A DNA stretch of 64,000 bases from Desulfovibrio desulfuricans (lineage in GTDB: Bacteria > Desulfobacterota > Desulfovibrionia > Desulfovibrionales > Desulfovibrionaceae), in NCBI RefSeq assembly GCF_004801255.1, contig NZ_CP036295.1, positions 2,442,001 through 2,506,000 of the forward strand, written 5' to 3'. Below, piece after piece: positions 1-64,000 of this stretch (position 1 is the first letter of the stretch; each line of letters begins with the position of its first letter). The notes under the pieces are model-generated. The model saw nothing but the letters and a program-made list of their open reading frames with translations. It was not told the origin of the DNA and searched no databases. A program made the translations under genes and the position numbers.

Positions 1-369
1 CACCGCGCCGTTGCCAGCCATTTGCTGCGCCTGGGCAGACGCGCCATAACCATAGGGCTGGCCCTGGGGCTGCCCGTAGGTGGGGGCGGCGTTGTCCCCG
101 GCATAACCGGGGGCGGCATAGCTCTGCGGGGCCTGCGGCGCCCCCTGCGACGGAACCTGAGGCGAAGTATAGGGCGTCGTGTAGGCAGGCGCAGCCGCTG
201 GGGGAGAAGACGGCAGGTCGTAAGACGTAACGCCGTCTCCCCCGCGTGCGGGCGAAGATGCCGTCTGCGCGCCGCCGCAGGCGCACAGCAGCAAACATCC
301 CGCAAGGCTGCAGACTGTCCAGATTCTTCGACAAAAGTATTGAGCGGCCAAGGCTGGCTGGTGCGTCAT
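1..369 (-). CDS. Putative Gln/Pro/Tyr-rich lipoprotein, truncated by the left window edge
   Basis: The frame opens with an ATG at 369 and is still open at base 1, so the C-terminus is missing; 123 codons are visible. An AGGAAG Shine-Dalgarno lies about 8 nt upstream, inside the end of the preceding regulator gene, and only 2 nt separate this ATG from that gene's stop, so the two are probably cotranscribed. The N-terminus has basic residues, then a short hydrophobic run ending LLLCAC, which can serve as a lipobox. After it the chain is low complexity and rich in Pro, Ala, Gln, Tyr and Gly (repeated PQ, YG and GQP motifs), which suggests an extended surface or periplasmic segment. No catalytic domain is visible in this part. 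Overlapping plus-strand frames look like shadows. The function is unknown. Confidence 0.6.
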   Translation of the reverse strand, partial: MTHQPALAAQYFCRRIWTVCSLAGCLLLCACGGAQTASSPARGGDGVTSYDLPSSPPAAAPAYTTPYTSPQVPSQGAPQAPQSYAAPGYAGDNAAPTYGQPQGQPYGYGASAQAQQMAGNGAV

Positions 370-371
370 TG

Positions 372-1064
372 CTATACTTCCTGCAGCACCCACGAGACAC
401 GGCCAAGCATACGCCTGGTCAGAAGGCTGGCAGCCAGCTGCGTTTCAGGAAAGGCCGCAGCCTCTGAACGCAGCACATAGCCGTCCTGGGTGCTGTTCAA
501 AAACACCCTGCGCAACACCACGCCCTCGTTGGGGGCAAAGATGGCATACACGCGGCCAGAGACCACATCTGTATCCATGGTGTCCACGCCCACATGGGCC
601 CCTTCGGAAATAAGAGGGGCCATGTTGGCGCCGCGCACGCGCAAAACCTGCAGGCCGTCGCGGGTAAGCGACAGCGGCAACGATATTTTGCCCGCCAGGG
701 CAAGGGTGGGACGCGGAGCGTCATCGCTGTAGACGCACTTGGCGTCGTAGACCGAGTGAATACCGCCCCGCGCCATGGCATCGCCATAGTGGGCAGCGGT
801 CTCGGCCAGTGCGGCCGGAGCGTCTTCGGGAACGTAACCCTGCTCGGTGCGCAGGTACATGGGGCCAACGCCCTGCTTGAGCCAGTCGGGGTTGAGGCCG
901 AACTTCTCAAACAGCTTCATGAACCAGTCACCAGGCACGGAATTGCGCCGCTTCGCATCTGAAATACTGGACTGACGGATGTCCAGAACCTCGGCCAGTT
1001 CAACCTGTGTACGGCTGTTGGTGGCGAGCTTGATGCGCTCATATATTTCTGCAAAACCGGGCAT
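372..1064 (-). CDS. XRE/CI-like transcriptional regulator with a degraded S24 (LexA-like) C-terminal domain
   Basis: The 230-residue start at 1064 is preferred over a longer frame because AGGAGT lies about 10 nt upstream. Residues about 10-60 form a phage CI-type helix-turn-helix (TQVELAEVLDIRQSSISDAK). The C-terminal half has the beta-rich layout of S24 peptidases. Where LexA/CI/UmuD proteins carry G-x-S-M with the nucleophile serine, this protein reads RGANM (Asn at about 147). The position of the general-base lysine appears to be arginine (VVLRR, about 185). By family knowledge it should bind DNA and dimerise but not self-cleave, so it would not respond to RecA as a classical SOS repressor does. 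It lies 36 bp downstream of hflC on the same strand, with an inverted repeat between them that could be its operator. Targets are unknown. Confidence 0.8.
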   Translation of the reverse strand: MPGFAEIYERIKLATNSRTQVELAEVLDIRQSSISDAKRRNSVPGDWFMKLFEKFGLNPDWLKQGVGPMYLRTEQGYVPEDAPAALAETAAHYGDAMARGGIHSVYDAKCVYSDDAPRPTLALAGKISLPLSLTRDGLQVLRVRGANMAPLISEGAHVGVDTMDTDVVSGRVYAIFAPNEGVVLRRVFLNSTQDGYVLRSEAAAFPETQLAASLLTRRMLGRVSWVLQEV

Positions 1065-1080
1065 AACTCTTCGACTCCTG

Positions 1081-1099
1081 GCGTGGACGCAATCCACGC
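1081..1099. promoter_or_regulatory. Perfect 7-bp inverted repeat between hflC and the CI-like regulator
   Basis: GCGTGGA and TCCACGC are separated by 5 nt. The repeat lies just after the hflC stop and just before the regulator's Shine-Dalgarno. No T-run follows on the minus strand, so it is not an obvious intrinsic terminator. It could be an operator for the regulator or an mRNA hairpin that tunes its translation. Confidence 0.4.
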
Positions 1100-1100
1100 A

Positions 1101-1949
1101 TCAATGTTGCTGATTAAGCAATGGCGTTTCGTTAGAAAGCACCATTTTACTGTTTTCTTTTAACGACTTGCGCATGGCATCAAGCCAGCGCTGGTAGGCG
1201 TAGAACTGGGGGGCCTTGTTGTAAGCCTGCGCGTAAGCCGCCGCAGCCGTGGCATCGCCCTTTCCGCGTTCTATTTGCGCCGCACGCGCCGCCTCCGCCA
1301 AGATAACCGCCCTCTGGCGGTCAGCATCAGAACGGATACGCGTCGATTCCTCCTCGCCTTCCGAGCGGTACTGTTTTGCCTGCCGCTCCCGTTCAGCCCG
1401 CATGCGACCAAAGATCGCGCGCTGGTTTTCCGGCGGCAGGTCGGTGCGCTTGATGCGCACATCGAGCACCTCTACCCCGTAGCCATGCATAAGGTCTGAA
1501 ACCTTGTTGGTGACTTCCTTCATGATGGCAGCCCTGTGCGAAGATACAACCTCTGTAAGGGTGTACGCGCCAACAAGCGCCCGCAACTGCGAATAGACAA
1601 CGTCGTCCAGACGCGCCTGCGCGCCTGGTATGGAGCGCATGGTGCGGTAAAACTGCAAGGGGTCGATGATTTTCCACCGCGCGTAGTTGTCGAGCACAAT
1701 GGCCTTTTTATCTACGGTAAAAGCCTCGCGGGACCTCGCTTCATAATCCAGGACACGCGCGTCGAAATAAACCACGTTCTGGATAAATGGAATTTTAAAA
1801 TGCAGGCCAGGCCCGTACACGCGCGAAAGCGGCTCGCCCAGCTGCAGCACCAGCGCCTTCTGGGTCTGGTACACGGTAAAAAAACCCTGATTGCCGATTA
1901 TGATGAGCACCAGAGCCACAATAGTAAGCACCAAGGGATTTTTGCTCAT
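1101..1949 (-). CDS. hflC: HflC, SPFH-domain modulator of the FtsH protease
   Basis: The 282-residue product has one N-terminal transmembrane segment (about 5-25) followed by a prohibitin/SPFH domain and a charged Ala/Arg/Glu-rich helical region (about 190-240). These are the usual features of HflC. With HflK it forms a large periplasmic-side membrane complex that encloses FtsH and limits its access to substrates. The start codon overlaps the hflK stop (TAATG), with GGAG about 8 nt upstream inside hflK, which indicates translational coupling. The shorter N-terminus compared with the neighbour and the position after hflK support C rather than K. Confidence 0.93.
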   Translation of the reverse strand: MSKNPLVLTIVALVLIIIGNQGFFTVYQTQKALVLQLGEPLSRVYGPGLHFKIPFIQNVVYFDARVLDYEARSREAFTVDKKAIVLDNYARWKIIDPLQFYRTMRSIPGAQARLDDVVYSQLRALVGAYTLTEVVSSHRAAIMKEVTNKVSDLMHGYGVEVLDVRIKRTDLPPENQRAIFGRMRAERERQAKQYRSEGEEESTRIRSDADRQRAVILAEAARAAQIERGKGDATAAAAYAQAYNKAPQFYAYQRWLDAMRKSLKENSKMVLSNETPLLNQQH

Positions 1950-3109
1950 TATTTTTTCTCCAGCGTCTTGGGCGAAGCGGGAGCGCCGAGACCGGGCAGG
2001 GTGAGATAGGGCAAGGCACGCCCGGCTGCCGGGCTGTCCATAAGCACCTTTTCGCCTGCGTTGGAAAGGATTTCTTCAATCGCTTCGTAGTAGAGCCGCT
2101 GCTCTGTGACCTTGGGGGCCTTGTCGTGCTCTACGCGCAGGGCGTCAAACCGTGAGGCGTCGCCCTCGGCAGTACGCACGCGCGTTGCGCTGTAAGCCTC
2201 GGCGTCGTTCACCATGGCGGCCGCCTGACCTCTTGCCTTTGGCAGCAGCTCGTTGCGGTAGGCCTCGGCCTCGTTGATTATGCGGCTTTTGTCCTCGCGG
2301 GCGCTGGCCACGTCTTTAAAGGCGTCGATAACTTCCTGCGGGGGGTGCACGTCCTGCAGCTGCACGGCCAGCACCTGTATGCCCGCGCCGTAGCGATCAA
2401 GCACGGTTTGCAGCAGGTGCGTGGCTTCGCTCTGGATTTTAAGCTTGCCGTCGGTGATGGCCGAATCGATCAGGCTGTTGCCGATAACCTCACGCATGGC
2501 GGCCTCTGCAGCATTGCGCACCAGCGCGGCCGGGGCCGTGACGTTAAAGAGGTAACCCACAGGATCGCTGATCTTGTACTGCACGCTGAACTGCACGTTG
2601 ACGATATTTTCATCGCCCGTGAGCATGGAGGCTTCTTCCGGAACGGTACGGACCTGCCCCTGCTGGAACGTGGCCGTCTGTCCCACGGAACGAAAGCCCA
2701 CTTCACCGCGCAAAACCTGCGTTACCTGCGGCTTGTATACTGATTCGATAGGAACTGGCCACGCATAATGCGGGCCAGGGCCCTCAGTGCGGTCGTATTT
2801 GCCAAACCGCAGCACCACGCCCTGCTCGTCAGGGTTGATAATGTATATGCCCGAAAGCAGCCACAGGCCCACTATGGCAAAAACAACCAAAAATGCGGTC
2901 CTGCCGTTGGGGAAGCGCATCCGGGCAAGTTTGGCAAAAGGGTTTTCGTTGCCCGGACCACGTCCGTTGTTAAACGGCGTACGGCGGGCACGAGGGGCTT
3001 CTTCCTCCCGCTCCGTGTCGTCAGAATCAAAATCCTGAGGAGGTCGGGGCGGGGGGTTGGAGCCCTGCTTCTGTCTTTTTTCCTGAAGTTTGTCCCAGTC
3101 CCAATTCAT
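1949..3109 (-). CDS. hflK: HflK, SPFH-domain modulator of the FtsH protease
   Basis: The 386-residue product begins with a hydrophilic Pro/Arg/Asp/Glu-rich cytoplasmic tail of about 70 residues. A single membrane segment follows (about 72-92, TAFLVVFAIVGLWLLSGIYI), then the SPFH domain and a long charged helix. The Pro-rich tail is typical of HflK and absent from HflC. It partners HflC, encoded immediately downstream with a 1-base overlap. The 5' region from 3110 is relatively AT-rich and probably carries the operon promoter; I did not identify a convincing heat-shock promoter. Confidence 0.93.
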   Translation of the reverse strand: MNWDWDKLQEKRQKQGSNPPPRPPQDFDSDDTEREEEAPRARRTPFNNGRGPGNENPFAKLARMRFPNGRTAFLVVFAIVGLWLLSGIYIINPDEQGVVLRFGKYDRTEGPGPHYAWPVPIESVYKPQVTQVLRGEVGFRSVGQTATFQQGQVRTVPEEASMLTGDENIVNVQFSVQYKISDPVGYLFNVTAPAALVRNAAEAAMREVIGNSLIDSAITDGKLKIQSEATHLLQTVLDRYGAGIQVLAVQLQDVHPPQEVIDAFKDVASAREDKSRIINEAEAYRNELLPKARGQAAAMVNDAEAYSATRVRTAEGDASRFDALRVEHDKAPKVTEQRLYYEAIEEILSNAGEKVLMDSPAAGRALPYLTLPGLGAPASPKTLEKK

Positions 3110-3510
3110 GACGCAAGCGTATCCTTTAAAAATGTGCGGCCCCGTTGCCGATCAGAGAGAGATCAGTCAGCAAGCCACTGAGTATTTTGAAAAAAAAGGA
3201 GAATCTAAACATGGCACTATTGCGGTGTAAACAACAAAGACCTGCCACCCATTCTAAACGGGCATCTTGTAAAATATATGCAAAGTCTGAAACAAAGTCA
3301 ACATAACGTTGCGAATCAGTATGTTTTAAAGGGCTAAGACATACATTACGGGTAATTGCAATTTAGCAATCAGAGCAGACACGTGCCCTGCTTGTGGGGA
3401 TCATCCCCGCTGTGCCGTGAAAATAGGATAAGGCAATTTTTTTATCTCCTGGACAAAAACGCGGACGGCTGCAGTTTGCGCAAAAAACCGTTCGGACGCA
3501 AGGCGTACTG
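3110..3510. other. Intergenic region upstream of hflK
   Basis: This gap of about 400 bp has no plausible gene. It is AT-rich from 3180 to 3400 and presumably holds the hflKC promoter. A dyad at 3394-3410 (GGGGAT, c, ATCCCC, with partly matching flanks) is a possible protein-binding site. Nothing else stands out. Confidence 0.4.
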
Positions 3511-3536
3511 GCAGTCGGGGCTTGCGCCCTGACTGC
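3511..3536 (-). terminator. Hairpin just after the small membrane protein gene
   Basis: GCAGTC...GACTGC encloses a GGGC/GCCC inner stem with a TTGC loop. It starts at the last base of the minus-strand gene's stop codon. The nearest T-run on that strand is about 24 nt further on (3482-3487), so this is a weak candidate for an intrinsic terminator and may instead be a 3'-end stabilising hairpin. Confidence 0.35.
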
Positions 3537-3793
3537 TAGTACGCCAGAGAAACTGCGGCGTTTTTGTCCATGTTTACGCTGGGGCTGCGCAGCGCGGGTC
3601 CGGCCAGGGGCACAACCCGCACGGCGCTGACTACGTCGGCCCGTACGTCAAAGCCCGGCGTAAAGGCCAGATCGCCGCTTTCGCCCAGGCTTTCGCCACG
3701 CCAGAGCGTGACGGCAAAAAACAGCGCACAGCCAAGCAATGCAGCGCTCAACGCCATATAGGGAACCGATTTAGCGCGATTCTGCCTGATCAT
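3536..3793 (-). CDS. Small single-pass membrane protein of unknown function
   Basis: The start at 3793 (85 residues) is chosen over a frame beginning 18 codons earlier because AAGGAG lies 5 nt upstream. The N-terminus is basic (MIRQNRAKS), followed by one hydrophobic helix (about 10-30) and a mostly hydrophilic C-terminal part of about 50 residues with no recognisable motif. The topology fits a membrane-anchored periplasmic peptide or an uncleaved signal-anchor protein. It follows the TPR and glycosyltransferase genes on the same strand with a gap of about 70 bp, so it may be cotranscribed with them. Confidence 0.6.
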   Translation of the reverse strand: MIRQNRAKSVPYMALSAALLGCALFFAVTLWRGESLGESGDLAFTPGFDVRADVVSAVRVVPLAGPALRSPSVNMDKNAAVSLAY

Positions 3794-3865
3794 GACGACT
3801 CCTTGCGGCAGCTTTTGCCGCCGCCAAGTTTTCGTCATTTGATGCAAAAAACGCGCCGGGCAGGA

Positions 3866-4447
3866 CTACTGGCGCAACCGCGTGCACTCCTCGAGGATAC
3901 GCGCAAGCTCGGCGTCGTCGGGCATTTCCTTGAGGCCCGTGCGGGCATGCCCGATGGCGCGAACATATTCGCCAGCGTCCATCATGGCTCTGGCCATCAT
4001 GCCAAAGATGGCATTTTCGTCCTTATAATGCTTTAGCGCCTCGGCAAAACAGGCGTCAGCCTCCGACGGCTTGCCCTCGGCCAGAAATTTTTTCCCGTCG
4101 CTGAAGCAATGGTCGAGGTTGAGCTTGCGCTGCAGGGCCAGCTGATATTCCTCTTCTTTTTCCTGGCCTTTCATGGCCCGGTAAAACTGCGAGAGCCGCT
4201 GCAGCAGTTCCTTTTCGCCGCCGGGCGAATAGCCGCTTACCGGCGCGCCCGCCGCCTTGAGGTCGGGGTCTGCGGCAAGCTCGGCAAGCGCGGCGCGAAA
4301 ATCGCCGCGCAGATCAAGGGGCGCGCTCTGCCCGCCCAGTTCTTTGAGGGCCGAAATAATCAAAAACAGCGCCCTTTCCGTGTCGTGGCGCGAGCAACAG
4401 GCCTTGGCCCGGCCCAGGTCTTCCCTGATCTTGCGTGCGTTCATCAT
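3866..4447 (-). CDS. TPR-containing protein
   Basis: This 193-residue, largely helical protein has no signal peptide. Residues about 115-185 contain two TPR-like helix pairs (AEGKPSEADACFAEALKHY and AGEYVRAIGHARTGLKEMP). The N-terminal half is helical but not clearly TPR. The ATG overlaps the stop of the upstream glycosyltransferase gene (ATGA), so the two are translationally coupled. TPRs mediate protein-protein contacts, so it may be an accessory partner of that glycosyltransferase; this is inference from position only. Confidence 0.75.
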   Translation of the reverse strand: MMNARKIREDLGRAKACCSRHDTERALFLIISALKELGGQSAPLDLRGDFRAALAELAADPDLKAAGAPVSGYSPGGEKELLQRLSQFYRAMKGQEKEEEYQLALQRKLNLDHCFSDGKKFLAEGKPSEADACFAEALKHYKDENAIFGMMARAMMDAGEYVRAIGHARTGLKEMPDDAELARILEECTRLRQ

Positions 4448-5466
4448 AGCCCCTGATTGTTGTTTGCCGCCTGGGCGTGCATGGTCAGCACCCGCCGCAT
4501 GGCCTCCGCCGTGTCGCCGTCCAGCTGGTACGACATGACGTAGTTCCTGAAGCGGGCGTTCAACCCTGCCGCCACATGGGCAAGATCACGCTGAAATTCC
4601 TTGTATTCACGCCGCTCCGCCAACCGCACCCTGCCCTGGCCGTCCACATCCTCAACGGCGTACCGCCTGAGAGGAACCAGCGAGCGCAGGCCCGAAAGGT
4701 AAAGAATCTTGTTCATAAACAGCCTGCCCATGCACAGGTTGTCCCTGATAACCAGCTCACGGTGCAGTCTGCGTTTGTCTATGCCCCTTGCGGCGTACGT
4801 ATCGCGAGCGTCTTCGCCTTCCCTGATGTTCTCAAAATATTCCGGTCCGAGGTAGTAGTACTGCGGCAGGCCCGCCGCCTGCATGCGTAGCCCGTAGTCG
4901 CCGTCTTCGCCTCCGTAGAGGCCGTATTCCTCATTCCAGCAGCCAAGCTTTTGGGCGACGGTCTGCGGCACGAGCACCGCCTGACCGGGCAGGTTGCCCA
5001 GACACAGGCCAAGCTCGCCGTGGGGCGTCTGCTGGCTGCCTGGCGCTTTGCGCAGCATTTCACGGTTAAAGGCTCCCCCAAGGTTGGAGACTGGCTGCCC
5101 GTGGCTCCACAGTGCCAGCAGGTCGCGCAGCCAGTGCCGCCGCACCATGGCCGTGTCGTTGTCGAGCTTCATGTACAGCGGCGCGGGCGCAAGCTCCCAC
5201 CCCACATTGGCCGCGCAGGCCACGCCCATGTTGCGCGGCAGCAAAAACAGGTGGTCGATAACCCCATCGCCGCGCAGGCGCAGCAGAGTTTTGACCAGAT
5301 CAGGCTCGCTGCCGTTATCCACCACCGTGATGCAAAACGGAACCTCGCGCGAAGTTTCGGACAGGGCGCGGATAGCGCGCTCTGTGGCTGCGGGCCTGTT
5401 AAAAACAGGGATGGTCACGTTGCAGAGCGGGCCGGTCAGGCTCGCCCCAGTACTGGACTCGTGCAT
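4444..5466 (-). CDS. Family 2 glycosyltransferase
   Basis: The 340-residue product has the GT-A fold signature of GT2 enzymes. Near the N-terminus is VTIPVFNRP, then VVDNGSEPDLV (nucleotide-binding Asp), and about 30 residues later RNMGVACAANVGWE. The metal-binding region is YMKLDNDTAMV, a DxD-type motif. A later acidic segment (YGGEDGDYGLRMQAAG) fits the catalytic-base region. It should transfer a sugar from a nucleotide-sugar donor in the cytoplasm; donor and acceptor cannot be told from sequence. It overlaps the downstream TPR gene by 4 bp and diverges from a second glycosyltransferase at 5639, so the pair may act on the same glycan. Confidence 0.88.
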   Translation of the reverse strand: MHESSTGASLTGPLCNVTIPVFNRPAATERAIRALSETSREVPFCITVVDNGSEPDLVKTLLRLRGDGVIDHLFLLPRNMGVACAANVGWELAPAPLYMKLDNDTAMVRRHWLRDLLALWSHGQPVSNLGGAFNREMLRKAPGSQQTPHGELGLCLGNLPGQAVLVPQTVAQKLGCWNEEYGLYGGEDGDYGLRMQAAGLPQYYYLGPEYFENIREGEDARDTYAARGIDKRRLHRELVIRDNLCMGRLFMNKILYLSGLRSLVPLRRYAVEDVDGQGRVRLAERREYKEFQRDLAHVAAGLNARFRNYVMSYQLDGDTAEAMRRVLTMHAQAANNNQGL

Positions 5467-5638
5467 GTGTGCTCCGCTGGCGCAGGTGCGCCGCCGCCTG
5501 CCTTGGCAGCCGACAATGTAGCGCGATGGTAGATAACAGGCCCGCAGCCGTCAAGACAGACAATTGACGCTCACGCCCGGCATTGGTAGGCTTGCCGCCG
5601 CAAACCCGCCGCCTTTTGCGGCTGGACAAAGGAGCACC

Positions 5639-6721
5639 ATGGCGCGCGTACTTTACGGCATTCACGGCACAGGCCACGGGCACGCCATGCGCGGCCTGAC
5701 CATAGCCCGCCGCCTTTCACGACACGAATTCCTTTTTGTGGCGGACGACGACGCCCCAAAAGTTCTTGAGCCGGAGTTTCCCGTGCGCCGCCTGCCCAAC
5801 CTGGGCACAGTGTTTAAAAACTACAAGGTGGACATGGCGGCCACCATTGCCAGGGCCGTCCCCCTGCTCTGGCGCAGGCAGCGCTATATTGACCAGGTTT
5901 CGCGCCTGATTGATGAATTCAAGCCCGACGTCTGCATGACCGACCTTGAGTATTTTGTGCCGCGTGCGGCGGAAAAGGCCGGTCTGCCCTGCCTGACGCT
6001 CGACCACCAGCACGTCATCACCTGCTGCAGGCACAACCTGCCGCCTGACATGTGGTGGGACACCTTTGTGCAGGGTCTGACCCCGCGCTATCTCTTTCGC
6101 CCCACTGCCGAAAACCTCATCATCTCCTTTTACGCGCCGCCAGTGCTGCCCCGGTACAAGGCCCGCGTGGCCCCGCCCATTCTGCGCGACAGCGTGCTGG
6201 CCCTCAACCCGCGCGACGACGGGCACGTGCTTGTGTACCAGAGCAATTCGACCCATCGCAAGCTTGTGGACTTTTTACGCGCCGCCACGCGTAAAACCTG
6301 CTATGTTTTCGGCTATGACCGCACCGAAGGGCAGGAGGACAACGTGGTCTTTATGAGCAAGAGCGAAGAGGGCTTTTTGCGCCTGCTCGAAAGTTGCTCC
6401 TATGTTGTTCAGGGCGGCGGGCACACTCTCATGGGCGAAGCCCTGCACCTGGGCAAGCCTATCCTCACCCTGCCGCTCAAGGCCATGGTGGAGCAGCGCT
6501 TTAACGCGCTGTACATCGAGCGCCTGGGCTACGGCATGCAGGCCGACATGCACACGCTCGAACCAGAGCTGCTGCGCCGATTTGAGGCCAACCTGCCCGC
6601 CTACAAGGCGGCCATCGCCGCAGGCTCGTTCTGCGGCAATGAAACTGTATTCGGCCTGGTGGACCACTTTATCCGCACCGGCTCCCTGCCGGAACACGGC
6701 AACCCCGCCGTGCAGGAATAA
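5639..6721 (+). CDS. GT-B-fold glycosyltransferase (MurG/UGT-like)
   Basis: An ATG at 5639 with AAAGGAG a few bases upstream gives 360 residues; an in-frame upstream start lacks a ribosome site. The N-terminus has the Gly-rich loop of GT-B enzymes (GIHGTGHGHAMRGL). The C-terminal Rossmann domain has the donor-binding signature VVQGGGHTLMGEALHLGKP followed by PLKAMVEQRFNA, as in MurG and UDP-glycosyltransferases. A DVCMTDLEYFVPRAAEKAGLP segment in the N-terminal domain also fits. There is no membrane segment. It is divergent from the GT2 gene with about 170 bp between them. The specific product is unknown. Confidence 0.85.
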   Translation: MARVLYGIHGTGHGHAMRGLTIARRLSRHEFLFVADDDAPKVLEPEFPVRRLPNLGTVFKNYKVDMAATIARAVPLLWRRQRYIDQVSRLIDEFKPDVCMTDLEYFVPRAAEKAGLPCLTLDHQHVITCCRHNLPPDMWWDTFVQGLTPRYLFRPTAENLIISFYAPPVLPRYKARVAPPILRDSVLALNPRDDGHVLVYQSNSTHRKLVDFLRAATRKTCYVFGYDRTEGQEDNVVFMSKSEEGFLRLLESCSYVVQGGGHTLMGEALHLGKPILTLPLKAMVEQRFNALYIERLGYGMQADMHTLEPELLRRFEANLPAYKAAIAAGSFCGNETVFGLVDHFIRTGSLPEHGNPAVQE

Positions 6722-6970
6722 TCCCGCCAGCCCGCAAACTGGCCATATCAGGGCCGCGACCGCCTGACCTTTCGCACGTGGATGGCCCGGCGGCGCGGCT
6801 TTTCTGCCGCCCTTAACACAGTTCTGGGAGCTGCGGGGGCGAGGCGCAACCCGTTTTGCCGGCACGGTCTTGTTTCAGGCATCGTAATTTGGCGTCGCGC
6901 TTGTCATTTATTTTGAAAAAGTCTAGATTTCAGCAATATTTTTCCTCCAATCCATAAACGAGGCATTCGC

Positions 6971-8254
6971 ATGGACGGCATCCGCTATATTCACGCCGCC
7001 GATCTGCATCTGGACACGCCGTTTCAGGGGCTTTCACGCTCGGCGTCGCAGGGCGCACATCTGGCCCGTCTGCTGCAAGAGGCCACCTTTAAGGCCATGG
7101 AACGCCTTTTCCGGCTTTGTGAAACAGACAAGCCGGATTTTCTTGTTCTTGCGGGCGACGTCTATAATGAAGAAAACCACAGCGTCAAAGCCCAGCTCAA
7201 GCTGTGCGACGGCTGCCGCCGTTTGCGCGATGCAGGGGTGCGCGTGTTTTTGGCCCACGGCAACCACGACCCGCTCTCCTCGCGCCTGGCCGCCATACAG
7301 TGGCCGGACAACGTCACCATTTTCGGGCCGGATGTCGAAAGCCACACGGTTGAAAAAAATGGCAAAATCGTGGCCGTGGTCCACGGCATCAGCCATGCAA
7401 AAATCAAGGAAGGCCGCAATCTGGCCCGCCTTTTTCGGCGTGACCAGCAGCACGACTGCTTTCAGCTGGGCGTACTGCACTGCACCGTCGAGGGCCAGAG
7501 CAAGGCCGACCGCTACGCCCCCTGCGCGCTGGACGACCTGAAAAACGCCGGGCTGGACGCCTGGGCGCTGGGGCACGTGCATGAGCGGGCAACGCTGAGC
7601 ACGACCCCGTTGATCGCATACAGCGGCAACGCTCAGGGCCTGCATGTCAACGAGCCTGGGCCGCGCGGCTGCCTGCGGGTTGCCGCCAGCCCGCAGCCCG
7701 ATGGCGGCTATGCCTGCCGCGAGGAATTTGTGCGCCTCGGGCCGGTGCAATGGACCAAGGTGCAGGTTGACCTCGACGACGTGGCCCACCTCAATGATGT
7801 GGAAGGCCGCATGACACGCGCCCTGGAAGAAGCCGCCGAGAGCACCGACCCCGGTTGCGAAGCGCTCATCGCCCGGGTGGTTCTGCGCGGGCGTACCCCG
7901 CTTGACGCCGCCCTGCGCGACGCCGCCAATCAGGAGGATCTGGCCGAACGTCTGACCCACCTGCAAACCTCCACCCCCAGCGTCTGGCTCAAGGATATGG
8001 TGGCGGAAACCAGCCCGGCCATAGACCGCGCGCAGTATCTGCAGCGCGAGGATCTGCTGGGCGAGGCCCTGCGCCTGGCCGACCGCATGTCGCAGGGCGG
8101 CGAAACCCTGCACGCGGTGGCCGCCCCGGCGCTCAAGCAGCTCTACGAGCACGGCCAGCTGCGCCACATACTTACCCACCCCGACGATGAGCGCATGCGG
8201 GCCCTGCTGGAAGAGGCCGAACGCCTGTGCACCGATCTTCTGGAGGCCCGCTGA
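6971..8254 (+). CDS. SbcD/Mre11-like metallophosphoesterase (YhaO type), DNA repair exonuclease
   Basis: The 427-residue product carries all the calcineurin-type phosphodiesterase motifs: HAADLHLD (metal ligands D11 and H13), GDVYN (D63), GNHD (97-100), a His in the LHCTVEG block, and GHVHE. The extended C-terminal region (about 260-427) matches the layout of the YhaO branch rather than classical SbcD. Its partner, a giant coiled-coil ATPase, begins on the last base of this gene's stop codon (TGATG). By analogy with Mre11-Rad50 and SbcCD the pair would process DNA ends or hairpins, but activity of the YhaO/YhaN branch is less established. GAGG sits about 8 nt before the ATG. Confidence 0.88.
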   Translation: MDGIRYIHAADLHLDTPFQGLSRSASQGAHLARLLQEATFKAMERLFRLCETDKPDFLVLAGDVYNEENHSVKAQLKLCDGCRRLRDAGVRVFLAHGNHDPLSSRLAAIQWPDNVTIFGPDVESHTVEKNGKIVAVVHGISHAKIKEGRNLARLFRRDQQHDCFQLGVLHCTVEGQSKADRYAPCALDDLKNAGLDAWALGHVHERATLSTTPLIAYSGNAQGLHVNEPGPRGCLRVAASPQPDGGYACREEFVRLGPVQWTKVQVDLDDVAHLNDVEGRMTRALEEAAESTDPGCEALIARVVLRGRTPLDAALRDAANQEDLAERLTHLQTSTPSVWLKDMVAETSPAIDRAQYLQREDLLGEALRLADRMSQGGETLHAVAAPALKQLYEHGQLRHILTHPDDERMRALLEEAERLCTDLLEAR

Positions 8255-11200
8255 TGTATATCCAGTCCTTCCACATGGACGGTTTCGGCATTTTCTCGGA
8301 CGTGAGCGTCGAAAATCTTTCGCCGGGTCTTTCCATCTTTCTGGGAGAAAACGAGGCGGGCAAGTCCACCTGCCTGGAATTTTTGCGCACCATGCTCATC
8401 GGCTACCCCGACCCGCGCAACAAGGAATACAAGCGTATCCCCGGCCCCCTGCGCGGCGGCCAGCCCGGCGGCAGCATGGAGCTGCGCAGCGACGAGCACG
8501 GCATCATGCGGCTTACCCGGCGGCCCGGCAGCAACGGCGGCGTGCTCACCCTGACCGATGCCGGCGGCAAGGCGCTTGAGCACGACACGCTGCGGCAAAT
8601 GCTGTTTGGCGTCAGCCGCGAGGTATACCGCAATGTCTTTGGCTTCAGCCTGACCGAGCTTGAAGACCTCAACAGCCTGACCGACGACGGCGTGCGCAAT
8701 GCCCTGTACGGCGCAAGCTTTGGCCCGGGGCTGCGCTCGCCCGGCGAGGCGCTCAAACAGCTGGACAAGCAGGCCGACGAAATTTTTAAAAGCGGGGGCA
8801 GCAAGCCGCCCCTCAACGCCGCCCTGCGCCAGCTCGGCGAGCTGCGCCAGCGCAAGGCGCTGCTTGAGCAGGAAAGCGCGGGCTACGACAGCATGGCCAT
8901 GGATCTGACCGAAAAACGCGAGGCCCTTGCAGACCTGCGCCACCGCAAACTGCAGCTTGAAGAAGAGCGTCGTATCCTCGAGCGCCGTCTTGGGGTGTGG
9001 CTGCAGTGGAACGAATGGCGTATGACGGGCGCGCGGCTTGAACGCCTCGACCCCATCAGCGCTTCCTTTCCCGAAAACGGCAGGGAGCGACTGGCCCGTA
9101 CGCAGGAGGCCCGCGAGGGCTGCGAACGTCAATGGGCCGCGCAGATGGAAAAACTCACGCGCCTGCGTCAACGTCGAGACGGCATTGAAATCAGCCAGCC
9201 GCTGCTGGAGGCCCTGCCAGCCCTGCGCCGCATGGCCGAGCGCAAAAGCGGTTTCCGTCAGGCGCTGCTGGCCATGCCCGCGCAGGAGGAAGCCCTGCAA
9301 CGGTCGCAGGAGGATCTGAGCCGCGAGCTTTCGCGCCTCGGGCCCGACTGGACCTGCGACCGCATCCGCGCTACCGACCGCTCGCTCTTTGCCCGCGAAG
9401 ATCTGGAACGCCAGGGCAGGGAAATGCGCACTGCGGGCTCTGCCCATCAGGCCGCCGTGGACAGCCTTACCCAGGGCAACCGCGAGGTGGAAAGCGCCGA
9501 ACGCGAGGTAGCCTCCAACTCTGCCGCCCTTGATCTGCTGCCCGTGCCGCCCGCCGCGCTGGACGACGAGGCCCGCGACAACCTTAGGCAGTCGCTGGCC
9601 CGGCAGGAGGAAGCCCGCCGCCAGCGCCCCTTGCGGCAGCGCGCCGTACAGGAGGCAAAAACAACATTTTCCCGTGCCTTCAACCCCTTGCGTCTGGTCG
9701 CAAACGGCGCGGGCGACAGCACCCAGGCAGAATCGCTGCTTGACGCCCTGCTTGCCCGGCAGGAGGAGGCTCTGGCCCTCGCCGCCGAAGTACAGGACAA
9801 AATGCGTCAGTCGGAGGACGCGGCGCAAGAGGTGCGGCAGGCCGAGGAGCAGGTGGCCGCTGTCAAGGCCCGCACCGAGGCCCTGCGCGAAGAACAGCGC
9901 CACGCCAACGGTCCCAGCCGCGAAGACCTGGACGGTCAGACCCTTGCCCTGCGCAAGCTGCGCGCCCTCTCGGCCAACCTGACCACAGAGCGCGAACGGC
10001 TTGAGGATCTCACCGGGCGCATCGGCAACGAGCCGCCCGTCGCGCGCGTAAGGAACATCCCCCTGCTGGTGCTGGGCATTGCTTTTTTTGTCGGCGGGGC
10101 GGCCATGCTTTTGGCCTTCTGGCGCATGGGCATCTCCAGCATTACGCTGTCGCCGGGCATTGACCTGCCCGTGAACCTGTGGTCGGGCTACCTGCTGCTG
10201 CTCTGCGGCGTGGGTTTTCTGGCTGGCGGCGTGCCGCACACCGGCGCCGAGGCAAAGCGCCGCAAACAGGAGCATATTCAGCTGCTCGGCAGGCGCGACG
10301 CCTGCGCCGCCCATGTGGCGGAGCTGGACGAGCAGGCCCGCCAGTTGTGCATGGCGGCAGGCGTACAGAGCATGGACCTTGTGACCCTCGAAGCCCGCGA
10401 GGTGCTGCTTGAGCACGAACGCGAACAGTGCTTTGAGGAGGAGCGCGCCCGCAAGGACATGGACGAGCTCAAGCACGCCATGGATCTGGCCCGCACCGAG
10501 GTAAGCAAGCGCCAGGCCGTGCGGGCGGAGGTCGAAGGCGTTGTGCAGCAGACCCGCCGCCGCTGGCACGAATTCATGCTGGCCCTGCATGTGGCCAATG
10601 TTCCTTCGCCCGAAGGCGCGGCGGCTTTTTTTGCCAGGGCGGAATCCGCCCGGCTGGCCTTTGGCGCAGTGGCAGCAGCCGATGCGGAGCTGCGCACCCT
10701 CGACGACGACCTGCGCCAGACCGAAGGACGCATGCGCCTTGTGCCCGCCGTGGCCGAGCGCCTGCCCGCCAATGCCGATTCGGACACTCTGGCCGAAGCC
10801 GTGCGCCAAGTGCTCGAATCGTGCCGCGAGGCCGATGCGGCGCGCGAGCTGCGCATCAAGGCCGAGGCGGCGTTGCAAAACTCGCAGAGCGAGCTGCAGC
10901 GCGCCCGCACCCGTCAGGCCGAAGCCAGCGCAGAGCTGCGTCAGGCGCAGGAGAGGCTCAACGAGGCCCGCACCCAATGGGCTGCCTGCCTGCAAGACCT
11001 GGGGCTCGGTACCGATCTTGAGCCAGAGACCGTGCGCGAAGCCCTCAAGTATATGGAAAACAGTCTGGCCGCCGAGGCTGCGGTGCACCGCGCCCAGTCG
11101 CAGCTCAACCAGAGCCGGGCGGAGCTGAACGCCCTGCGCGACCCGCTGCAGGCGCAACTGACCGAGCTTGGCATTGCGCCGCAGCTGGACGCAGACAACC

Positions 11201-12231
11201 AGCCCGACTGGCTGCTCAGCCTCGAGGCCGCCCAGGAGGCCGCCGAGGCCATGGCCCAGGCTCATGCCCGCCGCCGCAGCCTTGACCATGAAGTGGCGGA
11301 GATGGAGGACGAGGCCCGCGCAGCCGAGGCCGCCCTTGAAAGCGCCCGCAGCGCCGAGCGCTCGTTGCTGGCCATGGCCGGTGCGCACGACGCGGAGGAA
11401 TTTTTGCGTCAGGCGGCCCTGCACGAAGAGCTGCGCACCCTCACCCTGCGCAGACAGAATCTGGAAGACTCCCTGCGTCTGGCGGCGGACAAGACCCCCC
11501 TGCAGGAGTTTATTGATTCCTTCGGGCATGAAGACCAGGAGAGTCAGGAACGCCGCTGCGCCGCCATCAGCGAGGAGCTTGCCGGTTTGCAGGAGCAGGA
11601 GGAAAACCTGGTCAAAAAAGTGGCCGACCTGCGCAACAAGGTCGACGCGCTCTCCCGTACCGACGAACTCTCGCAGCTTCTGCAGCAGGAGGCCGCGCTT
11701 GTGGAGGACATGGAGCGCATGGCCTTTGCCTGGAGCCGCATATCCCTTGCCAGAAGCATCCTCGAGACGGCCAAACGCACATTTGAACAGGAGCGCCAGC
11801 CCGAGGTCATCCGCCTTGCCTCCAGCATCTTTACGCGCATCACCGGCCAGCGCTGGCGCGGCATAAACGCCTCGCTCGAAGATTCCAGCCTGGCCATACT
11901 GCCACCGCAGGGCGAACCCATCAGCCCCGAAAACCTCAGCCGGGGCGCGCGCGAGCAGGCCTACCTGGCCCTGCGGCTGGCGTACATAAAAAACCACGCC
12001 CTGCACGCAGCCCCCCTGCCCGTCATCATGGACGAGGTACTGGTCAACTTCGACCCGCAGCGGGCGGAGCGCACGGCGCGGGCCTTTGTGGAGCTGACCG
12101 GCGGCGGTCAGGGCAAGGCCCACCAGTTGCTCTACTTTACCTGCCAGCCGCACATGGCCGAGCTGCTGCGCAAGGCAGAGCCGCAGGCGGCGCTGTTCCA
12201 GGTACAGGACGGCAGCATCAGGGCCGCATAG
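8254..12231 (+). CDS. SMC/Rad50-like AAA ATPase (YhaN type) with a central membrane hairpin
   Basis: Start 8254 gives 1325 residues. It overlaps the nuclease stop by one base and has GGAGG 8 nt upstream. Residues 1-45 contain the ABC-type Walker A (GENEAGKST, 31-39). Two very long Ala/Glu/Arg/Gln-rich coiled-coil arms flank a hydrophobic centre at about 600-660 with two membrane-length segments (IPLLVLGIAFFVGGAAMLLA and SGYLLLLCGVGFLAGG). The C-terminal ATPase lobe has the signature motif NLSRGAREQ (about 1227) and Walker B VIMDEVLVNFD (about 1257). A zinc-hook CxxC, as in Rad50, is absent at the apex and is replaced by the membrane hairpin, as in YhaN. It probably works with the upstream nuclease as a membrane-anchored DNA-processing complex. 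Confidence 0.88.
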   Translation: MYIQSFHMDGFGIFSDVSVENLSPGLSIFLGENEAGKSTCLEFLRTMLIGYPDPRNKEYKRIPGPLRGGQPGGSMELRSDEHGIMRLTRRPGSNGGVLTLTDAGGKALEHDTLRQMLFGVSREVYRNVFGFSLTELEDLNSLTDDGVRNALYGASFGPGLRSPGEALKQLDKQADEIFKSGGSKPPLNAALRQLGELRQRKALLEQESAGYDSMAMDLTEKREALADLRHRKLQLEEERRILERRLGVWLQWNEWRMTGARLERLDPISASFPENGRERLARTQEAREGCERQWAAQMEKLTRLRQRRDGIEISQPLLEALPALRRMAERKSGFRQALLAMPAQEEALQRSQEDLSRELSRLGPDWTCDRIRATDRSLFAREDLERQGREMRTAGSAHQAAVDSLTQGNREVESAEREVASNSAALDLLPVPPAALDDEARDNLRQSLARQEEARRQRPLRQRAVQEAKTTFSRAFNPLRLVANGAGDSTQAESLLDALLARQEEALALAAEVQDKMRQSEDAAQEVRQAEEQVAAVKARTEALREEQRHANGPSREDLDGQTLALRKLRALSANLTTERERLEDLTGRIGNEPPVARVRNIPLLVLGIAFFVGGAAMLLAFWRMGISSITLSPGIDLPVNLWSGYLLLLCGVGFLAGGVPHTGAEAKRRKQEHIQLLGRRDACAAHVAELDEQARQLCMAAGVQSMDLVTLEAREVLLEHEREQCFEEERARKDMDELKHAMDLARTEVSKRQAVRAEVEGVVQQTRRRWHEFMLALHVANVPSPEGAAAFFARAESARLAFGAVAAADAELRTLDDDLRQTEGRMRLVPAVAERLPANADSDTLAEAVRQVLESCREADAARELRIKAEAALQNSQSELQRARTRQAEASAELRQAQERLNEARTQWAACLQDLGLGTDLEPETVREALKYMENSLAAEAAVHRAQSQLNQSRAELNALRDPLQAQLTELGIAPQLDADNQPDWLLSLEAAQEAAEAMAQAHARRRSLDHEVAEMEDEARAAEAALESARSAERSLLAMAGAHDAEEFLRQAALHEELRTLTLRRQNLEDSLRLAADKTPLQEFIDSFGHEDQESQERRCAAISEELAGLQEQEENLVKKVADLRNKVDALSRTDELSQLLQQEAALVEDMERMAFAWSRISLARSILETAKRTFEQERQPEVIRLASSIFTRITGQRWRGINASLEDSSLAILPPQGEPISPENLSRGAREQAYLALRLAYIKNHALHAAPLPVIMDEVLVNFDPQRAERTARAFVELTGGGQGKAHQLLYFTCQPHMAELLRKAEPQAALFQVQDGSIRAA

Positions 12232-12589
12232 CCCCAACCATATTACCTTCTGCACACTGCGGCGGGCGTTTCCTTGAAGCGTCCGCCGCGCCATTTTATG
12301 CCCCAAGCCGCCCAGCGCCCTGCCTCTGGGGCCTGCGCACTCGCCAGCAGAGAGCCTGACGGCCTGCCGGGCATGCCTTCTTGCGCCAGATAAGCGGCGC
12401 TTCTTTGCTGGGTTAAGCAACTCCTTTTTATTCAGAATGTTAGAAAAAATTCAATTTTTTGTACATTTTTTATGTTTAATTTCAGTATGATATAAATTGA
12501 AGTTGAAAATTAATTTCATTTTTATTGACACGTATGTCCGCCTGTGCCAGTGTACCGCCATGCACATTCAGCCAAGCGGAGAAAAAAAT
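12232..12589. other. Intergenic region with an AT-rich promoter zone and a palindrome
   Basis: The first 190 bp downstream of the ATPase are GC-rich and featureless. From about 12420 to 12540 the sequence becomes strongly AT-rich and holds a 17-bp palindrome at 12444-12460 (AAAAAATT, c, AATTTTTT). This zone probably contains the promoter of the small gene at 12590. I could not fit convincing -35/-10 boxes with normal spacing. Confidence 0.4.
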
Positions 12590-12982
12590 ATGGATCAGCA
12601 ACAGGTGTTTACCGACCACGCAGGACTCACCCACCGTTTCAGCCACGACAACCTTCACATATCCGTTTCATCCCGCTTTGATCCTCCCCAGGCCAATGCC
12701 CTCATCAAGCTGCTGCAGTGCAATCAGGCCAACTGCAAAAGAATTTTTATCGATGTGCGGCACGTAGCCGACCCGCACCCTTCAGCCGTTGACGCCCTCA
12801 AGACCTCGCTGCTGCTGGGCGGCCTCAGCACTGAACGCATTGTCTTTAAGGGCAAAAGCGGCTTTGACATGGCCGTTACCGGCAACCGCGTGCTTATTGA
12901 GCAAAAAAAGGAGCACGTCTGCAAAGGCAACTGCGCCAACTGCAAATGCGGCCATCACAAACACCATCAGGCGGATAACTGA
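12590..12982 (+). CDS. Small cytoplasmic protein with a Cys/His-rich C-terminal tail, unknown function
   Basis: The ATG at 12590 follows GGAG by 8 nt and yields 131 residues; an in-frame upstream start runs through the promoter zone and is unlikely. The first 100 residues look like a compact alpha/beta domain. The stretch CKRIFIDVRHVADPHPSAVD followed by a helix and RIVFKGKSG is vaguely reminiscent of STAS-like folds, but this is not established. The last about 25 residues read KKEHVCKGNCANCKCGHHKHH, with four Cys and several His, a probable metal-binding tail. It is isolated from its neighbours and precedes the porin gene by about 140 bp. A metal-storage or redox-linked role is only a guess. 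Confidence 0.7.
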   Translation: MDQQQVFTDHAGLTHRFSHDNLHISVSSRFDPPQANALIKLLQCNQANCKRIFIDVRHVADPHPSAVDALKTSLLLGGLSTERIVFKGKSGFDMAVTGNRVLIEQKKEHVCKGNCANCKCGHHKHHQADN

Positions 12983-13119
12983 TCAGGCCGGTTTTCGGCT
13001 GCGGGCGGGGCCTCGGCAGGGGGTCCCGTTCATGATCCGTACCGCACGCATAACGCGTGCGCCGCAGCGGGCTGTGACCGTCGCGGCAAAAGCGCAAACC
13101 CATTACGCAGGAGCAAGTA

Positions 13120-14742
13120 ATGACGTTACAAGAAAGGAAAGGTCTAAACAGGTTTAAAAAAATGTGCATGGTCACGCTGCTGGCGGCGGGAATGCTGGTT
13201 GGCGCGGCGGGGGGGACCAGAGCCATCGAATTTAAGGCCCAGGGCGAATGGCTTGTCGGCTTTGGGGTGGCAGACACCGCGCTGACCAAGTCCGCCAAGG
13301 ATATGGACGGCAACAAAACCAAGACCAATACGGACGACCAGTTTGCCGCGTCGCAGCGCATACGCCTGCAGCTGGACGCCGTGGCCTCCGAGGCGCTTTC
13401 GGGCACGGTGTACTTTGAAATCGGAGACCAGCACTGGGGCAAGGCCGACGAGGGGGGCGCGCTGGGCGCTGACGGAACCAACCAGATCAAGGTGAAAAAC
13501 GCCTACATCGACTGGCTGGTGCCCCAGACCGAAGCGCGTCTGCGCATGGGCCTGCAGACCACCACCCTGCCCAACGTGGCGGGCGGCTCGGCCATCATGG
13601 ACTGCGATGCCGCAGCCCTCACCGCCAACTACAAGTTCAACGATACCGTCAGCCTGAGCTTTATGTGGGCGCGGCCGGTCAACGACAACTTCAACAACAG
13701 CTACATCGACCTGGCCAACAACAAATCCAGCACAGAAAAAGTCAATTACCTCGACAACATGGATTTGTTCATGCTCTCCATGCCCTTGCACTTTGACGGC
13801 GCGGACATCACCCCCTGGGCCATGTACGGCATGCGCGGCAAAAACGCCCTGCGCGGGCTTGAAGCCGTCAACGACGCCGAACCGTGGGAAACCAGCGACG
13901 GCAAGCTGGGCCTGACCCTGCCCGGCCTGACCCCCGGCTTCAACTACGCGGGCAGCACCCCCCTCACGGCTTCCTCCACCAGCAAGCAGTACGGCTCGCA
14001 GTTCTGGGCGGGTTTGCCCGTGGCCATCACCATGTTCGACCCCCTGAACATCGAATTTGACATCAATTACGGTTATTCCGAGGCCATGGGCCGCTACGAC
14101 GTGCTCAAACGCGGCGAGGAAACCGTGCGCGGCAGCACAGGCCGTCAGGGATGGCTGGCCAAGGCCCTTGTGGAATACAAGATGGACTGGGCCACCCCCG
14201 GCATTTTTGGCTGGTACGCCAGCGGCGACGACGGCAACATCAAAAACGGTTCAGAGCGCATGCCCTCCATTGCCGGGGCAGGCAACTTCACCTCGTTTAT
14301 CGGCGACGGCAACCTGTCGTGGACGCCCAACAACGGCGGCTGCGACATGAGCATGAGCTACGCCGGAACCTGGGGCATCGGCGCGCAGCTGAAGGACATG
14401 AGCTTTCTGGAAAACGTCAAGCATACCTTCCGCATGGCGTACTGGGGCGGCACCAACGCCCCCTCCATGGTCAAATACATGAAGGAAGCCTCCTCCTGGC
14501 AGGGCGGCTACGGCGGCGACGGGCCTTACCTGACCACCAACGACGGGTTGCTTGAATTCAACCTGGTGAACACATGGCAGGCCTACGAAAACCTGAGCGT
14601 GAACCTTGAGCTTGGCTACATCGCCAACATGATCGACAAGGACACCTGGAAAAAGACCGGCTACAACAACGGCGCCGGCAACGGCAGCTTTGAAAAGCAG
14701 GACGCCTGGAAGGCCCAACTCTTCTTCCAGTACAGCTTCTAA
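13120..14742 (+). CDS. Major outer-membrane porin, homotrimeric Desulfovibrio type
   Basis: The 540-residue precursor has a basic n-region, a hydrophobic core (MVTLLAAGMLVGAAGG) and a likely cleavage after TRA near residue 35, leaving IEFKAQGEW. The mature part alternates aromatic and polar residues in short beta-strand-like runs with many Asn/Gly/Asp turns and ends in the classical C-terminal aromatic signature FFQYSF recognised by BamA. Length and the N-terminal EFKAQGEWLVGF style fit the abundant homotrimeric porins of Desulfovibrionaceae. It should provide passive diffusion of small solutes such as lactate or pyruvate. GGAG is 6 nt before the ATG, and a strong hairpin follows the stop, so it is probably monocistronic. 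Confidence 0.9.
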   Translation: MTLQERKGLNRFKKMCMVTLLAAGMLVGAAGGTRAIEFKAQGEWLVGFGVADTALTKSAKDMDGNKTKTNTDDQFAASQRIRLQLDAVASEALSGTVYFEIGDQHWGKADEGGALGADGTNQIKVKNAYIDWLVPQTEARLRMGLQTTTLPNVAGGSAIMDCDAAALTANYKFNDTVSLSFMWARPVNDNFNNSYIDLANNKSSTEKVNYLDNMDLFMLSMPLHFDGADITPWAMYGMRGKNALRGLEAVNDAEPWETSDGKLGLTLPGLTPGFNYAGSTPLTASSTSKQYGSQFWAGLPVAITMFDPLNIEFDINYGYSEAMGRYDVLKRGEETVRGSTGRQGWLAKALVEYKMDWATPGIFGWYASGDDGNIKNGSERMPSIAGAGNFTSFIGDGNLSWTPNNGGCDMSMSYAGTWGIGAQLKDMSFLENVKHTFRMAYWGGTNAPSMVKYMKEASSWQGGYGGDGPYLTTNDGLLEFNLVNTWQAYENLSVNLELGYIANMIDKDTWKKTGYNNGAGNGSFEKQDAWKAQLFFQYSF

Positions 14743-14788
14743 CCTTTTGCCTGCCGCTAGCGCCGATTCCTTCCCGGCGCGCAGACTT

Positions 14789-14818
14789 CGCCGCTTCCGC
14801 CAGCCGGAAGCGGCGTTT
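14789..14818 (+). terminator. Probable intrinsic terminator of the porin gene
   Basis: A perfect 10-bp stem (CGCCGCTTCC / GGAAGCGGCG) with a 7-nt loop is followed by TTT. It lies about 45 bp after the porin stop. The T-tract is short but the stem is very stable. Confidence 0.65.
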
Positions 14819-14918
14819 CACTATGGCGGACGGTTTGCTGCGGCTTGCGGCGACGGTTAAGCCGCAACAGGCTGCGCGCGGACAATGCGGCGGGCACGGG
14901 CCAGATCCAGCCTGGCCG

Positions 14919-15224
14919 CTATTGCGCGGCGTTGCCCCAGGCGGCAAGGCCGCCCTCAAGATACCGCACGTCAAAACTCTTCTGGCTCAGGCTGTTGTGA
15001 ACAGCCTTGCTCACAGAGCCTCCGCGCGCGCAGTAAATGACAACGGGTTTGTCCGTGGGCAGTTGCGCGGCCCAGGCCTCGACCTGCTCCGGATCATGCC
15101 AATCTGCCCCGGGGATGGTACGGGGGTCGGCCTCATAGTCCGCCCTGCGCCGCACATCGCACACGGTTGCAGCCTTGCGCGCCAGCAGCTCCTTAAGTTC
15201 CTGCGGTAAAAGCGTTTCGCTCAT
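14919..15224 (-). CDS. Rhodanese-like sulfurtransferase, single domain
   Basis: Start 15224 (101 residues) is chosen because GGGAGGA lies directly upstream; a longer frame has no ribosome site. It is a single rhodanese domain: CDVRRRADYEADPRTIPGADW (substrate-loop Asp/Arg region), then the active-site loop VIYCARGGSVS with the catalytic Cys, then YLEGGLAAW near the C-terminus. It is cytoplasmic, without a signal peptide. It lies 65 bp downstream of the chromate-transporter gene on the same strand, so the two are probably cotranscribed. The family transfers sulfane sulfur to thiophilic acceptors; here a role in thiol or oxyanion stress is inference. Confidence 0.85.
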   Translation of the reverse strand: MSETLLPQELKELLARKAATVCDVRRRADYEADPRTIPGADWHDPEQVEAWAAQLPTDKPVVIYCARGGSVSKAVHNSLSQKSFDVRYLEGGLAAWGNAAQ

Positions 15225-15289
15225 ATGTCCTCCCAGTTGGTGGGTTGCACAGTGTCGGCCGTAACGGCCCAGTTGCAACGGGTCGCCCG

Positions 15290-16579
15290 TCAGACCATTT
15301 GCCACAGCAGACCGGCCAGCCCGCTCAGCCCCACCAGCGCGTGCATGGAAAGTTTAAAGCGCACCAGGGCCACAAGCGCGGCCACGGCGATCAGCACGGC
15401 AAAGACGTCAAAGCCGGTGACGGGAAAAAACGTGTTCCAGGCAAAATACACGCCGATCTTGAGCACCACGCCCACCACTGCGCCGGATATGCCGGTAAGC
15501 GCGGCATTGAGTTTTTTGTTGGACGTGATGGCCTCAATGTATGGCGCACCTGCAAATATAAACATAAAACTTGGCAAAAACGTGGTGAATGTGGTGAGCA
15601 GCCCGCCAGCAATGCCCGCAGTCAACGGGGTCAGGTTGCCGGGCTGGTTCCAGGCGGCGATAAAGCCCACAAACTGCGTCACCATGATCAATGGTCCGGG
15701 GGTTGTTTCCGCCAGCCCAAGGCCCAGCAGCATGTCCTTTTCCGTCAGCCAACCCAGGCTGACCGCGTGCTCCACTATGTAGGCAAGTACGGCGTATGCC
15801 CCGCCAAAGGTCACAAAGGGGGCTTTGCTAAAAAATACGCATATCTGCGAGAGCATGTCGGCCATGCCCAGAGAGGCAAAAACGGGCGCGACAACGGCCA
15901 GCCAGATCAGGACAAAAATACCCGTCACTTTAACAAGGTGCGACAGCGGCGGCAGGTTGGTGAATGTCTCCGGCTCATCAAGCAGACATTCGTTGGTGCC
16001 CGGCTTTTTCTGACAAAATATATCTGGCCGCAGCCGCCCAAGAACAACCCCGGCAAGCCCTGCCAGCACAACAATGACGGGAAACGACACGCCAAAAAAC
16101 TGGCCGAGCGCAAAGGATCCGCCTGCAAAGGCATACAACGCCGGGTGCCTGAGCGATTTTTTTGAAAGCCTGATGAGCGCTTCAATAACAATGGCTACAA
16201 CGGCCGCCGCTATTCCGTGAAAAATTCCGGCCACAAGGGGAACCTGCCCCTTGGCTGCCGCCAGCCACGAAAGAAACAGCATCAAGAACACCGAGGGCAG
16301 CAAAAAGCATATCCCCGCTATGGTTCCGCCCCAGTATCCGTTAAGCCGCCAACCAATGTACACCGCCAGCTGATGAGCCTCCGGCCCTGGCAGCAGCATG
16401 CAAAAGTTGAGGGCACGCAAAAAAACCTTTTCACTGATCCAGGCCCTGCCGTCCACCAAGTTTTTGTGCATCATGGCGATCTGCCCCGCAGGACCGCCAA
16501 AATTGATAAATCCCAGTTTGAACCAGTAAAGGAATGCCTGTCGCAAGGAAACCTGGGGGGCGGCATCATTTTCGCTCAT
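15290..16579 (-). CDS. chrA: Chromate transporter, CHR family
   Basis: The 429-residue polytopic protein is made of two homologous halves, the long-chain CHR architecture. The first-half signature FINFGGPAGQIAMMHKNLV and the motif FCMLLPGPEAHQLAVYIGW are typical of ChrA. The second half has the matching FVTFGGAYAVLAYI and ETTPGPLIMVTQFVGF. About ten to twelve membrane segments are visible. ChrA proteins export chromate, or act as a chromate/sulfate exchanger; in a sulfate reducer sulfate-related transport is also conceivable. AAAGGA is 7 nt upstream of the ATG. The gene is followed by the rhodanese and diverges from nothing immediate upstream. Confidence 0.9.
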   Translation of the reverse strand: MSENDAAPQVSLRQAFLYWFKLGFINFGGPAGQIAMMHKNLVDGRAWISEKVFLRALNFCMLLPGPEAHQLAVYIGWRLNGYWGGTIAGICFLLPSVFLMLFLSWLAAAKGQVPLVAGIFHGIAAAVVAIVIEALIRLSKKSLRHPALYAFAGGSFALGQFFGVSFPVIVVLAGLAGVVLGRLRPDIFCQKKPGTNECLLDEPETFTNLPPLSHLVKVTGIFVLIWLAVVAPVFASLGMADMLSQICVFFSKAPFVTFGGAYAVLAYIVEHAVSLGWLTEKDMLLGLGLAETTPGPLIMVTQFVGFIAAWNQPGNLTPLTAGIAGGLLTTFTTFLPSFMFIFAGAPYIEAITSNKKLNAALTGISGAVVGVVLKIGVYFAWNTFFPVTGFDVFAVLIAVAALVALVRFKLSMHALVGLSGLAGLLWQMV

Positions 16580-16729
16580 GCACGATCCTTTGCCTGTCAG
16601 GCTGGGGGACTAAACGGAAAGAACAACGTTTTGACTACCACGCCGGGGAGAGTACCTTACACTACTATCCGTAGCGCGGTAGATCAAGGGGCTTTGGCAC
16701 ATTGCGCGGCAGTTCAAGGCTGGCGCTGC

Positions 16730-16757
16730 AAAAAAAGGCCGCCCGGCAGGGGCGGCC
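16730..16757 (-). terminator. Intrinsic terminator of the 4HB chemoreceptor gene
   Basis: On the minus strand AGGCCGCCC, a short loop, then GGGCGGCCT is followed by seven T. It lies about 25 bp past the chemoreceptor stop codon and is a textbook terminator. Confidence 0.85.
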
Positions 16758-16782
16758 TGTAGATACTGCGGGCGCGAGGCGA

Positions 16783-18552
16783 TTATCCCTGGTTTTTCAT
16801 CTCGCCGATAAGTTTCTGCAACGCCTGCGACTGCTGGGCCAGATCAACCACAGCCCTTGAGGCCTGCTCCATCGCCTGGGCAGTCTCGGCCGAAATGCTC
16901 GAAATCTGATCGACAGAACGGTTTATCTCCTCACTGGCCGCAGATTGCTGTTCACTTGCGGTAGCGATGGACTGCACCTGATCATTGACCAGCTGAACAT
17001 ACTCAAGAATATTTTTCAGCGATTCGCCCGACTGCACAGAGAGTGTTGTGGCCGCCTCAATGGCTACGCCGCTCTGCTCGACATTCTGGATGTTCTTTGC
17101 GGTGCCGGCCTGGATCTCCTTGATGGCCCGGCCCACCTCCTGAGTTGCCGTCATGGTCTTTTCCGCCAGTTTGCGCACCTCGTCGGCCACCACGGCAAAG
17201 CCGCGCCCGGCGTCGCCGGCGCGGGCGGCCTCAATGGCGGCGTTGAGTGCAAGCAGGTTGGTCTGGTCGGCAATATCGGCAATGACGCCCATGACCTGCC
17301 CGATGCTTTCCGCCTGCTTGCCCAGGGCATCCATGTCCTGCTTCATGGCAATAGATTGCGTGTGCACCGTGGATATGCCCTTGACGGCATCGTTGACTAT
17401 CTGCGCGCCTTCTATGGCCTGCTTTTTGGCGTTGTTTGACACATCGGCAGCCTGCTGGGCGTTTTTGGCAACTTCCAGCACAGTGGCGTTCATCTCTTCC
17501 ATGGCGGTTGCGGTTTCGCGCACGCGGCCAGACTGTTCGTCAGCGCCGCGACTGGACTGTTCTATCTGGGCAGACAGTTCTTCTGAGGCGGACGTGATAA
17601 TTTCCACCACGCCTTCAAGCTGCCGCGCAGCCTGAAGCATGCCCTCGGCCTTGGCGCGCTCGGCCTGACGGCGGGCTTCTTCCGCCTCGGTCGTGGCCTT
17701 TTGGGCGCGCTCGGATTCTTCCCGCGCCTGCTGGCTCTTTTCATCAGCCTCGGCAATTTTGCCCTTGAGCGTGGCGACCATTCGCTTCATGGCTCCGAAA
17801 ACGCCGATATCGGGCCGCGCGGGGTTAAACTTTGCTTCCAGGTCGCCGCCGGCAATCTGCAGGGCCAGCTCGGAAAGCGCAATCGGCTCGTCGCCAAGCT
17901 GGCGCAGCATATTGCGCGAGATAACATAGCCCAGGCCAAGGCCGATGAGGACAGACAACACCACGCCCGCGATGGTCATCATCCGTGCGGTTTCATAGTC
18001 CTTGAAGCTTGTGACGCTCAGTTCATGAGCGAATTCCAATTTTCTTTCGCCAATGTCCTGCAGATGATCAGCGAGTTTTCTTGCCAAGACCCGCCCCTGC
18101 GTTGACGACAACACTTGCGCCTGCTCATTCATTGCGGGGTCAGTCGTTTGGGCCAACGCCATGATCTTGTCATGCACGTTGCGCCATTCGCTGACCATGG
18201 CGTTCAGCTCCGAGAGCATCTGCGCGGCGGTCTGCGTGACAAAATAGCGAGGCATCTCTTTGAGGTGCCCATTTAATCTTTCATATTCTTTGTGCACATT
18301 ATCCAGAGCCAGGCGGTTGCCTTCTTCCGTTGTGCTGATGATCAGGTTTTTTTCCTCACGGATAATCCGCAGGATGTCTATATTGAGCACACGGACAAGA
18401 TTAAGACCCCGCATATGCATGGAGTTCAGTTCTTCAACATCAACGGCAAGCCTGTTCAGTTTATTGACGCCGTACATGCCTATAATCACTGTAAATAAAC
18501 ACAAGAGGAGACTTAACCCTGACAATTTCTGCATTGTTGTAATTTTAGGCAT
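16783..18552 (-). CDS. Methyl-accepting chemotaxis protein with a four-helix-bundle sensor domain
   Basis: The 589-residue receptor has a first membrane helix at about 8-28, a periplasmic helical domain of about 155 residues (4HB_MCP type, with the usual [12 protein letters not shown] and [11 protein letters not shown] pattern), a second membrane helix at about 190-212, a HAMP segment, then the cytoplasmic signalling coiled coil. The hairpin tip that contacts CheA/CheW is present ([40 protein letters not shown], quoted in part). There is no CheR-binding pentapeptide at the C-terminus. AAAGG precedes the ATG. The ligand is unknown. The AT-rich region upstream is the likely promoter. Confidence 0.93.
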
Positions 18553-19017
18553 AACAACACCTTTTTTTGCATGTCAGTTTTGATCAGCGAAAGTATTCTA
18601 TGACACGGAGATAGTTCACACATTTCATAATACGGACAAAATGTAAATTAATTTAGGTTATTTTAGATATATTTACCATTATTATTTCTTTAATTTAGCG
18701 TACGCATACAAACTATAATGGCGTAACAAAAACAAAGAAAAATATAATATTTTTAGTATATAAACGATTTAAAACAACAATATAAAACATATTTCCGTTT
18801 ACAACATATACAATTGCGCCAATAAAATACAGAACATCTCTCAAGTAACCAATACAAATTTGCTCATACGTAAACATAGCTGCTTGAACCACATTTCACA
18901 TTTAGTGGAGTACATTTTTTATGTGCCTTTTTGATCCTGGCTGGCCGCTTTATTATAAAGCAATGCGATATACGCAACCTGTTAGGCGCATAACCAGCCC
19001 CGCATGCCAAACAACGC
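18553..19017. other. AT-rich intergenic region upstream of the chemoreceptor
   Basis: These 465 bp are far richer in A/T than the rest of the window, especially 18640-18880. It is the 5' region of the chemoreceptor gene. I looked for a sigma-28 -10 box (GCCGATAA) on the minus strand and did not find a close match. A short plus-strand frame starting at 18921 runs into the next terminator and is not credible. Confidence 0.5.
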
Positions 19018-19053
19018 AAAAAACCGGCCGTCTCGTTAGAAGCAGCCGGTTTT
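19018..19053 (-). terminator. Intrinsic terminator of the RelA/SpoT gene
   Basis: On the minus strand AACCGGC and GCCGGTT arms enclose a long loop and are followed by TTTTTT. It sits about 25 bp after the stop codon. The plus strand also ends in TTTT, so weak bidirectional action is possible. Confidence 0.75.
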
Positions 19054-19075
19054 ACACCATTGCCGGGCGCGGCGC

Positions 19076-21241
<2,166 letters not shown>

Positions 21242-21343
21242 GCGTAACATCCACCCACAGCGTAAAAAAATCTCTTCACCACGTGTGAAACTATGTTCCG
21301 ACTGGCGCGGCCTTGTCAACGCTGCGAGCGGGCAACCCCCAAG

Positions 21344-21367
21344 AATACTGCGTCTGCACGCAGTATT
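21344..21367. other. Perfect 10-bp hairpin between the solute-binding protein and RelA/SpoT genes
   Basis: AATACTGCGT and ACGCAGTATT are separated by CTGC. It lies about 100 bp upstream of the RelA/SpoT start and about 100 bp downstream of the solute-binding-protein stop on the same strand. No T-run follows, so it may be an operator, a weak terminator or an mRNA leader structure. Confidence 0.35.
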
Positions 21368-21463
21368 GCAACTACCCGCAAGGGGCGCGGCTGACCTTGC
21401 CGCTCCCTGCGCGCCAGCCGCGGCCCCGCGCCGCAGGCAGTGCCGATGCCGACGCTCGCACGC

Positions 21464-23209
21464 TTAAGGCTGCATTTGCGGCTGTTGCAAGCTCTTGGGA
21501 ATCCACCATTTTTCAAAATTATACATGATGCCCGCCAGAGCAGGCTCTATACCCTGAAAGCGCCGTTGCACCACGGGCAGGGCATAGGGCACAAACAAAA
21601 AGCAGTACGGCTGGTCGGCATCAAAAATTTCCTGAATCCGGTAATACAGCTCGGCCCGTTTTTTCTGGTCGGGCGTCGACTGCGCTTCTTCAAGCAGCCT
21701 GTCCACTTCGGGGTTGCGGTAGTGGGTAAAATTGAGGCCGCCCTCAAAGGTCTGCGACGAATGCCATACGGAATACAGATCCGGGTCCTGCGGGATGGTC
21801 CAGCCCAGGAGCACGGCGTCAAAGCGCCCCTTGTTGACAAATTCGCGGATAAAGGCCGCCCACTCCACAGTGCGGATACGCACGTCGATGCCGACCTCCC
21901 TGAGCTGCGACTGCATCACGGTGGCCGCAAGTATGCGCTGCTCGTTGCCCTGGTTGGTCAGAATGGTAAAGGCCAGAGGCTGGCCGCCGCGGTCAAGCAC
22001 GCCATCGCCATCGTGGTCGGCAAAGCCCGCCTCGGCCAGCAGGGCGCGGGCGGCGGCCACATTTCTGGGCAGGGGCTTGAGCCCCGGATGATAGGGCCAC
22101 GAGCCGGGCTTGAACGGCCCAAAAGCCGGAACTCCCTGCCCCAGCAGCACCCCCTTGATGATGCCGTCGCGGTCGATGGCCATGGAGATGGCCCGCCGCA
22201 CCCGCTCATCCTTAAAAAACGGATGTTCGAGGTTGAACCCCAAAAAAATATAGACCGAGGCCAGATACCGAAACTTGTGAAACCTGTTTTGCCATTCGGG
22301 CCCAGAGGTCTGCCGCAGGTACTGCAGGGGCGAGAGGTCCATAACGTCCAGCCTGCCCGCGCGGGTTTCCATAAACATGGTGGCGTTGTCGGGTATGATT
22401 CTGTAGACCACCTCGTTTATGCGCGGCTTGCCCGCAAAATAGGTGGGCGAAGCTTCAAGCACGATGCGGCTGCCCGGCTCCCACGATTTGAGGCGGTAGG
22501 GGCCAGCGCCCATGGGCTTGCGGGCAAAGGGCGTTGAACGGATATTTTGCCCTTCCAGAATATGTTTGGGCAGGATGGGGTTCATCCAGGTGGAGACAGC
22601 CCGGGCAAAAAACTGGTCGTAGCGCACCTCAAAGGTATAGCGGTCGATGACGCGCAGGTCCTTGATGCGCAAAAAATCCTCGGCGTAAGGGCTGCCGGTG
22701 GCGGGGTCGGCTGCCAGCTTGCAGGTAAAGGCCACGTCATCCGCCGTGAGTTCCTGCCCGTCTTCCCACAGGATGCCCTTGCGCAGGGTAAAACGCATGA
22801 GCCTGCCCTCGTCCTCCATGCTCCACGATTCCGCCGCCCAGGGTTCTGCCTGCAGGTCTTTGTTGTAGCGCAGGGGGGCCACGTAGATGAGCTCGGCCAC
22901 CTCATGCGAGGCGGAGTCGGAGGTAAGATAGGGAATAAGGTTTGACGCCTCGCCTATGGTTCCAAAAAAAATACTGCCCCCGTCGGAGGGGGGGCCGCTG
23001 GGCGCGGCGCTTTTTGCCAGATCCGCTCCGGTTTCTTCGGGCAGGTCGCCAGGAGAGGATGCGCAGAATGCGGGCAAGCTCCATAAACAGATAAACATCG
23101 ATAAAATAATGCCCATAATACCCGCTTTTTCCCCGTAAAAAATCCTGTCTCGGCAGTAGGATATTGAGTCCAACATATTGATTGCGCGCTCAAAATTTAT
23201 TTTTTTCAT
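21464..23209 (-). CDS. ABC transporter solute-binding protein, family 5 (peptide/nickel type)
   Basis: The 581-residue frame has a hydrophobic signal segment at about 32-50 (GIILSMFICLWSLPAFCA). The leader before it is unusually long, so the true start may be an internal ATG (codon 12 or 32), but no strong ribosome site decides this. The mature part has the SBP_bac_5 layout: GEASNLIPYLTSDSASHEVAE, RFTLRKGILWEDGQELTADDV, MGAGPYRLKSW, VRRAISMAIDRDGII and a late DLYSVWHSSQ. An EF-hand-like acidic loop (DHDGDGVLDRGG) sits near residue 375. No permease or ATPase gene adjoins it, so its membrane partners must be elsewhere. It diverges from the SNF2 helicase gene. Confidence 0.87.
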   Translation of the reverse strand: MKKINFERAINMLDSISYCRDRIFYGEKAGIMGIILSMFICLWSLPAFCASSPGDLPEETGADLAKSAAPSGPPSDGGSIFFGTIGEASNLIPYLTSDSASHEVAELIYVAPLRYNKDLQAEPWAAESWSMEDEGRLMRFTLRKGILWEDGQELTADDVAFTCKLAADPATGSPYAEDFLRIKDLRVIDRYTFEVRYDQFFARAVSTWMNPILPKHILEGQNIRSTPFARKPMGAGPYRLKSWEPGSRIVLEASPTYFAGKPRINEVVYRIIPDNATMFMETRAGRLDVMDLSPLQYLRQTSGPEWQNRFHKFRYLASVYIFLGFNLEHPFFKDERVRRAISMAIDRDGIIKGVLLGQGVPAFGPFKPGSWPYHPGLKPLPRNVAAARALLAEAGFADHDGDGVLDRGGQPLAFTILTNQGNEQRILAATVMQSQLREVGIDVRIRTVEWAAFIREFVNKGRFDAVLLGWTIPQDPDLYSVWHSSQTFEGGLNFTHYRNPEVDRLLEEAQSTPDQKKRAELYYRIQEIFDADQPYCFLFVPYALPVVQRRFQGIEPALAGIMYNFEKWWIPKSLQQPQMQP

Positions 23210-23281
23210 AAAAGAGACACATCATATTGCTTTCGCCCCCCAACCTGTGCTATTTGTCGCAAACATCATAACGTCTCTCCG

Positions 23282-23301
23282 TTTCTGGAATTTTCCAGAA
23301 A
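23282..23301. promoter_or_regulatory. 20-bp dyad upstream of the SNF2 helicase gene
   Basis: TTTCTGGAA and TTCCAGAAA are perfect 9-bp arms separated by TT. The site sits 27 bp before the helicase ATG and about 75 bp before the divergent solute-binding-protein start, a good place for an operator acting on one or both genes. Confidence 0.45.
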
Positions 23302-23327
23302 TTTCTGCGGAGTATTTTGGGGAACCC

Positions 23328-26300
23328 ATGAGTCGATCTGAACAGAGCGTCGTCCGCGAAATGTGCCAAGCCTTTCTGCACGATAGCGTGCCGGAATACA
23401 TTCGTGACGCCGCCTACTATATCCTGTCCGAAGGTGAGGTGCAAAAAATAAATATTCAGGAGGGCGAAACCTGGGATGTGCAGGGCGTCATACAGGGCGA
23501 CGATCTGCAGGTCTTTACGCCGAGCCTGAGCCTTACCATTACCGACCGCAGCACCCACCATCAGTGCAACTGCTCTGACGCGTTCACCGGCATTTGCCGC
23601 CATGTGGCCGCTCTGGCATTACGCCTTGTGGAAGAACTGCGCAAGGAACAGGGCGACCCGGAAGAAACCCCGCCCCCCAGCACCGACTGGAAGCAAAGCT
23701 TCCGCAACTTTTTTTCCACCGATATGGAGCCGGAGCCGGGCCGCCATTACCTCATCTTTCGCTTTGAACCGGAACAGGGCCGCCTGCTGGTTTCCTTTTT
23801 CCGTGGTCGGCAAAACAAATCCGGGCTCTCCAGCGTACACAACGAGGTAACGCTGGACCAGATCATCCAAAACCCCGAATGGTGCGAATTTTCACCACAA
23901 CTGCCGCATGTTGCCCGGCAGATCGGCCAGCACCTCGACTATTACGGGCATCGGGTTGAAATTCCGCAGGGGCTGACCTCGTGGTTTTTCTGGTCTGTGC
24001 GCAAAGAATATTACCTGCTGTGGAAAGACACGGACAAACCCTGCCGCATCGAGAGCACGCCCTTTGCCCTCAAGCTCAAGCCCATACTTGACGACGCGGG
24101 CTTTCGCTTTGAGGTGCTGCTCAAACGCGAGGGCCGCCCGCCCCTGCCCATACGCGCGGGGCGCACCAACCCCGGCGACCGCAACCAGCCCGAAAGCACC
24201 TCGCCCGAGGACGCGCCCATCACCTTTCATGGGCAAATGCCGCTGTGGGTCTGCTATCAGCACAATTTTTACCCGGTGCAGACGGGTCTGTATCCCTCGC
24301 TGGTGCGCAACCTCATTTACGAGCGCCCGGTTGTGCCGCACGAAGAAATTTCCGAATTTCTCGACCGCGTGTGGACGCGCCTGCCCGCCTCAGAGCTGTA
24401 CGAGCCGCAGCAGTTCCTCAAGCTCATGGAGCCGGTTTTTCAGCCTGCCACGTATAATCCCAAGCTCTTCCTCGACGAGGAGGGCAGCCTGCTGACGCTG
24501 GAAATCGACAACATTTACGAGACGCGCCACGGCGAATTTACACTCAACGGCCCAAACCCCGACTTCCAGACCGGCAGCTACGCCTTTGAGGGTCAGACCT
24601 ACCTGGTGCGCCGCCATCAGGACGAAGAAGCCCATCTGATGAACGAGTTGAGCGGCATGGACTTTCAGGCCCGCTCAAGCAAACTGTGGTTTCTCGAGCC
24701 GGAAGAAGCCATTGCCTTTTTGCTCGATTCGTACCCCAAGCTCATCGAAAACTACCGCGTCTACGGCGAAAAGGCCCTCTCCCGCTACAAGGTGCGCACG
24801 GCCTCTTCCAGCATCACGGCGGAGGTCGTCAGCAACGAGAAGGAAAAGTGGTTTTCGCTCGACATCAATGTGGAGTACGAAGGCCAGAGCCTGCCCCTGG
24901 AAAAAATATGGAAGGCCTGGACGCGCGGCAAGCGCTACGTGCAGCTGAAAGACGGCTCGTACACCAGCCTGCCCGAGGCATGGCTCGAAAAACTTTCGCA
25001 CAAGCTTACGGCTCTGGGTCTCGACCCCTCAAAGCCCCCCCAGCAAAAATTCAAGCAGTTCGAGGCCCCGGTGCTCGACAGCCTGCTGGAAGACCTGCCC
25101 GGCGCGGCCACAGACTCCTTCTGGAACAACCTGCGCGAAAAAATCCGCTCGTTCCGCGAGGTTCAGCCCATTGCGCCGCCCAAGGGCCTCAACGCCAACC
25201 TGCGCAGCTACCAGGTACAGGGCCTCTCGTACCTCAACTTTCTCTCCGAGTACGGGTTTGGCGGCATACTCGCCGACGAAATGGGCCTTGGCAAGACAGT
25301 GCAGACGCTGGCCTTTATCCAGCATATGATTGACGTGCACCATGATGGCCCCAACCTCATCGTGGTGCCCACTTCGGTGCTGCCCAACTGGGAGCGCGAA
25401 GCGGAAAAGTTTGTGCCCGGCCTCAGGCGGCTGACCATTTACGGCACGCGCCGCGAGGGCATGTTCAAGCACATTTCAAACTCGGACCTTATCATCACCA
25501 CATACGCGCTGCTGCGGCGCGACCTGGAAGAGATGGAAAAGTACGAGTTCAACACCGTCATCCTTGACGAAGCCCAAAACATCAAAAACCCCAATACCAT
25601 CACGGCGCGCGCCGTGCGCCGCATCAACGCCCGCATGCGCCTGTGCCTGTCGGGCACGCCCATCGAGAACAACCTCTTTGAGCTGTGGTCGCTGTTCGAG
25701 TTTCTCATGCCGGGCTTTCTGGGTTCGCAGCACGCCTTCCAGCGGGGCATCGTCAAACCCATCAAGGACGGCGATGCGGAAACCCTCGACTACTTGCGCA
25801 CCCGCGTGCGGCCCTTTATCTTGCGGCGTACCAAGGCCGAGGTGGCCAAGGATCTGCCGCCCAAGGTGGAGAGCGTCACCTGCTGCGCGCTCGAAGACGC
25901 CCAGGCAGAGCTGTACGCCGCTCTGGCGCGCAAGCTGCGTGCCCAGGTGCTGGCCGATGTGGACCAAAAGGGCCTTGCAAAAAGCCAGATGTCCATTCTC
26001 GACGCCCTGCTCAAGCTGCGCCAGATCTGCTGCCACCCGCGCCTGCTCAAGCTCGACATGCCCGGCTTTTCCAACAACCTGCCGTCGGGCAAGTTCGACG
26101 CCTTCAAAGACATGATTATGGAAATCGTGGAAGGCGGGCACAAGGTGCTGGTATTCTCGCAGTTTGTGCAGATGCTGCAGATCATCAAGCAGTGGCTGGA
26201 ATTTTCGCAGGTTCCCTTCTGCTATCTCGACGGTGCGAGCAAAGACCGCTTCGATCAGGTGGACCGCTTCAACAACACCCCGGAAATTCCCATCTTCCTT

Positions 26301-26591
26301 ATTTCGCTCAAGGCGGGCGGCACGGGCCTCAACCTCACCTCGGCGGACTACGTTATCCACTATGACCCGTGGTGGAACCCCGCTGTGGAAAGTCAGGCCA
26401 CCGACCGTACCCACCGCATCGGCCAGACCCGGCAGGTTTTTTCGTACAAGCTCATCTGCCAGAATACGGTGGAAGAAAAGATACTCAAGCTGCAGGAAGC
26501 AAAACGCGGCGTGGCCGAGGCCATTATTCCCGGTCAGGACACCTGGAAGTCGCTCACCCGCGAAGATCTGGAAATGCTCTTCGAAGTGTAG
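23328..26591 (+). CDS. SNF2-family helicase/ATPase with N-terminal SWIM zinc finger
   Basis: The ATG at 23328 has GGGGA just upstream and starts the conserved region; the longer frame reaches into the divergent gene. The 1087-residue protein has a SWIM zinc motif near residue 79 (CNCSDAFTGICRHVAAL, CxC..CxH). A long middle region follows (bacterial SNF2-associated type), then the two RecA-like lobes: DEMGLGKT (about 650), DEAQ (about 747), SGTPIENNLFELWSLFEFL, and the C-terminal lobe with GGTGLNLTSADYV and QATDRTHRIGQ (about 1023). All ATPase motifs are intact. It is a dsDNA translocase that probably remodels protein-DNA complexes or RNA polymerase; its physiological role in bacteria is largely unknown. 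Confidence 0.92.
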   Translation: MSRSEQSVVREMCQAFLHDSVPEYIRDAAYYILSEGEVQKINIQEGETWDVQGVIQGDDLQVFTPSLSLTITDRSTHHQCNCSDAFTGICRHVAALALRLVEELRKEQGDPEETPPPSTDWKQSFRNFFSTDMEPEPGRHYLIFRFEPEQGRLLVSFFRGRQNKSGLSSVHNEVTLDQIIQNPEWCEFSPQLPHVARQIGQHLDYYGHRVEIPQGLTSWFFWSVRKEYYLLWKDTDKPCRIESTPFALKLKPILDDAGFRFEVLLKREGRPPLPIRAGRTNPGDRNQPESTSPEDAPITFHGQMPLWVCYQHNFYPVQTGLYPSLVRNLIYERPVVPHEEISEFLDRVWTRLPASELYEPQQFLKLMEPVFQPATYNPKLFLDEEGSLLTLEIDNIYETRHGEFTLNGPNPDFQTGSYAFEGQTYLVRRHQDEEAHLMNELSGMDFQARSSKLWFLEPEEAIAFLLDSYPKLIENYRVYGEKALSRYKVRTASSSITAEVVSNEKEKWFSLDINVEYEGQSLPLEKIWKAWTRGKRYVQLKDGSYTSLPEAWLEKLSHKLTALGLDPSKPPQQKFKQFEAPVLDSLLEDLPGAATDSFWNNLREKIRSFREVQPIAPPKGLNANLRSYQVQGLSYLNFLSEYGFGGILADEMGLGKTVQTLAFIQHMIDVHHDGPNLIVVPTSVLPNWEREAEKFVPGLRRLTIYGTRREGMFKHISNSDLIITTYALLRRDLEEMEKYEFNTVILDEAQNIKNPNTITARAVRRINARMRLCLSGTPIENNLFELWSLFEFLMPGFLGSQHAFQRGIVKPIKDGDAETLDYLRTRVRPFILRRTKAEVAKDLPPKVESVTCCALEDAQAELYAALARKLRAQVLADVDQKGLAKSQMSILDALLKLRQICCHPRLLKLDMPGFSNNLPSGKFDAFKDMIMEIVEGGHKVLVFSQFVQMLQIIKQWLEFSQVPFCYLDGASKDRFDQVDRFNNTPEIPIFLISLKAGGTGLNLTSADYVIHYDPWWNPAVESQATDRTHRIGQTRQVFSYKLICQNTVEEKILKLQEAKRGVAEAIIPGQDTWKSLTREDLEMLFEV

Positions 26592-26614
26592 CCTCCAGCA
26601 CAGCCATACGACAC

Positions 26615-26650
26615 AAAAAAGCAAGGCCTCTGGCGACAGGGGCCTTGCTT
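26615..26650 (-). terminator. Intrinsic terminator between the convergent helicase and GGDEF-TPR genes
   Basis: AAGCAAGGCC and GGCCTTGCTT arms enclose a 12-nt loop. On the minus strand the stem is followed by six T, so it best serves the gene ending at 26854. Because it also lies just after the helicase stop it may stop both transcripts. Confidence 0.75.
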
Positions 26651-26853
26651 GCGTCTGAAAAGCAATGGACTTATGGCGTAAGGACGCCCTAAAGGCGGGA
26701 GCGGACAAAGGGCTGCACTGACGCAACTGCGGGGAGCACGCCAGTTCAGGCAAAATTTTCTGACAGGCCTGGAACAAAAATAAACAATCGGGGGCTGGCG
26801 CGGCGGGCCCTTTGCAGGCTCCGCCACCGCAAAAATCTTCCAACCAGCGGAAG

Positions 26854-29388
26854 TTACGAGAGCACGGCCTTGGCCTCGGCCACCCGCGCCTCCTCCTCCC
26901 GTCCCAGTTTGCGCAGGGCGCGGGCAAGAGCCTGCCAGGCTTCGGGCCTGTCGTGCAGGCCGACGCTCTTGCGGGCCAGCAGCTCGGCCATGGCGGGGTC
27001 TTCGTTGCTGTCCAGATAGATATTGGCCAGCAGCAGCATGGAGGCGGCGTCCTGAGGATTGCGAACCAGGGCCTCATGCAGCAGTTCGCGGGCCTCGCCG
27101 CCCTTGCGCTGGCGCACGGCAACACGCGCAAGATGCCTGCGGGCAAGGCTTGGCCCGCTGGGGCGGGCATCCTCAAGCGTTGCGGCTTTTTCGTAAAAAC
27201 GGCGTGCTTCGGCCCGTCTGCCGCCCTGCTCGCACAGCTGCCCCAAACGGATGTGCGCAAACAGATGCTCGGGCGAAATTTTGACGCACTGCCGGTAATA
27301 CTGCGCCGCAGCCCGTTTTTCACCCAGCCCCTGACAGACGGTGCCCAGGTTGTAGTAAATCTGCTCGGCCAGCGCGGTATCCGGCCCTCGGCGACGGGCT
27401 TCCATAAAGTGCCGCCGGGCCTCGTGCTGCCGCCCAAGGGCCGCCATGCACACGCCAAGCGAATTCCAGGCCATGGCGTTGTCCTCGTCGGCCAACAGCG
27501 CAAGCTTGTACTCCTCGACAGCGCCAAACACGTCGCCCAAACTGTAGCGCCGGTCGGCGCTGATGTTAAGCGCCAGCGAGTTGCACACCCCCACCTTGGG
27601 TTCGGGCAGCAGCAAGGCGTATTCCAGCGCCTTCAGGGCGCAGTCGGGCATTTCACCCCGGCTGAACTGCAAAAAAGGATACCCGGCCAACCCGGCAGCG
27701 GCCAGCGTGCCTTGCCCGGTCAGTGCCCCGCATACCTCCTCATACAGGGGCACAAGGGCCTGCGCCTCCACATCGGGATGAAAAAACACCAGGCTGTTGC
27801 TGCCGTAGCGCCCGGCCAGCGGCGAGGCTACGGCGGCGCAGTCGGTCTGCGCCCCCTGCGCTTTTTCCAGCGCCGCACGCCAAACGCTCAGGGCCGTGTC
27901 CACAAGGCCCTGCCGGTTTGCGTTTTCCGCAACCATATCCTGCGGCGCGGGCGCGGCCTGCGTCCCTTCTATATCGGCAGTTTCGGCGCTGCCCGGCTCA
28001 AGCCGCAGCAGGCACAGGGCAAAACGGCTGCGCCGTTCCGCCTCCTGGGCAAACCGGTTCAAAAAATCGCCGTGGCCGCACAGGCCGCCCGCGCATTCCG
28101 GCCGAGGCCCGGCCTGCGCCAACGCGCCGCCCTCGCCCCTGCCGCGCACGGCAGCAGCCGCAGCTCCCGCGATGGGCCCGAGAGCGCCAGTCAGGTCGTG
28201 CTCGTCAAGGTCCGGGCTCAGCACAGGGGTCTCGCCAAGCAGGGTAAGCCTGTCGCCCACCTCCGGCTGACAGGTTATATCCACGAGATGCATCACTTCG
28301 GCCACAGAATCCGTATCACGGGTGTGCAACAGCACAAGCTCGCCCTTGTAGCGCGGCGAGCTGCCGTCGCCCCTGCCCCAAAGGGCAAAACGCATCCCCT
28401 CGCGCGCCTTGGCCTGCCGCCCGATACTGAGGCGCAAGCGCCCCAGCGGCAAGGATTCCAGCACCATGCCGCCCTCCTGCAATATGCGGGCAAAGGGCAT
28501 GATGCGGCTTTCGACGGCGTCCGCGCCGTCAGCCTCCTGCCCGGCCACATCCGCCGCAAGCCTCGCGCGGTCCATGCACAGCCGGGCCTGATCGTACATG
28601 GCCAGATGCAGCTCTGTGCCGCGCATATCTTGCGGATACAGCGCATGACCGGCGCACAGGCGCGGCCTCACGGCCTTTTGCACCACCGGGTACGGCATGC
28701 GCACGGCTTCCATGCGCGAGAGCGCGGCCCGCGCCAGCTTGTGGCAGGCCCCACGCCCGCTGGCCGGAAACAGCAGAGCCATCTCCCAGCGACCCACGCG
28801 GGCGGCCAGCACGTCAGAGGGCAGGGCCTCGCGACAGGCATCGGCCAGAGATCTGAAATACTTTTCCGCAAAGGCGTGCCCGCCGCGCCGAACCACCGAC
28901 TGCCCATTGGACAGCCGCAACAGCACAAGCCCCATGCACAGCCAGTGCAGAGGCGCGGGGCCGCTTTCTTCCGCGCCGGGCTCCTCCAGATAAGCCCGCA
29001 GGCGCTCGGCGGCGTTTTCCATATGGGCAAAAAGCGCCTGTTCCGTGGCAAGCCCCGTAACCGCATCAGTGCGCATGGCCTTGGCCCGGGCCAGATTTTC
29101 CAGCCCCAAAGCCAGAATGGCGGGCAAAAACGGCAACAGGGGCCTTGCCTCGCGTGCCTTGACCCCGTGCAGCATAAACACGCCCAGCTGGCTGTCGTTG
29201 CGACGCAGCGGCAGCAGCAGCCGCCGCTCGCGCGTCAGAAGCTGCGGCTCTTCGGGCGCGCGACTGGTGGGAAAGTACAGGGCATGCCCCGAAAAAGACA
29301 GAAACGAAGACAGTTGTTCGCACAACAGACCTTCCATTTCCATGAGGTCTTCACGCGCAAGATCGAGTTGCGGACAGTTGTTTTGCAT
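26854..29388 (-). CDS. Large protein with two degenerate GGDEF-like regions and a C-terminal TPR domain
   Basis: The 844-residue product has no signal peptide or membrane segment. Residues about 107-120 (TDAVTGLATEQALF) resemble the start of a GGDEF domain, but the active-site strand reads RVGRWEMALLFP (198-208) in place of GGDEF. A second region (about 440-540) has the GGDEF-like DFLNRFAQEAERRSRFALCLLRLEP and, at the signature position, GRYGSNSLVFF (526-536), again without catalytic acids. Residues about 610-840 form at least five TPR units (for example AMAWNSLGVCMAALGRQHEA). It is therefore unlikely to make c-di-GMP and more likely binds a ligand or proteins. It diverges from the hydrolase gene at 29677. 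Its function is not known. Confidence 0.75.
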   Translation of the reverse strand: MQNNCPQLDLAREDLMEMEGLLCEQLSSFLSFSGHALYFPTSRAPEEPQLLTRERRLLLPLRRNDSQLGVFMLHGVKAREARPLLPFLPAILALGLENLARAKAMRTDAVTGLATEQALFAHMENAAERLRAYLEEPGAEESGPAPLHWLCMGLVLLRLSNGQSVVRRGGHAFAEKYFRSLADACREALPSDVLAARVGRWEMALLFPASGRGACHKLARAALSRMEAVRMPYPVVQKAVRPRLCAGHALYPQDMRGTELHLAMYDQARLCMDRARLAADVAGQEADGADAVESRIMPFARILQEGGMVLESLPLGRLRLSIGRQAKAREGMRFALWGRGDGSSPRYKGELVLLHTRDTDSVAEVMHLVDITCQPEVGDRLTLLGETPVLSPDLDEHDLTGALGPIAGAAAAAVRGRGEGGALAQAGPRPECAGGLCGHGDFLNRFAQEAERRSRFALCLLRLEPGSAETADIEGTQAAPAPQDMVAENANRQGLVDTALSVWRAALEKAQGAQTDCAAVASPLAGRYGSNSLVFFHPDVEAQALVPLYEEVCGALTGQGTLAAAGLAGYPFLQFSRGEMPDCALKALEYALLLPEPKVGVCNSLALNISADRRYSLGDVFGAVEEYKLALLADEDNAMAWNSLGVCMAALGRQHEARRHFMEARRRGPDTALAEQIYYNLGTVCQGLGEKRAAAQYYRQCVKISPEHLFAHIRLGQLCEQGGRRAEARRFYEKAATLEDARPSGPSLARRHLARVAVRQRKGGEARELLHEALVRNPQDAASMLLLANIYLDSNEDPAMAELLARKSVGLHDRPEAWQALARALRKLGREEEARVAEAKAVLS

Positions 29389-29676
29389 CGTTAAAGTGTA
29401 GTGTGGCTGGCGCTGCTTGTCTAGAAAATTTCAAGACACAGGGCGTCCGCGCGCGCTCTCCAAATCCGCAACACGGGCTGCTTCCCCTGGCCGCTTGATT
29501 TTGCCCCCCTGTCCGGCTATCGCTCTTGTGGAACAGCAAAAAGGTTGTCGCCGCAGTGCGGCAGACCTGTAACCCTCTTGCCTGAAAAATTCATCCACGA
29601 TAGCATACCCAAAGTCGAAATCCATGCGAACAATCACAGATTGAGCGCATAATATCGACCAACCAAAGGAATTTTT

Positions 29677-30303
29677 ATGCCCGTTGCGACTTTTCCCCTC
29701 GGCCCATTGCAGACCAACAGCTACCTCATCCACAGCGGCAAGCAGGCTGTTGCCGTTGACGTGGGCGGCGATCCGGCCCCCATGCTCGAATATCTGAGCA
29801 CGCACGGTTTGACGCTGGCTGCCATCTGCATCACCCACCGCCATTTTGACCATGTGTACGGCGTGGCCGAGCTGCGCGAGGCAACAGACGCGCCCGTTTT
29901 TATCAGCACAGACGACGACTGTCTTGCGGGGACGGAATCCGCGCAGGGCGGCCTGTGGGGTTTTCCTTCCGTTACGCCCTACCCGGCGCAGCCCATGCCC
30001 GCAGGCAAGACCTCGTTTGGCGGTATGGAATGTGAAGTGCTGGCCACACCCGGGCATACGCCGGGGGGTGTCTCTCTGTATTTTGCCGATGAAAACCTTG
30101 TTTTTAGCGGCGATGCGCTGTTTTACCGCTCCATTGGCCGCACGGATTTTCCCGGCGGCGATCACGAGGGCCTGCTGCGTTCAGTGACGCAAGTGCTTTT
30201 CAAGCTGCCGGACGACACGGTTGTCTATCCCGGTCACGGGCCCTCCACCACCATTGGCGATGAGAAAAAAAGCAATCCTTTTTGTGGTGAATTCACGCTA
30301 TGA
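29677..30303 (+). CDS. MBL-fold metallohydrolase, glyoxalase II-like
   Basis: The 208-residue product has the full metal-ligand set of the metallo-beta-lactamase fold: THRHFDHV (HxHxDH), the ATPGHTPGGVSLY His, the bridging Asp in FSGDALFYRSIGRTD, and the C-terminal YPGHGPSTT His. The GRTDFPGGD segment is typical of short glyoxalase II-like hydrolases that cleave thioesters or act on persulfides. It is cytoplasmic. AAAGGA is 6 nt upstream of the ATG. The stop overlaps the next gene's start (ATGA), so it is coupled to the flavodoxin-like reductase. Substrate is not determined by sequence. Confidence 0.88.
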   Translation: MPVATFPLGPLQTNSYLIHSGKQAVAVDVGGDPAPMLEYLSTHGLTLAAICITHRHFDHVYGVAELREATDAPVFISTDDDCLAGTESAQGGLWGFPSVTPYPAQPMPAGKTSFGGMECEVLATPGHTPGGVSLYFADENLVFSGDALFYRSIGRTDFPGGDHEGLLRSVTQVLFKLPDDTVVYPGHGPSTTIGDEKKSNPFCGEFTL

Positions 30304-30989
30304 ACAACATCCTGGTGCTACAGTGCAGCCCCCATGCGGGCGGAGTTTCTGATGCCGTTGCTGACCTTTTTGCCGCCGGCATGGCAGAAGCGGGCGCCGA
30401 CCTGCGCACTGCAGCACTTCGAGATTATGCCTTTTCGCCCTGTACGGGCTGCGGCGGCTGCGCCAGGCCGCCGCACAATTGCATTCTGGCCAGGCGACCC
30501 CTTCCCGGTCTCGGCGGCGGATGCGCGCCCATGGATCAGGCGGAAGAAGTCTTTCAGATGATCAGCGAGGCGCAGATGATCATGATTTCTTCCCCCATCT
30601 ATTTTTATTTTTTGCCCGCGCACTTCAAGGCGCTTATCGACAGAACGCAGCGCTTCTGGGCGCAGCAGGGCGGCGAAGACCGCGTTGCCCTGCCGCTCTC
30701 GCGCACCAAACCCGTGCTTGTGGCCATGACTGCCGGGCGGCGGCGTGGCAACCTGCTGTTTTCCGGCTCGCTGCTTTCGCTCAAGTATTTTCTGGCGCCG
30801 CTTGGGGCGGGCATACGCGAAACCCGCCTGCTGCGCGGGCTTGAATCGCTCAAAGACCTGCACGAGCGCCCCGCAGTGATGGCTGCCTTGCACGCCTGGG
30901 GGCACGACTGGGGTCACAGGCTGGCTACGGAGCAGTCCCCCATTTATGAACTGCCGCAGGCTCTGCCCCCCGATATGGGCAAGCCCTGA
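30300..30989 (+). CDS. Flavodoxin-fold NAD(P)H-dependent FMN reductase family protein
   Basis: The 229-residue product starts with the beta-strand and phosphate loop of this fold (NILVLQCSPHAGGVSDAVADLF), then has the Cys cluster CTGCGGCARPPHNC seen in iron-sulfur flavoprotein-like relatives, and the SSPIYFYFLPAHFKALIDRT block that forms the FMN pocket. Four bases overlap the upstream hydrolase gene, and comF follows 10 bp downstream, so the three are one operon. It probably performs FMN-dependent reductions; the Cys cluster might hold a 4Fe-4S centre. An insertion after the Cys motif (RRPLPGLGGGCAPMDQ) is unusual. Confidence 0.82.
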   Translation: MNNILVLQCSPHAGGVSDAVADLFAAGMAEAGADLRTAALRDYAFSPCTGCGGCARPPHNCILARRPLPGLGGGCAPMDQAEEVFQMISEAQMIMISSPIYFYFLPAHFKALIDRTQRFWAQQGGEDRVALPLSRTKPVLVAMTAGRRRGNLLFSGSLLSLKYFLAPLGAGIRETRLLRGLESLKDLHERPAVMAALHAWGHDWGHRLATEQSPIYELPQALPPDMGKP

Positions 30990-30998
30990 GCGCGCCGC

Positions 30999-31919
30999 AT
31001 GCCGTCTCGCAGTACGCCGCTGCAGCACCGCCGTACCGGTTTTTTTGGCCAGCGGCCCCTGGGGTTGGCCGCCTCGCTGGCGGCATGGCTGGCCCGCTGG
31101 CAAAACCTGCTTGGCCTCGCGCAAAACCGCTGCGTGCACTGTCTGCGCCCCTTTTCTGCCCCTGACGCCGCGCTGTACGAGTCCGCAGCTGCTCCTGCAT
31201 CTGTTTATGCGCCCATGTCCGCTCCCGCTGCCGAAACGCGGCTCTGTCCCGACTGCCTTACCCTGCTCGCCCCATACGTCGGCCCCCACTGCCCCCGTTG
31301 CGGCCTGCCGCCTGCCAACCCGCATGAGGGCAATGTGGTCTGCGGCGCCTGTTTGCAAAATCCTCCGCCGTGGAGCGGCATCGCTTTTCACGGGCTATAC
31401 AGGGGCGCCCTGCGCCATACCCTGCTGCGACTCAAATTTGACGGGCATTTGTACCTTGCACCGCTGTTGGGCGGGTTTCTTCTTGATGCCGTCGGCTGCC
31501 TGCCGCGCCCTGATGTGATAATCGCCGTGCCGCAGCACCCTGAACATCTGCGCCGCAGGGGGTATAATCAGGCGCACGAGCTGGCCAAGGCGCTGCACGG
31601 TCTTTCGGGTGTGCCGCTGGGCACGCGGATGCTTGCCCGGCCCGTGCCCGGCAAAGAACAGGAACAGCTCAACGCCATGGCACGGCGGAGCAACGTGCAG
31701 CACAGTTTTGCCGCCGAGCCCGCCGTCAACGGGCTGCGCGTGTGGCTGGTGGACGACGTCTTGACCACGGGCAGCACCATGGCCGCTGCGGCGCGGGCCC
31801 TGCTTGCAGGCGGCGCTGCGCGGGTGGATGCTGTTTTTGCAGCACGAACGCCTCTCAACAGCGCCCCGCAACCGACGGATGTGCAATCCACTCCGCCATG
31901 TCGCACAAGCACCACATGA
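30999..31919 (+). CDS. comF: ComF-family phosphoribosyltransferase-like protein
   Basis: The 306-residue product has an N-terminal zinc-ribbon region with CxxC pairs (CVHCLRPF, LCPDC, CPRCGLPP, CGACLQNPP) and a C-terminal PRTase domain with the PRPP loop VWLVDDVLTTGSTMAAAARAL. The segment HPEHLRRRGYNQAHELAKAL is a ComF hallmark. ComF proteins are linked to DNA uptake and transformation in naturally competent bacteria and are widely conserved outside them. It is the last gene of the operon at 29677-31919. A short hydrophilic tail of about 20 residues follows the PRTase domain. Confidence 0.87.
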   Translation: MPSRSTPLQHRRTGFFGQRPLGLAASLAAWLARWQNLLGLAQNRCVHCLRPFSAPDAALYESAAAPASVYAPMSAPAAETRLCPDCLTLLAPYVGPHCPRCGLPPANPHEGNVVCGACLQNPPPWSGIAFHGLYRGALRHTLLRLKFDGHLYLAPLLGGFLLDAVGCLPRPDVIIAVPQHPEHLRRRGYNQAHELAKALHGLSGVPLGTRMLARPVPGKEQEQLNAMARRSNVQHSFAAEPAVNGLRVWLVDDVLTTGSTMAAAARALLAGGAARVDAVFAARTPLNSAPQPTDVQSTPPCRTSTT

Positions 31920-32037
31920 CAAGCTCATGCTCTTGAGCTATACACAGGGCACATACACCAGCGCCTGCACCCTTTTTGCGTGCAAACCGTGTTTACCCGC
32001 CGCATACGCGGGCATGCGGGCGCAGCCAGGAGTTTCC

Positions 32038-33159
32038 ATGCCCAGCGCACACTGTTCCTGTCATCGGGGTTTTTTAAAGCACAGAACTGCCGCCGTTGCG
32101 GCACTATGGGCTTTTTTTGCCTGCCTGGTCTTTACCGCCAGCGCGCAGGCGCAGGTAACCCTGCTTGTCCCCAGCCAGCCGAGCGTTGAAGCTCCCTCAC
32201 CCCGTCCAAAGCAGGATGTCCCTGCCAAGCGTGAAGACAAAAAGGACGAAAAACGCCCGCAGGAGGCCAAGGCCGCCACGGGCAAGGCTGACCAGCCCGC
32301 CGACTCCAGCGCAAAGCAGCCGGAGCAGCCTGCTGCGGCGGACAGCAAGCCCGCGCCCAACAGCGACGCAAGCCCGGCTGAAGCCCCTGCCAAGCCGGAA
32401 CAGACCCAAGCCGCAGCACCTGCTGCAGCCTCCGCACCCGCTGAAGCCCAGATCAATGAAGAACTGGACGTGCTCATAACCATGATGCGCCCCTTTCAGT
32501 ATGAAGGGCTGGTCATGGATATGCCGCAGATGTTTGCAGTACTGCGATACGACAGCGCCACGCCCATCAAGGACGGTGTTGCGCAGCCCGAACGGCGCGA
32601 CCTGCTGGGGGACCTGGAAGAAATACGCTACCTCAACCAGAAGGCCTGGGGAGCCAATGTGGCTCTGACCAAACCCGGACTTTACCAGTTTATCATCGAA
32701 GGACGCCCCTGGTGGGATGCTGCGCACGGACGTTTTTTGCAGCACTATGTCAAAACCACGCTTCCGGTTTACGGCGTTGAACGCGGCTGGAGCCTGCCTG
32801 TGGGCCAGCGCTTTGAAATTGTTCCGCTTGCACGCCCGTTTGGGCTCACTGCACCCGCCATGTTTTCGGGCGTGGTGCTTATGGACGGCAAGCCGCTGCC
32901 CGCCGCCTCTGTGCGCATGGCGCGCATAAATACCGAAAAACGCTCCGTGCCGACCTCATGGCATGAGGATATCGCGGCCCGCACCAACAACAAGGGCGAA
33001 TTTGCCTTTGTGCTCAACCAGCCCGGCTGGTGGTGCTGCATGGCCAGCATACCCGGCGACCCGCTTAAAGGCCCCGACGGCCAGCCCAAGCCCCTGCAGC
33101 TTGGGGCGCTGTTCTGGCTGTACGTGGACAGCCCCGCGAGCGAAACCCGCAAGCGTTAG
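32038..33159 (+). CDS. Periplasmic DUF4198-like protein with an Ala/Pro/Lys-rich linker
   Basis: CAGGAG lies 5 nt before the ATG at 32038, giving 373 residues. A signal peptide runs to about residue 40 (AALWAFFACLVFTASAQA). Then comes a low-complexity linker of about 100 residues rich in Ala, Pro, Lys, Glu and Gln (TonB-like composition). The C-terminal domain (about 140-373) has the features of DUF4198 proteins: a predicted beta-rich fold, FQYEGLVMDMPQMFAVLRYD, GLYQFIIEGRPWWD and GEFAFVLNQPGWWCCMAS. DUF4198 proteins are often linked to nickel or cobalt uptake; that role here is inference. The gene stands alone before the repeat block. Confidence 0.7.
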   Translation: MPSAHCSCHRGFLKHRTAAVAALWAFFACLVFTASAQAQVTLLVPSQPSVEAPSPRPKQDVPAKREDKKDEKRPQEAKAATGKADQPADSSAKQPEQPAAADSKPAPNSDASPAEAPAKPEQTQAAAPAAASAPAEAQINEELDVLITMMRPFQYEGLVMDMPQMFAVLRYDSATPIKDGVAQPERRDLLGDLEEIRYLNQKAWGANVALTKPGLYQFIIEGRPWWDAAHGRFLQHYVKTTLPVYGVERGWSLPVGQRFEIVPLARPFGLTAPAMFSGVVLMDGKPLPAASVRMARINTEKRSVPTSWHEDIAARTNNKGEFAFVLNQPGWWCCMASIPGDPLKGPDGQPKPLQLGALFWLYVDSPASETRKR

Positions 33160-33239
33160 GTCGCCCCTGCCTTCGCAAATTTCCCCGGTTGCACCGCTGC
33201 AGCCGGGGTTTTTGTTTTTTTGCGCCTATGCAGCGAGCC

Positions 33240-33605
33240 GTTATTTGAGTTTGCTGCCCTGCGGGCACGCTATATCGCCCTCCGGCGAAGTTGGGGACGC
33301 CTGCTGGGCGAGCTGTTTTCGCCTGCGCGGCGGTCGTTATTTGAGTTTTCTGCCCTGCGGGCACGCTATTTCGCCCTCCGGCGAAGTTTGGGACGCCTGC
33401 GCGGCGGGCTGTTTTCGCCTGCGCGGCGGTCGTTATTTGAGTTTTCTGCCCTGCGGGCACGCTATATCGCCCTCCGGCGAAGTTGGGGACGCCTGCTGGG
33501 CGAGCTGTTTTCGCCTGCGCGGCGGTCGTTATTTGAGTTTTCTGCCCTGCGGGCACAGGGTTTCGCCCTCCGGCGAAGTTTGGGACGCCTGCGCGGCGCA
33601 CGGCA
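33240..33605. repeat. Four tandem copies of a 96-bp hairpin-rich unit in ABAB order
   Basis: Units begin at 33240, 33336, 33432 and 33528, exactly 96 bp apart; the fourth is cut at about 33600. Units 1 and 3 share one variant (ATATCGCC..., GGGGACGCCTGCTGGGCGAG) and units 2 and 4 another (TTTCGCC..., TTGGGACGCCTGCGCGGCG), so a 192-bp dimer was duplicated. Each unit holds three short GC hairpins: TGCCC-TGC-GGGCA, TCGCC-CTCC-GGCGA and CGCC-TGCGC-GGCG. Because 96 is a multiple of three, several reading frames stay open through the array; I regard those as accidental. The array resembles REP-like elements and follows the DUF4198-like gene by 80 bp. Confidence 0.85.
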
Positions 33606-33984
33606 AGGCGGGGCCGGTTATGGGGCTGCGCCCCCTGCGCGGCCCCCCTTGCATCCCCCCCGAACCACCCCCCTTGAGGTTTTCAATTACCATAGCTTGA
33701 CGAGGGCACGCGTCCTGTGCTGCGGGAGCTTCCTTCCCTCGCTTTGCTCGCTCAGGCGATCTCCCTCCGCGACGCGTAAATGCCAGAGTACGCTTTCACT
33801 TCGAATCAGATTCCGCTTCAGCCGAATACCGTTGATCGGTTTGATTACTGCAAGTGAACTTTGTACCCGCTCCTGCAGAAACTATTTCAACTACATGATA
33901 AATTTCACTAAAAATACAAAATCAGTGTAACTAAGCGTCACGGTTACGGCAATTCAGCGCTCCGTTCAGCCACGATCAAAGGGC
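33606..33984. other. Non-coding spacer between the two repeat arrays
   Basis: It starts GC-rich with a small GGGGC-TGC-GCCCC hairpin near 33620 and runs of C, then becomes AT-richer toward 33900. No frame with a ribosome site is credible. It contains no obvious repeat of the flanking units. Confidence 0.5.
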
Positions 33985-35270
33985 TTACCCTCCCCCCGCC
34001 GCCGCTGACTTCTTACATGCTTTTGCCTTTCTTGCTTTCTTGCCTTTTCTACCTCACCCACCATGCCGTCCAACGTACCGATCGTTCACTTGTCTTTTCC
34101 GTCTCGCCCGCCATCAAAAGCAGGTCGTGGCGTCGCCTTCCTTAAACTCGCTGAAGCGAAGCGGAGGCGATGGCTGGTGTTGGGCTATTTGCAAAATACG
34201 TATTTTCCCGGCCTGACAAGGAAACGTCGCGTTTTTGAGCGCAGCGTACTCGTGTACGTGAGCATCAAAAACGCGACGTTGACGCCGTCAGGACGAAAAA
34301 GACGGGTTTGCGTAAATCAGCCCGACGGGCTCACCCACCCCCGCCGCCGCCAAGCTCTTACATGCTTTTGCCTCTTGCTCTCTTGCCTTTTCTACTTCGC
34401 CCACTCCGTCAGCCCCGGCTGCATTATGCCTTTGCGACATCCTTGGTCGCAGCAGCCAGAATCAGGCGGATAGCGTATGCGTCAAAAATTCTTTCACCAT
34501 CAAAAGCAGGTCGTCGAGCCGCCTTCCTTAAACTCGCTGAAGCGAAGCGGAAGCGATGGCTGGTGTTGGGCTATTTGCAAAATACGTATTTTCCCGGCCT
34601 GACAAGGAAACGTCGCGTTTTTGAGCGCAGCGTACTCGTGTACGTGAGCATCAAAAACGCGACGTTGACGCCGTCAGGGCGAAAAAGACGGGTTTGCGTA
34701 AATCAGCCCGACGGGCTCACCCACCCCGCCGCCGCTAACCTCTTACATGCTTTTGCCTCTTGCTCTCTTGACTTTTCTACTTCGCCCACTCCGTCAGCCC
34801 CGGCTGCATTTTGCCTTTGCGACATCCTTCATCGCGGCAGCCAGAATCAGGCGGATAGCCACCGCGTCAGACCATCCTTTCACCATCAAAAGCAGGTCGT
34901 CGAGCCGCCTTCCTTAAACTCGCTGAAGCGAAGCGGAAGCGATGGCTGGTGTTGGGCTATTTGCAAAATACGTATTTTCCCGGCCTGACAAGGAAACGTC
35001 GCGTTTTTGAGCGCAGCGTACTCGTGTACGTGAGCATCAAAAATGCGACGTTGACGCCGTCAGGGCGAAAAAGACGGGTTTGCGTAAATCAGCCCGACGG
35101 GCTCACCCACCCCCGCCGCCGCTAACCTCTTACATTCTTTTGCCTTTCTTGCTTTCTTGCCTTTTCTACCTCACCCATCCCAGCCAGCCCCGGCTGCATT
35201 TTGCCTTTGCTGACATCCTTGATCGCAGCAGCCAGAATCAGGCAGATAGCGTATGCGTCAGAAAATTCGT
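33985..35270. repeat. 386-bp tandem repeat: three full copies plus a partial leading copy
   Basis: Full copies begin at 34113, 34499 and 34885 (spacing exactly 386 bp) and end at about 35270, 28 bp before the stop codon of the response-regulator gene. The tail of an earlier copy is visible at about 33985-34110. The first half of each unit is nearly invariant, the second (C/T-rich) half more variable. 386 is not a multiple of three, so any reading frame shifts at each copy, which argues against one repetitive protein. Each copy has a 14-bp palindrome and a long hairpin (separate entry). No transposase, terminal repeats or target duplications are visible. Confidence 0.9.
34193..34292. other. 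Structured core of the 386-bp repeat (first copy): palindrome plus long hairpin
   Basis: AAAATACGTATTTT (34193-34206) is a perfect 14-bp palindrome. Six bases further begins a hairpin whose main stem is a perfect 16-bp inverted repeat, AACGTCGCGTTTTTGA (34223-34238) with TCAAAAACGCGACGTT (34265-34280). The loop contains a smaller CGTAC-TCGT-GTACG stem, and CCTGAC/GTCAGG arms extend the base. The same elements lie 386 and 772 bp downstream. In the third copy one stem base changes C to T, which turns a G-C into a G-U pair and keeps the stem. Confidence 0.8.
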
Positions 35271-35297
35271 CTGCGATCAAATCACCGCAATCGCGCG

Positions 35298-36659
35298 CTA
35301 CTTTCCCTCGCCCAGCTTGGCCAGCAGCGTCTTGCGATTGATCCCCAGCCTGCGGGCGGCCTCGCTCTTGTTGCCGCCCACCTGGGCCAGCGTGTCGGCC
35401 ACCGCCATGCGCTCGATTTCTTCAAGCGTCATATTGGCAAAATCCACCCGCGCTGCCGCCGCGCTCTCTGCCTCCTGACCAACGATAGTGGGCGGTAGTT
35501 CACGCTCGCTGATATAATCCCCCACCAGCAAAACCACAGCCCGTTCGACGGCATTTTCCAGCTCGCGCACATTGCCCGGCCACGAATGCTTCAGCAGACG
35601 ATCCATGGCGGCAGGCGTAAATCCCTTGACCGCCTTGCCGTTGCGCTCGGCAAACTGCTTCAAAAAGTGCATGGCCAGCAGGGGAATGTCCTCCCCACGC
35701 TCACGCAGAGGCGGCAGTTGCAGGGCAACCACATTGAGCCGGTAGAAGAGGTCCTGCCTAAACCGGCCCTCCTCCACCTCGCGGGCTAGATCCTTGTTGG
35801 TGGCCGCCAGAATGCGCACATCCACCCGCACGGTCTGGTCGCCGCCCACGCGCTGCAGCTCGCGCTCCTGAATGACGCGCAGCAGTTTGACCTGCATGGA
35901 CAAGGGGATTTCGCCTATTTCGTCCAGAAATATCGTACCTTTGTCCGCCGCCAAAAAGCGCCCCTCGCGGCGTTTTTCCGCCCCGGTAAACGCACCCTTT
36001 TCGTGCCCGAACAGCTCCGACTCCAGCAGGGTTTCGGTAAGGGCCGCGCAGTTTACCGCCACATACGGGCCGGAGCGCCTGTTGCTGTTGGCGTGGATGA
36101 GCCTGGCCACAACCTCCTTGCCGGTGCCAGATTCACCAGTGATGAGCACCGTGGCCTCCGAGGGCGCGATGGCCGAGACAAGCTCGAGCATCTGCCGCAT
36201 GGCCGGGCTTTGCCCGATGACGTTGCGGGCGTCCATGCCCTGCGCCAGCTCGTGCCGCAGGGTGCGCACCTCGTGCCGCAGGCTGGCGTGGTCAAGCGCC
36301 CGCTCAATGGCAAGCTTGAGGGCGTCAAAAGCCAGGGGCTTGGTAAGGTAATCGTACGCCCCGGCCTTGAGCGCCTCAACCGCGCTCGAAACGTCCGAAT
36401 AGGCCGTCATGATAAGGATGGGAATGGCGGGATTGTACGCCTTGACGGCGCGCGTGGCCTCAATGCCGCTCATGCCGCCCATGCGCACATCCATGAGGAT
36501 AAGGTCAAAGGGGCGCTGGCGGCACAGCTCCAGCGCCTCCTCGCCGCTGGCGGCTCCGGTAGGGGTGTAGCCCCACTCTTCAAGCAGGGCTCGCAGCATT
36601 TCGCGGTGGTTGCGGTCGTCGTCCACGACCAGCAGATGTATGGCTGTATGTGCGGTCAT
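35298..36659 (-). CDS. Sigma-54-dependent response regulator, NtrC/ZraR type
   Basis: Start 36659 (AAGGA 8 nt upstream) gives 453 residues; a TTG six codons earlier is less likely. The receiver domain has VVDDD, the phospho-acceptor Asp in LILMDVRMGG, the Thr in LIMTAYS and the Lys in YLTKPL. The AAA+ domain has GESGTGKE (Walker A), the sigma-54-contacting GAFTGA loop in ELFGHEKGAFTGA, GTIFLDEIGEIP (Walker B) and the arginine-finger region. A Fis-type helix-turn-helix ends the protein (GNKSEAARRLGINRKTLLAKL). It pairs with the kinase gene just upstream, 78 bp away. The divergent sigma-54 promoter at 38932 is a natural target. ZraR/HydG is the closest family match by context. Confidence 0.9.
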   Translation of the reverse strand: MTAHTAIHLLVVDDDRNHREMLRALLEEWGYTPTGAASGEEALELCRQRPFDLILMDVRMGGMSGIEATRAVKAYNPAIPILIMTAYSDVSSAVEALKAGAYDYLTKPLAFDALKLAIERALDHASLRHEVRTLRHELAQGMDARNVIGQSPAMRQMLELVSAIAPSEATVLITGESGTGKEVVARLIHANSNRRSGPYVAVNCAALTETLLESELFGHEKGAFTGAEKRREGRFLAADKGTIFLDEIGEIPLSMQVKLLRVIQERELQRVGGDQTVRVDVRILAATNKDLAREVEEGRFRQDLFYRLNVVALQLPPLRERGEDIPLLAMHFLKQFAERNGKAVKGFTPAAMDRLLKHSWPGNVRELENAVERAVVLLVGDYISERELPPTIVGQEAESAAAARVDFANMTLEEIERMAVADTLAQVGGNKSEAARRLGINRKTLLAKLGEGK

Positions 36660-36737
36660 TATTCTGTCCTTGGGCAAACATCGGGGCGGGTTGGCGCACC
36701 AAAAATTTCGAGGCTATGGGGCAGGCGTGCCATCCGC

Positions 36738-38738
36738 CTACACAGGCAGGGTCAGCGTAAACTCCGCCCCGTGCCCCGGCGCGTTGCCGACGCTGACGCG
36801 CCCGCCGTGCCCCTCGGCAATCTGGTAGACAATGGCGAGGCCCAGCCCGGTTCCCGACGGTTTGGTGGTAAAATAGGGCGTGAAGATGGAGGCCTGAATC
36901 TCTGCCGGTATACCCGGCCCGGTGTCAGCCACGGTGAGGCTAAAAAAACCGTCCGGCAGCAGACGCGCCGTTACCCGCAGCGTGCCGCCATTATCCATGG
37001 CCTGCACCGCGTTGAGAAAAAGATTCAGCAGGGCCTGGGTCAGCCTTTCCGGGCTGATTTTGACCTTGGGGAACCCCGGCTCCAGCTCCAGCGCCACGGC
37101 AACGCCCTTGGCCTTGATGTCGGCCTCGGCAAGGCGCAGCGCCCGGCTGATAATCTCGCCCAGATCGGCCTGAACGGTTTCAAACGAGCCGGGGCGGGCA
37201 AAGTCCAGCAGCTCGGAAACCACGCGGTCGAGGCGCTCCACCTCGTCAATCATGCGCTGAGCGGCTTCTTGCTCACGCCCCCCAAGCGGCATGCGACGGG
37301 CAATATACAGGGCAACCCCCTTGATGGTGCTCAAAGGATTGCGGATTTCGTGGGCCACGCCAGCCGCCAGATGCCCCAAAGCGGCAAGGCGGTCATTGCG
37401 CTGGGCGTCGGCCTGAAGCCGCTTCATTTCCGTAACATCACGCAGCACAAACACATTACCCAAAAAAACGCCGTCTTCATTGCGTATGGCCGCTCCGCCA
37501 AGGTTGACGGTCAGCGGTTTTGCCCCGGCAACGGCCAGCGCCGTCTCCTGCTCCAAGATGCGCGCGCCGTGGGACATCTTGTCTGTCAGTGAATCCCATG
37601 GCAGACCCGGCAGGCTTGCCAGAGGGCTTGCCTGCTTGTGGGCATGGGAGCTGCCCTGCTGGCCGTTTTGCGGGCCGGAGTTCTCCGCGGGCAATATCTC
37701 GTGGCGTTTTTTGCCAAACATGCCAAGCGCCGCATCGTTGATCATGGCGATGCGGCCTGCGGGATCGCTGATCACAAGCCCCAGAGGCAGGCTGGCCACA
37801 ACCTCGGCCGCCATGGCCTGCTGATCGCGCAAAATACGCTGCCAGCGCCGGTTGTTGTGCACCCAGAACAGTGAAACAAAACCGGCCAGACCAAGTGCTG
37901 CCGCCAGCGCGGCCGAAAGCAGGTTATTGCGGGCGTCCTGCGCCAAAGCGTCCTCAAAAGGGCGCGCGTCAAAGCCGACCAGCGCAACACCCACCACCTG
38001 ACGCGGTGCTTCTGGGCCTGGTCGCCCGCCAAAACCGCCCATGGGCGGCGGCGGAGCGTCGCCAAATGCGTCCCTGGGGTCGGGCGCTCCAAAACCGTCA
38101 GCTGCGCCAGGGCGGCCATCCGGCCCGGCAAGCCCGTCCGCCCCAAGCATCCCCATCATGCCGCCCATCATGCCCATGCCGTGGGATCCGTGCCCCCCGC
38201 CCATATGCTGCCCGTGCGCACGACTCAACGGAGCAAATGCACGAAATACTTCAAATACTTCCTTGCCGTCCTTGTTGCGCACCCGCCACATGGGTCTGTC
38301 CCCAACGTCGGCCAGAGGGGGAACATCCTGAGCCTGAACCCGCATGGACGTTGCCGCCAGATCGCGCCCCGCATCGCCGGGCTGACCGGGGGGCAGGGGG
38401 CTGTCGCCGCTCTGCGCCAGAACAGCGCCGCTGGTGTCGGTCACGGCCATATACAAAATGCCGGGCTGGCGGGCGGTTTCGGTCAGCAGAGGGCGCATGC
38501 CCAGCACCGCGCCGGGGCTGAGACGCAGCCCGGTGCGGGTTCCGGCCTCCAGCGCCCAGATGAGCGCTTCGGCCCTGTCGATGAGATTATGGACCATAAA
38601 AGCCCGTTCACGCTGGTTGCTGCGCACGGAAATACCCGCCAGCGTAAGCCCCAGAATAAGGGCCGCGCCCAGCAGCATCCAGGGCGAAAGCCCCATGCGC
38701 GACAGACTGCGTGATAAAGACAGGCGGAAAGATTTCAT
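36738..38738 (-). CDS. Membrane sensor histidine kinase with a Met/His/Gly-rich insert in its sensor domain
   Basis: The 666-residue kinase has membrane helices at about 18-38 and 272-292 enclosing a periplasmic sensor. Residues about 174-240 form a low-complexity insert that begins HGQHMGGGHGSHGMGMMGG and continues Gly/Pro/Asp-rich, a probable metal-binding element. A PAS-like region follows (about 310-435), then HisKA with phospho-His in AHEIRNPLS (H463) and HATPase_c (NLFLNAVQAM, DTGPGIP, TTKPSGTGLGLAI). GAGGAA precedes the ATG. Layout resembles ZraS, but the Met/His/Gly insert resembles the tail of the ZraP-like protein encoded divergently at 39527. It probably senses zinc, copper or another metal in the periplasm. 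Confidence 0.88.
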   Translation of the reverse strand: MKSFRLSLSRSLSRMGLSPWMLLGAALILGLTLAGISVRSNQRERAFMVHNLIDRAEALIWALEAGTRTGLRLSPGAVLGMRPLLTETARQPGILYMAVTDTSGAVLAQSGDSPLPPGQPGDAGRDLAATSMRVQAQDVPPLADVGDRPMWRVRNKDGKEVFEVFRAFAPLSRAHGQHMGGGHGSHGMGMMGGMMGMLGADGLAGPDGRPGAADGFGAPDPRDAFGDAPPPPMGGFGGRPGPEAPRQVVGVALVGFDARPFEDALAQDARNNLLSAALAAALGLAGFVSLFWVHNNRRWQRILRDQQAMAAEVVASLPLGLVISDPAGRIAMINDAALGMFGKKRHEILPAENSGPQNGQQGSSHAHKQASPLASLPGLPWDSLTDKMSHGARILEQETALAVAGAKPLTVNLGGAAIRNEDGVFLGNVFVLRDVTEMKRLQADAQRNDRLAALGHLAAGVAHEIRNPLSTIKGVALYIARRMPLGGREQEAAQRMIDEVERLDRVVSELLDFARPGSFETVQADLGEIISRALRLAEADIKAKGVAVALELEPGFPKVKISPERLTQALLNLFLNAVQAMDNGGTLRVTARLLPDGFFSLTVADTGPGIPAEIQASIFTPYFTTKPSGTGLGLAIVYQIAEGHGGRVSVGNAPGHGAEFTLTLPV

Positions 38739-38829
38739 GACTGGTTCCTCTACGGCGCAGCATTAAATTATGTATTTTTTACCCACCGCGCAAGCCCCCT
38801 GGTAAAATTTGGACACTATCCAGCGCAGG

Positions 38830-38859
38830 TGAGTAAAAAACGGGCAGTGCTCAAACTCA
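38830..38859. promoter_or_regulatory. Candidate upstream activator site for the response regulator
   Basis: TGAGT and ACTCA are separated by 20 nt, centred about 90-95 bp upstream of the sigma-54 promoter, where NtrC-family activators usually bind. The left half reads GAGTAAAAAA. The match to a real binding site is only by position and symmetry. Confidence 0.3.
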
Positions 38860-38931
38860 TGCCCCCAAGCTCCACAGTCACATAAAAAAATACATCTTAT
38901 ATTTAAGCATGTTAAGAAGCACAGCAACAGT

Positions 38932-38947
38932 TGGCACGTCCTTTGCT
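38932..38947 (+). promoter_or_regulatory. Sigma-54 (-24/-12) promoter for the SHOCT/ZraP-like gene set
   Basis: TGGCAC, five bases, TTGCT exactly fits the TGGCAC-N5-TTGCW consensus, including the invariant GG and GC. It reads toward the small genes at 39038, 39302 and 39527, about 90 bp upstream of the first. The kinase and sigma-54 activator are encoded on the other side, as in zraP-zraSR. Confidence 0.85.
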
Positions 38948-39037
38948 CATACAACAGCAAATGGCGCTAAAAACGCAGCAACCATCAGCAGGCATTAATT
39001 ACAACTGACGGCGCAACGTCAAATAGAGGAAACTGAT

Positions 39038-39262
39038 ATGTACGGCTGCGATATAGGAAGCGTAATGGGATGGGGAAACGGCATGACGCACCTTATGTTC
39101 ATGATTCTGATCGTTTCTCTTGCAGCTGTTTTTATCAGCAGGATCATACCACAAAAGAAGAATAACATGGACTCAGCAGATTCTCTGTCCATTCTAAAAA
39201 AGCGGCTTGCTTCGGGCGAAATATCGCTTGAAGAATACGAAAAACTGAAAAACGCCATCTAA
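39038..39262 (+). CDS. SHOCT-domain small membrane protein
   Basis: The 74-residue product has one membrane helix (about 17-37, THLMFMILIVSLAAVFISRI). It ends in the short C-terminal SHOCT motif (LKKRLASGEISLEEYEKLKNAI, quoted in part), which commonly mediates oligomerisation. GAGGAA lies 7 nt before the ATG. It is the first gene after the sigma-54 promoter and is probably cotranscribed with the two small envelope proteins that follow. Its role in metal stress is inferred from this context. Confidence 0.82.
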   Translation: MYGCDIGSVMGWGNGMTHLMFMILIVSLAAVFISRIIPQKKNNMDSADSLSILKKRLASGEISLEEYEKLKNAI

Positions 39263-39301
39263 GCCGCAATGCGCTCAACCGCTAAAAAAGCAGGAACAGG
39301 T

Positions 39302-39493
39302 ATGAGCACTTTCAAACTGACCCTTATTCTTGCCGCGCTTGCCTTTGCCCTGGCGCTGGCTGTGACAGCCTCAGAGGCAAGCGAGGCCGCAACGCAACCA
39401 GAATCACCATGGTGCGGCAACGGGCAAAACGGCGCGCACGGCTACGGATCAAACTGCCAAGGCCCGGCGACAGCAACGTCCTGGCGCAATTAA
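39302..39493 (+). CDS. Small secreted protein in the ZraP-like operon, unknown function
   Basis: The ATG at 39302, with AGGA upstream, gives 63 residues; a frame opening at 39269 has no ribosome site. A clear signal peptide (FKLTLILAALAFALALAVTASEA) leaves a mature peptide of about 35-40 residues containing WCGNGQNGAHGYGSNCQG, with two Cys that could form a disulfide or bind a metal. It lies between the SHOCT gene and the ZraP-like gene, so it is likely a periplasmic member of the same metal-stress set. No family is recognised. Confidence 0.65.
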   Translation: MSTFKLTLILAALAFALALAVTASEASEAATQPESPWCGNGQNGAHGYGSNCQGPATATSWRN

Positions 39494-39526
39494 CCAAATC
39501 ATCTCAAGCAAAAAGGATACACTACC

Positions 39527-40099
39527 ATGAAGACCTCCAAAATCGTTACCTCCGGCGCGGCCCTTACCCTTGCTATCTTTCTTGGCATTGCGGGTGTTGC
39601 TTCTGCCCAGAACGGAGACGGGCACGGCCCCGCAGGCATGGGCCCCGGAACGGGCTACGGCATGGGGCACGGCGGCATGGGTTACGGCATGGGCCTGACC
39701 AATGAGCAGCAAACCGCCATGCAGCAGCTACACCAGAACTTTGCGGAAAAAATGCAACCCACCCTGCAGCAGCATTTTGCCAAGATGGCCGAGCTGAATA
39801 ACCTTGCCGCTGCTGACGCAAAGCCTGACGACGCCCGAGTCAAGGCAGCCCAGAAGGATCTGCGCGAAATCGACGCCAAGCTGTACGCAGCCCGCGCCGA
39901 TATGCTCAAGCAGATGTCTGACAAGGGTATTCCATTTATGGCCGGGCACGGCATGGGCCGGGGCATGGGACGGGGTATGGGCCATGGCATGGGTCACGGC
40001 ATGATGGGTAACGGCATGATGGGCAACGGCGACTGCCCCGGCCTGGCAGGCAACGCCGCCGACAATGCCGTGCCGTCTTCCACCACCGGCAACAAGTAA
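39527..40099 (+). CDS. ZraP-like periplasmic metal-binding/chaperone protein
   Basis: The 190-residue product has a signal peptide ending near residue 27 (GIAGVASA), a Gly/Met/His-rich segment (32-56), then helices LTNEQQTAMQQLHQNFAEKM and a second long helical region (about 75-130), as in the CpxP/ZraP heavy-metal sensor superfamily. The C-terminal part (about 141-168) is a run of GMG/GHG/GMM motifs, another probable metal-binding stretch. In ZraPSR systems ZraP binds zinc, acts as a periplasmic chaperone and represses the sensor kinase. Here the gene sits divergent to such a kinase and downstream of a sigma-54 promoter. The metal specificity is not known. Confidence 0.85.
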   Translation: MKTSKIVTSGAALTLAIFLGIAGVASAQNGDGHGPAGMGPGTGYGMGHGGMGYGMGLTNEQQTAMQQLHQNFAEKMQPTLQQHFAKMAELNNLAAADAKPDDARVKAAQKDLREIDAKLYAARADMLKQMSDKGIPFMAGHGMGRGMGRGMGHGMGHGMMGNGMMGNGDCPGLAGNAADNAVPSSTTGNK

Positions 40100-40208
40100 G
40101 CGCAGCAGTTTACCATGGCGCGGCCAACTGCCAGGCTATGCGCCATTACCACACGCTCCCTCGCAGTCTGGCGGCTGCGGGGGAGTGCGCCGTAGTTAGC
40201 CCATATAC

Positions 40209-40240
40209 AAAAAACCGCCCGCTTTCGAAAAAGCAGACGG
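40209..40240 (-). terminator. Intrinsic terminator of the gene ending at 40304
   Basis: On the minus strand a 10-bp stem with two G-U pairs encloses a 6-nt loop and is followed by six T. The plus-strand version has two mismatches, so the terminator is directed to the minus strand. Confidence 0.8.
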
Positions 40241-40303
40241 CTTTGCATCGGTCAAAATCCGCCGCGAAACCCTGATTTCACGGCGGATCTTCTGTCAAGA
40301 CGG

Positions 40304-40819
40304 CTATGAGTTGTAGTCGCCCCTGTTAAACTTGAATTTTTCCGTCGCGGTCATCACGTCAAGCTCGTTGACCAGTGAATCAAGACCGGTATTCTGACCG
40401 CGCACGGCGGCCGTATTGGTCTTGAGTGCGGAAACCTGCCCGTCTATGCCCTGCAAAAGAGAATAGGCTTCGCGCAAAGATCCATCCTGCCCCGACGAGC
40501 CCAGGGCGTTAACGTACGAATCCCACATATCCAGCGTGCCAGAGGCCTGAGAAAAGGCGCTCTGGATGACATCGTCATCCATATCGGCCGGTTCTGCCTG
40601 GGTAGTGCCCAGCAGCATCTGGCTGATCATCGAAGCCTGCGAGGTCTGGCCCGCTGCAGCAGTGGAAAACGTGGAAGATGCGACGGCATTGTCAAGGCCC
40701 AACTGCTCGGTCAAAGCAGCCTCAAAGCCCCCCGCCTGCGTCTTTTGCGGGCGTGTGGAGCCTGAGGACTGGCTTTGCTGCCGTAACAGCGCCTCAAGTT
40801 GGTCGTTGGTAACTTTCAT
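40304..40819 (-). CDS. Gln/Ser-rich protein of unknown function
   Basis: GGAGG lies 4 nt before the ATG at 40819, giving 171 residues; the longer frame crosses the promoter region. The N-terminus is helical and polar (MKVTNDQLEALLRQQSQSS), followed by a Ser/Thr/Ala/Gln-rich middle and helical segments near the end (SLLQGIDGQVSALKTNT, SLVNELDVMTATEKFKF). There is no signal peptide or membrane helix. The composition resembles flagellar or export-substrate accessory proteins, but I do not recognise a family. It has its own terminator and diverges from the universal stress protein gene. Confidence 0.65.
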   Translation of the reverse strand: MKVTNDQLEALLRQQSQSSGSTRPQKTQAGGFEAALTEQLGLDNAVASSTFSTAAAGQTSQASMISQMLLGTTQAEPADMDDDVIQSAFSQASGTLDMWDSYVNALGSSGQDGSLREAYSLLQGIDGQVSALKTNTAAVRGQNTGLDSLVNELDVMTATEKFKFNRGDYNS

Positions 40820-40926
40820 GTCGCCTCCAGGGTTGGCGTACTGCCGTTGCGAAAAAGATGCAAAAACCTTGCCACAACCGCACCACACCATAACAGGCTG
40901 ATTTTGCACAGTCCCGCGAGGCGCGC

Positions 40927-41013
40927 GGGAAAAATTTTCCCTGCCCCTTTGCGGCGTTAGGTGAAATGTCTTGTCTATTGTGCTGAAAAAAACTACCATT
41001 AATGTTAGGTGAA
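40927..41013. promoter_or_regulatory. Divergent control region with a palindrome and a direct repeat
   Basis: GGGAAAA-A-TTTTCCC (40927-40941) is a 15-bp palindrome. The 10-mer GTTAGGTGAA occurs twice in the same orientation (40956-40965 and 41004-41013), 48 bp apart. Both lie between the divergent starts at 40819 and 41118 and could bind a regulator. Confidence 0.4.
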
Positions 41014-41117
41014 GGCAAAGGATAAGGCTGCAACACCAAAATCATACCCCTCTGGTAGCCCCCCATTCTGCCCGCCCGCCAATCAATCTGCCGTATAGAG
41101 GGGAACAGGAGTTTGCC

Positions 41118-41570
41118 ATGAAGGAAATCAAGAAGATTCTTTGCGCGGTAGACCTTTCCGAACACAGCAAGGAAGTTGCCGAGTATGCGGTGCTTCTTGC
41201 CAAGGGCCTCAGCGCCAGCGTGCTTGTAGTGTACACCGCCCCTTCGCTGAGTCAGTACGTTGGCTTTCATGTGCCGCCCAACACCATTGAAAACTTCGTA
41301 GGCGAAATCGTCACCGGCGCCGAAAAGTCCATGGAATCCTTTGTCGCCGAAAATTTTGTGGGCGTCGAAGCCAAGGGACAGGTGCTCATCGGTTACGCCG
41401 CTGAAGAAATCCTCAACCGCGCCAGAGAAGAAAAGGCCGACCTTATCGTTATGGGCACCCATGGACGCAAGGGAATCGACCGTATTCTCTTCGGTTCTGT
41501 TGCGGAAAAGGTTGTCAAAAACGCCGACATGCCTGTGCTGACGGTGCGCCCCACCGAACCTGCGGAATAG
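41118..41570 (+). CDS. Universal stress protein, UspA family
   Basis: The 150-residue single-domain protein begins with the strand and Asp of the fold (KKILCAVDLSEHSKEVAEYAV). It has the ATP-binding signature MGTHGRKGIDRILFGSVAEKV (G-2x-G-9x-G-S, quoted in part) followed by NADMPVLTVRP. It is cytoplasmic. GGAG is 6-7 nt before the ATG. The intact G-loop puts it in the ATP-binding subgroup. A strong hairpin follows the stop, so it is probably monocistronic. Confidence 0.92.
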   Translation: MKEIKKILCAVDLSEHSKEVAEYAVLLAKGLSASVLVVYTAPSLSQYVGFHVPPNTIENFVGEIVTGAEKSMESFVAENFVGVEAKGQVLIGYAAEEILNRAREEKADLIVMGTHGRKGIDRILFGSVAEKVVKNADMPVLTVRPTEPAE

Positions 41571-41626
41571 CAGCCCCCCGGCCAGATAGCGTCTGCCGTA
41601 GAGCAACCATCTGTTTTTTAAAATCT

Positions 41627-41671
41627 TTTCAGCCAACAAGCCGTTGCACCGTAGCGGCTTGTTGGCTGAAA
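41627..41671. terminator. Long perfect hairpin after the universal stress protein gene
   Basis: A perfect 17-bp inverted repeat (TTTCAGCCAACAAGCCG / CGGCTTGTTGGCTGAAA) with an 11-nt loop lies about 55 bp after the stop. No T-tract follows on the plus strand. It may terminate or protect the transcript, or act as the leader of hisC. Confidence 0.5.
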
Positions 41672-41756
41672 CATATTAGGGTAAACAACCAAGCCATCTT
41701 GCGCCGACGCGCTGCCCTGAAGCTTCGCCCTGCCGGGCGATACTGGTGGAGTAATC

Positions 41757-42899
41757 ATGTCCGAGATCAGTGTGCGCCAGGAAATTACGGCCCTCAAGGC
41801 CTATGTTCCGGGCCTTTCCATTGCCGAAATCCAGGAAAAGTACAACTTGCCCCAGGTCATCAAGATGGCCAGCAATGAAAACCCTCTTGGCATGCCGCCT
41901 CTGGCTCAGGAAGCCGTAGTGCGCCACGCCTCGGGGGCTTTCCGCTATCCGCAGGGGGGCAATCCCCGGGTGGCGAGGGCATTGGGCAAGCGACACGGCG
42001 TGGACGAACGCCGCCTGGTCATAGGCAACGGCTCGGATGAAATCATCGACCTGCTTATACGCATACTGGCCATACCGGGCACGCACAATATCGTGTGCTT
42101 CAATCCCTGTTTCAGCATTTATCCCATACAGGGGCGCATCTGCGGGGTGGAGATCAGGCGACAGCCGCTTGAAAAAGACTTTTCATTCAACTTTGCCGCC
42201 CTGCTCGACCTGGTGGACGAAAACACGCGCATTGTTTTTGTGACCACGCCCGACAACCCGTCCGGCTACTGCCCGCCCCGCGAACAAGTGATCGGGCTTG
42301 CCCACGACCTGGCCCGGAAGGCCCCCGACTGCCTGCTGGTGGTGGACGAGGCATATATGGATTTTGCCGACGACGAAAAGGCGACATCCATGCTCGCGGG
42401 CGGCATCATGCCCAGCAACACGGCCTTTATGCGCACGTTTTCCAAAAGCTTTGGCCTGGCGGGCATGCGTGTGGGGTACGGCATTTTGCCCGACCACCTG
42501 GCGGATTTTGTCTGGAGGGCGCGCTTGCCTTTTTCTGTCAATATTCTGGCAGAAGAAGCCGCACTGGCCGCGCTGAACGACAAGGCATTTTACGACGCCA
42601 CGCAAGAGGCGGTACGCAGCGGCCGCAAGCAGCTGTACACGGGTTTGACCGCTCTGGGCTGCAAGGTATGGCCCAGCCAGGCAAACTTTTTGATGTTCGG
42701 CATGCCCGAAGGCGCGCCCTCTGCGGCGGAATGCTTTGAAACCCTGCTTGCGCGGGGCATCATCATCCGTCCGCTCAAAAGCTACGGTCTGCCTGATCTG
42801 CTGCGCGTGAGCATTGGCAATCAGCAGGAAAACCTCGCGTTTCTCGCGGCCATGGCCGACGTGACGGCCCGTCGCACGCCCGAAGGGGCTAAGGCATGA
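41757..42899 (+). CDS. hisC: Histidinol-phosphate aminotransferase
   Basis: The 380-residue fold-type I PLP enzyme has the HisC pattern: KMASNENPLGMPP near the N-terminus, FRYPQGGNPRVARAL, the NGSDEIIDLL segment, the TTPDNPSGYCPP loop, VVDEAYMDF (PLP ring Asp/Tyr), and the Schiff-base Lys in FSKSFGLAGMRVGYG. A C-terminal Arg (LLRVSIGN) fits substrate carboxylate binding. It converts imidazole-acetol phosphate to histidinol phosphate in histidine synthesis, and similar enzymes can act on aromatic amino acids. It overlaps cmk by 4 bp, so the two are coupled. Confidence 0.9.
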   Translation: MSEISVRQEITALKAYVPGLSIAEIQEKYNLPQVIKMASNENPLGMPPLAQEAVVRHASGAFRYPQGGNPRVARALGKRHGVDERRLVIGNGSDEIIDLLIRILAIPGTHNIVCFNPCFSIYPIQGRICGVEIRRQPLEKDFSFNFAALLDLVDENTRIVFVTTPDNPSGYCPPREQVIGLAHDLARKAPDCLLVVDEAYMDFADDEKATSMLAGGIMPSNTAFMRTFSKSFGLAGMRVGYGILPDHLADFVWRARLPFSVNILAEEAALAALNDKAFYDATQEAVRSGRKQLYTGLTALGCKVWPSQANFLMFGMPEGAPSAAECFETLLARGIIIRPLKSYGLPDLLRVSIGNQQENLAFLAAMADVTARRTPEGAKA

Positions 42900-43591
42900 G
42901 CGCAAGGCTTTCTGTGGTCACTCTGGACGGCCCGGCCGGCGTTGGCAAAACCACCCTGGCACGGCGCGTGGCTGAAGGGCTGGGCATTTCCTACCTTGAT
43001 ACCGGCGCAATGTTTCGCTGCATGGCGCTCAAGCTGGGGGCAGGGGCGGAAACGCTGCCGGAGGATGACCTGCGCACCCGTTGCGCCCAGTGGAAGTTCA
43101 CCCTCTCGGGCCTTGGCCAGCAATCCACCCTGTTTTGCAACGGCGAGGCCGTGCGGGGCGAGGTGCGCACCGAGGCCGTAGGCATGCTGGCGGCCCGCAT
43201 CGCCACAGTGCCTGTGGTACGCGAAATGCTGCGCGCCACACAGCGGGCCATCGGCGAGCGCTCGCCCCTGGTGGCCGAGGGGCGCGACATGGGCACCGTG
43301 GTTTTTCCCGACGCGCGCTTCAAGTTTTTTTTGGACGCCGCCCCCGAGGTACGCGCCATGCGCCGCCTGCACGACCTTGAATCACGCGGACAAAACGCCG
43401 ACCTTGCAACCCTTACCGAGCAGATACGCCAACGCGACGCGCTGGACCGCAACCGCGCCGTCGCCCCGTTGCGCCCTGCGCAGGACGCACTGAAGGTTGA
43501 CACCTCGCAGCTTGATATCGAAGGGGTGCTGGGCGTCATACTGCACCACATCAATGTGCACGGCGGCACGCAAAGCCTGCGTACAGCCTGA
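42896..43591 (+). CDS. cmk: Cytidylate kinase
   Basis: The 231-residue P-loop kinase has Walker A in DGPAGVGKTTLARRVAEGLG. YLDTGAMFR follows, then the GRDMGTVVFPDA motif and the substrate-binding region KFFLDAAPEVRAMRR, with RDALDRNRAVAPLRPAQDA (Arg/Asp of the LID), all hallmarks of Cmk. It phosphorylates CMP and dCMP for nucleic-acid precursor recycling. The ATG overlaps the hisC stop (ATGA). A strong terminator at 43626 ends the hisC-cmk operon. Confidence 0.93.
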   Translation: MSARLSVVTLDGPAGVGKTTLARRVAEGLGISYLDTGAMFRCMALKLGAGAETLPEDDLRTRCAQWKFTLSGLGQQSTLFCNGEAVRGEVRTEAVGMLAARIATVPVVREMLRATQRAIGERSPLVAEGRDMGTVVFPDARFKFFLDAAPEVRAMRRLHDLESRGQNADLATLTEQIRQRDALDRNRAVAPLRPAQDALKVDTSQLDIEGVLGVILHHINVHGGTQSLRTA

Positions 43592-43625
43592 GTACAGCCT
43601 GAGTATTTTTGCCGCATCGCCTATG

Positions 43626-43658
43626 GGGCCGGGCCGTTTGACGGTCCGGCCCTGTTTT
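43626..43658 (+). terminator. Intrinsic terminator of hisC-cmk
   Basis: An 11-bp stem (GGGCCGGGCCG / CGGTCCGGCCC, one G-U) with a TTTGA loop is followed by TGTTTTGTTG. It lies about 35 bp after the cmk stop. Confidence 0.85.
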
Positions 43659-43900
43659 GTTGCGGCAATAATTGCCCGCCCCGGAAAATCCTGCCTCCCA
43701 GGCAGCTCCCCCACGCCAAGGCTTTGGCGCTCAAAGCCGCACGCCAGCCCTTGCGGCAAGCCCACTGGCGCACAATTGGCAAATCACCCAGCTGAATTTA
43801 TTGCACTCTTTTATCATTGGCATGTTCAGTGCATATAATCTGGCAAGTCAGTGGGCATACAGCGCACGACGACAAACCAGCCTCAGTTGGGGAGGATACG

Positions 43901-44464
43901 ATGAGCAATCAACTGGATTACGAAATCAATAAGGAATTGGGCGAGTGCTACCTTTTCATGGGTGATTTTGACAAGGCCGAGGAATACTACCGCAAGGCTG
44001 CGAGCAGCAACTCGCAGAGCGCGGCTCCCTTCCTGGGACTGGCCACTGTGGCCGTGCAGCGCTCCGACCTTGACAAAGCCCTGGTGCTCTACCAGAAGGC
44101 CGCCGCCGTTGAAGAAACCGACAAGGCCCTGTGCGGCATCGGCCTTGTGTACATGGAACAGGGCGAGCATCAGCTGGCTTTTGACCACTTTGCCCTCGCT
44201 CTGAAAAAATCCAGCGAAAACATCGTGGCGCTCAACTGCCTGGTGCGCGAATCTTACCAGCTTGGCTGCGTCGAAAACGCCCTGCCCTATCTGGAAGACA
44301 CCCTGAAATCCGGCGTTGAAGCCGAGGCCGTCCGCGTCACCCTGGCTGGCTGCCTCATCTACCTGGGCCGCGCCGAAGAAGCCCGGCAGCATCTGGAAGC
44401 GGTGCTTGGCGCCAACCCCGCCAACATTAACGCCAAGGAACTTTTTGACACCATGGCTGCCTAG
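43901..44464 (+). CDS. TPR-repeat protein
   Basis: The ATG at 43901, with GGGGAGG 5-6 nt upstream, gives 187 residues; the longer frame overlaps the terminator and is unlikely. Almost the entire chain is TPR helix pairs (for example ECYLFMGDFDKAEEYYRKAA, SDLDKALVLYQKAAAVEE, GEHQLAFDHFALALKKS and GRAEEARQHLEAVLGANPA), about five units. It has no signal peptide or enzymatic domain, so it is a cytoplasmic scaffold or adaptor. A strong hairpin follows. Confidence 0.85.
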   Translation: MSNQLDYEINKELGECYLFMGDFDKAEEYYRKAASSNSQSAAPFLGLATVAVQRSDLDKALVLYQKAAAVEETDKALCGIGLVYMEQGEHQLAFDHFALALKKSSENIVALNCLVRESYQLGCVENALPYLEDTLKSGVEAEAVRVTLAGCLIYLGRAEEARQHLEAVLGANPANINAKELFDTMAA

Positions 44465-44511
44465 GATTGGCCCGACCAGTCCACAGCCAGTACATACTCC
44501 CCTCCCCACAT

Positions 44512-44551
44512 GATTTTCCGGCCCCTGGCGGGTGTCGGGGGCCGGAAAATC
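44512..44551 (+). terminator. Probable terminator of the TPR gene
   Basis: A perfect 14-bp stem (GATTTTCCGGCCCC / GGGGCCGGAAAATC) with a 12-nt loop lies about 50 bp after the stop. The downstream T-tract is weak. Confidence 0.6.
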
Positions 44552-44633
44552 ATTCTCTGAGGGAAGCCGCTCGAGCCGCTGCCGCCCAGGCTTCGCCACT
44601 GGCGAACCAGGCCTGGCGGCACGGAGCGACCGG

Positions 44634-44664
44634 AAAAAACCCCTGAAGTGATTCAGGGGTTTTT
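44634..44664 (-). terminator. Bidirectional intrinsic terminator
   Basis: CCCCTGAA-GTGA-TTCAGGGG is flanked by runs of A and T on both sides, so it works in either direction. It lies 47 bp past the stop of the minus-strand gene at 44711 and faces the TPR gene from the other side. Confidence 0.85.
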
Positions 44665-44710
44665 GTCGTCAGGCAGTCTGGCAGCGTACCGTGCGGCAGC
44701 GCGGCGGCAG

Positions 44711-45541
44711 CTAAAGCCTGTCGCGTATCTCGTCGTAACTTTCGCGCAGCTTCATGACCTGTGGTTCGCCGAGGGCCTGCGCCCCGTTGCGGGCGACTGC
44801 GCACAAAAACAACAGGGCTTCCTCCGCATCGGACATGCTGTTGCAAACGATGTCGTAATATTCCGTTTTGTTGGAAGGATCTACTTTTTTGGCGATTTCT
44901 GCCGCCTGACGAAATGTCTTGATAAAGACTTCGCAGCGTTCGTGCCGGAACACGCGCCGGGCAAATACCTGCAGCAGGGGCGTCTCTGCGGGCGTACCCG
45001 CCAGCAGGCCCTCCACCTCGCGCACCAGCGCCGCCCCGACCTCTGCGCTGCGGGCATTCAACGCGACGGCGTCGCACAGGCATTCGCGCACCACAAGGCG
45101 CACGTCGGCTACGCTGAAGCGATGCTCGCGCGACTTTTTAAATTCGTCCATCAGCAGCAAGAACATGCGTTCGCGGTGGTACAGCTGCGCGGCCTTTTTC
45201 TGCTTTTGCAGTTCCTTGCGCTGCTCGCGCATTTCGTCGCTCTGCATCTTTATGGACACGATAATGCCCGCAAAGGCCAGACCAGAGAACAGCGTGTTCA
45301 GCACCCCGAACGAGTCGCCAAACGTGCCCGACTTGCTGTAATCCTCCACCGACATATAGAGCACAAGGGCGGAGGCCGCCCAGATAATCGTCACCAGCAC
45401 CGCTGCTTTCAGAAACAGCGGCCAGGTTACCCTGTCGGGGGTAGCTTCGGCAGGGTTTGCATGCGCGTGCGCCGACCCCGCCCCCGCAACCGGCCGGTGT
45501 ACGTTTTCCGCATCCTTGGCGTGGGGTGTGCGTGCCGCCAT
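44711..45541 (-). CDS. Putative AbiC-like two-helix membrane protein (phage abortive infection family)
   Basis: The ATG at 45541 follows GGAGG by 8 nt and gives 276 residues; the much longer frame has no ribosome site. Two membrane helices lie near residues 42-62 and 74-96. The second follows the signature FGDSFGVLNTLFSGLAFAG with the charged helix QSDEMREQRKELQKQKKA after it. This arrangement, a membrane hairpin, FGD, then a Gln/Arg-rich coil and a helical cytoplasmic domain, is the pattern of putative AbiC abortive-infection proteins. The C-terminal part (about 125-276) is helical and contains EYYDIVCNSMSD. A phage-defence role is inferred from family resemblance only; no other defence gene adjoins it. 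Confidence 0.65.
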   Translation of the reverse strand: MAARTPHAKDAENVHRPVAGAGSAHAHANPAEATPDRVTWPLFLKAAVLVTIIWAASALVLYMSVEDYSKSGTFGDSFGVLNTLFSGLAFAGIIVSIKMQSDEMREQRKELQKQKKAAQLYHRERMFLLLMDEFKKSREHRFSVADVRLVVRECLCDAVALNARSAEVGAALVREVEGLLAGTPAETPLLQVFARRVFRHERCEVFIKTFRQAAEIAKKVDPSNKTEYYDIVCNSMSDAEEALLFLCAVARNGAQALGEPQVMKLRESYDEIRDRL

Positions 45542-45736
45542 ATGGTAATCCTCCATGGGTGATGCGCGGCGAACAACCCGCCGCAGCTGCAACATAGCCT
45601 TAAGCCGCAGGCCGCGCAAACAGCCGTGGCCGGGGATGTTGACGCGCCTGCTGGCAGCGGATAAGTGAATACGCTCACTGTTCAACTTTTTCCGGCCTGT
45701 CAAGTACCGATCTTACGACCGCTCCACGGATTTTTC

Positions 45737-46084
45737 ATGCAGATACCTGTACCTGTAAGCACTGTGGGCTTGCTGTTCTGCTCCAACCTGTTCATGACTT
45801 TTGCATGGTATGGACACCTGCGCTACAGAAGCGCCGCCCTGCCGCTGGTGATCCTCACAAGCTGGGCCATTGCCTTTTTTGAATACGTTTTGCAGGTCCC
45901 TGCCAACAGGATCGGCTACGGCTACTTTTCGGCGGCGGAGCTGAAAACCATTCAGGAAGTCATTTCGCTCACTGTCTTTATGGGCTTTTCCGCCTTTTGG
46001 CTGCACGAGCCCCTGCGCTGGAACCACCTGGTAGGCTTTGCGCTTATCGTGCTTGCGGCGTGGGTTATCTTTAAGGAATGGTAA
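45737..46084 (+). CDS. DUF486/DMT-like small membrane protein
   Basis: The ATG at 45737 gives 115 residues, the usual size for this family; the 25-codon longer frame is not supported. Four membrane helices are visible: VGLLFCSNLFMTFAWY, LVILTSWAIAFFEY, an amphipathic ELKTIQEVISLTVFMGF and VGFALIVLAAWVIF. The motif YVLQVPANRIGY is characteristic of DUF486. It is thought to be a small multidrug-like transporter, but the substrate is unknown. The next gene starts 7 bp downstream. Confidence 0.82.
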   Translation: MQIPVPVSTVGLLFCSNLFMTFAWYGHLRYRSAALPLVILTSWAIAFFEYVLQVPANRIGYGYFSAAELKTIQEVISLTVFMGFSAFWLHEPLRWNHLVGFALIVLAAWVIFKEW

Positions 46085-46091
46085 CAGAACA

Positions 46092-46874
46092 GTGCTCGAT
46101 TTTAGTCTGCTCACCTACCTCGTAGGCATAACCGCCGCTTTTGCCGGGGGATTTATCGATTCCATAGCGGGGGGCGGCGGTCTTATCACCATGCCCGCCC
46201 TGCTGCTCAGCGGCGTGCCGCCGCACCAGTCGCTTGGCATCAACAAGGTCAGCGCCTGCCTTGGCACCTGCGTGGCCCTTGGCAACTTTGCCCGCAGCAA
46301 GCTTGTGCTGTGGCGCGTTGCCATGGCGGGCATCGCCTTTTCGCTGATAGGATCGTGGGCGGGCTCGCGCCTGGCCCTGCTGCTTGACGCGGCGGTGCTC
46401 GGCAAGGTGCTGGTGGCCCTGCTGCCCATTGGCATGTGCGCCACACTGCTGCCCAAAAAGGAACGCAAGCAGGTTCCCCTGACGCATTCCGGCCCCCGGT
46501 TCTGGATTCCCGTGGCCTTTGTGTGTCTTGTGATGGGCGGTTATGACGGTTTTTTTGGCCCCGGCACGGGCAGTTTTCTTATTCTTGCCTTCCACTGGAT
46601 ATTGCGCATGGGGCTCATGGAGGCTTCCGCCACCTCAAAGGTGCTCAACCTTGCCTCAAATTTTGCCGGAGCTGTTGTTTTTATTATGAACGGCGTTGTG
46701 GTGTGGAGCCTGGCTCTGCCCATGGCCGCGGCTTGCTGCCTGGGCAACTGGATGGGCAGCCGCATGGCCATCCGTGTGGGGCCTGCAGCCGTGCGCCGTT
46801 TTTTGACCGTTTCGCTCAGTCTGTTGCTGCTCACCCTGGTGTGGCAGTATTTTCTTGCCCCGGCCCTGCGCTAA
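46092..46874 (+). CDS. TSUP-family (TauE/SafE) membrane exporter
   Basis: A GTG at 46092 starts just after the DUF486 stop and gives 260 residues; an overlapping ATG at 46038 is also possible. The N-terminal motif AGGFIDSIAGGGGLITMPALL and the repeat-half motif MGGYDGFFGPGTGSFLILAF are the two hallmarks of the TauE/SafE family. About eight membrane helices are visible. The family exports sulfite, sulfoacetate or other sulfur organics; a sulfur-compound role would suit a sulfate reducer, but the substrate is inferred. Cotranscription with the DUF486 gene is likely (7-bp gap). Confidence 0.88.
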   Translation: MLDFSLLTYLVGITAAFAGGFIDSIAGGGGLITMPALLLSGVPPHQSLGINKVSACLGTCVALGNFARSKLVLWRVAMAGIAFSLIGSWAGSRLALLLDAAVLGKVLVALLPIGMCATLLPKKERKQVPLTHSGPRFWIPVAFVCLVMGGYDGFFGPGTGSFLILAFHWILRMGLMEASATSKVLNLASNFAGAVVFIMNGVVVWSLALPMAAACCLGNWMGSRMAIRVGPAAVRRFLTVSLSLLLLTLVWQYFLAPALR

Positions 46875-46905
46875 GGCGACAAGGCTGCAGGCTGGCAAGC
46901 AGTTG

Positions 46906-46967
46906 AACCAATCAACGCAAACATCCCCGGAATGCAATCATTCCGGGGATGTTTGCGTTGATTGGTT
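46906..46967. terminator. Perfect 29-bp inverted repeat with a 4-nt loop between convergent genes
   Basis: Two exact 29-bp arms (46906-46934 and 46939-46967) meet at the loop CAAT. It lies between the plus-strand TSUP gene (ends 46874) and the minus-strand chemoreceptor gene (ends 46978), so it probably terminates both. There is no strong T-tract on either side, and the stem is far longer than usual. Confidence 0.6.
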
Positions 46968-46977
46968 GCGTGGCGGG

Positions 46978-49071
46978 CTAGCCCCGCTTCATCTCGCCTA
47001 TCAGCTTGCCCATGCGCTCCGCCTGGCGGGCCAGTTCATTCACCGCCCGCGAGGCTTCGCCCATGGCCTGCGCCGTCTGGCCGGACATCTCGTTGACGCG
47101 TTCAATCGACCGAGTGATCTCGTCGCTGGTGGCGGACTGCTGCTCGCTGGCTGCGGCGATGGCGCTGACCTGATCAGCCGAGGCCTCGACCTTGGTGACA
47201 ATTTCCTGCAGGGCCTCGCCGGACTGCTTTGCCAGATCGGCGGCGGTTTCCACCTCGGTCAGCGCCTTGTCCATGGCCTGCACGCTCTGCCCGGCGCTGC
47301 CCTGGATGGCGGCAATGGCGTTGCCGACATCGTTGGTGGAGGCCATGGTTTTTTCGGCCAGTTTGCGCACCTCGTCGGCAACCACCGCAAATCCGCGACC
47401 GGCTTCGCCCGCGCGGGCTGCCTCGATGGCGGCGTTGAGGGCCAGCAGGTTGGTCTGGTCGGCAATGTCCGAGATGACGTTCATGATATGGGTAATGGCC
47501 TGGGCGTGCTCGTTCAGCGTTGTCATATCGCCCTTGAGCGCCAGCGAGACCTTGTGTACCTGCCCGATGCTCTGCAGGGCGCTTTCAACGATATTGGCGC
47601 CGTGCTCCGCATTTGCACGGGTTTCGGCAGACATGCTCGAGGCGTCCGAGGCGTTGCGGGCCACTTCCTGCACGGTGGCGTTCATTTCATTCATGGCTGT
47701 GGCGGCCTCAGCCAGACGCTGCGACGACTCTGCTGCGCCCTTGTCCGACTGCTCTACCTGCGCGGCGAGTTCGGTTGATGCGGCAGAGATGATGCTGACC
47801 ACTTCCTCCAGTTGTTCCGCCGCCGCAAGCATGCCTTCACGCTTGGCGTTCTCGGCCTGACGGGCGGCTTCTTCGGCTCTGGCGGTGGCTTTTTCCGCTT
47901 CTTCGGTGGCTTGCTGGGCAGCCCTGGTTTTATGCTCGCTTTCACCTAGCAGATGCCTGATGCTCTCAACCATCCGCCGCATGCCTGCGGCCAGCGTGCT
48001 GAACTCATCGCCGCGCTTTTCAGCTGCGTCAAACAGGGCGCGTTCTTTATCGTTGGTTTGCAGGCGTCCACCGGCAACGGCCTCGGCCACGCTGGAAATA
48101 CCGCCCAGCATGCGCACAATGCCGCGCGCCGAAAAAAAGATCACGACACCGACAATCAGCGCACAGGCCAGGGTGATCAGGCTGGCGTTGGTCAGCAGAT
48201 CACTGATGGGCTTGAAGATTTCGCCGCGGTCAAACTCTACGCACAAAATCCAGCCTTCATGCGGCAACGCTTTATAATACAGGCCCTTGCTCTCGCCCTT
48301 GCTGTTGTCAAAACGGGTGCGGCCTTCTTTTTGCGCAAGCAGCTGCACCACCTGCGGCAGCTTGCTGTCGTTGCGGCCAAGCACATTGCTGTCAGGGTGC
48401 AGCACCACCTGCCCCTGCAGATCATAGGCGTACACCAGCCCCTTTTGCCCGACCTTGATCTTGTCGGTGGTTGCCTTGGCCAGGGCATGGTTGTCAATGC
48501 CCGCTGCCAGTACAGCTACCGTTTTGCCGTTCACCTTTAACGGCATGGCAAGCACGGTGGCGATTTCACCGCTGCCAGCGCTGACTACGCCTACTACACA
48601 GGGCTGACCGTTTTTGCTCTTTTTGAAATACTCGCGGTCAGAAAAGTCGCTGCCCACAAACTTGCTGGGGCCTTGCTGATTGTCGACACGGTGGCTGATG
48701 ACCTTGCCGTCAAGGGCAACGATAGCCGCAAAGTACACCATGTCGTTGCTGGTTACGAAAGACTCAAGCGCATGGTCCGCCCTGGTAAACAGCGAACCCT
48801 CAAGAGCTTCTGCTTTGCCCTCGGCGTACGCCTCAACCTGATCCTTGATGCGCTGGTTTTCGGTCATGGTCTGCAGGCCCTGCTCAACCCCGCTAAACAC
48901 AGCATCAAGACCAATGGTCTGACACTCAAGCAGCGCGGTCATGTCGGTGGCAATCTGCTCCCGCAGCATTTCTTCTGACATTTTGTAGCAAACCCCAGCC
49001 ACAAGCATCAGACCCACAATGGCCGGCGTCAGGATGGACAGGCCCATCCTCGCGAGCAATCCAATTTTCAT
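46978..49071 (-). CDS. Methyl-accepting chemotaxis protein with a Cache sensor domain
   Basis: AAGGGG precedes the ATG at 49071; the product is 697 residues. Membrane helices lie at about 10-30 and 296-318. The periplasmic part (about 35-290) has the dCache pattern ([49 protein letters not shown] and [12 protein letters not shown]). A HAMP region follows, then a charged coil and the signalling tip ([19 protein letters not shown]). It is a close paralogue of the receptor at 54505 in length and order of domains. Cache receptors sense small molecules such as carboxylates or amino acids directly; the ligand is unknown. Confidence 0.93.
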
Positions 49072-49182
49072 CACTACCCCTTTTGCGCGGCGTCAACACG
49101 CTGGTCATCAGATAAGACAGAGCCCCTTGTGAAATTATCAACAACATCGGTAAACTACGATCATTCCTTTGCTTTGCCTTGC

Positions 49183-49209
49183 TTATCGGCAAATAATTGC
49201 TTTTCAATA
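49183..49209 (-). promoter_or_regulatory. Possible sigma-28 promoter of the Cache chemoreceptor gene
   Basis: On the minus strand GCCGATAA (49183-49190) matches the flagellar sigma-28 -10 consensus exactly. The -35 region 11 nt upstream (TATTGAAA) fits only weakly. It lies about 110 bp before the ATG. Confidence 0.45.
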
Positions 49210-49409
49210 TATCAATTATGCCTATTTTCACAAGACATTTATCCAAAGATACTAGGAATATTTTGCGATAGACTTCGTACTGATACCAGGAGGCGGTCGC
49301 CGCTGCATCAGAAAAAATTCTTATATTCGATAATTTGGGCCGGGCCGGGTGAGCCTCAACGGGCAGGCAGAGAACAAAAAGGCTGCGCAGCACGCCGGTA
49401 TAGGGCGAG

Positions 49410-50051
49410 TTAACGGGGTGCGGCGGGGTCGGCAAGCTCTGGCAGTGCCCCGCCAGCCACGGCCCACAGATACAGACTCGCCACAGAGCCATAAGGGCTG
49501 AAGCGGCGACGGTAGACCTCAAACCGCTGACGGTCGACCACCTTGTGCCTGTAGACCATGCGCAGCCCCCTGTGGATGGCCAGATCGCCAAAACTGAGCA
49601 CATCGGGCCGCTGGAGCGAAAACAACATGAGCATTTCCGCCGTCCATACGCCCACTCCCTCCAGCGCGCACAGGGCGGCGCTCAGCTGCGCCTGATCCAT
49701 CAGGCGCAGGGCCTCCACATCCAGCTCGCCCTGCAGAACCTTGCGGGCAGCGCCCTTCATGTACCCTACCTTGCGGAACGACAGCCCCAGCCGTTGCAGA
49801 CTGTCTGCGGCGGCGTTGTCCACAGTTTCGGGCGTGACCCGCCCAAGGGCCTGCTCCAATCGCGCCCATACGGTCTGCTGGGCCTTGGTGGCGATCTGCT
49901 GCCCCACAATGGCGTGCATCAGCGCGTCAAAAAGGTCAGGACGAACCTCGCGCCGCACGGGTCCAAGCTGCTCTATGACAGCGGCCAGCCGCTTGTCCCG
50001 GCGCGAGAGGTATTCGGTCTCCTGTTGTCCGTAGACAAAATACTGGGGCAT
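49410..50051 (-). CDS. DNA-3-methyladenine glycosylase, AlkA-type HhH-GPD
   Basis: The 213-residue product has the helix-hairpin-helix ALEGVGVWTAEMLMLFSL and the catalytic Asp in SFGDLAIHRGLRMVY, the HhH-GPD pair. The N-terminal part (LFDALMHAIVGQQIATKAQQ) is typical of AlkA-family enzymes without the extra N-terminal AlkA domain. It excises alkylated bases such as 3-methyladenine. The genes around it are unrelated to repair and it appears to be a single-gene unit. Confidence 0.9.
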   Translation of the reverse strand: MPQYFVYGQQETEYLSRRDKRLAAVIEQLGPVRREVRPDLFDALMHAIVGQQIATKAQQTVWARLEQALGRVTPETVDNAAADSLQRLGLSFRKVGYMKGAARKVLQGELDVEALRLMDQAQLSAALCALEGVGVWTAEMLMLFSLQRPDVLSFGDLAIHRGLRMVYRHKVVDRQRFEVYRRRFSPYGSVASLYLWAVAGGALPELADPAAPR

Positions 50052-50103
50052 GGCGCTTCCTTGTGCTGAGGGTGGTTGCGGTACGCTACCCCATCGCCGC
50101 GCA

Positions 50104-50180
50104 TAAAAAAAGCCGCTGTCGCGGCAAGATACATGCGGAACAAAAAAAAGCGGCGCGAAACCGGTCGGTTCCGCGCCGCT
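50104..50180 (-). terminator. Two tandem intrinsic terminators after the UPF0210 gene
   Basis: Reading on the minus strand, the first is a stem of GCGGCGCG and CGCGCCGC with inner pairs (about 50142-50180) followed by eight T. The second is GCCGC-GACA-GCGGC (about 50104-50126) followed by seven T. Together they should end the ACT/UPF0210 transcript efficiently. Confidence 0.85.
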
Positions 50181-50196
50181 ACAACGTGCAGCCAGC

Positions 50197-51582
50197 CTAG
50201 TTTTTCAGGCTGTGGATGGGGGCGGGGATGCGCCCGCCAAAGCCGATAAAGTCGGTGGCGTCGCCCTTGGGTACAGGGATGATGGCCGCCTTGCCCAGCA
50301 GGCCGCCAAACGACACCTCTTCGCCCACGCCCTTGCCGGGCACGGGGATAAGACGCACGGCCGTGGTCTTGGTATTGATGACGCCAATGGCCATTTCGTC
50401 GGCGATAATGCCCGAGATGGTCGATGCGGGAGTGTCGCCGGGGATGGCGATCATGTCCAGACCCACCGAGCACACGCTGGTCATGGCCTCAAGCTTTTCA
50501 AGGCTGAGCAGGCCGGAGGTGGCGGCAGCCTCGATGCTCGAGTCTTCCGAAACGGGGATAAACGCGCCCGAAAGACCGCCCACCGAGGAAGATGCAAACG
50601 CTCCGCCCTTTTTCACCGCGTCGTTCAGCATGGCCAGAACGGCGGTGGTGCCGGGCGCGCCGATGCTGGAGAGGCCCATGCTCTGAAAAATTTCGCCCAC
50701 AGAGTCGCCCACTGCGGGGGTGGGAGCCAGCGAGAGGTCGGCCACGCCAAAGGGCAGGCCCAGACGGGTGGCCACTTCCGTGCCGATCATCTCGCCCACG
50801 CGGGTAACCTTGTAGGCGGTGCGCTTGATGACCTCGGCCATGTCCAGCAGGGTAAGGCGGCCGCCCTTGCCGTTGTGCCCCGCCTCGCGGGCGCGGTCGA
50901 GGGCCTTTTTGACAACGCCGGGGCCGGAGACGCCCACGTTGATGACCACATCGGGTTCGCCCACGCCAAGGTAGGCGCCAGCCATAAAGGGCACGTCCTG
51001 AGGAATGTTGGCAAACACCACAAGCTTGGCGCAGCCGATGCCGCCGCGCTCGGCGGTGGCGTTGGCAACCTTGAGGATCTGCTGGCCCATGAGGGCCACG
51101 GCATCCATGTTGATGCCGCTGCGCGACGAGGCCACGTTGATGGAGGAGCAGATGCGGTCGGTCTCGGCAAGCGCCTGGGGCAGGGCTTCAATCAGGGAGC
51201 GGTCGCCGCTGGCAAAACCTTTTTCCACCAGGGCGGAAAAACCACCCAGAAAATCGACGCCCGCCTCCTTGGCGGCTTCGTCAAGGGCCTTGCACACGCG
51301 CACCATGCCGTCGGGCCCAAAGGGCGCGCCCACCACGGCAATGGGGCTCACGCTGATGCGCTTGTTCACCACCGGGATGCCGTACTTGTCGCCCACTTCG
51401 TTGCAGACTTGCACGAGCTGGGAGGCATAGCGGTTCAGCTTGGCCTTAACGTTGGCGGTAAAAAGCTCAAGGTCATGACTGACGCAGTCAAACAGGCTTA
51501 CGCCCAGGGTGACGGTGCGCACATCAAGGTGCTCGTTGCGGAGCATGTTCAACGTGCTGATAACTTCGCGTTCTGAAAGCAT
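50197..51582 (-). CDS. UPF0210 (DUF711) family protein
   Basis: The 461-residue protein matches the UPF0210 family in length and in recurring blocks such as [18 protein letters not shown] near the N-terminus, [45 protein letters not shown] and [15 protein letters not shown]. It is a Gly/Ala/Val-rich alpha/beta protein with remote similarity to glycyl-radical enzyme folds, but no activity is established. The upstream gene encodes an ACT-domain protein on the same strand. In many bacteria an ACT protein adjoins UPF0210, so the two probably function together. A terminator pair follows. Confidence 0.9.
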
Positions 51583-51771
51583 GGAGGTCTTCCTGTATTT
51601 TCGGGTGCGGCCGCCCTGAGGCGGCCCGCCCGGCAGGCGGATTTTATTCCCCGGCGCTCATGAGCGCGGGGCAGGAAAGCGCATCTGGACAAAACAGGCG
51701 GTCAAGCGCCCTGGGGGCAACGCTGCCGCGCCTGTGGCGCGCTGGCGTGGACGCCCTGCGCGGCCGATCTG

Positions 51772-52332
51772 TTAAAAAGAGTTCACTCGATGCACGGCCT
51801 CAAAAATATCCCGGTGCTGGACGCTCACGCGCAGGTCGCGCTTTTGCCCCTCGCAGTCAAGCTCGCGGCGCAGCCGGCCCATGTCGACGCTGTTGGGCAC
51901 CATGACCTCAAACACAAAAAGCGCATGGTTGGAGCCGCCCTCGCCCAGTATGGCCTTGAGGCTTTCGATGTTCACGCCGTGGCGGGCAAACACGCGGCTC
52001 ATGGCGGCGATGAGGCCGGGTTTGTCCGGGCCGTCGGCGGTGACCACAAAAGGTTCGCAGTGGAGGTCTGTTCCCCACTGCCCCTTGATTGCCGGGCGCA
52101 CCAGCACGGAAAGGTCGACCTTGGCGGCCTCAAGGCCGCCGTTCAGTTTGGCGCGCAGGCTTTCGGCGTCTTTCTCCGGGGCTGCAACCACAAAAATGGC
52201 CGCAAACTCGCCGGAAAGGATCGTCTGGGTCACTTCCTCGATGTTGCAGCCGCTTTCTTCAAGAATTCGGCTCACAGAGGCCACCACGCCGGGGCAGTCG
52301 CGCCCCAGAAAGGAGGCTGTAAATTTTTGCAT
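51772..52332 (-). CDS. ACT-domain regulator, GcvR-like, two ACT domains
   Basis: The 186-residue protein contains two ACT domains: residues 1-80 (FLGRDCPGVVASVSRILEES) and 92-175 (ADGPDKPGLIAAMSRVFARHGVNIESL). ACT domains bind small ligands such as amino acids. The two-domain layout matches GcvR-type regulators of glycine cleavage. It lies upstream of the UPF0210 gene on the same strand (about 190 bp), suggesting a ligand-controlled role for that pair. A dyad at 52381-52403 lies just upstream of its start. Confidence 0.87.
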   Translation of the reverse strand: MQKFTASFLGRDCPGVVASVSRILEESGCNIEEVTQTILSGEFAAIFVVAAPEKDAESLRAKLNGGLEAAKVDLSVLVRPAIKGQWGTDLHCEPFVVTADGPDKPGLIAAMSRVFARHGVNIESLKAILGEGGSNHALFVFEVMVPNSVDMGRLRRELDCEGQKRDLRVSVQHRDIFEAVHRVNSF

Positions 52333-52380
52333 GACACTGTCCTTGGAAAAGCCGCCAGCATGGGCCAGCGGCGGTTGTAT

Positions 52381-52403
52381 CGTGTAAAAGTGTTTTATAC
52401 ACG
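52381..52403. promoter_or_regulatory. Dyad in the promoter region of the ACT gene
   Basis: CGTGTA and TACACG are 6-bp arms separated by 11 AT-rich bases. It lies about 50 bp upstream of the ACT-gene start and about 240 bp before lysS, in the divergent gap, and may be an operator. Confidence 0.35.
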
Positions 52404-52639
52404 CAAACAGGGTAAAACTTCAAGGGGGCGCAACGGCCCATTCTGCGCGGGTTTTTCGGCGAAGACGTGCAAAAAAGCAGCTTCTCCGGCCCTGGGGCCA
52501 CGGCCTGATATCAAGGACGCGCGCAAGGCGCATGCGCACAAGGGCCGATGTTTGCCGCATGCGGGGCAATCTTGACGCCTATGCGCTAATGGCATACCGT
52601 AGCGCTCCTTTCAGGTATGGGCCATTCAGGAGTCGTCAC

Positions 52640-54226
52640 GTGGATAATCGGGAAAAGAAAAGCAGCAAGCCAGCAGTCAAGTTGGGTACCAAGTCGCAGC
52701 ATGCGGGCTATTTTATGCCCATGCTGGAAAGTTTCGCCGTACGCGAAGGCCTCAACGAAGTTGTCAAAAACCGCGTTGTCAAATCGTGCGACCTTTTGGA
52801 CGCGGGGGTTCCGCTTTTTCCCAACGACTTCCGCAAAGAGCACGACGTCGCCTGGGTGCTGGAAAAGTTTGGCGCGCTTGAGGGCGAAGATCTGGACAGA
52901 CAGGAAGACGTCTTTGCCATTGCGGGCCGTATTGTTTCCTTACGGTCATTCGGCAAGGTGGCCTTCTTCCATATCATGGACCAGAGTGGCCGCATCCAGT
53001 GCTACGCCTCGCGCGAGCATATGGACGAAGCAAACTACATGGTGGTCAAAAAGCTTGATGTCGGCGATATTGTTGGCGTTTCTGGCCACCTGTTCCGCAC
53101 CAAGACGGGCGAGCTGACCATCGCCTGCCGCAAGGTCAAGCTGATCACGCGCTCCATGCGCCCTCTGCCCGAAAAATATCACGGCCTCACCGATATGGAG
53201 ACGCGCTACCGTCAGCGCTACGTCGACCTTATCGTTACGCCCCGCGCCCGCGAAATTTTCTTTAAACGCAGTCTTATTGTGCGCGAATTTCGCCGCTTTA
53301 TGGAAGACCACGGCTTCATGGAAGTAGAAACCCCCATGATGCAGCCCCTGGCGGGCGGCGCTGCGGCCAAGCCGTTTAAAACGCACCACAACGCCCTCGA
53401 CCTGCCCCTGTTTTTGCGCATTGCGCCAGAGCTGTACCTCAAGCGCCTGCTGGTTGGCGGGTTTGAAAAAGTTTTTGAGCTCAACCGCAACTTTCGCAAC
53501 GAAGGCATCGACACGCGTCATAATCCGGAATTCACCATGTGCGAGTTCTACTGGGCGTACGCCACGTTTGAGCACCTCATGGACTTTACGGAACAGCTCT
53601 TTGCCCACCTGGCCATGGCCGTCTGCGGCACGACCGTAGTGCCCTATCAGGGCGAGATGATCGACCTTACGCCCGGCAAGTGGACCCGCCTCAGCTTTTA
53701 CGATTCGCTTACCCAGGTCGGCGGGCATTCGCCGGAATTTTATAACGACTACGGCAGGGTCAAGGCCTACATCCGCTCGCGCGGCGAAAAGGCCGCCGAC
53801 AGCGAAAGCCTGCAAAAACTGCACGCCAAGCTTTTTGACCTGGATGTGGAAGGCAAGCTTATCCAGCCCCACTTTATCTACCATTATCCCACGGAAATCT
53901 CGCCGCTCTCGCGTCGTAACGACGCGCACCCGGAACTGACCGACCGGTTTGAGCTGTTCATCACCGGGCGCGAACTTTCCAACGCCTTTTCCGAACTCAA
54001 CGACCCTGTGGATCAGCGGCTGCGATTTGAAGACCAGGTGCGCGAGCGCGAGGCTGGCGACGACGAGGCCCACAGCATGGACCAGGACTACCTGCGCGCC
54101 CTCGAGTACGGCATGCCCCCGGCGGCCGGGCAGGGCGTGGGCATAGACCGGCTTGTGATGCTGCTTACAGACAGCGCATCCATCCGCGAGGTCATACTCT
54201 TCCCCCTGTTGCGCCCCGAGGTGTAA
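52640..54226 (+). CDS. lysS: Lysyl-tRNA synthetase, class II
   Basis: A GTG at 52640 with AGGAG 7 nt upstream gives 528 residues; the ATG-initiated longer frame has no ribosome site. An anticodon-binding OB-fold comes first (AGRIVSLRSFGKVAFFHIMD), followed by the class II core: motif 1 region (FRRFMEDHGFMEVETPMM), motif 2 (FRNEGIDTRHNPEFTMCEFY) and motif 3 (GVGIDRLVMLLTDSASIREV). These are specific to LysRS of class II. It charges tRNA-Lys in the cytoplasm. A terminator follows 50 bp later, before the chemoreceptor gene. Confidence 0.95.
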   Translation: MDNREKKSSKPAVKLGTKSQHAGYFMPMLESFAVREGLNEVVKNRVVKSCDLLDAGVPLFPNDFRKEHDVAWVLEKFGALEGEDLDRQEDVFAIAGRIVSLRSFGKVAFFHIMDQSGRIQCYASREHMDEANYMVVKKLDVGDIVGVSGHLFRTKTGELTIACRKVKLITRSMRPLPEKYHGLTDMETRYRQRYVDLIVTPRAREIFFKRSLIVREFRRFMEDHGFMEVETPMMQPLAGGAAAKPFKTHHNALDLPLFLRIAPELYLKRLLVGGFEKVFELNRNFRNEGIDTRHNPEFTMCEFYWAYATFEHLMDFTEQLFAHLAMAVCGTTVVPYQGEMIDLTPGKWTRLSFYDSLTQVGGHSPEFYNDYGRVKAYIRSRGEKAADSESLQKLHAKLFDLDVEGKLIQPHFIYHYPTEISPLSRRNDAHPELTDRFELFITGRELSNAFSELNDPVDQRLRFEDQVREREAGDDEAHSMDQDYLRALEYGMPPAAGQGVGIDRLVMLLTDSASIREVILFPLLRPEV

Positions 54227-54276
54227 CAACGCTCCGGCAGCACGCCGGCCATCTGCTGAAAAAACAAGCATATCAG

Positions 54277-54309
54277 GAAACGTCGCCTCAGGGCGGCGTT
54301 TCTTTTTTG
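54277..54309 (+). terminator. Intrinsic terminator of lysS
   Basis: GAAACGTCGCC-TCAG-GGCGGCGTTTC, with one G-U pair, is followed by six T. It lies 50 bp after the lysS stop. Confidence 0.85.
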
Positions 54310-54389
54310 TAATTATCTATTTTTATGTAAACAAATTTGCAAATAGCTTAGCACCTCCCGGACAAAAAAACAATTTTATATCAACAGTA

Positions 54390-54416
54390 TATAGTATTGC
54401 CACTATCTGTCGATAA
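54390..54416 (+). promoter_or_regulatory. Sigma-28-like promoter of the chemoreceptor gene at 54505
   Basis: TATAGTAT, 11 bases, GTCGATAA matches 13 of 16 positions of the flagellar consensus TAAAGTTT-N11-GCCGATAA with the correct spacing. It lies about 90 bp upstream of the ATG in an AT-rich gap, and suggests the receptor is coregulated with flagellar genes. Confidence 0.6.
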
Positions 54417-54504
54417 TAATACAAGATTATTATCTGCATTTATTCTGGGCTCACGCGCCCAATTGGGCCGCATATGGCGTCACAGGTCTGGAAAGGAGGT
54501 TTAC

Positions 54505-56598
54505 ATGAAGATGCGACTGCTGAGCAAAATGCTTCTGTACATTCTTACCCCGGCGATTGCTGGTCTGCTGCTGCTGGCTGGTGTAAGCTACCAGATGTCC
54601 GAGGACATTTTGCGCGATCAGATCCGCAACGACGCCCGCTCCCTGTTGCGTTGCCAGACCATCGGCCTCCACGCCATGCTGCAGGTCATGGAGGAAGCCC
54701 TCTCCATGGTTGCCGCCGACAACCGGGTCAAACTGTACCTTGACTCCGTCAACGACAAAATGCCCGAGGTCATGACGCGCACCATGTATGCCGATGCGGA
54801 CGCGGCCCTCGATAGCTTTGTGTCGCTCAATTCCAATTTTGCCTTTTGCGGCGTTGCCGGTCTTGACGGCAAGGCCATAGCCCACCATGTCGCGGGCGAA
54901 AAGCATCCCAGTAAATCCGTAGGCGTGAGCTTTACCGACCGTGATTATTTTCAGCGCGGCATGCAAGGCAAAAAAACCATTGTGGGCGTGATCAGTAAAA
55001 CCACGGGCAAAATTACCACGGTAATGGGCCTGCCCATTCTGCGCGACGGCAAACCGGCCGGCATTGTCTGGGCGGGCATCGACAACGAAAACATGGCCAG
55101 CAAAACCACCAGCCAGATTGATTTTGGCTCCAGAGGCAGCATCTACGCCTACGACTCCCATGGCAAAGTCATGCTGCACCGCGCCCCCAAGGCCTACGGG
55201 CGCGACGACAGCAGCAAGCCATACATGGCCGAGATTCTTAAAAATCCAGAGGGCCGCGTCAGGTTTGTCGCCGCAGACGGGCGAGAAAAAACCATCTATT
55301 ATCAGGCCATGCCCGCTGAAGGCTGGGTTTTGTGCCTGGAATTTGACCGGGAAGAAATATTCAATCCCATCAATGTGATGCTGAGCAACAGCATGCTGCT
55401 GACCCTGGTCAGCACGCTAGCGGTGGGGCTGATCATCTTTTTTGCGGCGCGGGCCATCGCCCGTATGCTCAAAGGCATTTCGGGCATGGCCGAAGCCGTG
55501 GCCCAGGGCCGCCTTGAGGCCAGCGCCAGCGAAAAAGCCCTGCTGCTCCGGGCTGCCAAACGCCGCGACGAATTCAGCACCCTGGCCCTGGGCATGGAAA
55601 ACATGATTGATAACATCAAGCGCCTGCTGCAGGAGAGCGCGCAAAAAGCCCGTGACGCCCAACAGGCTACCGAACAGGCCAAGCTCGCCACCGCCAGGGC
55701 CGAAGAGGCCGCCCAAAAGGCTGAAAACGCCAAGCGTGAAGGCATGCTGGCGGCGGCTGGCCAGCTGGAAGAAGTCGTGGAGATTATTTCCGCCGCCTCA
55801 AACCAGCTCACGGGGCGTATAGAGCAGTCGGACCATATCGCGGCCCAGTCGGCCCAGCGCCTCAGCGAGGCCGCAACAGCCATGAATGAAATGAACGCCA
55901 CCGTGCAGGAGGTGGCCCGCAACGCCTCCTCCGCCTCGGCGGTGTCTGCAGAAACGCGCACCAATGCCGAGAGCGGAGCCAATATTGTAGAAAACGCCCT
56001 CAAGAGCATCGGGCAGGTGCAAAAGGTCTCGCTGGCGCTCAAGGACGACATGACCAAGCTCAACCAGCATGCGCAGGCCATCACCCAGATCATGAACGTC
56101 ATCTCGGACATCGCCGACCAGACCAACCTGCTGGCCCTTAACGCGGCCATTGAAGCGGCGCGGGCGGGCGAGGCCGGGCGAGGCTTTGCCGTGGTTGCCG
56201 ACGAGGTACGCAAACTGGCCGAAAAAACCATGGCCTCCACCAATGATGTGGGCAACGCCATCGGGGCCATCCAGCAGAGCGCTTCGCAGAGCGTGGCCGC
56301 CATGGACAAGGCACTGGAAGAGGTCAACACCGCCACAGACTTTGCCAGCCAGTCGGGCGCGGCCCTGCGGGGTATTGTGCGCAACGTCGAGGCCACCGCT
56401 GATCAGGTGAGCGCCATAGCCACGGCCAGCGAAGAGCAGTCCGCAGCCAGCGAAGAAATCAACCAGTCCATCGTCGAGGTAAACGACATGTCCGGTCAGA
56501 CGGCGCAGGCCATGGGCGAAGCCTCAAAGGCCGTCGCCGACCTTGCCCAGCAGGCGCGCAGGCTGAGCGAGCTCATCGAGGCCATGAAGCGCAGCTGA
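54505..56598 (+). CDS. Methyl-accepting chemotaxis protein with a Cache sensor domain
   Basis: AAAGGAGG is 5 nt before the ATG, an excellent ribosome site; the longer frame is rejected. The 697-residue receptor has a membrane helix at about 9-29, a periplasmic Cache domain ([52 protein letters not shown] and [12 protein letters not shown]), a second helix at about 296-318, HAMP, and a standard signalling domain with [19 protein letters not shown]. It is a near-paralogue of the receptor at 46978-49071. It interrupts what would otherwise be lysS and lolC in tandem. The ligand is unknown. Confidence 0.93.
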
Positions 56599-56969
56599 CC
56601 GTACAAAAGCACCTGACATTCGCCTCTCCCCACGCTTGGCTTGGGCAAGGGGTTGCCCACCCCCGGCAGGTTCGCCGAACCGCCGGGGGTTCGCATTGCC
56701 ATGGCGGGGTTTGCGCGTGGGCCTTGCCCAATGCCTTCCGCCCGGGTTTGCGCTGACCGGGATATCTGGCAGTTTCAGGCTTGCAGCAGTGCTCATGGCA
56801 GCCGGGTGAAGCCGCAGACGCAAGGCCGCAGGCCACGCATCGCAGGCACCTCAGGCCGCCAGCATGAGGCTGGCTCTCCTGCGGACTCACGGCGCGGGCG
56901 ACACCCGCCCGCAGGCAATTGCCGCGCGCTCTAAAATAACTCTTGAATATCCGGGCAAGGTGGGACAAT
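56599..56969. other. Intergenic region before lolC
   Basis: The gap of about 370 bp is GC-rich with no credible gene. A 13-bp stem with one bulged A (CCCCCGGC-a-GGTTC / GAACC-GCCGGGGG, 56660-56689) lies about 60 bp after the chemoreceptor stop and is probably its terminator, although only TT follows. The region just before lolC is expected to hold the envelope-operon promoter, but I could not define it. Confidence 0.5.
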
Positions 56970-58205
56970 ATGCCGCAAATGTCATTTGAACTATTTGTCG
57001 CACTGCGCTACCTCTTCTCGAGGCGAAAGCAGACATTCATTTATATCATATCGATCATGTCCATTCTGGGCGTGGCTATTGGCGTTGGTGCGCTGGTAGT
57101 GGTGCTGGGCGTGTACAACGGCCTGACCACTGACATGCGCGACAAGATTCTGGGGGCCAATGCCCATGCCATCGTCATGTCCTACATACCCTCGGCCTTC
57201 GAGAACCGCAGCGACCTTCTGGACCGCGTGCGCTCTGTGAAGGGCGTTACCGGCGCTACGCCTTTTATTTACACCGAGGTCATGCTTTCCGCCGGCGGCG
57301 GCGTCAAGGGCGTGGTGCTGCGCGGCATTGACCCGCAAACCGCGCCTGCAGTGCTCTCCATGCTGCGGCAAATGCGCGTGGGTTCAGCCGCCGACCTTGA
57401 ACGCGAAGGCGCACCAGGGCTGATTGTTGGCGAGGAGCTGGCCAAACGCCTGGGCCTGGGCCTGGGCAGCCGCGTCAACCTGCTTTCGCCCTCCGGGCAA
57501 AAGACCACCTCGGGCTACGCCCCGCGCGTACGCCCCTTTGAGGTTGTGGGCATCTTCAAGACCGGCATGTTTGAATACGATTCGTCGCTGGGCTTTGTTA
57601 CCCTTGCCGCTGCGCGCGACGTGCTGGGCCTGCCCGACAACTACCTCTCGGGCGTAGAGCTGACGGTGGCGGACGTCTACAAGGCCGACCAGACCGCAGC
57701 TGCGGTTTCCACCGAGCTGGGTTCGCCGTTTTACGTGCGCTCGTGGATGGAAATGAACGCCAACCTATTTGCCGCGCTCAAGCTGGAAAAAATCGGCATG
57801 TTCATCCTGCTGGCAATGGTTGTGCTGATCGGCTCGTTTTCCATCGTCACCACGCTGGTTATGCTGGTTATGGAAAAAACCCGCGACATTGCCATCATAA
57901 TGTCCATGGGCGCCACCAGCGGCATGATACGACGCATATTCATGTTTCAGGGCACCATCATCGGCGTTATCGGCACGCTGCTGGGCTATGCGCTGGGCCT
58001 TTCGCTCGGCTGGCTGCTCAAACGCTACCAGTTCATAAAACTGCCCGAAAACGTCTATACCCTTGACCACCTGCCCATAATCATCAGCCTGTCTGACGTG
58101 CTTATCATCGGGGCCAGCGCCATGCTGCTGTGCTTTCTGGCCACCCTTTACCCGGCCCGGCAGGCATCGCGCCTGCAACCGGCGGAAGCCCTGCGCTACG
58201 AATAG
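56970..58205 (+). CDS. lolC: Lipoprotein-releasing ABC transporter permease, LolC/LolE type
   Basis: The ATG at 56970 follows AGGTGGG and gives 411 residues; an alternative TTG nine codons earlier is less likely. The N-terminal cytoplasmic start FELFVALRYLFSRRKQTFIYIISIMSILGVAIGV is the conserved LolC/E entry (quoted in part). One N-terminal membrane helix, a long periplasmic domain (about 50-270) and three C-terminal helices match MacB-like FtsX topology. It releases outer-membrane-destined lipoproteins from the inner membrane for LolA. The ATPase gene lolD follows 2 bp later. Only one permease is encoded here, so it may act as a homodimer, as in bacteria with a LolF-type protein. Confidence 0.92.
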   Translation: MPQMSFELFVALRYLFSRRKQTFIYIISIMSILGVAIGVGALVVVLGVYNGLTTDMRDKILGANAHAIVMSYIPSAFENRSDLLDRVRSVKGVTGATPFIYTEVMLSAGGGVKGVVLRGIDPQTAPAVLSMLRQMRVGSAADLEREGAPGLIVGEELAKRLGLGLGSRVNLLSPSGQKTTSGYAPRVRPFEVVGIFKTGMFEYDSSLGFVTLAAARDVLGLPDNYLSGVELTVADVYKADQTAAAVSTELGSPFYVRSWMEMNANLFAALKLEKIGMFILLAMVVLIGSFSIVTTLVMLVMEKTRDIAIIMSMGATSGMIRRIFMFQGTIIGVIGTLLGYALGLSLGWLLKRYQFIKLPENVYTLDHLPIIISLSDVLIIGASAMLLCFLATLYPARQASRLQPAEALRYE

Positions 58206-58207
58206 CC

Positions 58208-58894
58208 ATGCCAGCACTCTATACTTTTTCAAATGTGGTCAAAAAATTTGCTACAGCCAATGAAGATATCGAAATTATCAAGGATATCAGCATGGTTGTG
58301 GAAGAAGGCGAGATGCTGGCCATCGTGGGACAGTCCGGTTCCGGCAAGAGCACCCTCTTGCATCTTATGGGTGCTCTTGATACTCCAAGTTCGGGCGAGA
58401 TATGTTTTGAGGGACGCGACATGGCGCTTATGAGCGCAGACCAGAAGGCTGCTTTTCGCAACAAGACTCTGGGTTTCGTTTTTCAATTTCATCATCTGCT
58501 GCCGGAATTTTCTGCCCTTGAAAATGTGGCCATGCCGGCTATAATCGGTGGTGCGAGCCAACGTTCAGTGATGACCCGTGCGCGTGAAATGCTTGACCGC
58601 GTGGGCCTTTCGGCGCGTATGGACAGCAAAATTGCTACCCTCTCAGGCGGCGAACGCCAGCGGGTAGCCATTGCTCGCGCGGTTTTTATGCGACCGCGTG
58701 TTCTGCTGGCTGATGAACCTACTGGCAATCTGGATGAAGTTACCGGGGCTCAAGTGGGCGAACTCATGAACGAACTCAATCGTGAATTGGGCATGACCCT
58801 CGTAGTTGTGACGCACAACCGGGAGCTGGCCGCAGGCATGGGCAGAACCCTGGAACTGAAAGCGGGGACCTTGTATGAGAAGACTTTTGAATAA
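58208..58894 (+). CDS. lolD: Lipoprotein-releasing ABC transporter ATPase LolD
   Basis: The 228-residue ATPase has Walker A (GQSGSGKSTLLHLMGALD), Q-loop (FVFQFHHLLPEFSALENV), signature (LSGGERQRVAIARAV), Walker B (LLADEPTGNLD) and H-loop (VVVTHNREL). The Q-loop/LLPEF pattern is typical of LolD. It powers lipoprotein release with the permease encoded immediately upstream. It overlaps bamA by 20 bp. Its codons end in A/T noticeably more often than those of lolC and bamA on either side, which stands out by eye. Confidence 0.92.
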   Translation: MPALYTFSNVVKKFATANEDIEIIKDISMVVEEGEMLAIVGQSGSGKSTLLHLMGALDTPSSGEICFEGRDMALMSADQKAAFRNKTLGFVFQFHHLLPEFSALENVAMPAIIGGASQRSVMTRAREMLDRVGLSARMDSKIATLSGGERQRVAIARAVFMRPRVLLADEPTGNLDEVTGAQVGELMNELNRELGMTLVVVTHNRELAAGMGRTLELKAGTLYEKTFE

Positions 58895-61640
58895 CGTGCT
58901 GTGCAAAGCTCTGTGCCTTGCCGTGCTGGCCTGCGCCACCCTGGCGCTTTCGGGTGGAGCCATGGCGGCGGAAGGCCCCCTTGTGCTTGTTTTGCCCTTT
59001 CAGGTGAACGCTGGGCCGGAATTGCCCAACGCTTCACAAGACCTGCCGCAGATGATCGCCGATCAGCTGGCGCAAAACGGCATGCGTGCAGTCCCCATGG
59101 CGACCGCACGGCAGTTGCAGCGCAGCAGCGGCGAATCCATCGATCTCGCCACGGCCCGCGAGCTTGGCCGCAAGGCTGGCGCCCGCATGGTCATTTACGG
59201 CAAGTTTAACCAGATGGGCCAGGGCTTCTCCATGGACACGCGCATTGTGCCTGTCTATAACGGCGATGCCGTGCCTGCCGGTTTTGAACGCAACACGCTC
59301 ACTGCACTGAACGAATGCACGGCAGCGCTGGCCAAACGCGCCGCCGAGGTTGCCAACCCCGCGACGGCGGCGGAGGCTGTACCGCAAAAGTCAGACGCCC
59401 CCGCCTCGCTGGTTCCCATGGGCGCTCCCGCATCCGCGCACGGCGGCATCGCCGACGTGCAGGTACGCGGCATGAAGGTGCTTGACCCCGACACCGTGCT
59501 CATGCGCCTTACCATCCGCAAGGGCGACAACCCCGACGCCACCGCCATCAACGAAGAAGTAAAACGTATCTGGGATATGGGGTACTTCAGCGACGTGCAG
59601 GCCAACCTTGAAGGCAACGTGCTTGTCTTTACCGTGGTTGAAAAACCCCGCATCGACAACATCATTGTTGAAGGTTCGGACAAGGTCAGCAAGGACGACG
59701 TGCTGGCGGCCATGGGCACCAAGAGCGGCAGCGTGCTGAACGAGCAGGTGCTCTCCGACGACCTGCAGAAGGTCAGCGAGCTGTACCACAAGGAAGGCTT
59801 TTACCTCGCCAAGGTGACCTACCGCCTCGAAGACCGTCAGGGCGGTCGCGGCGCAGTGCTGGTGCTCAGCGTCAAGGAAGGCAACAAGCTTTATATCAAG
59901 GACGTGAAGATCGAGGGTCTTACCAAGCTCGATCGCGGCGACCTTGACAAATACATGGCCCTCAAGCCGCGCGGCATCTTCTCGTGGCTCACGGGCACGG
60001 GCGTGCTCAAGGACGAATACCTTGAGCGCGACACCAACGCCATTGCCGCCTTCGGCCTCAATGAAGGCTACGTGGACATTCAGGTGGCCGCGCCTACGGT
60101 CGATTATCGCGACGACGGCATCTACATTACCTTTAACGTGCACGAAGGCCCGCGCTACAATGTGCGCGACGTGGTCTTTGCCGGCGACGTTATCGATAGC
60201 GAAGACAAAATGCTTGAAGTCGTGCAGATGGACGACTGGAAAAAGTCTGACAAGCACTTTTCGCTTACGGTCATGCAGGAAGACTCCAAGCGCCTCACCG
60301 ACTACTACGCCGACTACGGCTACGCCTTTGCCGAAGTGGATACCAAGGTCGTCAAGGCCGATGACGGCAGCGATCAGGTCGATGTGGGTTATGTCATCAC
60401 CAAAAAGCAGAAGGTATTCATCCGCCGCCTGTCGGTGGAGGGAAACACCAAGACCCGCGACAACGTCATCCTGCGTGAAATGCGCCTGGGCGACGGCGAC
60501 ATGTACGAAGGCGCCAAACTGCGCCGTTCCAACGAGCGTTTGAACCGCCTGCGCTTCTTCTCCGCAGCGGATATGGAACTGATCCCCACCGACAAGGAAG
60601 ACGAGGTCGACCTCAAGGTCAAGGTCAAGGAGGCCAACACCGGCGCCATCATGGGCGGCATTGGCTACTCGACCTACTACGACGTGGGCGTCACCGCCTC
60701 CATCATGGAGCGCAACCTCTTTGGCCGCGGCTACTGGCTGCAGCTGCAGGGCTTCTTCTCCTGGCGTCGTACATCCGGCGTGCTGTCATTCACCAACCCG
60801 CGCCTGTATGATACCGACCTTTCCGTCGGCAACGATCTGTACTACACCCACGATTACTGGGACAACTTCACCAAGGATACCGTGGGCGACAGCATCCGCC
60901 TCTCGTATCCCATTGGTGAATACACCAGCGTTGGCGGCGGTTATCGCCTTGAACGCTACACCCTGTACGACGTGGACGACAACGCTTCGCCCTATATCAG
61001 CGATTACAAGGGCGTCAACTGGACAAGCGCCATTTCTGGCCGCATCCTGCGCGACACCACCGACTCCAAGGAGCGCCCCACCAAGGGCACCATCGCCCGT
61101 CTGTGGGCTGAATACGGCGGCGGCGGCCTTGGCGGTACCGACAACTTTATCAAGACCGTGGCCGACTGGCAGGGTTTCTGGTCGCTCAATCCGCAAAACA
61201 CCGTCCACCTTCGCGGACGCCTGGGCGGCGTGTACCAGAATACCGGATCCAACGTGCCAGTGTTTGAACGCTTCTGGGTGGGCGGCATGGATACCATCCG
61301 CGGTTACTCCTTCTCCGACCTCTCGCCCCGCGACTACAAGTACAACGGCGACCAGATCGGCGGCGACCGCATGGGCGTTGCCAACCTTGAATACATCTGG
61401 ACCTTCCAGAAAGACCTTGGCCTCGCACTGGTGCCCTTCTTTGATGCCGGTTACAACATCGACAGCAAGACCATGGGCAACGAGCTCAACAAGTACATTG
61501 TCTGCTCCACCGGTCTGGAACTGCGCTGGCGTTCGCCCATGGGCGACCTGCGCATCGCCTACGGCATTCCGCTGGTTCAGGACTATGACAAGGAACGTGA
61601 GAATGGCCGTATAGAATTCAGCATGGGCCAGTTCTTCTAG
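58875..61640 (+). CDS. bamA: Outer-membrane protein assembly factor BamA with an extra N-terminal domain
   Basis: The 921-residue precursor has a signal peptide to about residue 32 (LALSGGAMAA). Residues about 33-160 form an additional domain not found in E. coli BamA (GPLVLVLPFQVNAGPEL, then DLPQMIADQLAQNG and ARMVIYGKFNQ); its pattern resembles TolB-N/CsgG-like folds. Five POTRA domains follow (about 191-560; for example ADVQVRGMKVLDPDTV and RLSVEGNTKTRDNVILREM), then the barrel with the conserved loop motif in VGGMDTIRGYSFSDLSPRD and a C-terminal Phe. It folds and inserts beta-barrel proteins, including the porin in this window. A strong terminator follows. Confidence 0.95.
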   Translation: MRRLLNNVLCKALCLAVLACATLALSGGAMAAEGPLVLVLPFQVNAGPELPNASQDLPQMIADQLAQNGMRAVPMATARQLQRSSGESIDLATARELGRKAGARMVIYGKFNQMGQGFSMDTRIVPVYNGDAVPAGFERNTLTALNECTAALAKRAAEVANPATAAEAVPQKSDAPASLVPMGAPASAHGGIADVQVRGMKVLDPDTVLMRLTIRKGDNPDATAINEEVKRIWDMGYFSDVQANLEGNVLVFTVVEKPRIDNIIVEGSDKVSKDDVLAAMGTKSGSVLNEQVLSDDLQKVSELYHKEGFYLAKVTYRLEDRQGGRGAVLVLSVKEGNKLYIKDVKIEGLTKLDRGDLDKYMALKPRGIFSWLTGTGVLKDEYLERDTNAIAAFGLNEGYVDIQVAAPTVDYRDDGIYITFNVHEGPRYNVRDVVFAGDVIDSEDKMLEVVQMDDWKKSDKHFSLTVMQEDSKRLTDYYADYGYAFAEVDTKVVKADDGSDQVDVGYVITKKQKVFIRRLSVEGNTKTRDNVILREMRLGDGDMYEGAKLRRSNERLNRLRFFSAADMELIPTDKEDEVDLKVKVKEANTGAIMGGIGYSTYYDVGVTASIMERNLFGRGYWLQLQGFFSWRRTSGVLSFTNPRLYDTDLSVGNDLYYTHDYWDNFTKDTVGDSIRLSYPIGEYTSVGGGYRLERYTLYDVDDNASPYISDYKGVNWTSAISGRILRDTTDSKERPTKGTIARLWAEYGGGGLGGTDNFIKTVADWQGFWSLNPQNTVHLRGRLGGVYQNTGSNVPVFERFWVGGMDTIRGYSFSDLSPRDYKYNGDQIGGDRMGVANLEYIWTFQKDLGLALVPFFDAGYNIDSKTMGNELNKYIVCSTGLELRWRSPMGDLRIAYGIPLVQDYDKERENGRIEFSMGQFF

Positions 61641-61676
61641 GCCTCGGGCACTTGCCGCCCTTGCGGCATATATTCG

Positions 61677-61725
61677 GCGCGCCGGAAGCACAGTAGTAAG
61701 TGCCTCCGGCGCGCTGCCTTTTTTG
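61677..61725 (+). terminator. Intrinsic terminator of lolC-lolD-bamA
   Basis: A 14-bp stem with one internal mismatch (GCGCGCCGGA-a-GCAC / GTGC-c-TCCGGCGCGC) and an 8-nt loop is followed by TGCC and six T. It ends the operon about 40 bp after bamA. Confidence 0.85.
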
Positions 61726-61855
61726 TAGGGTACGTTCTGGCTATTAACGCCGCTACCAATCATACAAAGCCGATGGCATGCTATATGCTTTACATTGGCA
61801 AGCAACAGCTTTATGCGTCAGATTATTGTCACCAAGCATGGCAAAGGGAAATACC

Positions 61856-64000
61856 GTGGCCGGAAAATCCACCCAGCCCAAGGCTTCCGAACAGGTTAGC
61901 AGCACCAACATGCGTCGGCTTGTGCCGCCGCTGGCCTTTCTTGCCGCCCTCTGCCTGATGGTTGTCTGTTTTTACGACTCCGGCTACACGTCGCTGCCGC
62001 CTACCGGCAAGCGCTATGATCTGGCCAAGGCCAGCATCGACACCCTGCGTCAGGACGAAAAACGCTCGGGTCAGCGAGAACCGTGGGAAAACCTTGCTGC
62101 CGAGTTCCGCGCCATCTATGATGCAGACCCCGGCTGGCCCAACCGTCCCGCAGCCCTGTTCCGCGCAGCGGAAAGCCTTGAGGAACTGGCGCGCCGCTCA
62201 TTTGCCAAGGCAGACGCCAGAAAAGCTATCGAATGTTATGAGGCCGTTGCCCAACGCCATGCGGACAGCCGCCTTGCGGACGACGCACTGTTTCGCGCGG
62301 CCAAACTGCGCGCTGCATGGCTCAAGGACGACAAGGGGGCGCTGGCCCTGCTTGAGCGCATCAAGAGCCAATACCCCAAGGGCGACATGCTTCAGGAGGC
62401 GCTGGCACTGGAAAAGACACTTCAGGCCGCAGCCAATGGGCGCACAGCGCCTGAAGCGCGCCAGGTTGCCAGCACTGACGGTAAAGAGCCAAAGGACGAG
62501 CTGGCCGCCAGATCCGCAGGCCAGGCGTCAACGGCCGCGCAGGCAAACGGCAACGCCGATACCGCTTCGATGCAGAAAGCAGCGCCGCCGCAGCCATTGC
62601 CTCAGGCCGACCTGCTGCCGCGCTACCGCGAGGCCAAGGCCAAAATGGATGCCCTGCGCGCAGACAAGGTGCGCTCGTGCTGGCGGCAACCTTGGGAAGA
62701 ACTGACCACGGAATTTCTGCGCATCTACATAAGCCGCAAAGACTGGGCGATCTCGCCGGGCGCGCTGTTTCGCGCGGCCTCAAGCCAGGAGGCCCTGTCC
62801 GACTGCTCGCACCTGGCGGATGAATACCGTCAGGCCCGCGATCTTTACCTCAAACTGGCGCAGGAATTTCCCAAAAGCGCCCTCGCGGACGATTCGCTGC
62901 TGCGCGCCGCCGCCATTGACGCCGACCACCTCAATCAACCGGGTGAGGCGCTCGAGCTGCTTGACGCCATCGCGGCCCTGTACTCCGGCGGCGACAAAAC
63001 CGCGGAAGCACAGACGCTCCGTAGCCGCCTCACTGGCGCACCCGCCAATGCATCCGCCGCAGACAAGCCCGTTGCCGCAGCGCCAGCTGCCAAGCCTGTC
63101 GTGCAGGCTCTCTCCTGGAATTCACTGAGCAAAAACAGTGTGGAAATCGTACTGGAGCTCAGCGCCCCTGCCCGCTTCACCGCCAAGCTCAACAATGCGG
63201 CAACAAGCGGCAAGGCGCGGACCGGGCCGACTTCACTGCAGGTAGCGCTGGAAAACGCCGCTGTGGAAAAAACCGTACGCAAAGGCGTGAGCATACGCGG
63301 CAGCCTCTTCAAAGGCATGAGCGTGAGCGACGGCAAGGCAGGCGAAGCGGTACTCCAGTTCAATTTTCAGGATGCCCGGCGGTTTGACACGCGTACAGAA
63401 TCAAATCCCTGCCGTATTATCCTGCGCGTAGCGAGCGGCACAACACTTCTGCCCCCTGTAAACAACGCCAAGGGCGGATTTGCCCAGGCGCAGCTCAGTG
63501 AATCGGGCCAGCCTGATGAATCGGGGCAGCCCGATGCGACGGCTCAGGCAGGGGCAACGGGGCAGGCTGCCGGTGTCGCCGCCAACAGCAGCACGCCCGC
63601 AGGACCGCCTTCGCCGCGTCTGGTGCGCGATATGGCCCGCCAGCTGGGCCTTACCGTACGCACGGTATTTATTGACGCCGGTCACGGCGGCCGCGACCCC
63701 GGCGCCAACCACAATGGAGTGCTAGAGCGCGCCATCTCCCTCGACGTGGCCCTGACCCTTGGCCGCCTGCTTGAAGCCAACGGCCTTGATGTGGTTTATA
63801 GCCGCACAGGCGACAAATCCGTTTCACTGCGCGAGCGTACGGTCATGGCCAATGCCGCTGGGGCCGACCTGTTTGTGTCCATCCATGTCAACGCCAATGA
63901 CGACGCCAGCGTACAGGGATTTGAAACCTACTACCTCGACATCGCCAGCAACCCTGACGCCGCCCGCCTGGCCACGCTTGAAAACGCCGACGGCGACCAC
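61856..64000 (+). CDS. N-acetylmuramoyl-L-alanine amidase (AmiC type) with duplicated N-terminal region, truncated by the right edge
   Basis: A GTG at 61856 with AAGGGA 7-8 nt upstream is the best start; an ATG six codons earlier has no ribosome site. A basic N-terminus leads into a signal-anchor helix (about 22-40). Two related modules follow: residues about 53-195 and 256-395 (each starts RY-x-x-AKA, has EPW/QPWE-L-x-x-EF-x-x-IY, P-x-ALFRAA, and ends in TPR-like helices). An AMIN-like domain is at about 417-560 and the Amidase_3 catalytic domain begins near 604: DAGHGGRDPG (H610 zinc ligand), LERAISLDVAL (Glu ligand), SIHVNAN (His). It cleaves peptidoglycan stem peptides, probably at division. 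The C-terminus is off the window. Confidence 0.9.
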   Translation, partial: MAGKSTQPKASEQVSSTNMRRLVPPLAFLAALCLMVVCFYDSGYTSLPPTGKRYDLAKASIDTLRQDEKRSGQREPWENLAAEFRAIYDADPGWPNRPAALFRAAESLEELARRSFAKADARKAIECYEAVAQRHADSRLADDALFRAAKLRAAWLKDDKGALALLERIKSQYPKGDMLQEALALEKTLQAAANGRTAPEARQVASTDGKEPKDELAARSAGQASTAAQANGNADTASMQKAAPPQPLPQADLLPRYREAKAKMDALRADKVRSCWRQPWEELTTEFLRIYISRKDWAISPGALFRAASSQEALSDCSHLADEYRQARDLYLKLAQEFPKSALADDSLLRAAAIDADHLNQPGEALELLDAIAALYSGGDKTAEAQTLRSRLTGAPANASAADKPVAAAPAAKPVVQALSWNSLSKNSVEIVLELSAPARFTAKLNNAATSGKARTGPTSLQVALENAAVEKTVRKGVSIRGSLFKGMSVSDGKAGEAVLQFNFQDARRFDTRTESNPCRIILRVASGTTLLPPVNNAKGGFAQAQLSESGQPDESGQPDATAQAGATGQAAGVAANSSTPAGPPSPRLVRDMARQLGLTVRTVFIDAGHGGRDPGANHNGVLERAISLDVALTLGRLLEANGLDVVYSRTGDKSVSLRERTVMANAAGADLFVSIHVNANDDASVQGFETYYLDIASNPDAARLATLENADGDH

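Follow-up and report, generated by a model that had tools for sequence, protein, structure and literature searches.

A tandem array of a dispersed hairpin-forming repeat behind a response-regulator gene of Desulfovibrio desulfuricans

The repeat array and its neighbours

The window analysed here is a 64,000-nucleotide stretch of the Desulfovibrio desulfuricans genome, which is a single contig of 3.25 Mb. It contains a tandem repeat array flanked by two convergent genes, both assigned by Pfam. On one side lies the gene of a DUF4198 protein (31999–33159, plus strand; the longest open reading frame starts at 31804). On the other side lies the gene of a ZraR-like, sigma-54-dependent response regulator (35298–36677, minus strand). 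The TAG stop of the latter is located ∼262–263 nt before the first conserved core of the array, and transcription of the gene would head into the array. In line with the initial annotation, no mobility gene was recognised among the three neighbours scanned, the DUF4198 protein and a two-component pair.

Tandem Repeats Finder placed the 386-bp units at 34111–35266, with 3.0 copies, 94% matches and a score of 2034, far beyond chance. The units span 34111–34496, 34497–34882 and 34883–35268; all are on the minus strand, which is their gene-sense orientation. The three copies and the 386-bp spacing of the initial annotation were recovered, and its start positions (34113, 34499 and 34885) need shifting by 2 bp. 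The hairpin-forming parts of the units are located at 34172–34325, 34558–34711 and 34944–35097, and the conserved core GCTCACGTAC-nnn-AGTACGCTGCGCT is located at 34238–34263, 34624–34649 and 35010–35035, again on the minus strand. Covariance model R1 (described below), whose own sequences included units of the same genome, gave 107.2 bits for unit 1 (34191–34307, minus strand), 106.8 bits for unit 2 and 103.5 bits for unit 3.

Over the first 230 bp, the pairwise identity of the copies is 97.4–99.6%, in agreement with the near-identity described for the first half of the unit. The palindrome and the hairpin with 16-bp arms are present in each of the three units; AAAATACGTATTTT and the left arm AACGTCGCGTTTTTGA occupy identical unit positions in all of them. 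A C-to-T change does occur in the stem of the third unit, but it retains a G-U pair, as proposed, only in the fold of the plus strand; on the minus strand it is an A-C mismatch. Unit 1 folds beyond its shuffles, with z values of −4.49 on the plus strand and −2.42 on the minus strand. The partial leading copy also stands, at 33981–34061 on the plus strand (unit positions 217–294, 85%). The 386-bp unit is unlikely to encode a repetitive protein, and Rfam gave no match in the window at the gathering score.

The 386-bp array (C) is one part of a larger arrangement. At the DUF4198 end, Tandem Repeats Finder and comparison of loci defined a second array, A (33239–33598), with a period of 96 and 3.8 copies; region B (33600–33984) separates A from C, and parts of it were found again at other array loci. 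Together with its edges, this part of the window (33219–33984) is 90.6% alike to locus L031. By eye, array A holds several short GC-rich inverted repeats, and region B resembles a second long palindrome (ACGCGTC...GACGCGT).

The first ∼230 bp of the unit occur 22 times in the genome, in eight groups of 2–4 copies (the window counted) and one single copy. The search gave 31 matches in total: besides the 22 first-half copies there are three partial pieces, and the hairpin is echoed six times on the opposite strand. Because the genome is a single contig with 19 more first-half copies outside the window, an assembly artefact is unlikely. At the group loci L031–L037, the A, B and C stretches were found again in the same relative orientation; they are interleaved at L035–L037, and the A match is weaker at L034. 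Loci L039 and L040 have partial copies only, and at L039 region B adjoins a partial C hairpin. When 46 genomes were searched with the neighbouring gene as query, none of the five best loci proved syntenic, and no empty counterpart of the window was seen among them.

In each of the 11 loci inspected in this genome (the window and L031–L040; open reading frame lists assessed by eye), the C end is turned towards the 3′ terminus of a gene or of an rRNA operon. The first core lies 263 nt behind the stop codon in the window, and 109, 121, 150, 123 and 100 nt behind it at L031, L032, L033, L034 and L038, respectively. At the three rRNA operons (L035–L037), it lies 300–366 nt behind the 5S gene. Five groups are located at 0.50–1.19 Mb on one strand and three at 2.37–2.74 Mb on the other, as if replication-polarised; three single or partial copies deviate from this pattern. 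At the gathering score, Rfam detected only rRNA and tRNA in 10 loci of this genome and 19 other loci.

Structure and covariation of the hairpin

A point that the initial annotation did not anticipate is that the essential unit is a hairpin of ∼140–150 nt around the core and not the 386-bp repeat. Using the core to find copies, we collected 37 distinct hairpins, in gene-sense orientation, from Desulfovibrio loci and related ones, and 34 of them were aligned (without L038, L105 and L142). The 58-pair reference structure is the fold of the first row of the alignment, a choice that favours the structure in the slid control. Double changes were observed in 25 of the 58 pairs, compared to 17.6 ± 1.8 in shuffles, a number reached by 1 of 500. 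The number of double-change cells is 163, compared to 48.6 ± 5.7 in shuffles (reached by none of 500) and 25–43 when the structure was slid. The share of paired cells is 92.0%, compared to 83.5%. Further pair types show no excess over shuffles, 452 of 500 reaching the observed number. Unaided, RNAalifold predicted 44 pairs, 20 of them with double changes. The stems therefore passed the fold-and-covariation check that had been suggested for them, and the hairpin structure is real.

The pairs of the apical core are invariant in the alignment; this is partly built in, the copies having been found by their core. Elsewhere the core covaries, as CATAC/GTATG in genome G372. The arms vary from copy to copy, yet they pair with their own partner. 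With element types assigned by sequence motifs, every type has higher whole-arm scores for own than for crossed partners. When only the outer 24 nt are compared, the own partner scores above all others in 24/35 alpha-type, 2/55 gamma-type and 4/27 other elements. In the variable stem (alignment A1, columns 48–57), subfamilies differ wholesale with few G-U intermediates, which hints that one arm was copied from the other. A Pseudomonas variant (L108, L118, L159 and L174) carries an extra ∼62 bp, measured by eye, in the 3′ arm.

Taxonomic spread and known palindromic repeats

A search of named genomes with the pattern AGCRCAGCGTACTNNNGTACGTGAGC located the core in at least 119 stretches. These include at least 59 from Gammaproteobacteria (at least 52 Pseudomonadales and at least 4 Enterobacterales), at least 43 from Alphaproteobacteria, at least 12 from Desulfobacterota or bins named Deltaproteobacteria, and at least 5 unplaced. 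Among the matches listed, 113 of the 119 stretches have a single core, mostly with a single match shown. Of 41 alpha-type cores, 39 are from Alphaproteobacteria and 2 are unplaced. The core in other bacterial classes goes beyond the initial annotation, as do the dispersal of the copies, the A-B-C mosaic and the facing of gene 3′ ends.

The distribution is patchy. The proposed search of related genomes returned unit matches in 8 of 61 genomes (the source and 60 relatives), all 8 from one genus, the source included. The core was found in 3/297 genomes of the phylum (all of one genus, source genome included), in 4/114 of the class of a Pseudomonas (≤3 mismatches allowed, one match marginal), in 3/59 of the order of Ewingella and in 1/96 of the class of a Rhizobium, this one being the centre itself; the centre genome is counted each time, pattern strictness differed between samples, and diverged cores would escape. 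The reversed control pattern gave zero matches in all samples. In the viral collection the core pattern matched two contigs; a gamma-type query on plasmids and the window unit against phages and plasmids gave no match. An rRNA operon of an Arsenophonus genome (L123, 5863–6419) has a core at 6308–6333, between its tRNAs and its 23S gene.

The objection foreseen in the initial annotation, that the unit might belong to a known repeat family, holds only in part: Rfam has no matching family, but one known repeat may be a distant relative. ERIC (also IRU or RU-1, 127 bp) is an imperfect palindrome that forms one long hairpin; the present element, at ∼140–150 nt, is alike. The skeleton GCTGCGTTG...TCAC-nTAC-nnnn-GTAn-GCT...CCTTG is common to the Pseudomonas-type element and the ERIC sequence given in PMC2759123. 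This regular expression, written after ERIC had been seen, matched 0 of 200000 shuffles. A single pairwise alignment to ERIC scored 30, compared to 21.1 ± 4.2 in 2000 shuffles, with a shuffle maximum of 41, and carries little conviction. In ERIC, too, one strand folds better, the opposite of the printed one (−61.8 versus −45.2). ERIC is described from Enterobacteriaceae and Vibrionaceae (PMC10969869), and its copies reportedly end in TA and show duplication of the target (PMC2229807). Different from ERIC, the present element occurs in other classes and its termini vary; no more than 6/71 palindromes have TA outermost.

Covariance model R1 was built from 43 elements, 31 of the gamma motif (chosen from 44) and 12 others. 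The former comprise 27 from Pseudomonas, 3 from Desulfovibrio and one from another deltaproteobacterial bin, none being enterobacterial; the latter are from the source genome, its genus or named Desulfovibrio-type loci. In 63.9 kb of E. coli sequence, R1 detected copies at nuoL-nuoM (E 1.4e-5), at pyrH-frr in two strains (6e-5 and 2e-4) and at ffh-rpsP of K-12 (7e-4). The E. coli ERIC copy was hit weakly, at the correct place, with 16.4 bits and an E-value of 0.012; in an unfiltered search of 6.1 kb it gave 16.3 bits and an E-value of 0.0012, the next best match being 7.8 bits, and these E-values are rough. A sequence-only profile, without structure, reported nothing on ERIC. A loose core pattern had no match in E. 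coli and other enterobacterial loci, where the covariance model found the E. coli copies.

At least 80% of the nuoL-nuoM spacer with the element is present in 709 of 5426 E. coli genomes. We considered this spacer as a clean insertion and rejected it; the sole alternative spacer read differs wholesale. A stretch resembling the nuo element lies near pheM-pheS in E. coli (loci L315/L316, L317, L319 and L321 hold related elements), and the Ewingella element is matched in part in 3375 of 5426 E. coli genomes. Taken together, common descent of the present element with ERIC is about evenly balanced, and the element is possibly an ERIC relative outside the reported range of ERIC.

YPAL (RU-2), according to a 2006 paper, reportedly inserts close behind stop codons. 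These Yersinia palindromic sequences of 168 bp are mobile and their termini are not TA (PMC2229807); the one copy printed in PMC2759123 (Table 1b) is without the shared skeleton by regular expression. Nor was the skeleton found in RU-3. The REP/BIME palindromes with RAYT are intergenic, located at gene ends and often supply the stop codon (PMC3733652). However, REPs are 20–40 bp in size with GTAG or CGTC tags, and the present element has no link to a Y1 transposase. CIR, the Caulobacter CcrM-associated intergenic repeats of ∼110 bp, are alphaproteobacterial, intergenic and similar in size (PMC2229807). CIR have conserved GANTC, whereas the alpha-type elements contain no more of it than shuffles do (19 sites in 42 elements, compared to 21.8 ± 4.5). 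By description alone, we also compared R178 of Pseudomonas fluorescens and the rhizobial RIME1. R178 is 101 bp with an 11-bp internal inverted repeat and 9–28 copies per strain, and the P. fluorescens repeats of the same paper show a tail-to-tail bias (PMC2718517); RIME are rhizobial intergenic repeats (PMC2573895).

Placement, mobility and the choice between explanations

The element is placed and oriented with respect to genes. Among the 88 elements with enough flank (open reading frames called by length alone), 48 have a sense-strand reading frame end 45–60 nt upstream of the core, mostly at 56–59 nt; the value for random positions is 0.69%. Four others have an end at 61–120 nt and 36 have none within 120 nt. 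The Desulfovibrio loci depart from a spacing of 57 nt, their cores lying 100–263 nt from the stop of protein genes and 300–366 nt from the 5S gene. Within 75 nt, gene ends are found on the sense side only in 39 elements, on both sides in 9, on the antisense side only in 0 and on neither in 40. In the alpha types, the stop codon is often located at the hairpin foot. On two Shinella plasmids (L287 and L288), the element spans the 140–141 bp between two convergent stops; both stops are TAG, lie inside the palindrome and are supplied by the element. On a third plasmid (L294) the second gene reads further. The L288 gene has three orthologues that lack the element, and these end in TGA (read in 3 of 21 records). 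Two of the three E. coli copies found are reversed, those at pyrH-frr and nuoL-nuoM being antisense to their operons; the ffh-rpsP copy is sense and begins 2 nt past the ffh stop.

All the filled and empty sites come from alpha-type elements. Five of seven records were read for A. vitis-type plasmids, which come from Allorhizobium ampelinum and A. vitis. The site reads AAAATCTGA-CCGTTTG when empty (L296 and L298) and AAAATCTGA-[hairpin]-ACCGTTTG when filled (L291 and L297), with clean junctions; L299 is empty too, and more divergent. Because the same site is both filled and empty, the alpha-type element moves. In Agrobacterium, the gene is present in 37 of 39 genomes; the element is present in 3 of the 30 loci read and missing in 27. 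In the filled loci it lies between the stop codon and an intrinsic terminator, which is kept downstream. For the Desulfovibrio type, it is the dispersal alone that suggests mobility.

At the A. vitis site any duplication is at most about 1 bp, and no target-site duplication was established. TA is outermost in 8.5% of the palindromes versus 2.5% inside the arms (p 0.009), so it is enriched but not the rule; the flanks themselves are uninformative, TA (11/45), AT (14), GC (12) and CG (10) being alike. We also considered L108, with two inverted copies 1.7 kb apart, as a transposon and rejected it, the copies flanking what appears by eye to be a rhomboid protease gene.

Each unit of the window probably holds one copy of a non-autonomous, MITE-like palindromic mobile element. 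Of the readings first offered, the non-autonomous repeat fits best, the structured character is borne out by covariation, and the protein-binding array found no support. The finding is a palindrome of the MITE/ERIC kind with an unusually wide taxonomic spread, here tandem and set in a mosaic, and not a new kind of system. A single ancient palindromic mobile superfamily, with ERIC as one branch, may span the Alpha-, Gamma- and Deltaproteobacteria, its apex conserved, its ends free and its insertion at stop codons mediated by a strand-specific enzyme acting on the folded apex; we put this forward tentatively, as somewhat doubtful. Because the E. coli copies are reversed, our confidence in both the mobile-element and the superfamily readings is slightly lowered.

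As a mobile element, it would move in trans through an enzyme recognising the folded apical core on one strand and tolerating any arms that pair. Copies would persist where insertion behind a stop codon is harmless; there, the element could be transcribed as a 3′-UTR hairpin and, as has been described for ERIC, might influence how stable the mRNA is. In the lineage of the window, the element and its flanking DNA may have been amplified by tandem duplication within the larger A-B-C mosaic, which now sits behind the response-regulator gene.

The most serious alternative, although an unlikely one, is a host regulatory RNA, a 3′-UTR hairpin (terminator, stabiliser or RNase target) selected at each gene and not mobile. 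The strong covariation of the stems, the orientation bias among the 88 elements and, in Agrobacterium, the location after the stop codon and before the terminator would all suit such an RNA. So would transcription in Thalassospira lucentensis, where putative small RNAs with the core are listed (PMC6413936, Table 5), predicted and unverified by their authors; they suggest sense-direction transcription of the element. Among the papers listed for the sequence, this seems to be the only one with the hairpin, the other 14 having been judged by title. The patchy distribution given above and the orthologous sites both filled and empty speak against selection at each gene.

The strand that folds better bears on the same alternative. 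In counts that cover related and so not independent elements, this strand is antisense to the gene in 47 of 48 alpha-type elements, by a mean of 13 kcal/mol; antisense and sense fold better in 27 and 20 gamma-type elements and in 23 and 8 Desulfovibrio-type elements, respectively. G-U-type exceptions favour antisense over sense in 34 versus 4 alpha-type and 16 versus 4 gamma-type elements; in the Desulfovibrio type, to which the window belongs, they are not antisense-biased (8 versus 11), which fits a regulatory RNA. This tally is limited to exceptions in well-kept pairs, since a tally of all mismatches mixed in fixed internal loops. The alpha-type bias is the opposite of what mRNA selection would leave. 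For the alpha types at least, the antisense-favouring folds and mismatches speak against the view that selection has acted chiefly on how the sense mRNA folds, and they argue for a folded antisense strand (DNA or RNA). One single strand of the core hairpin reads AGCGCAGCGTAC...GTACGTGAGC and is a candidate for folded-strand recognition.

It is very improbable that the element belongs to a REP/TIRtron system, with a RAYT-type (Y1) transposase as the moving enzyme. The palindromes of such a system likewise lie at gene 3′ ends with element-supplied stops (PMC3733652), and Y1 genes are present in 6 of the 14 bearing genomes; however, Y1_Tnp is missing from the other 8, source genome included, and none of 22 Y1 loci (1.7–3.4 kb each) has a core beside the Y1 gene. 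Still less probable is an array to which a chromosomal or regulatory protein binds. Tandem copies with a near-invariant core would suit it, but a protein that binds the duplex would not need the base-pair covariation seen in the arms, and most stretches among the matches listed hold one core, as noted above. The sites of integrons, attC, are hairpins behind a stop codon with a folded bottom strand; the element resembles them in position, orientation and antisense-strand fold, but an attC-like site of an integron-type system is the least probable explanation, as 0 of 16 genomes has an integron integrase over the cut-off, the conserved part is the apex and not the base, and the A. vitis element moved without a gene. 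Weaker matches to the integron-integrase model occur in all 16 genomes and all 14 controls and are presumably other tyrosine recombinases. Reverse transcriptase is present in 4 of 16 genomes, source genome included. Y1 transposase, integron integrase and reverse transcriptase do not fit as the moving enzyme.

ERIC is widely used in strain typing. For the transposases moving such repeats there was as yet no experimental support, according to a 2007 review (PMC2229807). A family with an ERIC-like skeleton, filled and empty sites, a fixed apex and free arms offers comparative material for finding the enzyme, and a means of testing whether the folded strand is its substrate. It is also a warning that hairpins scattered at the ends of genes in Desulfovibrio, Pseudomonas and rhizobia are not necessarily host regulatory RNAs. 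If the superfamily reading were true, these elements would be built inside-out compared to ordinary MITEs, with an apical hairpin, including a mismatch and a bulge, as the conserved part.
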